DNA of 46,787 nucleotides from the NCBI GenBank assembly GCA_002069765.1, contig MWBZ01000025.1, positions 1 to 46,787 of the forward strand, in the 5' to 3' direction. The position numbers and the translations under genes are program-made. Positions 1-46,787 of this stretch are shown one piece after another. The notes below the pieces were generated by a model, which had not been told where the DNA came from, made no database searches, and saw only the letters and a list, made by a program, of their open reading frames with translations. Source of the DNA: a bacterium ADurb.Bin243. Lineage in GTDB: Bacteria > Muiribacteriota > UBA9980. The stretch's first letter is position 1; each line of letters begins with the position of its first letter.

Positions 1-53
1 TCCGGTGGTGTGAGAGGACGGCTGGTCAATTAATGGCCAGCCTCCTACTCGAT
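1..53 (+). mobile_element. Group II intron, 3' end (domain V tail and domain VI), truncated by window edge
   Basis: The first 53 bases match the conserved end of a bacterial group II intron: the 3' strand of domain V (TCCGGTGGTGTGAGAGG, 1-17), then a domain VI hairpin (about 14-46, arms around GGCTGG and CCAGCC), a candidate branch-point A at 47, and a terminal CTCGAT ending at 53. The intron would run on the plus strand. Its reverse transcriptase/maturase and domains I-IV would lie to the left of the window. The motif match is seen directly. The exact 3' splice boundary at 53 is inferred from the usual AY end. Confidence 0.85.
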
Positions 54-258
54 AATCCCTTCCAACCCCGAAATAGCCTGACGCCTTATAACAGCGTGGC
101 AATAGCTTTTCTGCCGGAACTTTAACTTAGCTGTGCTCTTTTTCTCTATCGCTTAATTTTTTCCGCTCCCCCTTTCTTTTCTGCCATTTCTTTTTCCTCT
201 TTTTTTATTTTAATCATATCTTTCATTTTTCTTTTATTTCTTTTTTTATTTCTTTTTT

Positions 259-284
259 GCAGACGCGCGCACGCGCGCGTCTGC
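259..284. repeat. GC-rich palindrome 1 (CGCGCG core)
   Basis: Perfect 11-bp inverted repeat: GCAGACGCGCG (259-269) pairs with CGCGCGTCTGC (274-284) around a 4-nt loop. It sits directly after the long pyrimidine tract. Its centre is about 196 bp from the next CG-core palindrome. Confidence 0.8.
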
Positions 285-454
285 GCAGCAATAATGGCTT
301 TATGGTAAGTCAACATGGGGTTTTATTGTATGCCTTTTGGTTAATCAACTTTCTTATAACCAGACTAATTTTTTTTAGCGGGCAATATAAGCTGATTTAC
401 TATAAAGCATACCGTAAGCATTAAAGCAAATGTGAGTTAAAGCCTAAATAGCAT

Positions 455-481
455 GCCTTCGCGCGCGTTGCGCGCGAAGGC
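455..481. repeat. GC-rich palindrome 2 (GCGCGC core)
   Basis: Perfect 12-bp inverted repeat: GCCTTCGCGCGC (455-466) pairs with GCGCGCGAAGGC (470-481) around a GTT loop. It has the same alternating CG core as the palindromes at 259 and 660 but different outer flanks, so it is not a copy by simple duplication. Confidence 0.8.
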
Positions 482-614
482 GAAACTGAAAACCGGCTGG
501 AAAGAAGTTAATGGCACGACAGAGAAAGCGAAAAGTGAAAAGTGAGACCGACCATCACAGAGGATTTTAATAAATAAATTAAAAGAGAAACTTCGAAGCG
601 GCAGGAAATGCCGT

Positions 615-653
615 TCTAACTAAAAAGGCTATGAAACAGCCTTTTTAGTTAGA
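615..653. terminator. Candidate bidirectional intrinsic terminator
   Basis: A 16-bp stem (615-630 with 638-653, loop 631-637) is built as AAAAAGGCT...AGCCTTTTT, the usual shape of a bidirectional rho-independent terminator. On the minus strand it lies about 140 bp beyond the sbcC stop and could end sbcDC transcripts. The stem continues beyond the T run, so its efficiency is uncertain. Confidence 0.5.
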
Positions 654-659
654 TGCTGC

Positions 660-688
660 AAAACTGCGCGCGGTACGCGCGCAGTTTT
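660..688. repeat. GC-rich palindrome 3 (GCGCGC core)
   Basis: Perfect 13-bp inverted repeat: AAAACTGCGCGCG (660-672) pairs with CGCGCGCAGTTTT (676-688) around a GTA loop. It is the third CG-core palindrome of this spacer, centred about 206 bp after the second. The terminal TTTT could let it act as a terminator on either strand. Confidence 0.75.
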
Positions 689-712
689 ATATTCAGGGAG
701 AGAAAAGGGGGC

Positions 713-755
713 ACGGGGGAAAAGAGAGGGCCATTGGTCCTTTCTTTTCCCCCGT
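713..755. repeat. Long 20-bp hairpin next to the sbcC 3' end
   Basis: Arms 713-732 and 736-755 pair over 20 bp around an ATT triloop. As plus-strand RNA all 20 positions pair, two of them as G-U. As minus-strand RNA those two become C-A mismatches. It lies 35 bp beyond the sbcC stop but has no T tract on either side, so it may be an RNA-stabilising or strand-specific structure rather than a terminator. Confidence 0.6.
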
Positions 756-789
756 CTCTTCGTCGAACGCTATCTATTTAACAAAGCGT

Positions 790-3700
790 TTAATAAATTT
801 TGATATTGGAGCTGCCGTCGTTATTTTTTATAAGTTCTATTCTGGTTTCGATGCGGTCTTTGACCTGCTGGATATGGCTTATTATGCCGATTTTACGGCC
901 TATGTTATCAAGCCTGGATATCATATCGAGCACGTCTTCTAGCGCGTCGGCGTCGAGCACTCCGAACCCTTCGTCGAGGAACATAAACTCTATGCGCGCG
1001 TCGCCTGCGCTTACCTGGCTCAGGCCGAGCGCAAGTGAAAGGCTGGCCATGAAGGCTTCGCCGCCGGAAACCGTATTTATTTCGCGTTCGCGGCCTTCGT
1101 TGAAATAGTCTTTGATAAAAATAGCGTTAGCCGAATTCAGGTCGAATAAAAGCTCGTAACGCCCGGCGGTCAATACTTTCAAATATTGATTGGCGAGCAG
1201 CAAAAGGTTTTTAAGATAAAAAGAAAGCACGAAATCGCGAAACTGGTTATCTTTAGTGGTTAGATAAAGCTTTTCGAGCACTTCATGCTCTTCGGAATTT
1301 TTCTTATGCTCGGCCTTCAGCGATTCGTATTCCTTTATAAGCGAGCTCTGTTTTTTGATCTGCGCTTCTATTTCGCCGGCTTCGCGGTTAAGGGTTTCGA
1401 GGCGGGCGGCGGCGTAACGCTCTTCTTCGCGGGCCGTTTCCAGATCGTTTTCATTGAAGTTTCTGCCGCCTATAAAAGATTTCAGCTCGCCGGTCCTGGC
1501 CTCTATATTGTTTTTCAATGAAAGTTTCTCATTATATTCATTTTCCATAATATTAAGCGAACCCAGTTTTTTATATCCTTCAAGCGCCGCTTCAGCCGTA
1601 AAAGCGCCGGCTTGGAGCGCGGATTCGAATCGTTCATGCGCCGCCGCAAGCGAAGCGAGTGCGCACGAAATTTCCGCGTCGAAGTTTTCAATCAAATGTT
1701 TTTTGGATTCTTTCAAGGAATTTATCGAATTAAAAGCCGATTCGGCCGCGCTATATTTTTCGTTAAGGGCGGTTTTAAGTTCTTCCAGGCGCCTTTCCGC
1801 GTCGAGCGGATTTACGTTTCCGCCTTTACGGCCTATTTCGGCTTCGATTGAGTCTTTATTTTCTTTTAACCGCGCGGCCGCAGAGGCCGCCTCAGTTTCG
1901 GAAACCTTTAAATTATCTATATTATCGCAGGCATTTTTATAATTATTTTTATCTATTTCAATCGAAGTTTCGAGTTTGCCTAGCGCCTCCTTCTGAGCCG
2001 CCATAAATTTGAGCGCTTCGGCCCATTCGGCCGCCGCTTTTTCAAAATCGCCGGTTTCTAACGGAGACGAAGTTGCGAGCGTTTTTTCAAGCATTTTTGC
2101 CGCCGATATCTTTTCGTTGAATTCTTCGTTTAAAATAAGTCCTCCGGCAGTTTTAGCGTTTAAATCTGCGGTTATCTCGCCCAGCGCGGCTTTATCGGCG
2201 GCGGCGTTTTTTTCGAGCTCCGCCGCGCGTAAAGCGATCTGTTTGATTTTAGCTTCTTCGGCTTTCATGGCGGCTTTTATTTTAAGCGCGTCTATCGCGG
2301 CGGGCGTGGGAATTTTCGCGTCGGGATGATCGACGCTTCCGCACACCGGGCATTTTGCGCCTTCTGCAAGAGAAGAGCGGAGTGCCGCGACGGCGGAGGA
2401 CGCGGAGGCTTCTTCAAAATCTTTTTCAAGCCGAAGCCTCGATGCCTCCGACTCGGCTCTTTTGATATCGAGTTCCTTTATTTCGGCCGCGAATGAATCG
2501 AGTCTTTTTTTTATTTCAGCGCATCTGGCAGAGGCGGCGGAAACGGCGGTTTCGTTTTTCTTGATTTCCGCGGCGAATTTTTCGATATCGGCCTTTAAAT
2601 TTTTGAGTTTTTCGATATCCGATTTGAATTCGAAAAGGGCGGATTCGCCGTTTTCAAATTTGACGCTGTACTGCCGATTTTTATTTATGAGTATTTCTTT
2701 TTCGGCTTCAGCCGCTTTTATGCGCTTTGAAACGGCGTCGCGGGAGGTTTCGGCTTTCGTTCGGGCGTTATTAGCCGTTTGCGATTTTTTAAGGGCGGCT
2801 TCATAGTTTTTGACGGCCTCGCCGAGGGAATTATAAAGCGATTTAACGGTTGCGATATCGGCGATTTTTGCGGCATATCCTTCGTTAAAAGCGGAAAGTT
2901 CGAGCGCGGCTTTTTCGCGCGCGGCCGCCGTCGTTTCGTACCGGCTTAAAAGCGCGGCCAGCGTTTCGGCCTCGCGTTCGCGGCGCGAGCGTTTTTCTTC
3001 GAGCGCGGCTTCCCTGTTTTTGATATCGGTTATGATGGAAGCGTATCTATCGCGCACGGCCTTCAGAGCGTTTATTTCAGAAGCGGCCGCGTTAAAATCA
3101 TAACCGGCGTTCAGCTCCCGCAGCGATTTTTCTTTGCGGGCCAGCTCGCCGGATATTTCCTTTAAATTCTCGAGAGCCGCCTTTTTTTTCGACGCCTCAG
3201 CCGCTTTGGCCTTTTCAAGCGAAACAAGCTCGATTTTTGCGCTGAAAGCGGTTTCTAAAGATTTAATATCGGATTCGCCTATAATAGTTTCGAGCATCGA
3301 AAGCTTCTGTCTGAGCTCGCCGTATTTAAGCCCGAATATTTCATACTCTTGCCTGATGGCTATTTTTATCTTCTCGAGGGTTTTATTATCGGTTATGGAT
3401 TCTATGATTTTGCGCCTGTCTTCCGGCGAAGATTTTATAAATTCGTCGAACCTGTTCTGGGCGAGTATTATGGTTTTAACGAAGGTATCGTAATCGGAAC
3501 CGATGATTTCAAGAGTTTTAGACGCGAGAGAGTTCAGTTTGACGGGAGCGAGAAGCTCGCCGTTTTTAAAGATAGATATTTTTTTATTGTCGCGTTTATC
3601 TATCTGCCATATATTTTTATATTCGTCGCCTTTTACTATGTAATTAAGTTCTATAAAAGCGGTTTCCGCGGTCTGGCTTTTAAGCGCCCTGGTGGTTTTG

Positions 3701-3888
3701 CTGTTGAGCCTCGGGGTCCGATCGAAAAGCGCGGCCGTTATGGCGTCTAAAATAGTCGTTTTGCCGCTTCCGGTGGGGCCGGTTATTAAAAACATAGGCG
3801 CGCCTTCGAGCGGCTGCGAGTTGAAATCTATAAAATGCTCGCCTTTGAGGGAATTTATATTTTTCATTTTAAGCGAGATCAGTCGCAA
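790..3888 (-). CDS. sbcC: Exonuclease SbcC (Rad50-like ATPase subunit)
   Basis: ATPase and coiled-coil subunit of the SbcCD nuclease, which cuts hairpins and processes DNA ends during replication and repair. The 1032-residue protein has a Walker A (GPTGSGKT, residues 37-44), a very long Ala/Glu/Lys-rich coiled coil broken in the middle by a CPVCGS zinc hook (around residue 520), and a C-terminal half with the ABC signature TVSGGEAFMASL and Walker B FMFLDEGFG. Length and domain order are normal for the family. I accept the TTG start at 3888 because the residues before Met8 align with the usual SbcC N-terminus (MRLISLKMKNINSLKGE). It overlaps the sbcD stop by 10 bases, so translation is probably coupled. 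Confidence 0.95.
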   Translation of the reverse strand: MRLISLKMKNINSLKGEHFIDFNSQPLEGAPMFLITGPTGSGKTTILDAITAALFDRTPRLNSKTTRALKSQTAETAFIELNYIVKGDEYKNIWQIDKRDNKKISIFKNGELLAPVKLNSLASKTLEIIGSDYDTFVKTIILAQNRFDEFIKSSPEDRRKIIESITDNKTLEKIKIAIRQEYEIFGLKYGELRQKLSMLETIIGESDIKSLETAFSAKIELVSLEKAKAAEASKKKAALENLKEISGELARKEKSLRELNAGYDFNAAASEINALKAVRDRYASIITDIKNREAALEEKRSRREREAETLAALLSRYETTAAAREKAALELSAFNEGYAAKIADIATVKSLYNSLGEAVKNYEAALKKSQTANNARTKAETSRDAVSKRIKAAEAEKEILINKNRQYSVKFENGESALFEFKSDIEKLKNLKADIEKFAAEIKKNETAVSAASARCAEIKKRLDSFAAEIKELDIKRAESEASRLRLEKDFEEASASSAVAALRSSLAEGAKCPVCGSVDHPDAKIPTPAAIDALKIKAAMKAEEAKIKQIALRAAELEKNAAADKAALGEITADLNAKTAGGLILNEEFNEKISAAKMLEKTLATSSPLETGDFEKAAAEWAEALKFMAAQKEALGKLETSIEIDKNNYKNACDNIDNLKVSETEAASAAARLKENKDSIEAEIGRKGGNVNPLDAERRLEELKTALNEKYSAAESAFNSINSLKESKKHLIENFDAEISCALASLAAAHERFESALQAGAFTAEAALEGYKKLGSLNIMENEYNEKLSLKNNIEARTGELKSFIGGRNFNENDLETAREEERYAAARLETLNREAGEIEAQIKKQSSLIKEYESLKAEHKKNSEEHEVLEKLYLTTKDNQFRDFVLSFYLKNLLLLANQYLKVLTAGRYELLFDLNSANAIFIKDYFNEGREREINTVSGGEAFMASLSLALGLSQVSAGDARIEFMFLDEGFGVLDADALEDVLDMISRLDNIGRKIGIISHIQQVKDRIETRIELIKNNDGSSNIKIY

Positions 3889-5039
3889 ACGGCGTCACCG
3901 GCCTTTACCGAATCGGCTATGAGGCGGAATTTTTCGGCCAGCCTCTGGTCAAAGCAGCCTGCGGCTTTAAGGTATTCTTCAAAAAGCGCGCTTTCGCCGT
4001 ATGAGAGAAATTTATCCGGCGCCGCGAAGCCGGTTTCGCCGATCCGTCTTATATCGAAGCCCTGCGAAACTATTTTAACGTCTCCTGCGCGGGCCGCCTT
4101 TAAAAGAGCGTCCTGCCTGTCGAGAGTCAGCGCCTCGTTGAAAACTATGGAAACATAGGCGTTTTTTAAACCGGATATATTCGAGTAAATTTCATCGAAG
4201 CCGCCGCAAAGGTTTTTATAAACCGAAAAAGAAGGGATATCGAAAATTTCAATTCGTTTGTCGGCAAGGCTTTGCGTGGTGTCGATCAATATCATTTTCT
4301 TTTTATATGCCGCCTCGTCTATGGAAATCGGAATTATGGAGCCGCTGTAAAACGCGTTTTCAGCGATCCGCTGGTGCCTGTGCAGATGGCCGAAAGCGCA
4401 GTAAGAAAATCCGGCGGCGAACGAAGATGCGTCTATGGCGAGGCTTCCGCCGCGCTGGATATTTCTTTCGCTGCCGGAAGCGATCGCGCCGCGGAAAAAA
4501 GCGTGCGCTATAAGTATCTTGATATCTGCTTCTGCCGACGCCGCAGCGGAAGCTATTATCGAATTATAAGCTTTCGAATAAGCTTGCGAAGCTTCTATTT
4601 CATTTTCGGCTTCCGCGATCCCCGAAACCTGCGCGTCGTAAATATACGGCAGCGCCACTACGGAAATTTTTTCGCCGTCTATATTAATTTCAAGCGGAGC
4701 GTAATTATTCCGGGGATTATTTACGGTCACCGAAATATCGTGCCTTTTTAAAAACGCTGCCGGCGCGTTCAGCCTTTCATGGTTGTCGTGATTGCCGGCG
4801 ATTATAGCGGCGCGCACGCCGGAAGCGCTCAACTGTTCGAGAAAATTATAATAAATATCCTCCGACTCGCCCGAAGGATTATACGAATCGAAAATATCGC
4901 CGGCGATAGCGACCAGGGCGACTTTGCGCTCTACGCAAAAATCCCGGACATGGTCCAGGCATTTTTTTATATCGCCGTTCTGGCTGTAGCGGCCAAGTTT
5001 AGCGCCAACATGTATATCGGAAATATGTAATATTCTCAT
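3879..5039 (-). CDS. sbcD: Exonuclease SbcD (Mre11-like nuclease subunit)
   Basis: Metallophosphoesterase nuclease subunit that partners SbcC. Its metal-binding motifs are in order: D8/H10 (HISDIHVG), D48 (AIAGDIFD), N83-H84 (AGNHDNHE), a later histidine in LIAHAFF and GHLHRHQ. The chosen start is the ATG at 5039, giving MRILHISD, the usual SbcD beginning. An in-frame GTG three codons upstream (5048) is the alternative, and neither has a strong Shine-Dalgarno. It is first in a two-gene operon with sbcC and has its own promoter at 5090-5118. Full length, about 386 residues. Confidence 0.95.
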   Translation of the reverse strand: MRILHISDIHVGAKLGRYSQNGDIKKCLDHVRDFCVERKVALVAIAGDIFDSYNPSGESEDIYYNFLEQLSASGVRAAIIAGNHDNHERLNAPAAFLKRHDISVTVNNPRNNYAPLEINIDGEKISVVALPYIYDAQVSGIAEAENEIEASQAYSKAYNSIIASAAASAEADIKILIAHAFFRGAIASGSERNIQRGGSLAIDASSFAAGFSYCAFGHLHRHQRIAENAFYSGSIIPISIDEAAYKKKMILIDTTQSLADKRIEIFDIPSFSVYKNLCGGFDEIYSNISGLKNAYVSIVFNEALTLDRQDALLKAARAGDVKIVSQGFDIRRIGETGFAAPDKFLSYGESALFEEYLKAAGCFDQRLAEKFRLIADSVKAGDAVCD

Positions 5040-5089
5040 TTTTTTCACGGCCCGGAAAGTTTCAGGCGCGGCGGCCTGAATAAGAAAAG

Positions 5090-5118
5090 ATTTTATAACA
5101 TATCCGGCCCTTTGTCAA
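5090..5118 (-). promoter_or_regulatory. Sigma-70-type promoter for sbcDC
   Basis: On the minus strand, TTGACA (5118-5113), a 17-bp spacer and TAAAAT (5095-5090) predict a start near 5083, about 45 nt before the sbcD ATG. It faces away from the ATP-grasp promoter at 5201. The stretch 5049-5383 contains only these two promoters and their leaders. Confidence 0.75.
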
Positions 5119-5200
5119 TTTTTTTATTTCGCCTTCGCCAAATTCGGCGGGGCGCTTCGCGGTTTTTTATGGAGTGCCGCATTATTTTTGTCCGATTTTT

Positions 5201-5229
5201 TTGACAAAGACGCTTTTTTTTAGTAAAAT
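5201..5229 (+). promoter_or_regulatory. Sigma-70-type promoter for the ATP-grasp gene
   Basis: TTGACA (5201-5206), a 17-bp spacer and TAAAAT (5224-5229) predict transcription from about 5236. This leaves a 5' leader of about 148 nt before the ATG at 5384. The leader is AT-rich with no strong hairpin or riboswitch that I recognise. Confidence 0.75.
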
Positions 5230-5383
5230 AATAGTGCTTAAATTTTTTAGCTTATATAACTTACATAACCGTGCAAATCTTTTTCATCTTTTTTCCGCTC
5301 TTTATACATCTGATTTTACAAACCGGACGTTTATAAAGAAATAAGAATCTCATTAATAAAGACAGGGGGCGCTTAAAGTTAAT

Positions 5384-6547
5384 ATGAATTATGTTTACAT
5401 TTCACCACATTTTCCGCCTAATTTTTATAATTTCTGCGTTAGATTGAAGGAAGCCGGCGTCAACGTGCTGGGCCTGGCAGACGAACATTACGACAATCTG
5501 AGGCCTGAATTGAAATGGGCGCTCAAAGAATACTATAGAGCCGAAAACATGCACAGCTACGAGCAGCTTATATCCGCCTGCGGATATTTCACCCATAAAT
5601 ACGGCAAAATCGACCGCATAGATTCCCATAACGAATACTGGCTGCAGACCGAAGCTAATTTAAGGACCGATTTTAACGTTTTCGGCGTAAAAAACGATCA
5701 GATCCTGGATATCAAATATAAATCGCGCATGAAGAAAAAATTCATAGAAGCCGGCGTAGAAGTGGCTCGCGGAGTAATCATCAACCGCAAGGAAGACGCG
5801 ATCGAATTCATCAAAGAAGTCGGATATCCCGTCGTAGCAAAGCCCGACAACGGCGTCGGCGCGGCAAATACATATAAAATACACAACAAAGAAGAGCTCG
5901 AAATGTTTTTAAACACAAGGCATCAAACAGTGTATTTTATGGAGGAATTTATCGAAGGCAAAATATTCACATTCGACGGCCTCGTAGATAAAAACGGCAA
6001 GCTGGTGTTTTATACGTCGCACACATATAGCGACGGCATAATGGAAGCGGTCAACGATGACGCTCATGTTTTCTACTATTCTCTGCGCGACATCCCCGCC
6101 GATCTCGAAAAAGCCGGCCGCAACACTCTTAAGGCGTTCGACGTAAAAGAAAAAATCTTCCACTTCGAATTTTTCAGAAGAAAAAAAGACGATAAAATCG
6201 TGGCGCTCGAAGTCAATATGCGTCCGCCGGGCGGCCTTACCACCGATATGTTCAACTTCGCCAACGACATAGACATTTACCGCGAATGGGCCAATGTCGT
6301 TCTTTACAACGAATTCAAGGCGCAATACAGCAGAAAGTACCACTGCTGCTATATCGGCCGCAAAAACAGCAAAAACTACGCCCACTCGCACGACGCCATC
6401 ATGATAGAATTCGGCGACAGAATAGCTCACCACGAACAGATTTTCTCGGTTTTCAGCGCCGCGCTCGGCGATTACGGCTATCTGGCCCGCGCAGAATCTC
6501 TCGATCAGATCCACGAAGTGGTCAACTTCGTACACCAGTTAAAATAA
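5384..6547 (+). CDS. Stand-alone ATP-grasp ligase (carbamoyl-phosphate-synthase-like fold), substrate unknown
   Basis: 387-residue protein with an N-terminal Rossmann-like pre-ATP-grasp segment (about 1-110) and an ATP-grasp domain. Visible elements are the ATP-binding lysine segment (YPVVAKPDNGVGA, about 148-160), an MEEFIEG strand, and the C-terminal metal site EVNMRPPGG followed by TTDMFNFA. ATP-grasp enzymes join a carboxylate, through an acyl phosphate, to an amine or thiol. The substrate cannot be told from sequence. It carries no CPSase or biotin carboxylase partner domain and is transcribed alone after a long leader. AGGGGG lies about 15 nt before the ATG. The ATP-grasp fold is secure; the role is not. 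Confidence 0.85.
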   Translation: MNYVYISPHFPPNFYNFCVRLKEAGVNVLGLADEHYDNLRPELKWALKEYYRAENMHSYEQLISACGYFTHKYGKIDRIDSHNEYWLQTEANLRTDFNVFGVKNDQILDIKYKSRMKKKFIEAGVEVARGVIINRKEDAIEFIKEVGYPVVAKPDNGVGAANTYKIHNKEELEMFLNTRHQTVYFMEEFIEGKIFTFDGLVDKNGKLVFYTSHTYSDGIMEAVNDDAHVFYYSLRDIPADLEKAGRNTLKAFDVKEKIFHFEFFRRKKDDKIVALEVNMRPPGGLTTDMFNFANDIDIYREWANVVLYNEFKAQYSRKYHCCYIGRKNSKNYAHSHDAIMIEFGDRIAHHEQIFSVFSAALGDYGYLARAESLDQIHEVVNFVHQLK

Positions 6548-6596
6548 AGCCGGACCGGCGCCGTTAAATCATCCAAAAAACCATACCGGCGTATAT

Positions 6597-6638
6597 ATTA
6601 ATGGGAATAAAGGGCTGCAGCCTTTTATTCCCATTAAT
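6597..6638. repeat. Inverted repeat between the ATP-grasp gene and fabH
   Basis: Perfect 15-bp arms (6597-6611 and 6624-6638) extend inward with AGG/CCT pairing. The structure lacks a T tail, so it may end or stabilise the upstream transcript. It lies just ahead of the fabH promoter. Confidence 0.6.
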
Positions 6639-6673
6639 CGCAAAAAATAGTGAATAATTTTAACTCATTATTC

Positions 6674-6702
6674 TTGACAATAATATTAAATTTATGTATA
6701 AT
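6674..6702 (+). promoter_or_regulatory. Perfect consensus sigma-70 promoter of fabH
   Basis: TTGACA (6674-6679), exactly 17 bp, TATAAT (6697-6702). Start predicted near 6709, leaving a leader of about 28 nt with a GGAGGT Shine-Dalgarno before the ATG at 6737. Confidence 0.85.
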
Positions 6703-6736
6703 CCAATAAATTTTTCGATTTTCTGGAGGTTTTTTA

Positions 6737-7729
6737 ATGCGAAGTTTAAGAAGAGCTAAGATAATGGGCACCGGAATGTATTTGCCGGAAAAAAGGCTTA
6801 CCAATGCCGATCTCGAAAAAATGGTAGACACCACCGATGAGTGGATAGTCACCCGCAGCGGCATTAAAGAGCGCCGTATCGCGGAGCCGAATCAGGCGGT
6901 TTCAGATCTCGCGGTGCCGGCGGCCCAGATGGCTCTTAAAAACGCAGGCGTAACGCCGGAACAAATCGGGTGCGTAATCCTCGCCTCCTTCACTCCCGAC
7001 CGCACAATATCAGCTACGGCATGCATTATACAGCACAAACTCGGATGCAAAAACGCGGGCGCCTTCGATATCGAAGTAGCCTGCTCGGGGTTCATCTACG
7101 CCACAACGCTGGGCCGTTCGCTTATCGAAACTCACGTTTGCGATTACGTTCTGGTTATAGGCGCCGATATTTTATCTAAAGTAATAGATTTCACCGATAG
7201 AAACACATGCGTCTTATTCGGCGACGGCGCGGGCGCGGTAGTGCTCGGCCCTTCGGCCAGCGAAGACGAAGGCATTTTCGATGTTTTACTCGGCGCGGAC
7301 GGCGGCGGAGCCGACCATATAACCATTCCGGCCGGCGGAACGCAGATGCCCACTACCGTTAAAACGGTAGAAGACCGTCTGCACTATGTTAAAATTAACG
7401 GCAAAGAAGTCTTCAAGTTTTCCACAAAAATCGTCGGCGACATGATCGAGCAGGTCCTCACAAGAAATAACCTCACTCTCGATAACGTAAAGCTTATAAT
7501 CCCACACCAGGCCAATATCAGAATTATCGAATCGGCCGCAAAGCGCTTTAACTGCCCCATGGACAAATTCTTCATCAATCTCGACAGATACGGCAACACC
7601 GTAGCGGGAACCATACCCATAGGGCTTCACGAAGCCCTCGGCGAAGGCAAAATCAATAAAGGCGACATAGTTCTTCTGGCGGGCTTCGGCGGCGGGCTTA
7701 CATGGGGCCTCGTAGCCATGAAATGGTAG
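6737..7729 (+). CDS. fabH: Beta-ketoacyl-ACP synthase III
   Basis: Condenses a CoA primer (acetyl-CoA or a branched acyl-CoA) with malonyl-ACP to start fatty-acid synthesis in the cytosol. The 330-residue thiolase-fold protein has the complete Cys-His-Asn triad: C116 (EVACSGF), H257 (IPHQANIR) and N287 (RYGNTVAG). It ends with the usual glycine-rich GFGGGLTWG. A GGAGGT Shine-Dalgarno supports the start. It is transcribed alone from a perfect consensus promoter and is not in a fab cluster. Malonyl-CoA supply would need accBC (32477-34294) plus a carboxyltransferase from elsewhere. Confidence 0.97.
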   Translation: MRSLRRAKIMGTGMYLPEKRLTNADLEKMVDTTDEWIVTRSGIKERRIAEPNQAVSDLAVPAAQMALKNAGVTPEQIGCVILASFTPDRTISATACIIQHKLGCKNAGAFDIEVACSGFIYATTLGRSLIETHVCDYVLVIGADILSKVIDFTDRNTCVLFGDGAGAVVLGPSASEDEGIFDVLLGADGGGADHITIPAGGTQMPTTVKTVEDRLHYVKINGKEVFKFSTKIVGDMIEQVLTRNNLTLDNVKLIIPHQANIRIIESAAKRFNCPMDKFFINLDRYGNTVAGTIPIGLHEALGEGKINKGDIVLLAGFGGGLTWGLVAMKW

Positions 7730-7766
7730 CAACAATAAGATAATCGCGTAAAAATATCGCAATCAT

Positions 7767-7811
7767 AAATAAAAAGCCGTTCTGATTTTCACATCGAACG
7801 GCTTTTTATTT
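7767..7811. terminator. Bidirectional intrinsic terminator between fabH and the TPR gene
   Basis: A 16-bp stem (7767-7782 with 7796-7811; core AAAAAGCCGTTC / GAACGGCTTTTT) has T runs on both strands. It serves the convergent genes fabH (ends 7729) and the TPR gene (ends 7814). Confidence 0.9.
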
Positions 7812-7813
7812 TT

Positions 7814-9610
7814 TTATTTTTTTTCGGTAACTGTACCGGCCTCGCGGGCGGACTTTATTATTTCTTCGTATTTGGCCCGTATCTCTTTAAATCTGCCATA
7901 TGATTTTTTATCTTTAAACCTGTCCTCGTTGCTTATTACGAAACTCAGCAATTCGTAAAAGTTTTTCGCGTAATCGGTATTTTTAAGAAGATCGAAAGCC
8001 GTAAGAGCCATATCGTAAGACTCGTCGTAGCGCTTGCGCTCGAAAAGAAGCCTCGCTTTCATCAAATAAAGCCGGCCGGCCGCCTCGGCGATATCGGACA
8101 CGCTGAATTCGACGACCACGGTAAAATTAGTCAGCGAATCGCCGCTTTTCCTTTTTTTATTTTTAATGCTCTTTTTTTGCGTTTTATAAAATTCATAAAC
8201 GCCGAGATATGCATCGACGGTTTTAAGGGCTTCATCGGTTTTATTTTCTTTTAATTCAAGCGAAGCCAGATTGCATCCGACGCGGAAATACAGCTCTGAA
8301 AGCTCCGACTGCGCCAGGTCGTCTTTTTTCACTTTTTCCAGCTCGGTTTCGAGTTCCTTGAATATTTTGCGCGCCTGTTCTATTTCGCCGGTTTCCAGAT
8401 AACGCTCGCCCATGAAATTTTTAGTCAGCATAAGCTCGCGCGTCTCGTTTATTTCGGCGCATGTTTTTACGAGTTCGTCCGCGAGGTTACGCCATAGCGG
8501 AGAATTTTGATTGAACTTACAGCGCGCCAGGTCGCGGATTTTTTCAAAGCTGTCTTTGAGATTGCCTTTCTTCTCGTAAATGAAAACGAGGTCTTCGAGA
8601 AGCTTGGCCGCCGCATCGTAATGGGCGCAGTCCATAAACACCTTGGCTATCTGATATATCTGGCCGAGCGTCTCGTAGCTTAAATCCCTTATGCCCGCTT
8701 CGTCGTCGAGCTTTATGGCGTTGAGCTTCAAAAGGACGGCCGCTTCGTCCAGCCTCAGTACGGCCTGTTTATAAAGGCCGAGGTCCGAAAGGACGCGGGC
8801 CGTTTTTACGCAGATCGCGCCGGCGTCTTCTTTATTTCCGCGTTCCATGGCCATTTTATGCATTTTTTCATAATAGCCGAGATTGAGCGGATTGTATTCG
8901 AAAAAAGAAAAAATATTATTTAAAAGCGATTTGTATATATATACGAAATAGCCTGAATCGGAAACTTCCGCCAGGGCCTTCATAACGACGTCTATATTTT
9001 CGCGCGCGCGGGTAAAGTCTTCGAAACTTAGAGCGATTATGGCGGCGGTCATATTGTTCATTATCGTTTCTTCGCTTTTTTTGCCGTTTTTCGAATTCAG
9101 CTTGAATATTTTGTCTATTATTTTATAGGCCTCTTCTCGCTCGCCGAACTTAGCGGTAATCATGGCGTAGGTAAATAAATTTTCTACGGCTTCGCCGTAA
9201 CCGAGAGATTTTTTTATTTCGTCTCGCGCCTGCTTCAAGCGCGAGGAATTTGCATAAACCGCGGCCATGGCCATATGCATATTTTTTAAATATTGCTCGT
9301 CTTTTATTTTTGATATCGCGGAGTTTATCTGTTCTCCGATGCGGCCGGCTTCGGTTTCCAGGCCGAGCTCATAACTCATTCGCATCATATACACCAGAAG
9401 CCTGACGTGATTGCGTGCGCCGGCCTTTCTGGACTTGATCTCCAGCTGCTTTAGAAACGCGAAACATTTGGCCGAATCGCCGTTAACGTAAAGCTGATTC
9501 GCCTTTTTCACTTCATCGTCGAATTCTTCGTCGCTCATGGCGGCCGCCTGAGACGGTGAAAGCATAATTAAACACAATATTAAAATTTGAAGGAAAAATT
9601 TTTTTAACAT
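7814..9610 (-). CDS. Exported TPR-repeat protein of unknown function
   Basis: 598 residues. The N-terminus is a signal peptide (two lysines, a hydrophobic core of about 15 residues, then a small-residue site near SQAAAM, about residue 24), so the protein should be periplasmic or secreted. The rest is almost wholly helical with TPR-like pairs (for example QARDEIKKSLGYGEA, ARKIFKELETELEKV, YDESYDMALTAFDLL), usually a protein-interaction scaffold. There is a basic patch (KKSIKNKKRKSGD) around residue 490. No enzyme motif is visible. It is a single gene, divergent from the amylase with overlapping promoters, and ends at a shared terminator with fabH. Confidence 0.75.
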   Translation of the reverse strand: MLKKFFLQILILCLIMLSPSQAAAMSDEEFDDEVKKANQLYVNGDSAKCFAFLKQLEIKSRKAGARNHVRLLVYMMRMSYELGLETEAGRIGEQINSAISKIKDEQYLKNMHMAMAAVYANSSRLKQARDEIKKSLGYGEAVENLFTYAMITAKFGEREEAYKIIDKIFKLNSKNGKKSEETIMNNMTAAIIALSFEDFTRARENIDVVMKALAEVSDSGYFVYIYKSLLNNIFSFFEYNPLNLGYYEKMHKMAMERGNKEDAGAICVKTARVLSDLGLYKQAVLRLDEAAVLLKLNAIKLDDEAGIRDLSYETLGQIYQIAKVFMDCAHYDAAAKLLEDLVFIYEKKGNLKDSFEKIRDLARCKFNQNSPLWRNLADELVKTCAEINETRELMLTKNFMGERYLETGEIEQARKIFKELETELEKVKKDDLAQSELSELYFRVGCNLASLELKENKTDEALKTVDAYLGVYEFYKTQKKSIKNKKRKSGDSLTNFTVVVEFSVSDIAEAAGRLYLMKARLLFERKRYDESYDMALTAFDLLKNTDYAKNFYELLSFVISNEDRFKDKKSYGRFKEIRAKYEEIIKSAREAGTVTEKK

Positions 9611-9653
9611 ATCCTCACACGGTCAACCTTTCTTTATATAAAATTATTTAGCG

Positions 9654-9682
9654 ATTATACTTTAAAAAAAAATTAAATTCAA
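9654..9682 (-). promoter_or_regulatory. Promoter of the TPR gene
   Basis: On the minus strand, TTGAAT (9682-9677), 17 bp, TATAAT (9659-9654). The predicted start near 9647 gives a leader of about 37 nt. It overlaps the amylase promoter on the other strand. Confidence 0.65.
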
Positions 9683-9689
9683 GTATAAT
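9661..9689 (+). promoter_or_regulatory. Probable promoter of the GH13 gene
   Basis: TTTAAA (9661-9666), 17 bp, TATAAT (9684-9689). Its -35 lies inside the spacer of the opposing TPR promoter, so the two polymerase sites cannot be filled together. Confidence 0.5.
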
Positions 9690-9701
9690 AACTTAATTAA
9701 T

Positions 9702-11285
9702 TTGAAAGGGATGGTATTTCTGAAGCGATTACTTTATAAAAATATATATTTCGAAACTGGTCCGCTCTGCGTGAGTTCCGCAAAGTCCGGCGCCGCGATC
9801 AAACTTTTCGTCAATAAATCCGTAATCCATCTGATCGACGAAATAGCGGCCAGGACGACATGCGATAACGAAGAGCGCATCGTACGGCTGAAAAAATCCC
9901 GCTCCGCGACGGGCGGATTTTATGCTTTCAGCGGCAAAATTCCGGCGCCGGGGGCCTCGGCCGGCGTAAGATTTAAAATATATTCAAAAGACAATATATA
10001 CTGGCTGAACGCCCGCGGCGTTTACGCATATCATCCCAACGACTACTACGACTTCAGGATCGCGAGCGCAAAAGAGGCCCCGGCATGGGTAAATAAATCC
10101 GTTTTTTACCAGATATTCCCGGACCGTTTCTGGCACGGCTTCAATGAAAAAGATTACGCCGAAACCAAAGAGTTGGAGCGAAAATTCAACGAGCTTTACG
10201 CCGGGCGCGAAATATATTTTAAAAACGTCGAGCCGCGGCTTAAAAAATGGCACGAACTTCCCGACAGCAAAACCCTCGGTTACGAATTTTATTTCGGCAC
10301 GCTTGAGGGCATCGCGCAAAAAAAAGAATATTTAAAAGAGCTCGGCGTAAACGCGCTTTATCTCACTCCGATTTTCAAATCTCCGTCAAACCACCGTTAC
10401 GACATAATAGATTATTTCGAAGTCGATCCGGTTCTCGGCGGCAACGAAGGATTTAAAAAATTCTGCGAAGCGATGCGCGGGGAGAAGTTCAGGGTGGTCC
10501 TGGACGCGGTTTACAACCATTCAGGGTTTTCGAATGAAATGTTCAAAAAAGCCAGGCGCGGCGAAAAACCGTATGACGAATTTTATAATTTTTACGGCAG
10601 GAAACGCGAACGTTACGCCTGCTGGCTGGGCCATGGCAGCCTGCCGAAGCTCGATTACGCATCTGAAAAACTGCGTGAGATAATATATGCCGGCCCGCGA
10701 TCGGCGTCCGCAAAATGGCTCAAGCCGCCTTATTCCATAGACGGCTACCGTCTGGACGTGGCTCATATGATCGGAAAAAACGCCAGCGCCGAAGGAAATA
10801 TAGAGCTTTTAAGCGAGATGAAAGCCGCTTTCAAAAAATATAACCCGGAAGCTTTCGTTCTGGCGGAAAATTTTTTCGACTCTTATAAGATGAGCGAAAG
10901 CGGCTGCGTGGACTCTGTTATGAATTATCACGGCTTCACATTTCCGGTAATCGCGTTTCTATCAAAAAAAGACCACAGGGGCCGCCCGAACGCTATAAGC
11001 GCCGAAGACGCGCGCGATTGGCTGATGGACTGCTATGCCAAGCTGCCGCAGAGCCGGGCGAATATAATGTATAACCAGCTGTCTTCGCACGACATATCCC
11101 GCCACAACTCTCTGCTGGAGCTCGATCTAAAAAAATCACCGCCGCGCTCGTCTTCCAGTTCACACTGCCCGGAGTCCCTTCCATATTTTACGGCGATGAA
11201 ATCGGGCTTACCGGAATCGGGGATCCGCGATGCAGGCCGGCGATGGTCTGGAACGAATCAGCTCACGAACGTAACCGCGCGCTAA
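9702..11285 (+). CDS. GH13 alpha-amylase family enzyme (neopullulanase/cyclomaltodextrinase-like), N-terminal part up to a frameshift
   Basis: Hydrolyses alpha-glucans or maltodextrins, probably in the cytosol as no signal peptide is seen. The order is an N-terminal beta domain (about 1-125), then the catalytic barrel from VFYQIFPDRFWHG, with FKSPSNHRYD, VVLDAVYNHSG (conserved region I), DGYRLDVAH (II, Asp nucleophile), VLAENFFDS (III, Glu acid/base) and NQLSSHDISR (IV). All catalytic residues precede codon 478, where the reading frame breaks at an A7 run (11129-11135). The zero frame then gives about 49 unrelated residues to a stop at 11285. The normal continuation lies in the -1 frame to 11698, for about 665 residues in all. 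The start is uncertain: TTG at 9702 or ATG at 9711. Confidence 0.85.
   Translation: MKGMVFLKRLLYKNIYFETGPLCVSSAKSGAAIKLFVNKSVIHLIDEIAARTTCDNEERIVRLKKSRSATGGFYAFSGKIPAPGASAGVRFKIYSKDNIYWLNARGVYAYHPNDYYDFRIASAKEAPAWVNKSVFYQIFPDRFWHGFNEKDYAETKELERKFNELYAGREIYFKNVEPRLKKWHELPDSKTLGYEFYFGTLEGIAQKKEYLKELGVNALYLTPIFKSPSNHRYDIIDYFEVDPVLGGNEGFKKFCEAMRGEKFRVVLDAVYNHSGFSNEMFKKARRGEKPYDEFYNFYGRKRERYACWLGHGSLPKLDYASEKLREIIYAGPRSASAKWLKPPYSIDGYRLDVAHMIGKNASAEGNIELLSEMKAAFKKYNPEAFVLAENFFDSYKMSESGCVDSVMNYHGFTFPVIAFLSKKDHRGRPNAISAEDARDWLMDCYAKLPQSRANIMYNQLSSHDISRHNSLLELDLKKSPPRSSSSSHCPESLPYFTAMKSGLPESGIRDAGRRWSGTNQLTNVTAR
11117..11135 (+). other. A_AAA_AAA slippery heptamer with upstream Shine-Dalgarno-like GGAG
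   Basis: The seven A's at 11129-11135 are read CTA-AAA-AAA in the zero frame, exactly the X_XXY_YYZ arrangement for tandem -1 slippage. GGAG (11117-11120) lies 8 nt upstream, like the stimulator at dnaX -1 sites. Slipping back one base enters the frame that encodes the correct GH13 continuation (ITAALVFQFTLPGVPSIFYG). No clear downstream stem-loop is seen. A lost A in the genome or a homopolymer sequencing error would give the same picture. Confidence 0.5.
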
Positions 11286-11698
11286 GCGGCGCGTATAAAA
11301 AATTGATAGCCGCCAGAAAAAAATACGACGCGCTCGCCTATGGCGGATTTAGAATTGTTTACGCGGCCGGCGGCGTTATTTGTTTTATAAGGAAGCATCT
11401 GCGTGAAACGATAATAAGCGTGATAAACACTTCTACGAAACCGGCCGCGCCGGCTTTCTGCGCAGAAGAGCTTTTTTTGATGCACGGCATAAGCGAAACG
11501 GAAATTATTTTCGATTCCACGGCCCATGAATCGCCGGAATTGATAAGCCCCAACGAAGGCGCAAAAACGCACTCCGGCCGAAAGAAAATCAACCGCGCGC
11601 CCGAAAGAGCGCCTAATAAAATGAAGCTTTCGGGCGCCGGGCTCGAGTTTTTTATAAACCCTGAAAGTTCTATGGTGGCTTATATCAGAGAAGAATGA
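11135..11698 (+). CDS. GH13 enzyme, C-terminal part in the -1 frame
   Basis: Reading from 11135 in the -1 frame continues the amylase without a stop: LPGVPSIFYGDEIGL and DPRCRPAMVWNE are standard GH13 segments at the last barrel strand and its following loop. A helical stretch and a C-terminal beta domain (about 11350-11695) complete the enzyme. There is no plausible separate start or ribosome site until an internal ATG at 11243, so this is the second half of one gene rather than an independent gene. The last 19 bases overlap the trmL 3' end on the opposite strand. Confidence 0.8.
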   Translation: MTAALVFQFTLPGVPSIFYGDEIGLTGIGDPRCRPAMVWNESAHERNRALSGAYKKLIAARKKYDALAYGGFRIVYAAGGVICFIRKHLRETIISVINTSTKPAAPAFCAEELFLMHGISETEIIFDSTAHESPELISPNEGAKTHSGRKKINRAPERAPNKMKLSGAGLEFFINPESSMVAYIREE

Positions 11699-12228
11699 TA
11701 GATGGAAGCTATCGCGTGAAAAACGATAATGCCGCACGCCGTGGAAAGATTGAGCGAACGCACCTCGGAATTAAGAGGGATCCTGACGGTCGAGGCGGCG
11801 TGGCGTTCGAGCAGCGAAGCCTCTATGCCGGAGCTTTCGGGGCCGAAGACGATATAATCTCCGGGCCTGTATTTATAGTCGAAATAAAGGCTGCGGCCGT
11901 TAGTAGACGTTAATATTACGCCCGGCTTTTCACCGTCCGGCTTCATTTCTATAGAGTTTTCGAATTCTTCAAAATTTTCGTAACGCTTTATGTCGAGCCG
12001 GTCCCAGTAATCTACGGCCGCCCGCTTGAACTGGCTGTCGGTTTTTATGTCGAATCCGGGCTTGCCCACGATATGAAGCTTCGTACCGCTGGCGTAGCAA
12101 AGCCTGGATATATTTCCCGCGTTGGGGGCGATTTCCGGCCTTATCAATACGACGTTCAGGCCGGCGCTCAAAATCGCGTCGTCATGGGCCGGAGCGTTGG
12201 ATATATCTTTTGCGCTGTACCAGTTCAT
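11680..12228 (-). CDS. trmL: tRNA (cytidine/uridine-34-2'-O)-methyltransferase TrmL, SPOUT family
   Basis: Transfers a methyl group from SAM to the ribose of wobble nucleotide 34 in certain leucine tRNAs. Family blocks are in place: IRPEIAPNAGNISRLCYASG (motif 1 with the knot Asn/Arg), FKRAAVDYWDRL, YIVFGPESSGI (motif 2) and IPLNSEVRSLNLSTACGI (motif 3). The protein is 182 residues, about 24 longer at the N-terminus than most TrmL. A promoter whose predicted start coincides with the ATG at 12228 suggests a leaderless message or a later start. Convergent 19-base overlap with the GH13 gene. Confidence 0.93.
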   Translation of the reverse strand: MNWYSAKDISNAPAHDDAILSAGLNVVLIRPEIAPNAGNISRLCYASGTKLHIVGKPGFDIKTDSQFKRAAVDYWDRLDIKRYENFEEFENSIEMKPDGEKPGVILTSTNGRSLYFDYKYRPGDYIVFGPESSGIEASLLERHAASTVRIPLNSEVRSLNLSTACGIIVFHAIASIYHSSLI

Positions 12229-12234
12229 GCCATG

Positions 12235-12263
12235 ATTATACCATACGGCGGACTATCTTTCAA
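12235..12263 (-). promoter_or_regulatory. Promoter of trmL, predicting a leaderless transcript
   Basis: On the minus strand, TTGAAA (12263-12258), 17 bp, TATAAT (12240-12235). A normal start 6-7 nt downstream falls at 12229-12228, the A of the trmL ATG. Its -35 is 10 bp from the -35 of the opposite M16 promoter. Confidence 0.7.
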
Positions 12264-12273
12264 TTACTTTTTA

Positions 12274-12302
12274 TTGACATAATCGCTTATTTATTTTATA
12301 AT
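12274..12302 (+). promoter_or_regulatory. Perfect consensus promoter of the M16 peptidase operon
   Basis: TTGACA (12274-12279), 17 bp, TATAAT (12297-12302). Predicted start near 12309, about 48 nt before the ATG at 12357. It is back to back with the trmL promoter. Confidence 0.85.
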
Positions 12303-12356
12303 ACAGCAAAATATTTATCTAATATAACTCAACAAAAATTTCAGGGAGGTAAAGTA

Positions 12357-13703
12357 ATGAGGTTAAAAAAATTAATTCTCGCGCTGGCCATACTGCTGCT
12401 AACGGCAAATCTCGCGGCGGCGAAGCCGGGCGTGGTGTCCGAAACCCTGCCCAACGGCGCCAAGGTGTATGTTTTAGAAGATAACAACAGCCCGCTGGTC
12501 GCCATTCAAATCTGGATCAAAACCGGCGCGGTGCATGAAAGCTATAAAACAAGAGGCATGTCGCACTTTTTAGAGCACCTGCTCTTCAAAGGCACTCAGA
12601 AACGCCAGGTGGGCGAAATAGACCGCGAGCTCGACTCCATAGGCGCAACCAATAACGCCGCCACTTATTACGATTATACGTTTTACCAGGCGACCGGCGC
12701 TTCATGCCATTTCGATAAAATGCTCGAAATCGAAGTGGACGGCGTGCTCAATTCGGCGCTCAGGCCCGAAGAAGTCGAAAAAGAAAGAAAAGTAGTAATC
12801 GAAGAAATTAAAATGGGCGAAGACAGCCCCTACCGCGTAATGTTCAAAAGCATCCACAAAGGGCTTTTCGATAACCTCAATTACGCCTATCCCGTCATCG
12901 GATACGAAGAGGTAATCCAGAACGTTCCGCGCGACGTTATATACCAGTACTACAAAGAAAAATACCACCCCAAAAACATGTCGTTCGTGATAGTCGGAAA
13001 CATCAAGCCCGAAATCGCGATAGCCAAGGTCAAAGACGCCCTGAAAAACATAACTACCGAATATGCCCCTAACGAATGGCTCGATTCAACCTACGAATCA
13101 AGGCTCGAAAAACCTCGCTATGAAAAAATCGCCATGGACACTGAAAAATCGTATGCGGCCATAGCCTACCGCGGCGTTTCAGCTTCTTCCGACGACGCCC
13201 CCGCTTTCGAAGTAATGAGTGCTATATTAAGCGCCGGAACGTCTTCGCGCCTCAATTTGCTCTTAAAAGAAAAAAACAAGCTCGTCGAATCGATATCGTG
13301 CGCAAACTGGAACTTCGCTTCCAGCGGCGCTTTTGTCGCATTCATGATCATGGACCTGAAAAACTTCGACAAAGCGCGCGAGCTTTTCTTCAACGAAATA
13401 GAAAACGTGAAAAAAGGCGCTATAACCGACGAAGAACTCATAAAAGCCAAAAACCAGATAGAAACGGCTTTCGTGCTGGCGCATCAAAATTACGAAGGCA
13501 TGGCCGAATTCCTCGGCGAAACCGTCACCATATCCAATATCGAAAAATATAACACTTTCATGGACCGCATAAAAAAAGTCAAAAAAGAAGACGTAGTTGC
13601 ATGCGCCAATAAATATTTAAAACCCGAAAGCCACCTCGTAGTGGTTATCGAACCTAAAAAAGCTGCAAAAAAAACGGAGGTAGGTAAACTTGAAAAAAAA
13701 TAA
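12357..13703 (+). CDS. Exported M16 family zinc metallopeptidase (catalytic subunit)
   Basis: Secreted or periplasmic peptidase related to the mitochondrial processing peptidase beta subunit and bacterial PqqL/YmxG. The inverted zinc motif HFLEH (residues 70-74) is intact, with the third glutamate ligand in the following VVIEEIK segment about 75 residues later. Residues 1-22 form a signal peptide ending ANLAAA. I take the ATG at 12357 because GGGAGGT (12344-12350) is well placed and a signal peptide follows directly. An open frame back to 12210 would run through the promoter. 448 residues. It overlaps the next gene by 14 bases, so the two subunits are probably made together. Confidence 0.93.
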   Translation: MRLKKLILALAILLLTANLAAAKPGVVSETLPNGAKVYVLEDNNSPLVAIQIWIKTGAVHESYKTRGMSHFLEHLLFKGTQKRQVGEIDRELDSIGATNNAATYYDYTFYQATGASCHFDKMLEIEVDGVLNSALRPEEVEKERKVVIEEIKMGEDSPYRVMFKSIHKGLFDNLNYAYPVIGYEEVIQNVPRDVIYQYYKEKYHPKNMSFVIVGNIKPEIAIAKVKDALKNITTEYAPNEWLDSTYESRLEKPRYEKIAMDTEKSYAAIAYRGVSASSDDAPAFEVMSAILSAGTSSRLNLLLKEKNKLVESISCANWNFASSGAFVAFMIMDLKNFDKARELFFNEIENVKKGAITDEELIKAKNQIETAFVLAHQNYEGMAEFLGETVTISNIEKYNTFMDRIKKVKKEDVVACANKYLKPESHLVVVIEPKKAAKKTEVGKLEKK

Positions 13704-15273
13704 TTATAAAATTAACGCCGCGATAATACTTTTAATTTCCGCATTCGCATTGATGTTTTCTGTCGCTTCGCCTATAACGGCCGCCCAGAAGCCTTTCGAT
13801 ACGTCGCACGGCTCGCTTTCGGTATCCGACGAATTTAATTCGCCCGTAAAGCCGTCCGCTCCCGCGCAGACGCACGCAGCCGTCGCGCGCACCGAAGCCC
13901 CCGCTCAAACGGCTGCCGCTCCCGACGATGAAGCCATAAAATCGCTCGTCGATCAGATCAAAAAAAGCAGCGTAATAACCGAAGCTACGCTGGCAAACGG
14001 AATAAAAATAATCTACCGCAAAAACACGTCTTCCGATCTCGTGGTTTTAAAGCTTTCCCTGAAAGCCGGTTCCGTATATGAAACCGAAAGCAATAACGGC
14101 GTTTCGTGCCTTTTATTCGATCTCATAAAAAAAGGAAACGCTAAAATGAACGCCGAGCAGATCGCCAGAAGCATCGAACAGACGGGCGCGTTTTTAAACA
14201 CCGAAGTCACCAAAAATCTCGGCACGGTCACTTTAGTGTCCACCACCAAATCTTTCGAGAAAAATTTCGACATTTTAGCAGAATGCGTTCTCACGTCTAA
14301 TTTTCCTCCTGCCGAAGTCGAAAAAGAAAAACAGTTTTTAGTAGGCGCCCTCAAAGCCGAAAACGATAAAATGGACGCAGCTTGCGCGAAGTTGTTCTAC
14401 AAAACCATGTTCAGCGGCCATCCTTACGCCCTTCACCATTACGGCAGCGTAGAATCCGTGCCTAAAATAACTAAAAACGATATAGCTAAATGGCATAAAA
14501 CCGTATTCACGCCCGCCAATATGACGTTCGTCGCGGTAGGCAACGTCGAGTTCGAGTATGTGAAAAAAGCCATCGAAGCTCGTTTCGGATCGATAAAATC
14601 CCCCGAAGGCGCGCTCAAGATATTCGAGGACGCCAATAAAAAGATCGCCGAAGGCGTAAAACCCTTCACTGCGCCAAAAGAATCCAGGGAATTCAAAGAC
14701 AAGGCGCAGGCGTTCATTTACTACGGCTTCATAACCGAAGGCGTCGAAAGCAAAGATTACGGCGCGCTTAAAATGCTCTCCACCGTCCTCGGCAGCGGCA
14801 TGAGCTCCAGGCTTTTTCATAACCTGCGCGACAAAGAGTCGCTGGCTTACCAGGTAACGGCCTATTACCAGACTCTTCGCGGCAATTCCGCGCTCATAGC
14901 GCTTATGGGCACCCAGCCGGAAAAATACGAACAGGCCGTAACCGGATTAAAGCGCGAAATCGAAGTTTTCAAAAACGAGCTTATCACCGAAGAAGAATAC
15001 AGCCGCGCTAAAAATAAGCTGGTCGGAAATTACGCCCTTCAAAGAAACACCATGGAAGACCAGGCCGAATTTTTAAGCCTGTGGGAAGGCCTCGGCCTCG
15101 GTGCTAAATTCGAAGACGAATATCTGCAAAACGTACTCGCGCCCACGCGCGAAGACATAAGACGGGTCGCTCAAAAATATTTCGATTCCAATAAATTCGT
15201 TTTGAGCGTTGTTTTTCCCGAAAACAAAGCCAAAAAAGACGGCGGCGCGCCCGTTAAAAAAAGCGGCAAATAA
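13690..15273 (+). CDS. Exported M16 family protein, non-catalytic partner
   Basis: 527-residue M16 homologue beginning at TTG 13690 behind GGAGGTAGG. The N-terminus has a hydrophobic signal or anchor segment (about 8-30), then an Ala/Pro/Thr-rich linker (about 40-80) and two M16 domains. The HxxEH zinc motif is absent: the matching segment reads NNGVSCLLFDLIKKG. The C-terminal half keeps the conserved LSTVLGSGMSSRLF and LAYQVTAYY segments, the latter near the substrate-binding R/Y pair. By analogy with processing-peptidase alpha/beta pairs it should form a heterodimer with the product of 12357-13703 and bind peptide. Ends at the terminator at 15317. Confidence 0.9.
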   Translation: MKKNNYKINAAIILLISAFALMFSVASPITAAQKPFDTSHGSLSVSDEFNSPVKPSAPAQTHAAVARTEAPAQTAAAPDDEAIKSLVDQIKKSSVITEATLANGIKIIYRKNTSSDLVVLKLSLKAGSVYETESNNGVSCLLFDLIKKGNAKMNAEQIARSIEQTGAFLNTEVTKNLGTVTLVSTTKSFEKNFDILAECVLTSNFPPAEVEKEKQFLVGALKAENDKMDAACAKLFYKTMFSGHPYALHHYGSVESVPKITKNDIAKWHKTVFTPANMTFVAVGNVEFEYVKKAIEARFGSIKSPEGALKIFEDANKKIAEGVKPFTAPKESREFKDKAQAFIYYGFITEGVESKDYGALKMLSTVLGSGMSSRLFHNLRDKESLAYQVTAYYQTLRGNSALIALMGTQPEKYEQAVTGLKREIEVFKNELITEEEYSRAKNKLVGNYALQRNTMEDQAEFLSLWEGLGLGAKFEDEYLQNVLAPTREDIRRVAQKYFDSNKFVLSVVFPENKAKKDGGAPVKKSGK

Positions 15274-15316
15274 GCAGGCTTTAAATATCGCTATTTTAGC
15301 ATATAAATAAAACTAT

Positions 15317-15358
15317 AAAGCCGGGAGCGAAAGACTTCCTTTCGTTTCCGGCTTTTTT
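15317..15358 (+). terminator. Intrinsic terminator of the M16 operon
   Basis: Stem AAAGCCGG (15317-15324) with CCGGCTTT (15348-15355), extended inward by GCGAAAG/CTTTCGT, followed by a T run. It lies 43 bp after the second M16 stop. Confidence 0.85.
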
Positions 15359-15391
15359 AAAAGATCTCAAACGAAAAAGGCGGTCGTTTTA

Positions 15392-15832
15392 ATGGATTCA
15401 GGCAGCGGCATATACCATATAGTATTCAGAGCGGATAAAGATATAGAAATAAAAGTCGGGGCCGCAGGTACTTTCAGATTCATAAAAGGCTTCTACGTAT
15501 ATACCGGAACCGCGCAGGTAGCCCTGAAATCAAGGCTGCGGCGGCATATAAAAAAAGAAAAAACGGCGCGCTGGCATATAGATTATCTTTCGATCCATCC
15601 GGACGTCGAGTTCGTCAACGCATATTATTATGAAGGCGAACCCGGCAGCCGCGAGTGCCGGCGCAATATGCGCGTATTGCTTAACGCCAATTTTTTTATC
15701 CCTAAATTCGGCTCTTCCGACTGTTCGAACTGCCCGTCGCATCTGGCGGGATTTAATAAATTAAGCGATTTCACCGCAATATTAGATGACGGTTATATAG
15801 ATTATAACGAGGTCAGCGGTTCTAACTATTAA
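15392..15832 (+). CDS. DUF123 / GIY-YIG-like nuclease family protein
   Basis: 146-residue single-domain protein of the DUF123 group, often annotated Uri-type or GIY-YIG-like endonuclease. Motifs seen: GIYHIVF near the N-terminus, KGFYVYTGTAQ (the GIY-YIG-like second strand), RRHIKKEKTARWHIDYLS and the hallmark FGSSDCSNCPSHL. In other proteins this domain is found alone or fused to endonuclease III-type repair enzymes, so a DNA-related role is plausible but unproven. AAAGGCGGT lies upstream of the ATG. It stands alone just after the M16 terminator. Confidence 0.8.
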   Translation: MDSGSGIYHIVFRADKDIEIKVGAAGTFRFIKGFYVYTGTAQVALKSRLRRHIKKEKTARWHIDYLSIHPDVEFVNAYYYEGEPGSRECRRNMRVLLNANFFIPKFGSSDCSNCPSHLAGFNKLSDFTAILDDGYIDYNEVSGSNY

Positions 15833-15909
15833 TTAACTTTTCCTTCTTTTTATGACGATAAATATTATAGAAGGTTGAAAGTTTAATTGTGAGTTAGGAG
15901 GCGGTGTTT

Positions 15910-16077
15910 ATGATTACCAATAACGCCAATCCGATGTTCATAGAAGAGATTTTTAAAGTCAATCTCTATTGCAGCGACGCCGAAGCGCTCGAATTTAATT
16001 CGCTGGTCTCGAGCTGCGCCATCAACGGCAATTATTCTTCAATAGCCGAATTTATCGAACGAGTATTTAAAGCGTAA
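15910..16077 (+). CDS. Small 55-residue protein, unknown
   Basis: ATG at 15910 preceded by AGGAG (15896-15900) at 9-nt spacing. The 55 codons end at TAA 16075-16077, and a strong terminator follows at 16139. The product is acidic and predicted mostly helical (MFIEEIFKVNLYCSDAEA ... SSIAEFIERVFKA) with two cysteines at 21 and 36. Codon choice resembles the neighbours, and the ribosome site plus terminator make it a credible gene. I recognise no family. Confidence 0.65.
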   Translation: MITNNANPMFIEEIFKVNLYCSDAEALEFNSLVSSCAINGNYSSIAEFIERVFKA

Positions 16078-16138
16078 TCACAATAATATTAATCAAAAAT
16101 CCGTATCGAGCATCGTCCAAATTTACATTCATATAAAT

Positions 16139-16179
16139 AAAAAAGGCCGCCTGTAAAATCAATACCGGCGGCCTTTTTT
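16139..16179. terminator. Bidirectional intrinsic terminator
   Basis: 13-bp stem (16139-16151 with 16167-16179; core AAGGCCGCC / GGCGGCCTT) with T runs on both strands. It separates the 55-residue gene (plus) from the uridine-kinase-like gene (minus). Confidence 0.92.
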
Positions 16180-16229
16180 ATTTAATTTTATTTTTCAAAG
16201 CGCTGTTATTTAACGCATTTTAAAGTTTA

Positions 16230-17891
16230 TTAATATTTGAAGCTGGAACCGCTTATAAATTCGCGCAATATGGACGTAGGCGGAACTTCTTCATAGTTAA
16301 TGGGGATGAACAGGTCGAGAAATTTCAAAAGCCTCTGAGCTTCATGATATTCTTTATCGTCGGTCGTTATTTCCTTGAGCAAAGGCTCGGCGAATTGTTT
16401 TAACACGGAAAGTTCGTAAATAAGGGCCGAATTGAACATAACGTCGGCGTTTTCCTGGAACGGGAAGATATTTCTTTCTTCTCCGCGGCGCACCGAAGGC
16501 CAGCGGCTTATAGTGTCTTTAGCGCTGTATCCCCTGAACTTGGCGTCGCGCACCATGCGGCGTATAAGGCGCGTATCGGTGGTGGGTATGCGGTTGTAAT
16601 CGTCAATGCAAAGCTGGGTAAGAGCCGAAGCGTATATTTTAAATTTATTGCGCGCCGGAATGGAACTCGTGAGTTCTTCATTTAATCCGTGTATGCCTTC
16701 CATTATGATACAGGTATTTTCGCTGATACGAAGAGGCTTGGTGGTAGCTTTACGCTTGCCTGTTTTAAAATCGTACTCGGGTATCTGCACTTCTTTGCCT
16801 TTAAGCAAATCTATAAGCTGAGCGTTTAAAAGTTCGAGGTCTAAAGCTTTTATGCATTCAAAATCGAGGTTGCCGTCTTCATCTACGGGACTTTGCTCAT
16901 GGTTTAAAAAGTAATTATCGAGCGAAAGAGCTATGGGATTAAGCCCGTTTACCATTAATTGAACGGAAAGCCTCTTTGAAAAAGTGGTTTTTCCGGAAGA
17001 CGAAGGGCCGGCGATGAGTATGAGTTTTACATCATCGCTTCTTTTGCTGATTTCATCGGCTATTAAAGCGATTTTTTTTTCGTGAAGCGCTTCCTGTATT
17101 TTTACTATATCGAAAATTTTCTTCTGGGCGGCGAATTCGTTCAGGCGGCCTATATTGTTAATATTTAATATAGCTCCCCAGGTCTTGCTTTCGCGGTACA
17201 CTGAAAACAGCTTGGTCCAGTTTTTAATCGGCGATATCTGCGTTGGATTTATAGGTTCAGGAAATCTTAATATGATGCCCGTATTATATTTATTAAGCTC
17301 GAACAGCTTTGCGTAGCCGGTAGAAGGCATCATGGCGCCGTATTCTATATCGAGGTAATTGCCGAGCCTGTAAATCGTGACTTCGTTATAGGGCATATAT
17401 TTTATAAGCCTGACTTTATCGGGATAGCCCTGGCGTTTGAATAAAGCCTCCGCCTCTTCTTTGGAAACCGTTTCTTTTTCGAACGGAATGTCTTTTTGAA
17501 CGATTTCATTCATTTTATTGCTGATTTCGGTTATAATTTCGTCGCTGACGGGTACGTCGGTATTTAAGCTATAATAATAGCCGTTGCCGAGCGAGTGTCC
17601 TATGGTCATTCTGCTGTTGCGGTAAAGTTCGAATACCGCGCAGGTAAGTATGGCTGAAAGAGAGCGCCTGTATATTTCCTGGCCTTCACGGTTTTTATAT
17701 GTAAGAAATTCGACGGTCGAATCATTTTCTAAAGTGCCCTGCAGGCAATGAACTTCATTGTTAACCATTGCGCCCAGCGTTTGAAAGCGCGGATTAGAGT
17801 TCGGAAACATGGCCGCCAGATCGAGCAGCTTAATGCCTTTATCGTATTCTTGAGTAGCCTGGCCATGTAGAGTTACTTTAATTTTTTCCAT
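16230..17891 (-). CDS. TGS / tRNA-synthetase-additional-domain / uridine kinase fusion (nucleoside kinase)
   Basis: 553 residues. Residues 1-65 form a TGS domain (MEKIKVTLHG...). Residues 75-240 resemble the ThrRS/AlaRS second additional domain, with IGHSLGNGYYYSL. From about 285 there is a uridine-kinase P-loop domain: GPSSSGKTTF (about 295), ALSLDNYFLNHEQSP, IMEGIHGLNEEL and RRMVRDAKFRG. This three-part architecture occurs in several bacterial phyla. Phosphorylation of uridine or a related nucleoside is inferred from the kinase domain; the role of the tRNA-synthetase-like parts is unknown. AGAGGTGTAGG before the ATG supports the start. Single gene with its own promoter (17975-18003) and terminator. 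Confidence 0.9.
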   Translation of the reverse strand: MEKIKVTLHGQATQEYDKGIKLLDLAAMFPNSNPRFQTLGAMVNNEVHCLQGTLENDSTVEFLTYKNREGQEIYRRSLSAILTCAVFELYRNSRMTIGHSLGNGYYYSLNTDVPVSDEIITEISNKMNEIVQKDIPFEKETVSKEEAEALFKRQGYPDKVRLIKYMPYNEVTIYRLGNYLDIEYGAMMPSTGYAKLFELNKYNTGIILRFPEPINPTQISPIKNWTKLFSVYRESKTWGAILNINNIGRLNEFAAQKKIFDIVKIQEALHEKKIALIADEISKRSDDVKLILIAGPSSSGKTTFSKRLSVQLMVNGLNPIALSLDNYFLNHEQSPVDEDGNLDFECIKALDLELLNAQLIDLLKGKEVQIPEYDFKTGKRKATTKPLRISENTCIIMEGIHGLNEELTSSIPARNKFKIYASALTQLCIDDYNRIPTTDTRLIRRMVRDAKFRGYSAKDTISRWPSVRRGEERNIFPFQENADVMFNSALIYELSVLKQFAEPLLKEITTDDKEYHEAQRLLKFLDLFIPINYEEVPPTSILREFISGSSFKY

Positions 17892-17928
17892 TTTTACCTA
17901 CACCTCTTTAATATTTGAGAAAAAAACG

Positions 17929-17969
17929 ACTCTGCTTATTTTTTGATAATGAAATAGCATCGGCAGAGT
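17929..17969. repeat. Inverted repeat in the leader of the TGS-kinase gene
   Basis: ACTCTGC (17929-17935) and GCAGAGT (17963-17969) pair over 7 bp around a 27-nt AT-rich loop. It lies between the predicted start (about 17968) and the ATG at 17891, so it could form a 5' hairpin on the mRNA or an operator. Function unknown. Confidence 0.4.
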
Positions 17970-17974
17970 AAATT

Positions 17975-18003
17975 ATTTTATCAAATTAATTGTAAAATGT
18001 AAA
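17975..18003 (-). promoter_or_regulatory. Promoter of the TGS-kinase gene
   Basis: On the minus strand, TTTACA (18003-17998), 17 bp, TAAAAT (17980-17975), just downstream of the prepilin operon terminator. The leader is about 77 nt. Confidence 0.65.
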
Positions 18004-18024
18004 GGGTTTTTAATAATTTTCGAG

Positions 18025-18062
18025 AAAAAAAGAACCGCCCGATTAATGGCTTCGGACGGCTC
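18025..18062 (-). terminator. Intrinsic terminator of the prepilin-like operon
   Basis: On the minus strand, GAGCCGTCCG (18062-18053) pairs with CGGGCGGTTC (18041-18032), with two G-U pairs, followed by seven U (18031-18025). It lies about 50 bp after the last prepilin gene. Confidence 0.85.
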
Positions 18063-18113
18063 TTTTTAAAAATTAAAAGTATCGTTTTTTACACGAAGTT
18101 ATAATCGCGGTTC

Positions 18114-18944
18114 CTATAAATTGCCTATCGCATGAACATTGCTTCGGGCTTTTATTTCGTCGTTGATTCTGATATCAGTCTGATTGCCGGCCGAACGCTT
18201 AACCCGCGAATCGGTGGACGAGCTAAGCGTCACTTTCAGGTTAATAACGGCATGAACATTGTAAACGGAGTAATGTTCTCCTTTTACGCCGGGCGGCACG
18301 ACGTCTTTAACGGTAATAGTGACTTCGGTCACATATGGGATTATATCGAAAGCGTCGTTATTCGCCTCTTTATACTGGATCGCCGGATAAGGCTTATCGG
18401 CCGTAGGGCCGCGCCAGATAATCTGTATGGGCGTTTGCGTGCCGTTAAGATCTGTAAACGTGGCGACATCCGATTTTGCCATAAGCTGGCTTTTTATCTG
18501 CGGCGTGCAGATGTGAAACGATATTATAGGTCCGTTGGTCGGCGTAGTGATCGGCGCTTCGCCGGGGCATGCTTTATAGCGGATATAATAGTTTTCCAGC
18601 CCGGTTATGCCGCCGTTAGTGTTTTCGGCGCTTGGATTTATGTATGCGAATGTAGAAGGCAGAGACGTGCCGTAAATCATTGTGCCGTTTTCGAATACAA
18701 CGGACGGATAAGTAGCTTTTTCTATGTTGTCGCGTATGCGTTTGAGGCCGTTGACCAGCTTGCGGTGCGATTCGGCCTTCCAGTAGCCGGCGTTAAACGT
18801 AGTTAAAGCCGAATTCTGAAGCTGAAAGACGCCGAAAAAAAGCATCGAAAAAACCGTCACCGCGACTAGCATTTCAACGGCCGTAAAAGCTCGGCGGCCT
18901 GTTTTGTTTTTATTTTTTATTTTCATAACTGAAAAAAAGCTCAT
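18114..18944 (-). CDS. Prepilin-like protein (PilW/GspJ-like minor pseudopilin)
   Basis: 276 residues with a type IV prepilin N-terminus: a basic leader, then RRA|FTAVEMLVAVTVFSML (Phe+1, Glu+5, hydrophobic helix), and a mainly beta C-terminal part. The residue before the cleavage site is Ala rather than the commoner Gly. Such minor pilins are cleaved by a prepilin peptidase and prime assembly of type IV pili or type II secretion pseudopili. GGGGGAAG precedes the ATG. It is third in the operon, 33 bp after the previous gene, with no assembly ATPase or platform beside it. The PilW versus GspJ assignment is uncertain. Confidence 0.75.
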   Translation of the reverse strand: MSFFSVMKIKNKNKTGRRAFTAVEMLVAVTVFSMLFFGVFQLQNSALTTFNAGYWKAESHRKLVNGLKRIRDNIEKATYPSVVFENGTMIYGTSLPSTFAYINPSAENTNGGITGLENYYIRYKACPGEAPITTPTNGPIISFHICTPQIKSQLMAKSDVATFTDLNGTQTPIQIIWRGPTADKPYPAIQYKEANNDAFDIIPYVTEVTITVKDVVPPGVKGEHYSVYNVHAVINLKVTLSSSTDSRVKRSAGNQTDIRINDEIKARSNVHAIGNL

Positions 18945-18977
18945 AACTGCTTCCCCCTTAAAATTAGAGGCAGGCTT

Positions 18978-19700
18978 TTATTTTACTACCATGTAGCCTA
19001 TATCGATCATGGTTCTGTAAACCGAATTATACTGAGAAATGGAAATGCCGGCGCCTAAATGACCCAGGTTGTTATTCATCATATAAGTGTTGCCGGAATC
19101 TTCCGAACCTTCGGCGACTATTTCGACGTTGTCGGAAATATTATTGTTATGCTGTGAAATAAGCCTTATCTGCTTTACCACGCAATCGCCCTTGAAAGGG
19201 TCGTTTGTAGGAGCGTTCATATCGGCTGCATAATATAAATCTGAACCGCTGGCGATAATTTTTCCGAGCAGCTGAACGTTACCCACTGGATTGGGGTTAT
19301 CTATATGGAAACCTACATAAAATTCAAGATAGTGAGGAGTGCCGTCATTGGCGGCAGGCGGATTTGATACAAAACCCGGAATATTTACCGTAACGTTAGG
19401 TATGAATTTTTTTATATCTAAGGGCGGCGGAACTTTGGTTTCATCAACCCAGCCCTTCGACCACCTGACCGCGTCATAAAACTCGGTCGGAAGAGTTCTG
19501 ATTTTTAGCAGCGCCATCTGGGCCGCGCCCTTGGCCAGAAATTGAGCGCGCAGCGATTCTTTTACCTTAAATTCCACTATACGCACTTCACGATTCTGCT
19601 GGTAAAGCGTGGTAGCGAATACCAGTAAAAACACGCAAACCGTAAGCGTAATTAAAATAGCCATGCCGGCGTTATTTTTATTATATAATTTTAAAAGCAT
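18978..19700 (-). CDS. PilX/GspK-like minor pilin component
   Basis: 240 residues. A short leader MLLKLYNKNNAG is followed by MAILITLTVCVFLLVFATTLYQQ, a pilin-type helix without Glu+5, as is usual for GspK/PilX proteins that cap the pilus tip. EVRIVEFKVKESLRAQFLAKGAAQMALLKI continues as the amphipathic helix typical of PilX. The remainder is predicted beta-rich with no further motif. It lies between two Glu+5 pseudopilins, 46 bp after the first and 33 bp before the third, which supports a minor-pilin complex. Confidence 0.7.
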   Translation of the reverse strand: MLLKLYNKNNAGMAILITLTVCVFLLVFATTLYQQNREVRIVEFKVKESLRAQFLAKGAAQMALLKIRTLPTEFYDAVRWSKGWVDETKVPPPLDIKKFIPNVTVNIPGFVSNPPAANDGTPHYLEFYVGFHIDNPNPVGNVQLLGKIIASGSDLYYAADMNAPTNDPFKGDCVVKQIRLISQHNNNISDNVEIVAEGSEDSGNTYMMNNNLGHLGAGISISQYNSVYRTMIDIGYMVVK

Positions 19701-19746
19701 TTTTGCACCGTCCTCCCGATCGCGTCAACTTACAAGAAGCGAAAGG

Positions 19747-20520
19747 CTAATCTTCGAGTTTGGCTTTGAAAGTAACCAGCGAATAGTTGTTTTGATATGT
19801 TCTTGCGATTCCGGGCCTCGGAGTACCCCAGCCGACCAGCAGGGTTATTTTCATAAGCTTGCCGCTTAGAGGAACTGAACCCACCTTTTTTTGATCGGGC
19901 GGCGTTGCGGCCGCATCGTTAGGCGTATCGAAATCCGGAATTTCACCTATCGCGTTGACCGGGTTTTTGATTCCGACATTTAAAAGATATCTGAATGTTT
20001 TATCTATCTGCCTGATTTTGAGCTCGTATATTATCGGCTCGAACTGCCTGCTGGGTTCGGCGTACTGCCATGTTTTACCGGCCGCCAGCCCGGGCCCGTC
20101 GAACCTTAATTCCTGGTCGAAAACGGCGGTGCCGGGAGCCGCGGTGTTTGTGCTGTCTTTTATGTCGAGCAGATTTACGAGCGTAGCTTCGGTGGTTGCG
20201 GTGTCGCTCGCAAGGCCGCCCTGAAGCCTTGCCGCTGATATGATATCGGCATATCTGACGCGCTCTAAAAGAGTGTCGAGAATCCTGGTAGATTGATGCA
20301 TCATAGCCGAGTAAGCTTCGCTCACGTTGGTTTCTTTGGCGTTATTGGTCATAAGCGCCGTAACTGGAACTATAGCCGCCACCATAATAAGCATGGCGAC
20401 CATAATCTCAACTAGAGTAAACGCCCTATGGGAATTAAGATAATTTAAGGATAAACAGAAATGATTACTGACTTTTTTAGAATTAACGCCCATAACGCGG
20501 TTGATTTGGTTAAAATGCAT
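19747..20520 (-). CDS. Prepilin-like protein (PilV/GspI-like minor pseudopilin)
   Basis: 257 residues. The N-terminus has an unusually long leader of about 33 residues before HRA|FTLVEIMVAMLIMVAAIVP, the class III signal with Phe+1 and Glu+5 and Ala at -1. AAGGAGGTG at 8-9 nt from the ATG at 20520 supports this start; a second in-frame ATG nine codons on would shorten the leader. First gene of a three-gene prepilin operon with its own promoter (20563-20592). Confidence 0.78.
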   Translation of the reverse strand: MHFNQINRVMGVNSKKVSNHFCLSLNYLNSHRAFTLVEIMVAMLIMVAAIVPVTALMTNNAKETNVSEAYSAMMHQSTRILDTLLERVRYADIISAARLQGGLASDTATTEATLVNLLDIKDSTNTAAPGTAVFDQELRFDGPGLAAGKTWQYAEPSRQFEPIIYELKIRQIDKTFRYLLNVGIKNPVNAIGEIPDFDTPNDAAATPPDQKKVGSVPLSGKLMKITLLVGWGTPRPGIARTYQNNYSLVTFKAKLED

Positions 20521-20562
20521 AAAAAATACACCTCCTTTTTTAAAACTTCTTTCCTACTTTAA

Positions 20563-20592
20563 ATTATAACATAAAAACAAATATAGTGTCAA
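20563..20592 (-). promoter_or_regulatory. Promoter of the prepilin-like operon
   Basis: On the minus strand, TTGACA (20592-20587), 18 bp, TATAAT (20568-20563). The leader is about 36 nt and ends in a strong AAGGAGGTG ribosome site. Confidence 0.8.
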
Positions 20593-20673
20593 TTAAGAGA
20601 CGGTTATTTTTGAAACGGCCGTTATGCCTGACTTTTAATGAATTGCCTTTATTTATAAGCAAATACAGAGAGC

Positions 20674-22569
20674 CTATATTTCTATGCTATAAACTCCGGC
20701 GTGTTCCGTAAAAGCTTTTATAGAACAGATTTTTATATCGCCGTCTTCGCTTCGGCCTTCGATAAGAGTATCGAAAAGCGCTCTTGAAAGCGGGTTAAGA
20801 AAGACGGTCTCTATTTTATTGCCTATGCCGCGGCCGCCGTTTGAAAGATCGCTGACGCATATTTGACGTATCTGATCACAAATAGCATCCGGTATCGACA
20901 GCGTGATTTTATTATTTTCATAGAGCCTTTCGATAATGTTTTGCATAATTTTATTAAATATCTGCGAGGCCGTATCTTCTCTGATGAAATCAAAAACGAT
21001 TATGTTTTCGCCTATTCTGTTAAGAATTTCGGGACGCCCCAGAACCAATTTGAAATAATTATCTATTTCAGAACGAATGCGGACTTCGAGCTTGCAAAAA
21101 TCCATCTCATGGTTAACGTTCTGCACTTTACGGCCCGTTTCGTCCTGTCTGTAAATGCCGAGATTCGAAGTGAAAACGATTATGCTCTCCGAAAAATAAA
21201 CGGTATTGCCTGACCCGTCGGTAAGCCGCCCGTCCTCGAGTATTTGTAAAAATTTATCCAGAATTTTAGGATGCGCTTTTTCGATCTCGTCGAAAAGTAT
21301 AACCGAAAAAGGCTTTTCCCTGACGGCATTAGTTAGTTCGCCGCCGGCGTCATAACCTATATAGCCCGGAGGCGCCCCGAGAAGCCTCTGATCGGAATGC
21401 TCGGCGGAAAACTCGCTCATGTCGAACCTGATATAAGCTTTTTCATCGCCAAAAATAAGTTCGGTAACGGCCTTTGCGATCTCCGTCTTTCCGGTGCCGG
21501 TGGGGCCGGCAAAAAACATAACGCCGCGCGGCTTTCCGGATACTTTCGAATGCGCCGCGCCGCTTAACCCTGTGACCGAACGCTTGATGACGTCGAGCGT
21601 TTTTATAACGGCCTGCGGCTGCCCCTTGATTCTGCGCTCGATTATTTCCCGGGCGTTTTTTATTTTATCTTTATCGAGCCGCGCCCATGGATCTTCGGTA
21701 ACCCCTATCTTATAGCGGCGGACGGCTTCGGCTATGGAATCGAACCCCAGGCCCTCGCTTCTCGCAAGTTGAGTGATGGCGATTATATCGGAATTATGCA
21801 TGCCTTCGGTAGATTCTACGAACGAGGTAATGATTTCCTTCTTTTTAACGTCGCCGCATTCGTCGAACCCTTTTATCGCCTTAGATATTAAAGCGATAAA
21901 AGGCTTTCGCCCGGCCGCGTCAGGTTTTGAAATCACGACCGGCCTTATTTTAGGGTTGTTTACAAAAAACCATGACGGAAAATCGTTTTCTTTATCGCAA
22001 ATCCAGAATATCGGATTATATTTCGGCGTCTTATCGGAACCGGTGATATGAGGAAACGCAGTATATGAAAGTTTCAGAAAGGCCGAAAAAAAATCTTTCT
22101 CTCCGGCTGAAAGGCCCGAAGGATTTATAATCAGCCGCGACGCGAAATCTACAAAAACCGCGGCAAAAGCGTCTTTATAATCTACGATTTTTTTTATGAT
22201 CTCGAAAGCTTTAACGGTGGAGCATGCATAAGCGCCGTTTTTAAAATCTATTCCGAAATTGGCGTTGAAAAAATCATACGCGGCTTTTTCGGCTTCCGGC
22301 GCGGCGTCGTACAACGGGCTAAACCCGTCGATAGGGTCGTAGCATATATAATATTGGAATCCTTCGGCGGCGAGGTTTTCTCTGAGGTATTGCTTCAGCT
22401 GAAGCGGCACGGCTCTGTCGTTGTTGTAAAAAGGATAAATATCGCGGATATTTCCGGATAAAACGAACTGCGATTTTATATTTAAAAATCTTTTTATATC
22501 GCGGATCCAGCGCGGCCTGGCGTTATCGCCGGCGCGGCCGGCGGCGGAAGAGGTTTTATCATAGCTCAT
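20674..22569 (-). CDS. AAA+ ATPase with a single ClpB/ClpA-D2-like module and a novel N-terminal domain
   Basis: 631 residues. Residues about 300-631 are closely like the second AAA+ module of ClpB: Walker A GPTGTGKT (355-362), pore loop PPGYIGYD (400-407), Walker B VILFDEIEKAHP (424-435), sensor IVFTSNLG and the C-terminal small domain with NGGRGI. Residues 1-300 are not the Clp N-domain or D1. They begin WIRDIKRFLNIKSQFVLSGNIRDIYPF and look like a degenerate P-loop ATPase domain (AAVFVDFASRL, PIFWICDKENDF) without a Walker A. An unfoldase or remodelling role is inferred. It follows rnpB by 24 bp and ends 153 bp before the prepilin operon start. Confidence 0.8.
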   Translation of the reverse strand: MSYDKTSSAAGRAGDNARPRWIRDIKRFLNIKSQFVLSGNIRDIYPFYNNDRAVPLQLKQYLRENLAAEGFQYYICYDPIDGFSPLYDAAPEAEKAAYDFFNANFGIDFKNGAYACSTVKAFEIIKKIVDYKDAFAAVFVDFASRLIINPSGLSAGEKDFFSAFLKLSYTAFPHITGSDKTPKYNPIFWICDKENDFPSWFFVNNPKIRPVVISKPDAAGRKPFIALISKAIKGFDECGDVKKKEIITSFVESTEGMHNSDIIAITQLARSEGLGFDSIAEAVRRYKIGVTEDPWARLDKDKIKNAREIIERRIKGQPQAVIKTLDVIKRSVTGLSGAAHSKVSGKPRGVMFFAGPTGTGKTEIAKAVTELIFGDEKAYIRFDMSEFSAEHSDQRLLGAPPGYIGYDAGGELTNAVREKPFSVILFDEIEKAHPKILDKFLQILEDGRLTDGSGNTVYFSESIIVFTSNLGIYRQDETGRKVQNVNHEMDFCKLEVRIRSEIDNYFKLVLGRPEILNRIGENIIVFDFIREDTASQIFNKIMQNIIERLYENNKITLSIPDAICDQIRQICVSDLSNGGRGIGNKIETVFLNPLSRALFDTLIEGRSEDGDIKICSIKAFTEHAGVYSIEI

Positions 22570-22593
22570 TTCGGACCCCCGATATATATATCA

Positions 22594-22965
22594 CAAACAA
22601 AGACGCGCTCATAAGCCGGATTTTGTTTATCTGCCATCTATCTCGCTTTTATGTCGCCATAAAAATCATAGCGGCCAACCCGGCGCCCTGCGCGCTTTCA
22701 CGCGCGAAAAAAGGCGGTTTAAGGGCGCCTGTTAGGCCTTGCATCGCATGGGGTTTACCGTCAACCCGCGTCGCCGCGGGCCGGGTGAGCTCTTACCTCG
22801 CCATTTCAACCTTACCGCGTTAGCGGCGGTGTAATTTCTGTGGCACTTTCCTTAAACGGTCGCTTGCGCTTCCGCCCACTGGCCGTTAGCCAGCATGCTG
22901 CCTTTAGATGTCCGGACTTTCCTCAAAAAACATGTTTTTGCGGCAGATCGGCGCGTCTTTGTTTG
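22594..22965 (-). ncRNA. rnpB: RNase P RNA, bacterial type A
   Basis: Catalytic RNA that removes tRNA 5' leaders. On the minus strand it carries the hallmark GAGGAAAGTCCGGAC near the 5' end (about 22925-22911), the middle AGAAATTACA element (about 22840-22830) and the 3' ACAAAATCCGGCTTAT. The ends are set by helix P1: 22951-22965 pairs perfectly over 15 bp with 22594-22608, giving about 372 nt. It lies only 16 bp from the gene upstream and 24 bp from the gene downstream, so its promoter must lie in the upstream coding end or it is cut from a longer transcript. Confidence 0.95.
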
Positions 22966-22981
22966 TATTTTTTTATTAAAA

Positions 22982-23947
22982 TTATTCGTCGTACTTTTGC
23001 TTGCGGTATTCGCGTTTTTTCTTTCTGTAGTAGCTTTTTACTACGTCTTTGATAACCTCGTATAGATGCCCGAAATAAAAGCCGCGCTCATAAGTCACTA
23101 TTCTTTTCATGTCGTAATAGCCGCAATGATTGCACTGAATGACTTCAATAGTGAGCCCGGGCTTTTCTTTTTCCGGAACTTCTATGGTTTCCTCGTTTAT
23201 TTTAAGCTTATAATAGCATTTCGGGCAGCGTATGCGCATTCTGACCTTGAAAATAACGTAAATCAAGACCGCGCATAAAGCCATGCCCAGGTAAAACCAT
23301 AGCGAAAACGACCATTTAACGCGAGCGCCGTCTTCGGCGGCTTTTTTCTGCTTGATCATCTCGTCGGTGAATTTCTGCTTCGCGTATTCGTCGGTAATTT
23401 TCTGCGATATGGCCCGCACGCCTTCTAAAATAGCGCGGCCAATAAATTCGTTGGCGCCGTCGCGCGACTTGCCGCCTGCGATAAGTTCGCGGGCCGCTTT
23501 ATCGGCTTCGTTCAATATGGGAATAACGCTTTCGTTGAGTATTTTTTCGCCGTAGGAAAGCGGAAACATGAACTGAATGCGCGGCAATATTTCCATATTG
23601 ACGGTGCCTTTATCGAGGTTTATAAGCATGATTATAGCGCCGTCTATATCGGGATGCGCTTCGTCGTAGTTTTTAAGAAGCCTGGCGGCATAAACGCCCG
23701 TATCATAGGGTTTAGTGTTCTGAACCATCACTACAATCAGGTGTATTTTCGTCTTTTGAGATAAATTCTGGCATATATTGGTGATGCTCGTAATGAAATC
23801 GGCTTCGAGCTTTTGAGTGTAATCGTTAACGAACCCGGTAACGCTTACAAGGCCGGTTTCAAATGTGACCACGTAATAAACATAACCGCCGAGCGCTATG
23901 ATGAGTGCGGCGCTGAAGGCGAGCAAATACTTGTATAATTTTTGCAT
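22982..23947 (-). CDS. Membrane protein with TPM-like domain and cytosolic zinc ribbon
   Basis: 321 residues. A signal or anchor helix (about 5-28) is followed by an extracytoplasmic domain resembling TPM/YgcG proteins (VNDYTQKLEADFITSITNI, IHLIVVMVQNTKPYDTGVYA, DGAIIMLINLDKGTVNMEI), then a second membrane helix (about 213-236, LWFYLGMALCAVLIYVIF). The C-terminal tail holds a CPKC...CNHC zinc ribbon and ends in a highly basic stretch. TPM domains occur in photosystem repair and cell-surface proteins; the role here is unknown. Translation is likely coupled to the upstream zinc-ribbon gene (9-bp gap). Confidence 0.75.
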   Translation of the reverse strand: MQKLYKYLLAFSAALIIALGGYVYYVVTFETGLVSVTGFVNDYTQKLEADFITSITNICQNLSQKTKIHLIVVMVQNTKPYDTGVYAARLLKNYDEAHPDIDGAIIMLINLDKGTVNMEILPRIQFMFPLSYGEKILNESVIPILNEADKAARELIAGGKSRDGANEFIGRAILEGVRAISQKITDEYAKQKFTDEMIKQKKAAEDGARVKWSFSLWFYLGMALCAVLIYVIFKVRMRIRCPKCYYKLKINEETIEVPEKEKPGLTIEVIQCNHCGYYDMKRIVTYERGFYFGHLYEVIKDVVKSYYRKKKREYRKQKYDE

Positions 23948-23956
23948 ATTACAACT

Positions 23957-24655
23957 CTATTCTAAATAAATGATGCGCTGGCAATTAGGACAGCAAACCA
24001 GCGCATTTCTGAATTTAACTTGATTGAGCGTATTATCGGATATAGAAAGATGGCAGCCCGAACATATTTTTTTTGAAACTAGCGCGACCGCGATACCGTT
24101 TTTAGCTGCCGCCAATTTTGAATAAGCTTCTATCGCCGAAGCGGGAATGCCCGAAGCGAATTCGCCGCGGTGCTTTTTAAGCTTCGATATCTCTTCGTTC
24201 AAAGCGTTCATTTTTTCTTGAATATCCGAGATTTTTTCGGAGCATTCTATTTTTTTACGGCCGTGTTCGTCTTTTAATTTTTTAAGCTTCGCCGAGGCTT
24301 TTTCCTGTTTTTCCATCATCAGCAGGTTTTTTTCTTCGACCTGGGATTTATCTGAATTTAATTTTGCAAGTTCGGCATTATACTTTGAAAGCTCTTTTTC
24401 GGTTTTTATAAGCAAAAACCTTTCGTTTATTTTTTTAATCTGCGTCTCTATAAACTCGGCGTCTTTTTCGAGCTTAACCGATTCGGCCGAGCGGGCTTTA
24501 ATTTTTTGCTCGCATAAAGCGATTTCATTTTCAATATTTTTGACGCCGCTTTCGTACTCGTCTTTTTGCTTTACGAGGAGATCGAGCTCATGCCCGGCGC
24601 TTTTTAAAGCGATGTCGTATTTTTGTAAATTATATAATAATTCGTTATTTTCCAA
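23957..24655 (-). CDS. Coiled-coil zinc-ribbon protein (CT398/C4-type zinc-ribbon family)
   Basis: 232 residues. About 165 residues of antiparallel coiled coil (ELLYNLQKYDIALKSAGHEL to KLKKHRGEFA) lead into a C-terminal C4 zinc ribbon, CSGCHLSIS ... CCPNCQRIIYLE. This is the architecture of the widespread CT398-like family, usually found beside a Nif3-family gene, exactly as here (3-bp gap). The proteins are proposed to bind nucleic acid or secretion/RNA polymerase partners; the function is not settled. Confidence 0.85.
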   Translation of the reverse strand: MENNELLYNLQKYDIALKSAGHELDLLVKQKDEYESGVKNIENEIALCEQKIKARSAESVKLEKDAEFIETQIKKINERFLLIKTEKELSKYNAELAKLNSDKSQVEEKNLLMMEKQEKASAKLKKLKDEHGRKKIECSEKISDIQEKMNALNEEISKLKKHRGEFASGIPASAIEAYSKLAAAKNGIAVALVSKKICSGCHLSISDNTLNQVKFRNALVCCPNCQRIIYLE

Positions 24656-24658
24656 TTT

Positions 24659-25783
24659 TTACAAAATCTCCATTGGATTTTTCTGCATATCGCGGCTATA
24701 TTTATAATTTAAATCGCATTTTTCTTCTTTTTCGATAAGTTTAATAAGGCCCGCGAGGCATTCTCCGAAATTGATTTCGGTAGAAAAATGAGAGCAGTCT
24801 AAGGTGTAAAGCCCGGACGCCTTTAATTCAAAAGCCCTGTGATAAGTAACGTCGCCGGTAATAAACGCGTCGCATTTCTTTTCTACGGCGTTTTTATAAA
24901 AATCAAAACCGGAGCCGTTCACGATAGCTACCCTTTTTATTTTACGGGGTTTTTCGCCGATCGAAACGACTGAAGCTCCGGGGCCGCCGCAAATATTTTT
25001 TTTGACCAGATCTACGAATCCGGCCGCGCCGACGCTTTCTTCGAGTTCTCCAAATACGCCGTAACCATAATTTTTACATGTGTTTTTAAGCTGATAAATA
25101 TCGTAGGCGGGCTCTTCGTATGGATGGTTTTTAAGAAGCGCCTCCCTGACCGGAGCGAGAAGTTCTTCGCTGAAAACCATTTCGAGCCTGGTTTCTTTCG
25201 TTCTTTCGAGCTTTAAAGGCTTGCCGACGGCCGGATTTGAATTTTCATCGCCCATGAACTCGCCGAAACCCTCCGTCATATAGGCGCACTGGCTGTAATT
25301 ACCGATCACTCCCGCGCCGGCCTCGCAAAGCGCTTTTTTCAAGGAAGCGCAGTTTTCGGGCGGCACGAAAACGCTCAGCTTGCATAAATACTCTGAATTG
25401 GTAACGCTGAGCGGCTTCACGGATTTGAGCCCCAGTTTTTTGGCGATATTATAAGACTGGTTGAACGCCGATTTATCGAAGTTAGTGTGCAAAACGATAA
25501 GATTCAGGCCCGATTTTATTATTTTTAATATGAGCGATCCAACGAGATTATCGGCCCGGACGCTGGATATTGGAGAAAAAATAAGCGGATGGTGGGCGAT
25601 AATTAAATTAGCCCCGCTTTTAACCGCATACCGAATCGTTTCTTCGGTTATGTCAAGAACTCCGGCTATTCCTTCTATTTCGCAAGAAGCGTCTCCTATG
25701 GCCAAACCGACATTATCCCATTTCTCGCAAAGCCTGAAAGGGACCTTTTTATTGAGCAATGAAATAAGTTTAGATATTTTCAT
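24659..25783 (-). CDS. Nif3-like dinuclear metal-centre protein (YqfO/YbgI family)
   Basis: 374 residues, the long form with an inserted PII/CutA-like domain. Metal ligands are visible in LIIAHHPLIFSP near residue 65, VLHTNFDKS near 100 and the C-terminal GDVTYHRAFELKASG / LDCSHFSTE. The insert spans about 125-235 (EYLCKLSVFVPPENCASLKK ... NHPYEEPAYDIY). The family was annotated as GTP cyclohydrolase 1 type 2, but its physiological substrate is uncertain. The ATG is 2 bp after the response-regulator stop. Confidence 0.9.
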   Translation of the reverse strand: MKISKLISLLNKKVPFRLCEKWDNVGLAIGDASCEIEGIAGVLDITEETIRYAVKSGANLIIAHHPLIFSPISSVRADNLVGSLILKIIKSGLNLIVLHTNFDKSAFNQSYNIAKKLGLKSVKPLSVTNSEYLCKLSVFVPPENCASLKKALCEAGAGVIGNYSQCAYMTEGFGEFMGDENSNPAVGKPLKLERTKETRLEMVFSEELLAPVREALLKNHPYEEPAYDIYQLKNTCKNYGYGVFGELEESVGAAGFVDLVKKNICGGPGASVVSIGEKPRKIKRVAIVNGSGFDFYKNAVEKKCDAFITGDVTYHRAFELKASGLYTLDCSHFSTEINFGECLAGLIKLIEKEEKCDLNYKYSRDMQKNPMEIL

Positions 25784-25785
25784 CG

Positions 25786-26163
25786 TTAAGCGTTCTCATT
25801 TTGCTTTATAGAAAGAACTTCGCGTATTTTTTCAGAAAGCTTGTCGTAATCTATGGGTTTTGTGACATAGCCGGAGATGCCCAGGTTCATCATCTGGATG
25901 ACCTGACATATATACCCGTAGGCGGTAATTACGATTACGGGCAGCTCCTTGTTATATTCGCGAAGTTTCTTAAGCGTGCCGTACCCGTCGAGCTTTGGCA
26001 TACGCATGTCCAGGAGCATTATATCGGGCTTTTCGGCTTCGACAAGTTTAAGGCCTTCTTCGCCGTCGGCGGCGCAGACGACTGAAAATCCTTTATCCTT
26101 AAAGAAATCGATGAAAATAACCCTTAAATCCTCTTCGTCTTCACATATTAAGATCTTTTCCAA
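25786..26163 (-). CDS. Receiver-domain-only response regulator
   Basis: 125 residues, one CheY-like receiver domain with no output domain. The phosphorylation site is complete: acidic pocket E8-D9, phospho-acceptor D52 (LLDMRMPK), T79 (VIVITAYG) and K101 (YVTKPID). It probably acts by protein contact or as a phosphorelay step. No histidine kinase is in the window. It sits between tlyA (34 bp upstream) and the Nif3 gene (2 bp downstream). Spo0F/CheY-like roles are possible but unproven. Confidence 0.9.
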   Translation of the reverse strand: MEKILICEDEEDLRVIFIDFFKDKGFSVVCAADGEEGLKLVEAEKPDIMLLDMRMPKLDGYGTLKKLREYNKELPVIVITAYGYICQVIQMMNLGISGYVTKPIDYDKLSEKIREVLSIKQNENA

Positions 26164-26197
26164 AATAGCACTCCTTAATGCACTTTTGATATTCGTT

Positions 26198-27031
26198 TCA
26201 TCCGGATACGAATTCTTCGAAAGCTTCTTCTATAGCTTTTCCGGCAAAGGCAGACAACGCGGCTGCGTCGGTTTGCGCCCCACAACATATGATATCATTT
26301 TTTTTAAAAAAAATCAAGTATTCTATGTTACGCGCACCTTTTAATTTTGGCGAACCGGTAAGTCCCGAGCATTCAAACCCTTTATCACGAAAGCTTTTAA
26401 TGAAATTCACTATTATTCTCTCGTGGATTTTTTTATCCAGAACGACGCCGCCTTTTTTTACCTCGTGCACTTCCGCTTCGAACTGCGGCTTTATGAGTAT
26501 TACCGCTTCGGTCTTATCATGGCTGAATTCAACGAATTTATCGATGAATTTCAAAACGGAAATAAACGAAACGTCGCAGACTATAAAATCCGCCGAATCC
26601 ACTCCGGCCTCTTTAAGAGAAAACTCTCTGATATGGCGCTGTTCAAAAGCAGCGACCCTTTCGTCGCCTTTTATTTTAGGATGCAAAACACCGGTTCCCA
26701 CATCGACGCAAACGATTTTAGCGGCCCCCGATTTGAGCATGAGGTGTGAAAATCCGCCGGTGGAAGCGCCTATATCCAGGCACGTTTTTCCCCCGAAATC
26801 CAGGCCGAATTTTTCCTTTGCCCTGAGCAGCTTATAAGCGCCGCGGCTTACGAAATCGTCTTCGGGATTTTTAAATTCTATAACCGCGTCGGATTCGACT
26901 TTTTCGCCCGGTTTTTTTATGACCCTGCCGCCCACCGAGACCCTGCCTTCAAAAATATAGGCCATAGCCCGCGTGCGGGTTTCGGCAAGGTTCAGCCTGG
27001 TAAGCAGTAAGTCTATTCTTTCTTTCGGCAT
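26198..27031 (-). CDS. tlyA: TlyA family rRNA 2'-O-methyltransferase (hemolysin A family)
   Basis: 277 residues: an N-terminal S4 RNA-binding domain (about 1-65, RIDLLLTRLNLAETRTRAMA ... GRVSVGGRVIKKPGEKV) and an FtsJ-like SAM methyltransferase (LDIGASTGGFSHLML, VDVGTGVLHPKI, DFIVCDVSFIS, LIKPQFEA). TlyA proteins methylate ribose in 23S and, in some species, 16S rRNA. It overlaps the 3' end of dxs by 19 bases, a conserved dxs-tlyA neighbourhood in many bacteria. Confidence 0.94.
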   Translation of the reverse strand: MPKERIDLLLTRLNLAETRTRAMAYIFEGRVSVGGRVIKKPGEKVESDAVIEFKNPEDDFVSRGAYKLLRAKEKFGLDFGGKTCLDIGASTGGFSHLMLKSGAAKIVCVDVGTGVLHPKIKGDERVAAFEQRHIREFSLKEAGVDSADFIVCDVSFISVLKFIDKFVEFSHDKTEAVILIKPQFEAEVHEVKKGGVVLDKKIHERIIVNFIKSFRDKGFECSGLTGSPKLKGARNIEYLIFFKKNDIICCGAQTDAAALSAFAGKAIEEAFEEFVSG

Positions 27032-28932
27032 TTTTCACCATCGAGCATCGCAAGCGCAGCCGCGAGAATTCCGGCGCTGTCGCTTCCTGTAATGTTTTTT
27101 AACCTCGAATTGGGACCGTGTTCCACAAACCGGTCGGGAAGGCCTATTAATTTGATTTTTTTAGAGTTATACCCGCTTTCATAAAGACGGGCGGAAATTT
27201 CCTCGCCGATTCCGCCTTTAAGGCAGTTGTCCTCGACGCAAATTATCTTATCGAATTTTTCGCCGCAATATTTTATCAGCTTATCACTTATCGGCTTTAC
27301 GAAACGGATATCGATAATCTCGCACGACGCGCGGCGCTTTTCGGAAAGTTCCGCGGCGGCTTTTTTGCACTCGTCCAGGACCGTACCGCATGAAATCATC
27401 AGCAAATCTTCGCCTTCGGCGACCGTTTTATAGCTCGCCGCTTCGATATTTTCATATTGATAAAAATCCCCGTTCAAAAGCTTTTCCGGATTATAATCGG
27501 CGGCTTTTCCCTTGGGGTACCTTATGACGACGGGGTGCCTGTAATTATAAACCGCGTTATAAACTGCGTTTTTAAGTTCATGAGCGTCGGAGGGCGCCAT
27601 AATTATCACGTTCGGAACCATTTTAAACATCGAAATGTCGAACGCGCCGTGATGGGTGGGCCCGTCTTCTCCAACGAGGCCGGCCCGGTCGAGGCATAAA
27701 ATCACGTGAAGGTTTTGCAGCGCCACGTCGTGAATGAACTGGTCCAGGGCGCGCTGCGAAAAAGTGGAATACATGGCCACTACGGGTATATGCCCTGTAA
27801 GCGAAAGCCCTCCCGCGAAAGTGAGCGCGTGCTGTTCGCATATTCCCACGTCGAAAAAACGCGCAGAATATTTTGCGGCGAATTTTGAAAGCCCCGTTCC
27901 ATCGCACATGGCGGCCGTGATGCATGCGATCTTATTCTCCCGCGAAGCCAGGTCGAGAATCGTATCGCCGAATATATCGGTATAAGTTTTATTTTCTACC
28001 TGCGCCGGCGGCGGCGCGGTTTCTACGCAGAACAATCCGCCGCTGTGATATTTTTCGGGCGAAGCTTCGGCGAGCGAAAATCCCTTGCCTTTTTTGGTGA
28101 TGGCGTGAATAATCACCGGGCCGGCGAAATCCTTGGCGTTTTCTATGGTGGTGACGATTTGCTCAACGTTATGGCCGTCTATAGGGCCGAAATATTTGAC
28201 GCCGAGTTCTTCGAAAAGCATGCCGGGCACCACCAGATATTTAAGCGACGACTTGACGCGCTCCACAAATTTAGCTACATTGCTTCCAAAAATCGGTATC
28301 ATTTTCAGCAGCGCTTCGATATCTTCTTTGACTTTTTTATACACCCAGCCGACCCTTATTTTTTCGAGGTAAACCGAAAGCGCGCCCACATTGGGAGCTA
28401 TGGCCATTTCGTTGTCGTTGAGTATTATCATCATACGGCTTTTCATATGCCCGAGATGGTTGAGCGCTTCGAACGCCATTCCGGAGGAAAGCGAGGCGTC
28501 GCCGATAAGGGCCCCCACATAGTAATTTTCCCCGTTTAAATCGCGGCCCGCCGCATAACCGAGAGCGGCCGATATGGAAGTGGAAGAGTGGCCGGTGCCG
28601 AAAGCGTCGTACCCGGACTCGCTTATTTTTGGAAAGCCCGAAAGGCCGCCGTACTGTCTGAGCGTTTCTATTTTATTGAGACGGCCGCTCAAAATTTTGT
28701 GCGCGTAGCACTGGTGGCCGACGTCAAAAACGAAACGGTCGCGCGCCAGATCGAAAACGCGGTGCAAAGCCACTGTCAGTTCGACCGCGCCCAGGTTGGA
28801 AGCCAGATGGCCGCCGTTTTTTGAAACGACTTCGACCATTATATTGCGTATTTCGCTGCAGAGCCTGTCGATTTCGGCATAAGAAAGCTTTCTCAGATCG
28901 GCCGGCGCGCTTATTTTTTCTAAAACACTCAT
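27013..28932 (-). CDS. dxs: 1-deoxy-D-xylulose-5-phosphate synthase
   Basis: First enzyme of the MEP isoprenoid pathway, joining pyruvate and glyceraldehyde 3-phosphate with thiamine diphosphate. The 639 residues are of normal length. Motifs: DVGHQCYAHKILSGR, GTGHSSTSISAALG, the ThDP/Mg block GDASLSSGMAFEALN ... NDNEMAIAPNVGALS, the second-domain glutamate in DVGICEQHALTFAGGL, DRAGLVGEDGPTHHGAFD, and the C-terminal transketolase domain ending GLPDRFVEHG. It directly follows ispA (30-bp gap) and overlaps tlyA, forming an isoprenoid block. Confidence 0.97.
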   Translation of the reverse strand: MSVLEKISAPADLRKLSYAEIDRLCSEIRNIMVEVVSKNGGHLASNLGAVELTVALHRVFDLARDRFVFDVGHQCYAHKILSGRLNKIETLRQYGGLSGFPKISESGYDAFGTGHSSTSISAALGYAAGRDLNGENYYVGALIGDASLSSGMAFEALNHLGHMKSRMMIILNDNEMAIAPNVGALSVYLEKIRVGWVYKKVKEDIEALLKMIPIFGSNVAKFVERVKSSLKYLVVPGMLFEELGVKYFGPIDGHNVEQIVTTIENAKDFAGPVIIHAITKKGKGFSLAEASPEKYHSGGLFCVETAPPPAQVENKTYTDIFGDTILDLASRENKIACITAAMCDGTGLSKFAAKYSARFFDVGICEQHALTFAGGLSLTGHIPVVAMYSTFSQRALDQFIHDVALQNLHVILCLDRAGLVGEDGPTHHGAFDISMFKMVPNVIIMAPSDAHELKNAVYNAVYNYRHPVVIRYPKGKAADYNPEKLLNGDFYQYENIEAASYKTVAEGEDLLMISCGTVLDECKKAAAELSEKRRASCEIIDIRFVKPISDKLIKYCGEKFDKIICVEDNCLKGGIGEEISARLYESGYNSKKIKLIGLPDRFVEHGPNSRLKNITGSDSAGILAAALAMLDGEKCRKKE

Positions 28933-28962
28933 AATCGATCACATTCTTTTCTTGTTTAAACG

Positions 28963-29886
28963 TTAATTGGTGCGGCCCGCGACATATTCGGTAAGACCTC
29001 TGAGCAGATTGGCCTTTTCGCCGAACGGCTCGAGCAGTAAAAGCGTCTTCTGCTTAAACTCCGCGATTTTCTGGCGCGCGATTTCAGGGCCGAAAAGCGA
29101 AAGGAACGTAAGCTTGTTTCCCGCCCCGTCCTTGCCCGGCGTTTTGCCGATCTGCTCTCTGGTGGAAGTATAATCCAGAAGGTCGTCGGACATTTGAAAT
29201 AAAAGCCCGAGCGCGGTAGCGAAATCTTCGATCGCGTTGACGTCTTTGATGCCCGCTTTAGCTACGAAAGCGCCGGCTTTGGCTGAAGCCGCTATAAGCG
29301 CGGCCGTCTTTCTTTTATGTATTTCGAACAGCACGAGCTCGCTGATATTTTTTTCGCTTCCGGCCGCTGCCTCCGACATGATATCCATTACCTGGCCGCC
29401 GATCATCGCCAGATTGCCGGCGGCGCCGGAAACCGTTTCTATAATCAGGTTAGCTACGTCCGGCTTAATGGAAGTGGTTTTCGGGACTTTCGCCAGCACT
29501 TCGAAAGCTTTGGTCAATAGAGCGTCTCCCGCTAAAATGGCGACCGCCTCGCCGTAAACCTTGTGGCTGGTAGGCTTTCCGCGTCTGAAATCGTCGTTGT
29601 CCATGGCGGGAAGGTCGTCGTGTATGAGCGAATATGTGTGGATCATTTCTATGGCGGCGGCCACCGGCAGCGCGTCCTCTAAATTTCCGGAAAAAAGCTT
29701 ACAGCAGAGCATCGTAATTACCGGTCTTATTCTTTTTCCGCCGGCGAAAACTGAGTAACGCATGGCCTCGTGCAGCTTGTTGGGCATGGTATTTTCCGGC
29801 GGCAGCAGCTGGTCAAGACACTTATCCACCGCTTTTCTGTAGTCTTTTATAACTTCGGTCAAATTTTCGTTGTAATCGATATACAT
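28963..29886 (-). CDS. ispA: Polyprenyl (farnesyl/geranylgeranyl) diphosphate synthase
   Basis: Chain-elongating isoprenyl transferase. The 307 residues contain GGKRIRP, the first aspartate-rich motif HDDLPAMDNDDFRRG (D90, D91, D96) and the second, MSDDLLDYTSTREQIGKTPGKD. The two-residue insert in the first motif (DDLPAMD) and TYSLI before it fit bacterial short-chain FPP/GGPP synthases. It lies between xseB and dxs, the common xseA-xseB-ispA-dxs order, so the substrate probably comes from the MEP pathway. Exact chain length cannot be told from sequence alone. Confidence 0.93.
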   Translation of the reverse strand: MYIDYNENLTEVIKDYRKAVDKCLDQLLPPENTMPNKLHEAMRYSVFAGGKRIRPVITMLCCKLFSGNLEDALPVAAAIEMIHTYSLIHDDLPAMDNDDFRRGKPTSHKVYGEAVAILAGDALLTKAFEVLAKVPKTTSIKPDVANLIIETVSGAAGNLAMIGGQVMDIMSEAAAGSEKNISELVLFEIHKRKTAALIAASAKAGAFVAKAGIKDVNAIEDFATALGLLFQMSDDLLDYTSTREQIGKTPGKDGAGNKLTFLSLFGPEIARQKIAEFKQKTLLLLEPFGEKANLLRGLTEYVAGRTN

Positions 29887-29986
29887 GTAATTATCGCCCT
29901 CTTCTAGAATCTTTTATTTTCGGCGCGCCAAACGCGCCTGGTTGAACTTTTAACTAAAATTAATTCCGCCGCCAGCGCGGCCGGCG

Positions 29987-30283
29987 CTAACGGTTAGTTT
30001 CTTCTATCTCGTCCCGCCGGTATGGAACGCTCGTAATTTCTCCGCTTGCGCCGTTTTTCACCAGAACTTCGATCTTTTTTTCGAGAACGTCGAGTTTTTC
30101 TTTGCAAAAATTATAATATTTAACGCCGGTTTCATAGTTTTTGATCGAGTCTTCCAGCGACAGTTCTTCGTTTTCGAGCGTCTCGAGTATGCATTCGAGT
30201 TTTTCGAGACCCTGCTCGAATTTCAAGCCTTCGAGCTGCTCTTCGGCCTGATGGTTCTTTACGCTTTCTTTTTTCTGCGCCAT
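29987..30283 (-). CDS. xseB: Exodeoxyribonuclease VII small subunit
   Basis: 98 residues with the family core FEQGLEKLECILETLENEEL ... SIKNYETGVKYYNFCKEKLD, a short helical protein of which several copies bind each XseA. The ATG at 30283 has AAAGGTG 8 nt upstream; a GTG three codons earlier (30292) is possible. It has a Gln/Glu-rich N-terminal extension (KKESVKNHQAEEQ) and a C-terminal tail longer than the usual 75-80-residue proteins. It follows xseA by 79 bp. Confidence 0.93.
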   Translation of the reverse strand: MAQKKESVKNHQAEEQLEGLKFEQGLEKLECILETLENEELSLEDSIKNYETGVKYYNFCKEKLDVLEKKIEVLVKNGASGEITSVPYRRDEIEETNR

Positions 30284-30329
30284 TTTTATCACACCTTTTT
30301 ATGATTCGTAAATATTTTTATTCTTTTTC

Positions 30330-30358
30330 ATAATTTTTTTAGTTAAAAGCTTTGTCAA
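30330..30358 (-). promoter_or_regulatory. Possible internal promoter ahead of xseB-ispA-dxs
   Basis: On the minus strand, TTGACA (30358-30353) follows the xseA stop, then 17 bp and AATTAT (30335-30330, 4 of 6). The -35 is perfect and the -10 is weak, so this is only a candidate for extra transcription of the isoprenoid genes. Confidence 0.4.
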
Positions 30359-30362
30359 ACGC

Positions 30363-31715
30363 TCAGTCTATAGTAGCACCGACGTCGCCGTCTATAAATT
30401 TTAAAGTTATCTTATCACGCGGTTTAAGCTCTGAGCCGGATTTTATTATTTTACCCGCCGCGGCGCTTCTGACTATGGAATAACCCAGCTGCAAAACTTT
30501 TTTATAATCGTAAACCGCGAATTTAAGCCAGAGGGAATCCAGGCCGGTTTTAGCCGCAGTGAGTCTTTTAACCAGCGCGGCGGAAGACATTTTATTTATC
30601 GCCGCCAGCCGCTGGCGGTATTTATCGATTATAGGCCTGAAAGCCGCGAGCTTTGAGGCCGGCGAGTTTTTTTCGAGCGCAGCGCGAGCGTTCATGTAGC
30701 GCTCGTTTAAAAGCGCCCTGAGCTTTATGTCTATCCGGTCCAGATGCATCCTGTAATTTTCCAGTTTTTTCTCCGGCGCGTTGGACGATAATTTCTGGCG
30801 GTAAAGCGCCATGGCGCGCTTGTTCTTTTCGAGCGCGCCCGTCAAATGCTGCCTGAGCCGTTCCCTTGATTTTTCGAGATACGACAGTTTTTCATTTTTG
30901 GAGAATACCGCGAGTTCGGCCGCGGCCGAAGGCGTAGGCGCACGAAGGTCGCTGACGAAATCGCTTATCGTAAAATCGGTCTGATGGCCCACGGCCGATA
31001 TTACGGGTTTGGAACTGGCGAATATGGCGTCGGCGACGGACTCTTCGTTAAACGGCCAGAGCTCCTCGAGCGAGCCGCCGCCGCGGGCTAAAATGATAAG
31101 GTCTATATCTTCTATGGCGTTAAGCCGCGCGAGCGCGGCGCATATAGAAGGGGCCGCCTGCTGGCCCTGCACGTAAGCCGGCGCAAGAAGCAGCGGCATA
31201 TTTGGAAAACGCCTGCTGATTATATTTATAATATCGCATACGACGGAGCCTTCCGGCGCCGTGACTATTCCTATCCGCCGCGGCAGAACTGGAATCGGTC
31301 TTTTTCGGTCCGAAGAAAAATAGCCTTTTTTTTCCAGCCGTTCTTTGAGCTCGATATATTTTTTATATAAGTCGCCCGCGCCTTCTTTTTCTATAGAAGA
31401 AGCGTAAAGCTGATACTCTCCGCGCTGCTGATAGACGCTGACATAGCCCCTGACAATCACCGCCATGCCGTTTTGCGGCATAAATTTCAAAAGGCGGTTA
31501 TAATTTTTAAACATCACACAATTGAGTTTTGACGCCTGGTCTTTTATCGAAAAGTAAAAATGGCCCGAAGCCAGATGATTCGTGAAATTAGAAATTTCGC
31601 CTTTGACCGAAAGATAAGTCAATTCGCCGTCATTGGCGAATAAATCGGCGATATACTTATTGACTTCGCTAACCGTATAAAATTTTTTTGAATCCAGCGC
31701 AAGTTCGAATTGCAA
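30363..31715 (-). CDS. xseA: Exodeoxyribonuclease VII large subunit
   Basis: 450 residues. The N-terminal OB-fold spans about 8-105 (YTVSEVNKYIADLF ... VKGEISNFTNHLASGHFYFS). The catalytic domain has RIGIVTAPEGSVVCDIINI, LILARGGGSLEELWPFNEE and SAVGHQTDFTISDFVSDLRAPTPSAAAE, followed by a coiled coil and a short C-terminal beta part (GYSIVR). It degrades single-stranded DNA to oligonucleotides with XseB. I choose TTG 31715 (LQFELALDSKKF), 5 bp after the upstream stop with GAGGAA in front. An ATG at 31802 would overlap the neighbour by 82 bases and add a low-complexity Arg tail. Confidence 0.93.
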   Translation of the reverse strand: MQFELALDSKKFYTVSEVNKYIADLFANDGELTYLSVKGEISNFTNHLASGHFYFSIKDQASKLNCVMFKNYNRLLKFMPQNGMAVIVRGYVSVYQQRGEYQLYASSIEKEGAGDLYKKYIELKERLEKKGYFSSDRKRPIPVLPRRIGIVTAPEGSVVCDIINIISRRFPNMPLLLAPAYVQGQQAAPSICAALARLNAIEDIDLIILARGGGSLEELWPFNEESVADAIFASSKPVISAVGHQTDFTISDFVSDLRAPTPSAAAELAVFSKNEKLSYLEKSRERLRQHLTGALEKNKRAMALYRQKLSSNAPEKKLENYRMHLDRIDIKLRALLNERYMNARAALEKNSPASKLAAFRPIIDKYRQRLAAINKMSSAALVKRLTAAKTGLDSLWLKFAVYDYKKVLQLGYSIVRSAAAGKIIKSGSELKPRDKITLKFIDGDVGATID

Positions 31716-31720
31716 TTTCT

Positions 31721-32473
31721 TTATTCTTCCTCTTCGTCGCCTTCGTCGTTTTTTTCTTCTATTTTCAGCCCCGGATGTATTTTTCGCACTATGGAACGGC
31801 AAAATTTGCGCGCGTAATCCCTGATCTCCGACTCGTCCTCGAAATAGTGCCTTTCGTTATCGAAATCAAAAATCGAGCGCTCTATAAGCTTTTTTTCGGA
31901 ATCTACAAGAAGCCCTATGAAAGTAAGAAGCGATATAAGGCCGAGCGCGGTAGCCACCATGCCCGGAAAAAAGAACGTGACCATAAGGGAGCGCACATAG
32001 TTGGCGGTAATCGTCATCACTGCGCCGGTAATAAAAAGACCAAGGCTCAGGTAAATAATAATGGAATAAAATTTCAGATGCATAATAACGGTGGCGCGGT
32101 ATTCCTCGTATGAGGCCTTTTCGCGCTCCACTTTACGCTGCTTCGCCCTGGCCATTTTTTCTTCTTCTATGCGTTTTTGCTCTTCTTTTTCCGACGTTCT
32201 GCGCTCGAATTCCTCGCGCGAAATCCATTCGCCTTCGACCTGCACAAAGCCGCGCGCCATCATTTCGCGCGTTCGGATCTGCTCGCGGACCTTGTCGAAA
32301 TCCTCGGGCGGCTGAGCGGCAGCATGCTGGCCGGGCGCCTCCTGCTGCTGAAGCTTTTTTAATTCCTGCTGAAGCTTCAGCTTCTTTTCGCGATTCTCGC
32401 GCTCGATTTCTTCGATTTTTTTTATTTCTTCCAGCTTGATGCGTTCGAGCTCTTCGCTCGTAAGTTCGGGCAC
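31721..32473 (-). CDS. Coiled-coil membrane protein of unknown function
   Basis: 250 residues. The first half (about 1-120) is extremely charged and Glu/Lys/Gln-rich coiled coil (EELERIKLEEIKKIEEIERE, EEQKRIEEEKMARAKQRKV). It is followed by two or three membrane helices (about 136-157, 164-190; FYSIIIYLSLGLFITGAVMT, FFPGMVATALGLISLLTFIG) and an acidic tail ending DDEGDEEEE-like. No family is recognised. It is packed between accC (3-bp gap) and xseA (5 bp), so it is almost surely cotranscribed with them. The coiled coil should face the cytosol. Confidence 0.65.
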   Translation of the reverse strand: MPELTSEELERIKLEEIKKIEEIERENREKKLKLQQELKKLQQQEAPGQHAAAQPPEDFDKVREQIRTREMMARGFVQVEGEWISREEFERRTSEKEEQKRIEEEKMARAKQRKVEREKASYEEYRATVIMHLKFYSIIIYLSLGLFITGAVMTITANYVRSLMVTFFFPGMVATALGLISLLTFIGLLVDSEKKLIERSIFDFDNERHYFEDESEIRDYARKFCRSIVRKIHPGLKIEEKNDEGDEEEE

Positions 32474-32476
32474 CTT

Positions 32477-33814
32477 CTACACCCCCATGCCGGCAATGAA
32501 ATTAGTGGTTATGTCGCCTTTAAGGAATTTTTCGTTTTTAAGCAGTTTTTCGAAAAAGGCTATATTGACAGTAAGCCCTTCGAAGCGGACCTCGGCCAGC
32601 GCACGCCTCATACGCGCTATAGCTTCTTTTCGCGTTTCGCCCCACGCGATTATCTTGGCTATCATCGAATCGTAATGAGGCGGTATTGAATAGCCGGAAT
32701 AAACATGGGTGTCCACTCTCACAAAAGGCCCTCCGCAGGGGATATAATTAGATATGGTGCCTACCTGCGGCATGAAGTGGTTGGCGGGATCTTCGGCGCA
32801 TATGCGGCATTCTATAGCGTAACCGTAAAAACGGATGTCGCTTTGCTTTATAGAAAGCTTCGCTCCGCCGGCGACCATTATCTGCTCTTTTAAAAGATCC
32901 ACGGAAGTAACCATTTCGGTTACCGGATGCTCGACCTGAATTCTGGAATTCATTTCCATGAAATAAAAATTCTTATGCTCGTCCATAATAAATTCTATGG
33001 TGCCCGCATTGGTGTATTTTACCGACTTGACCACTTTAACCGCTATATCGCCCATTTTACGGCGGAGTTCGTCGGTAAGAAATACGGAAGGCGACTCTTC
33101 GACGAGCTTTTGATGGCGGCGCTGAATTGAACAGTCGCGCTCGCCTAAATGCACCGCATTGCCGTAATTGTCGGCGATTATCTGAAATTCTATGTGGCGG
33201 GCATGCTCTATATATTTTTCCATATAGACTTCGTCGTTGTTGAACGCCATACGCGCTTCGTTTTTAGCGATTTCAAAGCTCGAGCGCAGGTCGGAATCGT
33301 TTCTGACTATGCGCATTCCTTTTCCGCCGCCGCCGCCCGAAGCTTTTATTATGAGAGGATAGCCTATTTTATTGGCTTCGAGAAGGGCCTGGGCGACCGA
33401 TTCAAGCGGGGCGGTCCCCGGCACGATAGGCACGCCGGCGGCCGTCATGGCTGCACGCGCCTCGGATTTATCGCCCATCAGCGTTATTATTTTTGGTTCG
33501 GGGCCTATGAAGATAAGCTGATGCTTCTTGCAGATGTCGGCAAAATCGGCGTTTTCCGATAAAAAACCGTATCCGGGGTGCACGGCGTCGCAGCCGGTGA
33601 TCTCGGCGGCCGAAATGATATTCGGCACGTACAGATAGCTTTCTTTAGGATTGGGCGGGCCTATGCATACGGCTTTATCGGCGAGTTTAACGTGAAGGCT
33701 TTCGGCGTCGGCCTCCGAATAAACAGCTACGGCTTCAATGCCAAGCTCGCGGCACGCCCTGATTATCCTCAGCGCTATTTCGCCGCGATTGGCTATTAAA
33801 ATTCTTTTTATCAT
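32477..33814 (-). CDS. accC: Acetyl-CoA carboxylase, biotin carboxylase subunit
   Basis: ATP-grasp enzyme that carboxylates biotin on AccB. The 445 residues match the family length (about 449). Motifs: ANRGEIALRIIRACRELGIE, the glycine-rich ATP loop KASGGGGGKGMRIV, HARHIEFQI, ERDCSIQRRHQKLVEESPS and the catalytic EMNSRIQVEHPVTE with its Arg. All key residues look intact, in contrast to the altered AccB just upstream (27-bp gap). Carboxyltransferase genes accA/accD are not in the window. Confidence 0.96.
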   Translation of the reverse strand: MIKRILIANRGEIALRIIRACRELGIEAVAVYSEADAESLHVKLADKAVCIGPPNPKESYLYVPNIISAAEITGCDAVHPGYGFLSENADFADICKKHQLIFIGPEPKIITLMGDKSEARAAMTAAGVPIVPGTAPLESVAQALLEANKIGYPLIIKASGGGGGKGMRIVRNDSDLRSSFEIAKNEARMAFNNDEVYMEKYIEHARHIEFQIIADNYGNAVHLGERDCSIQRRHQKLVEESPSVFLTDELRRKMGDIAVKVVKSVKYTNAGTIEFIMDEHKNFYFMEMNSRIQVEHPVTEMVTSVDLLKEQIMVAGGAKLSIKQSDIRFYGYAIECRICAEDPANHFMPQVGTISNYIPCGGPFVRVDTHVYSGYSIPPHYDSMIAKIIAWGETRKEAIARMRRALAEVRFEGLTVNIAFFEKLLKNEKFLKGDITTNFIAGMGV

Positions 33815-33841
33815 TTTGATCTATCCTGCCTTTTATAATTT

Positions 33842-34294
33842 TTAATTGTTTATCCTTATTTTAAAAAGCGGCTGGCCGAACATTACGGGCGCGCCTTCGT
33901 CCGCGAGCATTTCTTCCATTACTCCGCTGTAAGGCGAGCTTATTTCATGCTCTATATTCATTGCCTCTATCATACACACAGTCTGGCTCTTTTTTACGGC
34001 GTCGCCTTTTTTTATCGGAGCGAGCTTGTCGGAAGTCATCGTGGAATAAAATCTTCCGACGATAGGGGCCGTTATGATCTTGCAAAACTCTCCGTCTTTT
34101 TTATCCCTTGTCGCTTCGGCGGCGCGCTGGTCTTTCGCGGCGGCCAGATTATCGATCCCCTGTATGGTTTCGCTTTCATCTTCGCGCGGCCTGAACTTGA
34201 TCTTGAGGCTCACGTCGCCGTCTTTCATTGAAAATTCATTATAGCGGCTTTGTTTTATAAACTTAATAAAACTCTTAATGGTATTGACGTTCAT
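33842..34294 (-). CDS. accB: Biotin carboxyl carrier protein AccB with the biotin-lysine replaced by Asn
   Basis: 150 residues: an N-terminal helical segment typical of AccB (NTIKSFIKFIKQSRYNEFSM), a short charged linker and a C-terminal biotinyl/lipoyl domain (TAPIVGRFYSTMTSDKLAPI ... SSPYSGVMEEMLADEGAPVM). It carries carboxybiotin between AccC and the carboxyltransferase. The universal EAMKM motif reads EAMNIEHEI here: residue 113, which should be the biotinylated lysine, is Asn (AAT at 33958-33956). No other lysine is in the hairpin. Either this copy is inactive or modified differently, another carrier exists, or the base is an error. It starts 2 bp after mazG. Confidence 0.88.
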   Translation of the reverse strand: MNVNTIKSFIKFIKQSRYNEFSMKDGDVSLKIKFRPREDESETIQGIDNLAAAKDQRAAEATRDKKDGEFCKIITAPIVGRFYSTMTSDKLAPIKKGDAVKKSQTVCMIEAMNIEHEISSPYSGVMEEMLADEGAPVMFGQPLFKIRINN

Positions 34295-34296
34295 CT

Positions 34297-35106
34297 TTAT
34301 CTTTCCTCCATAACTGGCTTGTTCTTAGCTAATTCCCACAGGCGGTCCATTTCGGCCATGGTAAGTTCTTTGAAAGGCCGCCCGTAATGCTTTTCAGAGT
34401 TGTTTTCTATGAAACCCACCCTGTCGATGAATTTTGTAATAGAGCTCACCAGGGCCGTTTCCGGATTAACCGAAAGGTGGCGCGAAAGATTGATAAGCGC
34501 AAAAAACATGTCGCCGAGCTCTCCTTCGATCTTTTCGCGCGCGCCGGTTTTTATTTCATGCGAAAGCTCCTCGAGTTCTTCTCTTACTTTTACGAGAGTT
34601 TCATCGTAAGTGGTAAAATCGAAGCCTATATTCGCCAGGCGCTTCTGGACTTTATAAGCCCACAAAAGCGGCGGAAGGCTCATAACGAGGTCTTCGCTTA
34701 TATTTTTTTTACGCTTGGCGCGTTTGATTTCGTCCCATTTTTTTATGACGTCGCCTGAATCGCTGACGTTCTGGTCGCCGAATACGTGCGGATGGCGCTC
34801 GATAAGCTTGTGGGATATTTTGTCGAGAATGTCGCCCATGTCGAATTTTCTTTCTTCTTCGCCGATTTTGGCGCAAAGCGAAATAAGCAGCAGAATATCG
34901 CCGAGTTCGTCCGCTGTTTTTTCATGGTCTCCGGCGATTATTTCATGATTGAGCTCATAGCATTCTTCGAGAAAAAAATCCTTCATGGTTTTGAGCGTCT
35001 GCTCGCGGTCCCACGGACAGCCTTTTTCGGGGTCGCGCAATTTATCGATAACGTCCATAAAATGGTTGAACTTGTGTAAAATTTCTTCCCGTCTTTTGTT
35101 TTTCAT
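34297..35106 (-). CDS. mazG: Nucleoside triphosphate pyrophosphohydrolase MazG
   Basis: 269 residues with two MazG domains. The first has CPWDREQTLKTMKDFFLEEC then ELNHEI ... ADELGDILL, and the second EELEELSHEI ... EGELGDMFFALINL, both with complete Glu/Asp metal ligands. The enzyme hydrolyses NTPs and dNTPs to monophosphates, cleaning abnormal nucleotides and lowering (p)ppGpp stress in some species. It lies 12 bp after the PpiC-like gene and 2 bp before accB. Confidence 0.95.
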   Translation of the reverse strand: MKNKRREEILHKFNHFMDVIDKLRDPEKGCPWDREQTLKTMKDFFLEECYELNHEIIAGDHEKTADELGDILLLISLCAKIGEEERKFDMGDILDKISHKLIERHPHVFGDQNVSDSGDVIKKWDEIKRAKRKKNISEDLVMSLPPLLWAYKVQKRLANIGFDFTTYDETLVKVREELEELSHEIKTGAREKIEGELGDMFFALINLSRHLSVNPETALVSSITKFIDRVGFIENNSEKHYGRPFKELTMAEMDRLWELAKNKPVMEER

Positions 35107-35118
35107 GGCCAGCCTTTT

Positions 35119-37389
35119 CTATCTTTGAAATATTTTCTGTTCGATCGCCTTCTGGATGCCTTCTTCGTTAAGCTCGTAAGCATAAGACTCTTTGAGCGAT
35201 TCGATATAGCTCATCAGCGCTTTTTTCTGAGTGGAGCCTATCAATTTTTCCTTGATTTTATTTTTTACTTCGTTGAAAACAAGCGGCTTTACCTGCTCGA
35301 GCTTTATTATGTGGAACCCGAAGCTTGTGAGCACGGGCCTTGAAACCCCGCCCGGTTTAAGTTTGACTACGGCGTCAGAAAAGCCTTCTACCATATCGTC
35401 GTAAGTAAAAGGCGGAAGCAGGCCGCCGTCGTTTTTAGAGACGTCGTCGGAATACTGGCGGGCCAGTTGAACGAAATCCTGCGTATCGATTTTATCAAAA
35501 ACGCTCATGGCTTTCTGGCGCGCGGCGTCGAGCTCGTTCTGGTCGTTCTGGTTTTTAACGGCGATCAAAATATGACGCACCTGGAATTCGGAATTGTTTT
35601 TTGCGTGGTATTCTTTGAGTTCTTTAAGCGAAGGATCTGCGATCTTTTTCGTGACTTCTTCAAAAATAAGAGCGCGGGCGAGAATCTTGTTTTCGATATC
35701 TTTCATTTCTTTTTTAAACGCTGGCGAATTTTGAATCTGAGCAAGGCCTGCCTCTTTTTTTAATATTATCCTGTTTATGATTTTCTCGACGATCGCCAAT
35801 CTGTCGGAATACTTGTTGAAATCGCTTTTGTGAAAAGAAGGCAGCTGAGAGATGCTTTCATTATAGTTGAGCCTGGTAATTTTTACGCCGTCAACCTCTG
35901 CGAAAACCTCGTTGAGGTCGCCCAGCGATTTAACGCTCAGAGCCGCCGCGTCGGATTTTTTTTCTTCGCGCGCTACTGCTTCTGAACCGTTGGACGATTT
36001 ATCGGCGGAGGATTTTTTATCTTTTTTAGAAGCCGTTTTTGTCTTTTTAGACGAGCTTTTCTTTCTGGAAGAACGATCGTTTTTCTTAGGCTGCGGTTTG
36101 CCGTTTTTTGACCCGTTTTCTTCGGAAACTTTTTCGGATTTTTTTTCTTCGCCTCCTGCGGCCGAAGCCTTTACAGCTTTAGGCTCCTTCGCCCCGGCCG
36201 TTTTGTCGGCTGAGACGATATCCAGCGGCAAAGCGCCCGACGGCTGGCCGATTTCTAGAGTATCGGCCGCGCCGCCGATCTTGTCGCGGTAAATCTTTAT
36301 ATTGTATTTAGCCTTGACGGTTTTCAGCCACTCTTCGAGGCGGTCGTTTTCGATCTTATTTTTAAGTTCGCCTTCTATAAGGTTTTTAACGTCTGAAAGC
36401 GGGACCGTTTTAGAATCATTTTTTTCCAGGACTTTCAAGATATAAAATCCGTTATTTCCGCGTATGATATTGGTATATTCGCCGAGGTTGCGTGAAAAAG
36501 CCTCGTTGATTATAGAGTTGTTGTTGTACATATCGCGCCTGAACGTTCCGAGAACGCCGTTTTTATGGGTTTTATCGTCGGAATGCTTTTCCCACACCTT
36601 TTCGAAGTGGGTGCCGAGGTCGAGCTCCATCTTGGCCTTTTCGATTTTATTGCGGGCGAGCTGTATGGAATTGGTGTCTTCGGGATTGAATTTTACGAAT
36701 ATATTAGCCAGAGTGACGCAGTCTTTTATTTGAAACCGCTGCTTGTTTTCTTCGTAAAAGGCGCTTATCTGGGCGTCGGTAATATTAATGGCTTTAATTA
36801 TTTCGTCTTTTATCTGCTTATAATAACTTTCGATTAAAAGATTTTCAAAAGCCTTTTCTATCTGTATTTTTATTTCGTCGCGCGAAGCCAGCCCTTTTTT
36901 TTCGGCTTCCATTACGACTATCTGGTTGACTAAAACCACTTCAGTCAGAAAGCTTTTTAGTTTTTCAAATGTGTTGAGAAACACCCTTGAATTTTGCGGC
37001 AGCTTTAAATATTCTTCTACAGCCTCGCTGGCTGTTATTTTTTTATTTTTTATTTTAGCGAGTACGAGAGAATTTTCAGGGTTTTGAGAAGCGGCCGCAG
37101 CGCCGGTGCCGGTAATGAGCGGAATAGAGCGTTTTACCACCTGGTCGGTGATAATGGGAATAAGAACGTTTGAAAGCTCTTCGGGCTTTAAAGTGTTTTT
37201 GCCCGCGCCGCCGTATTTTTCAAACGCGCGGTTCACTTCTTCCGCGACTATCTGCCTTACATGATTTTCGAATTTAACGTCGGGATTCTGGTCTACGTCG
37301 TAGGCCAATGAAATATACGATCCGCACAGGATAAAAAACATTGCCGCAAGAGCCGCAGCGGTTCTTTTTAAAATCAATTTATCATTCAT
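35119..37389 (-). CDS. Exported parvulin-type peptidyl-prolyl isomerase (SurA/PpiC-like) with duplicated modules
   Basis: 756 residues. A signal peptide (about 1-29, ending ISLA|YD) directs it across the membrane. Two SurA-like units follow. The first has a helical N-part (about 105-215) and a divergent parvulin-like domain (about 215-335, ending NNGFYILKVLEKN). After a Lys/Ser/Glu-rich linker (about 385-480, KKNDRSSRKKSSSKKTKTAS) comes a second helical part and a clear parvulin domain (about 595-715, FQVRHILIAVKN ... GGLLPPF ... FGFHIIKLEQVKP). The role is probably folding of exported or outer-membrane proteins. The basic linker is unusual. First gene of the long minus-strand run, with a promoter at 37436-37464. 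Confidence 0.88.
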   Translation of the reverse strand: MNDKLILKRTAAALAAMFFILCGSYISLAYDVDQNPDVKFENHVRQIVAEEVNRAFEKYGGAGKNTLKPEELSNVLIPIITDQVVKRSIPLITGTGAAAASQNPENSLVLAKIKNKKITASEAVEEYLKLPQNSRVFLNTFEKLKSFLTEVVLVNQIVVMEAEKKGLASRDEIKIQIEKAFENLLIESYYKQIKDEIIKAINITDAQISAFYEENKQRFQIKDCVTLANIFVKFNPEDTNSIQLARNKIEKAKMELDLGTHFEKVWEKHSDDKTHKNGVLGTFRRDMYNNNSIINEAFSRNLGEYTNIIRGNNGFYILKVLEKNDSKTVPLSDVKNLIEGELKNKIENDRLEEWLKTVKAKYNIKIYRDKIGGAADTLEIGQPSGALPLDIVSADKTAGAKEPKAVKASAAGGEEKKSEKVSEENGSKNGKPQPKKNDRSSRKKSSSKKTKTASKKDKKSSADKSSNGSEAVAREEKKSDAAALSVKSLGDLNEVFAEVDGVKITRLNYNESISQLPSFHKSDFNKYSDRLAIVEKIINRIILKKEAGLAQIQNSPAFKKEMKDIENKILARALIFEEVTKKIADPSLKELKEYHAKNNSEFQVRHILIAVKNQNDQNELDAARQKAMSVFDKIDTQDFVQLARQYSDDVSKNDGGLLPPFTYDDMVEGFSDAVVKLKPGGVSRPVLTSFGFHIIKLEQVKPLVFNEVKNKIKEKLIGSTQKKALMSYIESLKESYAYELNEEGIQKAIEQKIFQR

Positions 37390-37435
37390 AATTTATTATA
37401 CAATTAAATGTATTCTCCTCGCTAAATTTTTTTTT

Positions 37436-37464
37436 ATTTTATCACATTTAGATAAATAAATCAA
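37436..37464 (-). promoter_or_regulatory. Promoter at the head of the ppiC-mazG-accBC run
   Basis: On the minus strand, TTGATT (37464-37459), 17 bp, TAAAAT (37441-37436). The leader is about 40 nt and contains GAGGAG roughly 20 nt before the ATG. The nearby inverted repeat GCCGG/CCGGC (37481-37503) may weakly end obg-yqeK transcripts. Confidence 0.65.
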
Positions 37465-37550
37465 TTATAAAATTATTAATGCCGGCACTCATAAAAGCCC
37501 GGCCTGTACTAACGTATAAAAATCTATGCCGAAAGTCCGCCGTGGGCAAC

Positions 37551-38168
37551 TCACGCCCTTTTTTCAAGAGTTTTTGAAAGGGCGTCGTTAATATCGAAAA
37601 GTATTTTTTCTATGCTCACGCCCATGGCTTCAAGCGTTCGGATTTTATCACGGACGACTAAAAGCAGGGCCCGGTCCAGGCATGAATTAAAAAGAGCTCT
37701 GTAAACATTTGAACGCAATTCTTCGATTCCGGCGAAATTTCTGCCCGGTTCGATATAATCAGAAATAAAAATTATTTTTTCGAGAACGCTCATTTTCAGA
37801 CGGCCGAGAGTATGGTTCCTTACGGCCGTAATTACGCCGCGATCGGAAATATTAAAAATTTCAGCGGCGATATGGGCCGAAGCGTGGCCGTGCAGAAGGC
37901 CTTCTTTTTCCGCAACCCCGCCGCTAAGCTTATATCCGGCCTTTTTGACGGACGATTTCATTTCTGAAAGAGACAGGCATTTAGCCGCGTCGTGCATAAG
38001 AGCGGCTATGGAACAGCGTTTAATAAGACGATAATTAGCCGAAGCGGCCGCTATTTGAACGGCCGCCGCTTCGACGCCCAGGCTGTGAAGAAACAATCTT
38101 TCGCCCAGTCGGTCTTTTAAGTATTTTATTATATTTTTACGTAATATCAGATATTGTTTATCATTCAT
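37551..38168 (-). CDS. yqeK: YqeK family HD-domain Ap4A hydrolase
   Basis: 205 residues with an HD metal site: LFLHSLGVEAAAVQI (first His), AALMHDAAKCL (HD), LLHGHASAHIAA (His), RNHTLG (His) and FISDYIEPGRNF (Asp and the YqeK-specific IEPGR). Family members hydrolyse diadenosine tetraphosphate to two ADP, an alarmone-clearing role. It overlaps obg by 8 bases and follows nadD-obg, the common nadD-yqeK neighbourhood. The C-terminal helix is of normal length. Confidence 0.93.
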   Translation of the reverse strand: MNDKQYLILRKNIIKYLKDRLGERLFLHSLGVEAAAVQIAAASANYRLIKRCSIAALMHDAAKCLSLSEMKSSVKKAGYKLSGGVAEKEGLLHGHASAHIAAEIFNISDRGVITAVRNHTLGRLKMSVLEKIIFISDYIEPGRNFAGIEELRSNVYRALFNSCLDRALLLVVRDKIRTLEAMGVSIEKILFDINDALSKTLEKRA

Positions 38169-39534
38169 CCTGATAATCGAACGCGAAATCCCTTATATAA
38201 ACTGTATCGCCGTTTTGGGCGCCGGCTTTACGCAGCGCCTTGTCGACCATATATTTTTTAAGCATCTGCTTGAAATAATAAAGCGAATCGTCGGCTTTGA
38301 AGTTGATGCGCTTGACGTCGGCTTCGAACTGCTCGGAAACTATCTGATATTCGTTCTGCGATAACTTATTTACTTTGACGGAAAAAGCCTTTTTACGCTG
38401 CGAAGTCTTTTTGTTTAAGTTATCGTAAGTAAGGCCCAGGCCGCCTTCGGCAATAGCTTCATTGGAATCTATAAGAAGGGCGCTTTCGCCGTCTTCAGCC
38501 AGAGCCGCTTGGGCCGCATGAGCTTCAGAATCGATCTTCAGATCGTACATTTGCCTGATAAGCTTGTCGAGATTCAACCCGGCAAGGCCCGATATTTTTA
38601 TTATTTTAGCGTCTTTGAAAGCCTTGAGCCTTTTGATTTTTTTAGAGAATTTCTCATAATGCTCTTTTGAATCGGGAATGTCCATCTTATTAGCAGCTAT
38701 AATAAAAGGCAGGCCCGCGAGTTTTTTGGAATAAGCCTTGAGCTCTTTTTGAAGCGTTTTAAGATCTTCCGCCGGATCGGGCCTTTCGAAACCGGTCATG
38801 TCTATAACATATACGATGGCCCTTGTGCGCTCGATATGCTTGAGGAATTTATTTCCGAGCCCGGCCCCCGAATGCGCGCCTTCGATGATACCGGGTATGT
38901 CAGCCACCACCATGATTTTATTATAATCGATTTTAACCACGCCGAGATTAGGCGCAAGCGTTGTGAATGGATAATTCGCGATTTTAGGCGTGGCTTTGGA
39001 AATTTTAGATAAAATAGTCGATTTGCCTGCATTAGGAAAGCCTACGAGCCCGATATCGGCTATAAGCTTGAGAACCAGCTTTACCTCGAGCTCCGCGCCT
39101 TCTTCGCCGAGTTCGCAATAGCGGGGGGCGTGCCGGACGGAGCTTGTGAACCTGGTGTTTCCGCGGCCGCCGCGGCCGCCGCGTATAAGCACGAAAGACG
39201 CGCCGGGCGAAGCCAGATCGCAAATCAACGCGCCTGTTTTAGGGTTGCACGCCTGAGTGCCCACGGGCACTTTTATTTTAAGCTCACGGCCGTTTTTGCC
39301 GTGCATATTGGAACCGAGCCCGTGTTCGCCGTCTTCGGCTTTGAATATGCGGTTATACTTAAAATCCAGAAGCGTTTGAAGATCGTTCGAAGCGATAAGG
39401 GTTACCGAACCGCCGTTGCCGCCGTCGCCGCCGTCCGGGCCGCCTTTGGGAACGAATTTTTCCTTTCTGAAACTGATGCAGCCGTTGCCGCCGTCGCCGG
39501 CTTTAAGCGTAATTACCGCTTCATCTATGAACAT
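38161..39534 (-). CDS. obg: Ribosome-associated GTPase Obg/CgtA
   Basis: 457 residues in three domains. The glycine-rich Obg fold spans 1-158 (FIDEAVITLKAGDGGNGCIS, GGPDGGDGGNGG). The G domain has GFPNAGKS (165-172), DIPGIIEGA and NKMD, followed by the C-terminal OCT domain (about 380-457). It takes part in 50S assembly and stringent control. The start is ATG 39534, giving MFIDEAVITL with AAGGAG 7 nt upstream; the frame is open further but without a ribosome site. It lies in the conserved rplU-rpmA-obg neighbourhood, here with nadD inserted before it and yqeK overlapping its end. Confidence 0.96.
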   Translation of the reverse strand: MFIDEAVITLKAGDGGNGCISFRKEKFVPKGGPDGGDGGNGGSVTLIASNDLQTLLDFKYNRIFKAEDGEHGLGSNMHGKNGRELKIKVPVGTQACNPKTGALICDLASPGASFVLIRGGRGGRGNTRFTSSVRHAPRYCELGEEGAELEVKLVLKLIADIGLVGFPNAGKSTILSKISKATPKIANYPFTTLAPNLGVVKIDYNKIMVVADIPGIIEGAHSGAGLGNKFLKHIERTRAIVYVIDMTGFERPDPAEDLKTLQKELKAYSKKLAGLPFIIAANKMDIPDSKEHYEKFSKKIKRLKAFKDAKIIKISGLAGLNLDKLIRQMYDLKIDSEAHAAQAALAEDGESALLIDSNEAIAEGGLGLTYDNLNKKTSQRKKAFSVKVNKLSQNEYQIVSEQFEADVKRINFKADDSLYYFKQMLKKYMVDKALRKAGAQNGDTVYIRDFAFDYQDE

Positions 39535-39608
39535 GATTAATCTCCTTAATATAAGCTGGTTTTTATCAAAAAATTCCGCGCGCCCGCGCCGCCGAAACAC
39601 CGGCGCTA

Positions 39609-40193
39609 TTAAACGTAAAGCCCGCTGGCCGTTATGTAATCGAAGACCTTCGGCGGCACTAGATACCTTATGGAACCGCCAGATTTGACTATATCCCGGA
39701 TTTTCGTGGACGATATGTCGATGTGCTCGAACGATTTCAAAAAGACGGCCGCCGAGAGCACGTCCGGCTCTATGCCGTCTTTTTGAAAGTTATCGGCGCG
39801 CGGCGCTATTACAAGACTGGCGTTTTGAATGATGGTGCGGTAATTGCGGTAATGATGAAACATATGAAGCGTATCGCCGCCGCTGATGTAGAAAAGTTCG
39901 GCGCCGCCGGTCATGCGTTTGAATTCCAGTATGGTTTCATAGGTGTACGCAGTCTTGTCCGCCCGCGATTCGATATCGGAAAATACAAAAAAATGGTTAT
40001 CCTCAATAGCAAGGAAAACCATTTTTTCCCTATGGGATATATCAATAATTTGTGAATTATCTTTATGCGGCACTACGTTCGTAGCAAGAAAATAAACCTT
40101 TTCGAGCCCCAGTTCCACCCTGGCGCATTCCGCCAGGCGAAGGTGCGCATTGTGGATCGGGTTGAACGTTCCGCCGAAAATTCCAACTCGCAT
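39609..40193 (-). CDS. nadD: Nicotinate-nucleotide adenylyltransferase
   Basis: 194 residues. It adenylylates nicotinate mononucleotide in NAD synthesis. The nucleotidyltransferase signature GGTFNPIHNAHL (residues 7-18) contains both catalytic histidines (H14, H17); the phosphate-binding SSTKIR motif is near residue 160, and VPHKDNS and YISGGDTLHMFHHYRN are in their usual places. The gene is 33 bp after rpmA and 74 bp before obg. Full length and apparently functional. Confidence 0.95.
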   Translation of the reverse strand: MRVGIFGGTFNPIHNAHLRLAECARVELGLEKVYFLATNVVPHKDNSQIIDISHREKMVFLAIEDNHFFVFSDIESRADKTAYTYETILEFKRMTGGAELFYISGGDTLHMFHHYRNYRTIIQNASLVIAPRADNFQKDGIEPDVLSAAVFLKSFEHIDISSTKIRDIVKSGGSIRYLVPPKVFDYITASGLYV

Positions 40194-40226
40194 CTTTATA
40201 ATGCTTTTATTTATACCGGCAAGCGG

Positions 40227-40487
40227 TTACGCCGTCTGTTCCATAGGAACTATAACGACGCGGCGTTTGCCTTTGCCGAAAGACTTGAATTCGACTTTAC
40301 CGCAGACTTTAGCGAATAAAGTGTCGTCTCCGCCGCGTCCTACGTTGAGGCCGGGGTGGAAGTGCGTGCCGCGCTGACGGACGAGTATCGTTCCGCCTTT
40401 AACTATTTCACCCGCGAATTTTTTAACGCCCAGGCGCTTCGCCTGAGAATCGCGACCGTTAACCGCGGATACTGCTTTTTTACCCAT
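40227..40487 (-). CDS. rpmA: Ribosomal protein L27 (bL27) without N-terminal extension
   Basis: 86 residues: [20 protein letters not shown], then [20 protein letters not shown], all typical of bL27 at the peptidyl-transferase centre. The protein starts directly at the mature-type N-terminus. Three codons upstream in frame is a TGA, so no cleavable presequence can be hidden. This is notable because a Prp protease gene, whose known task is trimming an L27 presequence, lies immediately upstream (20-bp gap). CAGGTGA serves as the ribosome site. Confidence 0.96.
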
Positions 40488-40507
40488 TTCATTTCACCTG
40501 CCTGGTT

Positions 40508-40855
40508 TTAATCTTTAATGGTTTCAATAATTTTAATGACTTCACCGTATTTCTCGTTTATAGACATAAAGCCCAGCTTGACGCTTTCCGTCAAAAGGCG
40601 GAGGCCCCGGGAGCGTTGCGCATCCGCAGGCCCGTCGAGCGCGAGGCTTATAATGCCGCTTTTTATTACGCCTTTAACCTTTATTTTTAAAAGTTTCGTT
40701 ATGCTTTGTGAAAAATTCAACGCCAGGGCCGATGCCGCAGCGCATATAACATTTTCGCCGCGGGCCTCCGAATTATCGTGGCCCGAAAACGTAAAACTTT
40801 TTAAAAGGGTATCCCGGTCGTAATTAAATTCAGCTGTTATCAAAAAGAAACACAC
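40508..40855 (-). CDS. prp: Ribosomal-processing cysteine protease Prp family protein
   Basis: 115 residues between rplU and rpmA, the standard prp locus. The catalytic His and Cys are present in SGHDNSEARGENVICAAASAL (H26, C38), a variant of the usual GHA...G.DIVCA. The C-terminal half (GFMSINEKYGEVIKIIE) is the normal dimer helix. In Staphylococcus and relatives Prp removes an N-terminal extension from L27, but no such extension exists here. It may cut another ribosomal protein or be a relic. Confidence 0.88.
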   Translation of the reverse strand: MCFFLITAEFNYDRDTLLKSFTFSGHDNSEARGENVICAAASALALNFSQSITKLLKIKVKGVIKSGIISLALDGPADAQRSRGLRLLTESVKLGFMSINEKYGEVIKIIETIKD

Positions 40856-40878
40856 CGTTTACAGGTTGCGCCAGAGAA

Positions 40879-41193
40879 CTATTTGCTCTTTATCTGGCCG
40901 ATTTCGACTTTCGTATAGTGGGCCCTGAAGCCTCTTTTACGGAAATAGTCTTTTCTTTTTTTGAATTTCATGATAACTACTTTTTTTTCGCGGCCGTGAG
41001 CGAGTATTTTAGCTTCCACGTTAGCGCCGTTAACTTTCGGCTGGCCGATAGTAACGTTAGTGCCGTCGCTAAGCATTAAAACTTCGGAAAAATTAACATC
41101 GGTATTAACTTCACCCTGTAACTTGTTAACGCGAATGCGATCGCCGGGCGCTACTTTATATTGTTTGCCTCCGGTAGTGATTACTGCGTACAT
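40879..41193 (-). CDS. rplU: Ribosomal protein L21 (bL21)
   Basis: 104 residues with the family pattern MYAVITTGGKQYKVAPGDRI, VLMLSDGTNVTIGQP and KVVIMKFKKRKDYFRKRGFR. It binds 23S rRNA. AAGGAGGTG lies 6-7 nt before the ATG. It is the first gene of rplU-prp-rpmA-nadD-obg-yqeK and has its own strong promoter (41250-41279). Confidence 0.97.
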   Translation of the reverse strand: MYAVITTGGKQYKVAPGDRIRVNKLQGEVNTDVNFSEVLMLSDGTNVTIGQPKVNGANVEAKILAHGREKKVVIMKFKKRKDYFRKRGFRAHYTKVEIGQIKSK

Positions 41194-41249
41194 TGATAGG
41201 CACCTCCTTCTTTTTTTTATTTTTAATATTCCAAATTAAAAATCGTTTA

Positions 41250-41279
41250 ATTATACCAAAAAGATATAATAATTGTCAA
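41250..41279 (-). promoter_or_regulatory. Promoter of the rplU operon
   Basis: On the minus strand, TTGACA (41279-41274), 18 bp, TATAAT (41255-41250). Start near 41243, a leader of about 50 nt. No L21 autoregulatory leader structure is obvious. Confidence 0.8.
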
Positions 41280-41391
41280 TATCTTTATTTATTTTTTTAT
41301 TATTTTTATGAAATTGTAAAAAACTGCGGATCAGTAATCGCGGCGTTATAGCGGAACGGGCGCGGCGATAAGCGCGCGCCGAAACCGTGAA

Positions 41392-41724
41392 TCAATAGTA
41401 AACGTTTTCTATAAAAAATTCTTCGCCCGATATCACCTTGAGGTCTTCGGACTGGCAGGCCGGGCAGACGTAAGCGGACTCCACCAGATTCTGGCAATGG
41501 TTGCATTTGAGTTTGGCCGGCATCCATTCTATTTCTATCGCCATTTCCGGCTGAAGATTTTTAGGACCTACGGCTTTAATAAAAAGGTCGAGCAGGACTT
41601 TTTCCGTGATATTCGTCAGGCGGCCCACTTTAAACTTGACTTTGGAAGCGTTCTGAATTTTGTGGCGGCCGATCTGAGTCACGATATCGTTGATAATCTG
41701 TTCCTGACGGATTAATTCTTGCAT
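41392..41724 (-). CDS. HypA-like zinc-ribbon protein lacking the nickel-binding His2
   Basis: 110 residues matching the HypA/HybF hydrogenase maturation family across their length: an N-terminal helix, VKFKVGRLTNITEKVLLDLF, IEIEWMPAKLKCNHCQNLVE and a C4 zinc ribbon CNHC...CPAC, ending ISGEEFFIENVYY. Functional HypA begins Met-His-Glu, and His2 coordinates nickel. Here it begins MQEL, with Gln2 encoded by CAA. AAGGGAG precedes the ATG. No hydrogenase or other hyp gene is in the window, so a role in nickel insertion is doubtful. It sits between the HEAT-repeat gene and rplU. Confidence 0.8.
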   Translation of the reverse strand: MQELIRQEQIINDIVTQIGRHKIQNASKVKFKVGRLTNITEKVLLDLFIKAVGPKNLQPEMAIEIEWMPAKLKCNHCQNLVESAYVCPACQSEDLKVISGEEFFIENVYY

Positions 41725-41752
41725 TAACCGGGGGCTCCCTTCTAGTGTTAAT

Positions 41753-44161
41753 TTATTTTAGTAATCTCGAAAGCGATTCTTTAGCGTATTTTACTACCCA
41801 GTGGCTTTTATCGTTTAAAGCGCCTTTGAGCGCGTCGATAGCCTGCTGGCACTTAAAATTTCCCAGGGCGATAGCGGCGAAAGACCTTACGTTTTCATAG
41901 CCGTCGTCCATCATTTTAACGAGCGGATTTAATATCATTGAATTGGAGCAGCCTTTCAAGGATTTAACAGTATGAAAACGCAGCTCGTCGTCGGGACTCT
42001 GCATAAACGGCAGAAGAAGCCCGACCGATTCGTCGTCGCCTATCCTGCCGAGGCCCTTTATTATGATTTTTTTTATATCGGCGCTTCTAGAATCGATATA
42101 TTTTTTGAAAACTTCTACGCTCGATTTTTCGGCCTTGTCGGCGAGCGCGCGAAGCGCCCAGTAAACGATATCGGCATTGGCGCCGGAACGCTCGAGCTCT
42201 TTTTTCAGGCGCTGCGAAGCGTTTTCGCCGAGCGCGGCGAGCGATTCGGCCGCCGCCTTTCTTACCGGCCAGTAACGGTCTTTAAGCGCCTCTACAAGGG
42301 CCCCTATGACCTCGTCGCCGGAATTTTTAAGCCTGCCGAGGGCGACGGCGGCCTGAAAGCGCGTCTCTTTTTCGGCCGAATTAAGATAAGGCAGTATTTC
42401 GACGGCTATGCCCGGTTTGGCGGACTTGCCGAGAAGCTCTATGGCTTTGCTATGCGAAGACTTAAGATTTTTAAGGACGTCTATGAATAATTTTACGTCT
42501 ATGTCGAAATCGAACTGCATCAGAACGTCGATGGCGCGCTCCACTATTTCCTGCTGGCCCGAGTGCTTTTTCACGGCTTCAAGAAGCGGCAGAATGCAGT
42601 TTCTAGACGCCGTTTTTTCAAGGGCGTTGACCGCCCAGTAGCAGATGTCGCGGTTGGGCGAATCCAGGCTTTTTAAAACGGCGTATTCCGCGTTGGGGCC
42701 GATGGCCCCGAGGGCCTGAAAAGCCATATAAGCTATGCGGTTAGAGCCGTTCTCGACAGCGCGGGCAAGGGCGGGTATAAAATCGGGGCTTTTGATTTTC
42801 GCGGCGATAGATATGGCTTCGGAAGACACGAATTCTTCCGTATCGCCGATAAGGCTGATAACTTCGGATATCACTTCGTCGCCCAGAAGCGAGTGGAGAG
42901 AAACGAGCGCCTGCCTTCTGACCAGATAAGAACCGTCCTCGAGAGCCAGGTAAAGGTAATGGCGCATGTCGAAATAATCGTTTTTGCCCAGAGCCGCCAC
43001 TGCGGCGCATCTTATTTCTTCGCGCGCGTCCTCGAGAAGCGAAGGCAACGCGCCGCATGCGTGATCGGTCCTGACGTGAAAAAGAGCGCCGACCGCGGTA
43101 ACGGCGATTTCGGGATTTTCGTCAAAAATGGCGTTAAGAAGGCGCTGCTTGGAGGACGGATCTGTAATGCGGCCGAGAGCCTTCAATATTTCTTTTTTGA
43201 GTTCAAAAGAAGTTTTGCCGCCGAGCATTTCAAAAAGCGCGGGAAGCGCCTCCTGCGAGCATGAATCGTCGATGCATTTGACGGCCACGATCTTTTCGCC
43301 TTCGGAACTGGCCCCGGTTATCATCTTGATAAGCTGCTGCTGAATATGCTCGCCGCCGAAACCGGACAGCACCCTGGCGCCGGTTTCGCGCACTCTGGCT
43401 TCGGTATCTGAAAGAGAGGCCATTATAGAACTGGTGATTTTGCTGCGCAGGTCTTCGCCGGAGGAAGAGGTTTCAGGCCCCTGTTCCGCGAGCGGGCCGC
43501 CGTCCCCGAGAAACTTGAATTTGCCGAGCGCCTCTGTAGCGGCCACCCTCACATACCACGACTTGTCCGATATGGCCGCGATAAGCGAATTTACAGACGA
43601 CGGGCGGCCTATCTTGCCCAGCGCTATAGCCGCGTTTTTTCTTATGGCAAAGTTTGGGTCGCCGGCGAGAAGGGACTGTATTTCATTCACCGCTTCGCAG
43701 CATTTAAGCTCGCCGAGGCAGTGCAGAGAATAAAGCCTTATAAGATCGTCGGGCGAACCGAGCGCTTTTATGAGCCCCGGCGCGGCCTGGGACCCGACTT
43801 TTATAAGGGCGCGGGCGGAATACATATTGATTTCGTTTTCTTCATAAGAAGCGAAAGATTTTATCAGCAGATCGATGGCGTCTGCGTCGGCTATGGTAGC
43901 GAGAATTTGAGACGACCAGAAACGGATGTCTTCGCTGGGATCGGAAATGGCGTTAACCAGGCACGAAGAAACTTTAGAACCGACCGCTATCAATTTTTTA
44001 GACGCAGATTCTCTAACGGGCCAATATGGATCGGCCAGAAGTTCTATCAGGCCCTGAATGTCCGACGGGCCGAGTTCTTCGCTTTTCAAGGCATTAACGC
44101 CGGCCTGGCGCTTATTTTTATCGTCTATTTTTTTAATTTCGCTAACCGTCATCATCGACAC
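41753..44161 (-). CDS. Large HEAT-repeat (PBS-lyase-like) protein
   Basis: 802 residues made almost wholly of HEAT repeats of about 30-32 residues, for example DPYWPVRESASKKLIAVGSK, DPNFAIRKNAAIALGKIGRP, DRYWPVRKAAAESLAALGEN and DKSHWVVKYAKESLSRLLK, well over a dozen units. No signal peptide is seen. One loop near residue 235 (GPETSSSGEDLRSK) interrupts the array. Such proteins are scaffolds or, in phycobilin systems, lyase-like; here scaffolding is the likelier guess. It diverges from the Tad genes cpaE-cpaF through a 213-bp region with two promoters and runs toward the hypA-like gene (28-bp gap), with which it may be cotranscribed. Confidence 0.82.
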   Translation of the reverse strand: MSMMTVSEIKKIDDKNKRQAGVNALKSEELGPSDIQGLIELLADPYWPVRESASKKLIAVGSKVSSCLVNAISDPSEDIRFWSSQILATIADADAIDLLIKSFASYEENEINMYSARALIKVGSQAAPGLIKALGSPDDLIRLYSLHCLGELKCCEAVNEIQSLLAGDPNFAIRKNAAIALGKIGRPSSVNSLIAAISDKSWYVRVAATEALGKFKFLGDGGPLAEQGPETSSSGEDLRSKITSSIMASLSDTEARVRETGARVLSGFGGEHIQQQLIKMITGASSEGEKIVAVKCIDDSCSQEALPALFEMLGGKTSFELKKEILKALGRITDPSSKQRLLNAIFDENPEIAVTAVGALFHVRTDHACGALPSLLEDAREEIRCAAVAALGKNDYFDMRHYLYLALEDGSYLVRRQALVSLHSLLGDEVISEVISLIGDTEEFVSSEAISIAAKIKSPDFIPALARAVENGSNRIAYMAFQALGAIGPNAEYAVLKSLDSPNRDICYWAVNALEKTASRNCILPLLEAVKKHSGQQEIVERAIDVLMQFDFDIDVKLFIDVLKNLKSSHSKAIELLGKSAKPGIAVEILPYLNSAEKETRFQAAVALGRLKNSGDEVIGALVEALKDRYWPVRKAAAESLAALGENASQRLKKELERSGANADIVYWALRALADKAEKSSVEVFKKYIDSRSADIKKIIIKGLGRIGDDESVGLLLPFMQSPDDELRFHTVKSLKGCSNSMILNPLVKMMDDGYENVRSFAAIALGNFKCQQAIDALKGALNDKSHWVVKYAKESLSRLLK

Positions 44162-44228
44162 GGCATACCCCTTATACTAAAGATTAATTACTTTAACACA
44201 AATAAAAATAAATAATTTCCGGTTAGTA

Positions 44229-44257
44229 ATTATAAACCAATTTCAGGTAAAATTCAA
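44229..44257 (-). promoter_or_regulatory. Promoter of the HEAT-repeat gene
   Basis: On the minus strand, TTGAAT (44257-44252), 17 bp, TATAAT (44234-44229). The leader is about 60 nt. It is divergent from the cpaE promoter, with 25 bp between the -35 boxes. Confidence 0.65.
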
Positions 44258-44282
44258 CAAAAAAATATATAAAAATAAATGT

Positions 44283-44311
44283 TTGATTTTTAAATTGTAC
44301 TTTGATATAAT
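44283..44311 (+). promoter_or_regulatory. Promoter of cpaE/cpaF
   Basis: TTGATT (44283-44288), 17 bp, TATAAT (44306-44311). The leader is about 57 nt to the ATG at 44375 and contains the small repeat ACTTTTAGTTATATGACTAAAAG (44334-44348 region), a weak hairpin. Confidence 0.65.
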
Positions 44312-44374
44312 AAAAAAGTTAAATACTTTTAGTTATATGACTAAAAGCAACTTATATTTGTTCGTTAGGATAAA

Positions 44375-45643
44375 ATGAGCGCGAAAAACATTAAGTTACT
44401 ACTGGTACAAAAAGACAACGAGCTGCTCGGCCCGCTGGAGGCACAGCTCAAAGAAATATCCGGCGTCGACTTGTGCGCAAAAGCTTTTAATTACGAAGAG
44501 CTCGCCGCCGCCTATAAAAAAATTAATCCAGACCTTATACTTCTAGACCTCAGCTTTGACGAAGATAACATTTATTCTTTCCTTTCCTCTCTCGAATCGC
44601 AGGTAGCTTCGGGTCATCTGGCCTTAATAGCCCTCGCCGGCTCTTCCGACATGAACCGCATCAGAAAAGCCATGAAGTCAGGGTGCGCAGATTTTTTAAT
44701 GCTGCCCGTCAAAACCGAAGAAATATCAAACGCAATAAAATCCGCTTACGATAAAAACCAGTCCATACTCAAAAGTTCGACGGTTACTCCTCTGAGCCAG
44801 AGGGTGCCGGCGGGAAAAATAATCACGATTTTCTCCACCAAAGGCGGAGTCGGAAAATCCACGATCGCCGTCAATCTTGCCGTGACTCTCGCGATGTTCC
44901 TCAAAGACAGCGGCCGCCGCGTAGCTTTGCTGGACGGAAATTTCCAGTTCGGCGATATCGGCTTTATGCTCAATCTTAAGCCGGAAAGAACTATCCACGG
45001 CCTCGTCCGCGAAATGGGAGAGCCCGCCCCGCTAACTTTCGAGCTTTTAAAAAGTTTCATAACGACGCATCCGAGCGGCCTGGACGTTATGCTCGCCCCT
45101 TCCAAACCTCAGTTCGCCGAAGAAGTGACCATGCTCCATCTCGGATACGTAATGGAATGCCTTAAAAAAAATTACGATTACGTCGTAGTTGATACGATTC
45201 ATCACATAAACGACACGGATCTCACTATCTTCGACTGGACGAGCATGCTTTTCGTAATAGCGACTCTCGAAGTCACCACCATAAAAAATCTCGTCCTGAC
45301 CCTGGAAATACTCAAAGATCTTCAAATTCCAAAAGATAAAATATCGCTCATTCTTAACCGCGCCTACCAGAAAATGGGTGTGGAATGCTCGACCGTAGAA
45401 GAAAAACTTATGAAAATAAGCTGCATGATCCCTTCCGACGGCGAACGCGTCGTCGCCTCGCTCAACAGCGGCAACCCCTTCGTCATAGACCTTAAAGCCG
45501 ACATCCCGATCGTGAAATCTTTTCACGAGCTGGCCGAATTCGTGGTCACCGACGAAGACAGATCATATTTTTCAAAAATGGAAGAAGTGGTGCAGCCTAA
45601 AGGCAATGTTCTGGATTTCTTCAAAAATTTAATTAAAAAGTAA
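44375..45643 (+). CDS. cpaE: Tad pilus assembly protein CpaE/TadZ
   Basis: 422 residues. An N-terminal receiver-like domain (about 1-125) has PDLILLDLSFDED but a weak acidic pocket (VQKDNE), so phosphorylation is doubtful, as in other TadZ proteins. The C-terminal MinD/ParA-type ATPase has a deviant Walker A KGGVGKS (156-162), VALLDGNFQFGDIG and DYVVVDTIHHI. TadZ localises the Tad secretion machine at the pole. It is followed 52 bp later by cpaF. The prepilin-like genes at 18114-20520 are too far away to be one operon, and the other tad genes would lie to the right. Confidence 0.92.
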   Translation: MSAKNIKLLLVQKDNELLGPLEAQLKEISGVDLCAKAFNYEELAAAYKKINPDLILLDLSFDEDNIYSFLSSLESQVASGHLALIALAGSSDMNRIRKAMKSGCADFLMLPVKTEEISNAIKSAYDKNQSILKSSTVTPLSQRVPAGKIITIFSTKGGVGKSTIAVNLAVTLAMFLKDSGRRVALLDGNFQFGDIGFMLNLKPERTIHGLVREMGEPAPLTFELLKSFITTHPSGLDVMLAPSKPQFAEEVTMLHLGYVMECLKKNYDYVVVDTIHHINDTDLTIFDWTSMLFVIATLEVTTIKNLVLTLEILKDLQIPKDKISLILNRAYQKMGVECSTVEEKLMKISCMIPSDGERVVASLNSGNPFVIDLKADIPIVKSFHELAEFVVTDEDRSYFSKMEEVVQPKGNVLDFFKNLIKK

Positions 45644-45695
45644 ATAGTTTAGACCTGTTTATTGATTATTTACAAATTAATATGGGGGAAAAAAA

Positions 45696-46787
45696 ATGAG
45701 TTTATTAAAAAGAATAAGTTCCGACGATAAAGACGAACTGGAAAAAAGTAAGTCCGGCGGCTCCAAAGGCGATTCCGACAAAGATAATCCGCTAGAAATT
45801 ATTAAAAACGATATGCAGGCGAAGCTCGTAGAACGCCTCGACGAAGACTTCCTGAAGATCAAATCGGACGACGAAAAAAAAGCCAAACTCAAACCTATAT
45901 TAGAAGAATTTTATATACAGGTGGCGGCCGATAAAGGCCTCACGCTCACTTCCGCCGAAAAATCCGGCCTCATATCATCCGTAATAAACGATGTAATCGG
46001 ACTCGGACCCATCCAGCCGCTTCTGGAAGACGAATCCATATCGGAAATAATGGTAAACGGCCCCCAGCGTACTTATATAGAACGCAAAGGAAAGCTTATA
46101 CTTTCCGATATCAAGTTCAAAGATAACGCTCACGTAATGAGGGTCATCGAAAAGATCGTTTCCCCTCTCGGACGCCGCTGCGACGAATCCTCTCCTATAG
46201 TCGACGCCCGCATCAAAGGCGGCCCGGCCGACGGCTCGCGCGTTAACGCCATCATCCCTCCGCTGGCGCTCGACGGCCCGACGATCACTATACGTAAATT
46301 TAAAAAGGACGCCCTCACTATAGACAGCCTTGTCAACTTCGGCTCCATGACGCGCGAAATGGCCAATTTTCTAGAAGCGTGCGTTCTGGCAAGGCTCAAC
46401 ATAGTCGTTTCCGGCGGTACGGGTTCCGGTAAAACGACTCTGCTCAACGTGCTTTCAAGCTTCATTCCCGAAGACGAAAGAATAGTGACGATAGAAGACG
46501 CCGCCGAATTGCAGCTCAAGCAGCCTCACGTAGTAAGGCTCGAAACAAGGCCGGCCAATATAGAAGGCAAAGGCGCCATAACCATACGAGACCTGGTTAA
46601 AAACTCCCTTCGTATGAGGCCGGAGCGCGTCGTAATAGGCGAATGCCGCGGCGGCGAAGCCCTCGACATGCTCCAGGCCATGAACACAGGCCACGACGGC
46701 TCTCTTACGACGGGCCACGCAAACACCCCGCGCGATATGATCGCCCGTCTCGAAACGATGGTCCTGATGGCCGGCATGGATCTCCCG
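45696..46787 (+). CDS. cpaF: Tad pilus assembly ATPase CpaF/TadA (3' end beyond window)
   Basis: The 364 codons seen are open to the right edge. A Lys/Asp/Ser-rich N-terminus (about 1-35) is followed by the CpaF N-domain ([20 protein letters not shown]) and a secretion-ATPase core: Walker A GGTGSGKT (240-247), the Asp box [27 protein letters not shown] and the His box [15 protein letters not shown]. It powers Tad/Flp pilus assembly at the inner membrane. GGGGGA lies 7 nt before ATG 45696. Roughly the last 60-100 residues should lie outside the window. Confidence 0.95.

Follow-up and report, generated by a model that had tools for sequence, protein, structure and literature searches.

A gene for a homologue of the biotin carboxyl carrier protein (BCCP, AccB) that lacks the biotin-acceptor lysine lies directly upstream of accC in contig MWBZ01000025.1 of the bacterium ADurb.Bin243, which was analysed over 46,787 nucleotides (the window). 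Judging from sequence comparisons, largely among draft genomes, its product, here termed AccB-N, is likely to be a conserved, non-biotinylatable AccB paralogue and a non-catalytic subunit, in the general sense of the term, of the heteromeric acetyl-CoA carboxylase, the enzyme of the step that commits carbon to fatty acid synthesis. The subunit reading is supported by the absence of the lysine, the selection acting on the gene, the presence of both BCCP domains, the position next to the sole and intact AccC, and a lysine-bearing AccB (AccB-K) encoded elsewhere in the genome. The simplest account of this arrangement is a division of labour after duplication, in which AccB-K would act as the biotin carrier and the Lys-less copy would keep an AccC-related role in assembly, stoichiometry or control.

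The gene of AccB-N occupies 33842..34294 on the minus strand and encodes 150 residues. TIGR00531 matches residues 1-147 with 88 bits, short of the model's cut-off of 115 bits, and the profile of the AccB-N family matches the full-length E. coli BCCP (PDB 4hr7_B) with E = 9.4e-29. The alignment to this full-length protein places a BCCP N-terminal domain at residues 1-36 (34187..34294, minus strand); a biotinyl domain of the barrel-sandwich type follows at residues 73-150 (33845..34078, minus strand), with PF00364 matching at residues 74-146. Both domains of a functional AccB are present, as is the linkage to accC, with 27 bases between the two genes; the acceptor lysine in an EAMKM-type hairpin is missing. 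Codon 113 (33956..33958, minus strand) reads AAT, and the resulting Asn113 aligns to the biotin-accepting Lys122 of E. coli AccB. The translated hairpin motif CMIEAMNIEHEI (residues 107-118; 33941..33976, minus strand) contains no lysine and is otherwise near consensus (EAM-N-I). An initial reading of the sequence without database searches (the sequence-only reading) had described both the replacement and the lack of a nearby lysine, and both descriptions are borne out. Because structure prediction for AccB-N, run with four sequences as input, was poor (pLDDT 33), the fold was assigned by sequence alignment. E. coli AccB, encoded in the accBC operon, shares with AccB-N the two-domain layout, the place upstream of accC and the full-length profile match, but it is itself the carrier, via Lys122, whereas the carrier of the organism studied here is encoded by a separate gene.

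Within the genus, Asn occupies site 113 in all four genomes (AccB-N identity 75-97%), the window's own and those of three close relatives, a comparison of the kind proposed in the sequence-only reading, and both Asn codons are used: AAT in the window, and AAC, AAT and AAC in the relatives at 97, 81 and 75% identity, respectively. A sequencing or assembly error at 33956, by which a Lys codon would have been misread as AAT, had been considered in that reading, Lys and Asn codons being one base apart. The presence of Asn in the three relatives, written with both of its codons, rules out such an error for all practical purposes, and in the phylum every other AccB-like gene linked to accC also lacks the aligned lysine, so that the residual probability of an error is negligible. 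Genetic recoding was set aside as well: the usual codes read AAT as Asn, and families differ in the residue at this position.

AccB-N is under strong purifying selection. Its dN/dS values among the genus genomes (NG86) range from 0.018 to 0.110, next to 0.09-0.14 for canonical AccB where computable and 0.01-0.04 for AccC; several of the underlying dS values exceed 1 and are rough. The relatives are draft genomes, and none of the genus genomes has a frame break in AccB-N. Residues invariant in the genus are concentrated in the N-terminal domain (32/36) and the biotinyl domain (60/78), with only 14 of 36 in the linker; canonical AccB shares this pattern of two invariant-rich domains and a variable linker. 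The selection data already contradict the notion of a decaying duplicate, according to which the carrier role has shifted to the copy on contig C4 and AccB-N is drifting to loss. A canonical AccB elsewhere in the genome and an acceptor-site residue that differs between families would be in keeping with decay, but the low dN/dS (0.02-0.11), the unbroken frame, the 75-97% identity and the retention of Lys-less linked copies in 35 genomes of the phylum make it very improbable. The earlier suggestion of a non-functional AccB consequently stands for biotin carriage and falls for the gene as such, given the strong purifying selection and the phylum-wide linkage to accC.

The neighbouring accC (32477..33814, minus strand; TIGR00514, 713 bits) encodes a biotin carboxylase that is ~54% identical to E. 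coli AccC. All active-site residues checked, including K116, K159, H209, E276, E288, N290, R292 and R338, are conserved, in agreement with the initial impression of an intact gene. It is the only AccC match at E <= 1e-60 in the window's genome; a single AccC was also found at this threshold in 12 of 19 other genomes checked. Directly upstream of AccB-N, separated by a gap of 2 bases, lies the gene of a MazG-type nucleoside triphosphate pyrophosphohydrolase (34297..35106, minus strand; NF007113, 279 bits), which is probably on one transcript with AccB-N. The surroundings further comprise a 756-residue protein (35119-37389) with two PpiC-type peptidyl-prolyl isomerase regions and a Lys/Ser-rich stretch between them and, directly downstream of accC, a 250-residue coiled-coil-like membrane protein (31721-32473), for which a family search gave no match above cut-off.

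A second AccB copy, one of the options raised in the sequence-only reading, is indeed encoded in the genome: AccB-K, on contig C4, is a canonical AccB of 195 residues with the motif EAMKL and a TIGR00531 score of 134 bits, above the cut-off. The same contig carries carboxyltransferase-family genes at 46-48 kb, which are taken as accD/accA, and the biotin/lipoate ligase family has two matches in the genome. A further biotinyl-domain protein, with the motif EAMKM, is encoded on contig C95 (7526-14009; L116), where genes for an mmdA-like carboxyltransferase, this biotin carrier, a 5S/OadA-like subunit and methylmalonyl-CoA mutase stand in a row; they look like a decarboxylase- or transcarboxylase-type operon, of the propionate type, that should operate independently of AccC.

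Across the phylum, 40 genomes were sampled, among them Candidatus Wallbacteria GWC2_49_35, with which the genus groups, together with a UBP16 genome (named contigs). An AccB-like gene is found directly upstream of accC in 35 of the 40, and the lysine is replaced in every one of these linked copies (S16, N13, Q3, G2, E1); of the unlinked copies inspected in the phylum, every one keeps it (29/29). The association between linkage and lysine loss (Fisher's p 7e-19) is overstated, since the genomes are kin. An AccB pair of this kind was not found in the two genomes of family f4, nor a linked copy in three incomplete genomes (64-75% complete). In the genus of G026, G031 and G033 (L099, L100, L101), the unlinked AccB has the odd motif VSSCKNLNEI, compared with VEAMKLMNEI, and the lysine is kept.

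The variability of the site also bears on the proposal that AccB-N is an unusual carrier, bearing another prosthetic group or biotin on a different residue. The otherwise consensus-like hairpin would suit such a carrier, but because the replacement residue varies between families (N, S, Q, G or E in the phylum, D or H elsewhere), a conserved alternative attachment chemistry does not appear to exist; moreover, Gly lacks a modifiable side chain, and the hairpin in the window offers no lysine. We regard an unusual carrier as highly unlikely.

As a non-catalytic subunit, AccB-N would bind AccC, and perhaps AccB-K too, via its BCCP-type domains. In the AccC-AccB subcomplex it may take up places of the carrier while not turning over itself, and could in this manner determine how the carboxylase is assembled, its stoichiometry or its activity, like the BADC proteins of plants. 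We somewhat favour a role in assembly, or as a scaffold, over simple competitive inhibition because AccB-N is co-encoded with AccC and the functional carrier has its gene elsewhere in the genome. As a counterpoint, this linkage could be an inherited gene order, linked AccBs with the lysine being usual in other bacteria. Competitive inhibition proper, in which the Lys-less AccB displaces AccB-K on AccC and cuts malonyl-CoA flux under some condition without any role in assembly, is possible, if on the unlikely side: one proposed model has plant BADC act as an inhibitor that competes for BC (PMC7712654; both models in PMC11926652), and an AccC-binding carrier without the lysine would be inactive by construction. 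Being co-encoded with the sole AccC, however, AccB-N would accompany AccC whenever the latter is produced, as one would sooner expect of a permanent subunit than of a switch, although the point is not decisive.

AccB-N might, alternatively, have no enzymatic duties and control the expression of the accBC transcript. AccB has been reported to control accBC expression in E. coli and Bacillus, AccB-N is the first gene of the AccC-linked pair with a small intergenic gap, and its N-terminal domain is strongly conserved. Regulation alone is nevertheless improbable, more so than inhibition: the biotinyl domain is selected as well, with 60 of its 78 residues invariant, and the family matches of AccB-N include no nucleic-acid-binding family.

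The non-catalytic subunit proposed here recalls the BADC proteins of plant plastids (BADC1-3 of Arabidopsis; PMC11926652, PMC7712654), which are BCCP-like, lack the biotinylation motif and occur alongside a normal BCCP. BADC is devoid of the AMKL motif, binds BC and BCCP, and was called unique to the plant enzyme in a 2025 paper (PMC11926652); its role is disputed between a ‘glue’ and an ‘inhibitor’ model (PMC11926652, PMC7712654). The corresponding features are found here in a BCCP homologue without the biotinylation lysine, accompanied by a lysine-bearing BCCP (AccB-K on C4) and a biotin carboxylase (AccC in the window). Unlike BADC, AccB-N is bacterial and encoded directly upstream of accC, and whereas BADC reportedly interacts with BC and BCCP and influences assembly or activity, the counterpart effect of AccB-N is proposed by analogy. 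AccB-N may work like a BADC rather than be one, with convergence as the default assumption. The Epsilon-type subunits of actinobacterial acyl-CoA carboxylases are not BCCP homologues and belong to a different carboxylase architecture. Like the proposed AccB-N, they are non-catalytic bacterial subunits of a biotin-dependent carboxylase, and they are cited as ‘glue’ (PMC11926652).

A literature search of open-access papers found no description of a bacterial Lys-less AccB, and the present data suggest that a helper subunit resembling the one described as unique to plants also exists in some bacteria. If the bacterial equivalent is real, it would, being linked to the sole AccC in genomes of several phyla, offer simpler systems for settling the dispute between glue and inhibitor, and the accC-linked ‘accB’ of such genomes, readily mistaken for the biotin carrier in annotation, would not be the carrier.

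Beyond the phylum, a wider sample of 382 genomes was searched, in which most of the accC-linked AccBs inspected have the lysine. Lys-less linked and Lys-bearing unlinked copies occur together in families f12, f25, f30, f37, f80, f164 and f230; f134 and f203 have a Lys-less linked copy, with the unlinked Lys-bearing AccB unconfirmed there. The replacement residues outside the phylum include D or H. Linked Lys-less AccBs were found in at least two further phyla: in that of G203, 14 of 149 genomes gave matches, all 14 Lys-less and linked, and in that of G346, 30 of 98 genomes did, all 30 Lys-less and 29 of them linked. The queries used for these two phyla were themselves Lys-less proteins and hence biased to such matches, so that the counts show spread, not frequency. 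Linkage of Lys-less AccBs to accC is not universal; L236 (G181, motif EAMN) and L229 (G318, ESMH) are Lys-less AccBs for which no accC was found directly downstream.

In trees of 151-158 AccB sequences, including reduced trees built without the motif columns, the Lys-less proteins cluster, with ~3 label changes; the deep branches are long and weakly supported, and the trees are compatible with one ancient loss of the lysine or several. In its widest form, the subunit reading would hold that in several bacterial phyla a non-biotinylated protein is the fifth subunit of the heteromeric acetyl-CoA carboxylase: an AccB paralogue of old origin whose gene has been kept next to accC, the true carrier being encoded at a different locus. 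Such a subunit would be the bacterial counterpart of plant BADC, either predating it or of independent origin; for this generalization we see the chances as evenly balanced.

Some linked AccBs of the wider sample have diverged near a retained lysine: L018 and L196 (G054, G201), L228 and L232 (G238, G095), and L255 and L265 (G185, G322), with motifs such as EAMKIRHDI (in G054 and G201), EAMKIIKDV and EAMKHKNEI. The genomes concerned also encode a more typical unlinked AccB, and these diverged, lysine-keeping proteins may represent intermediate states.
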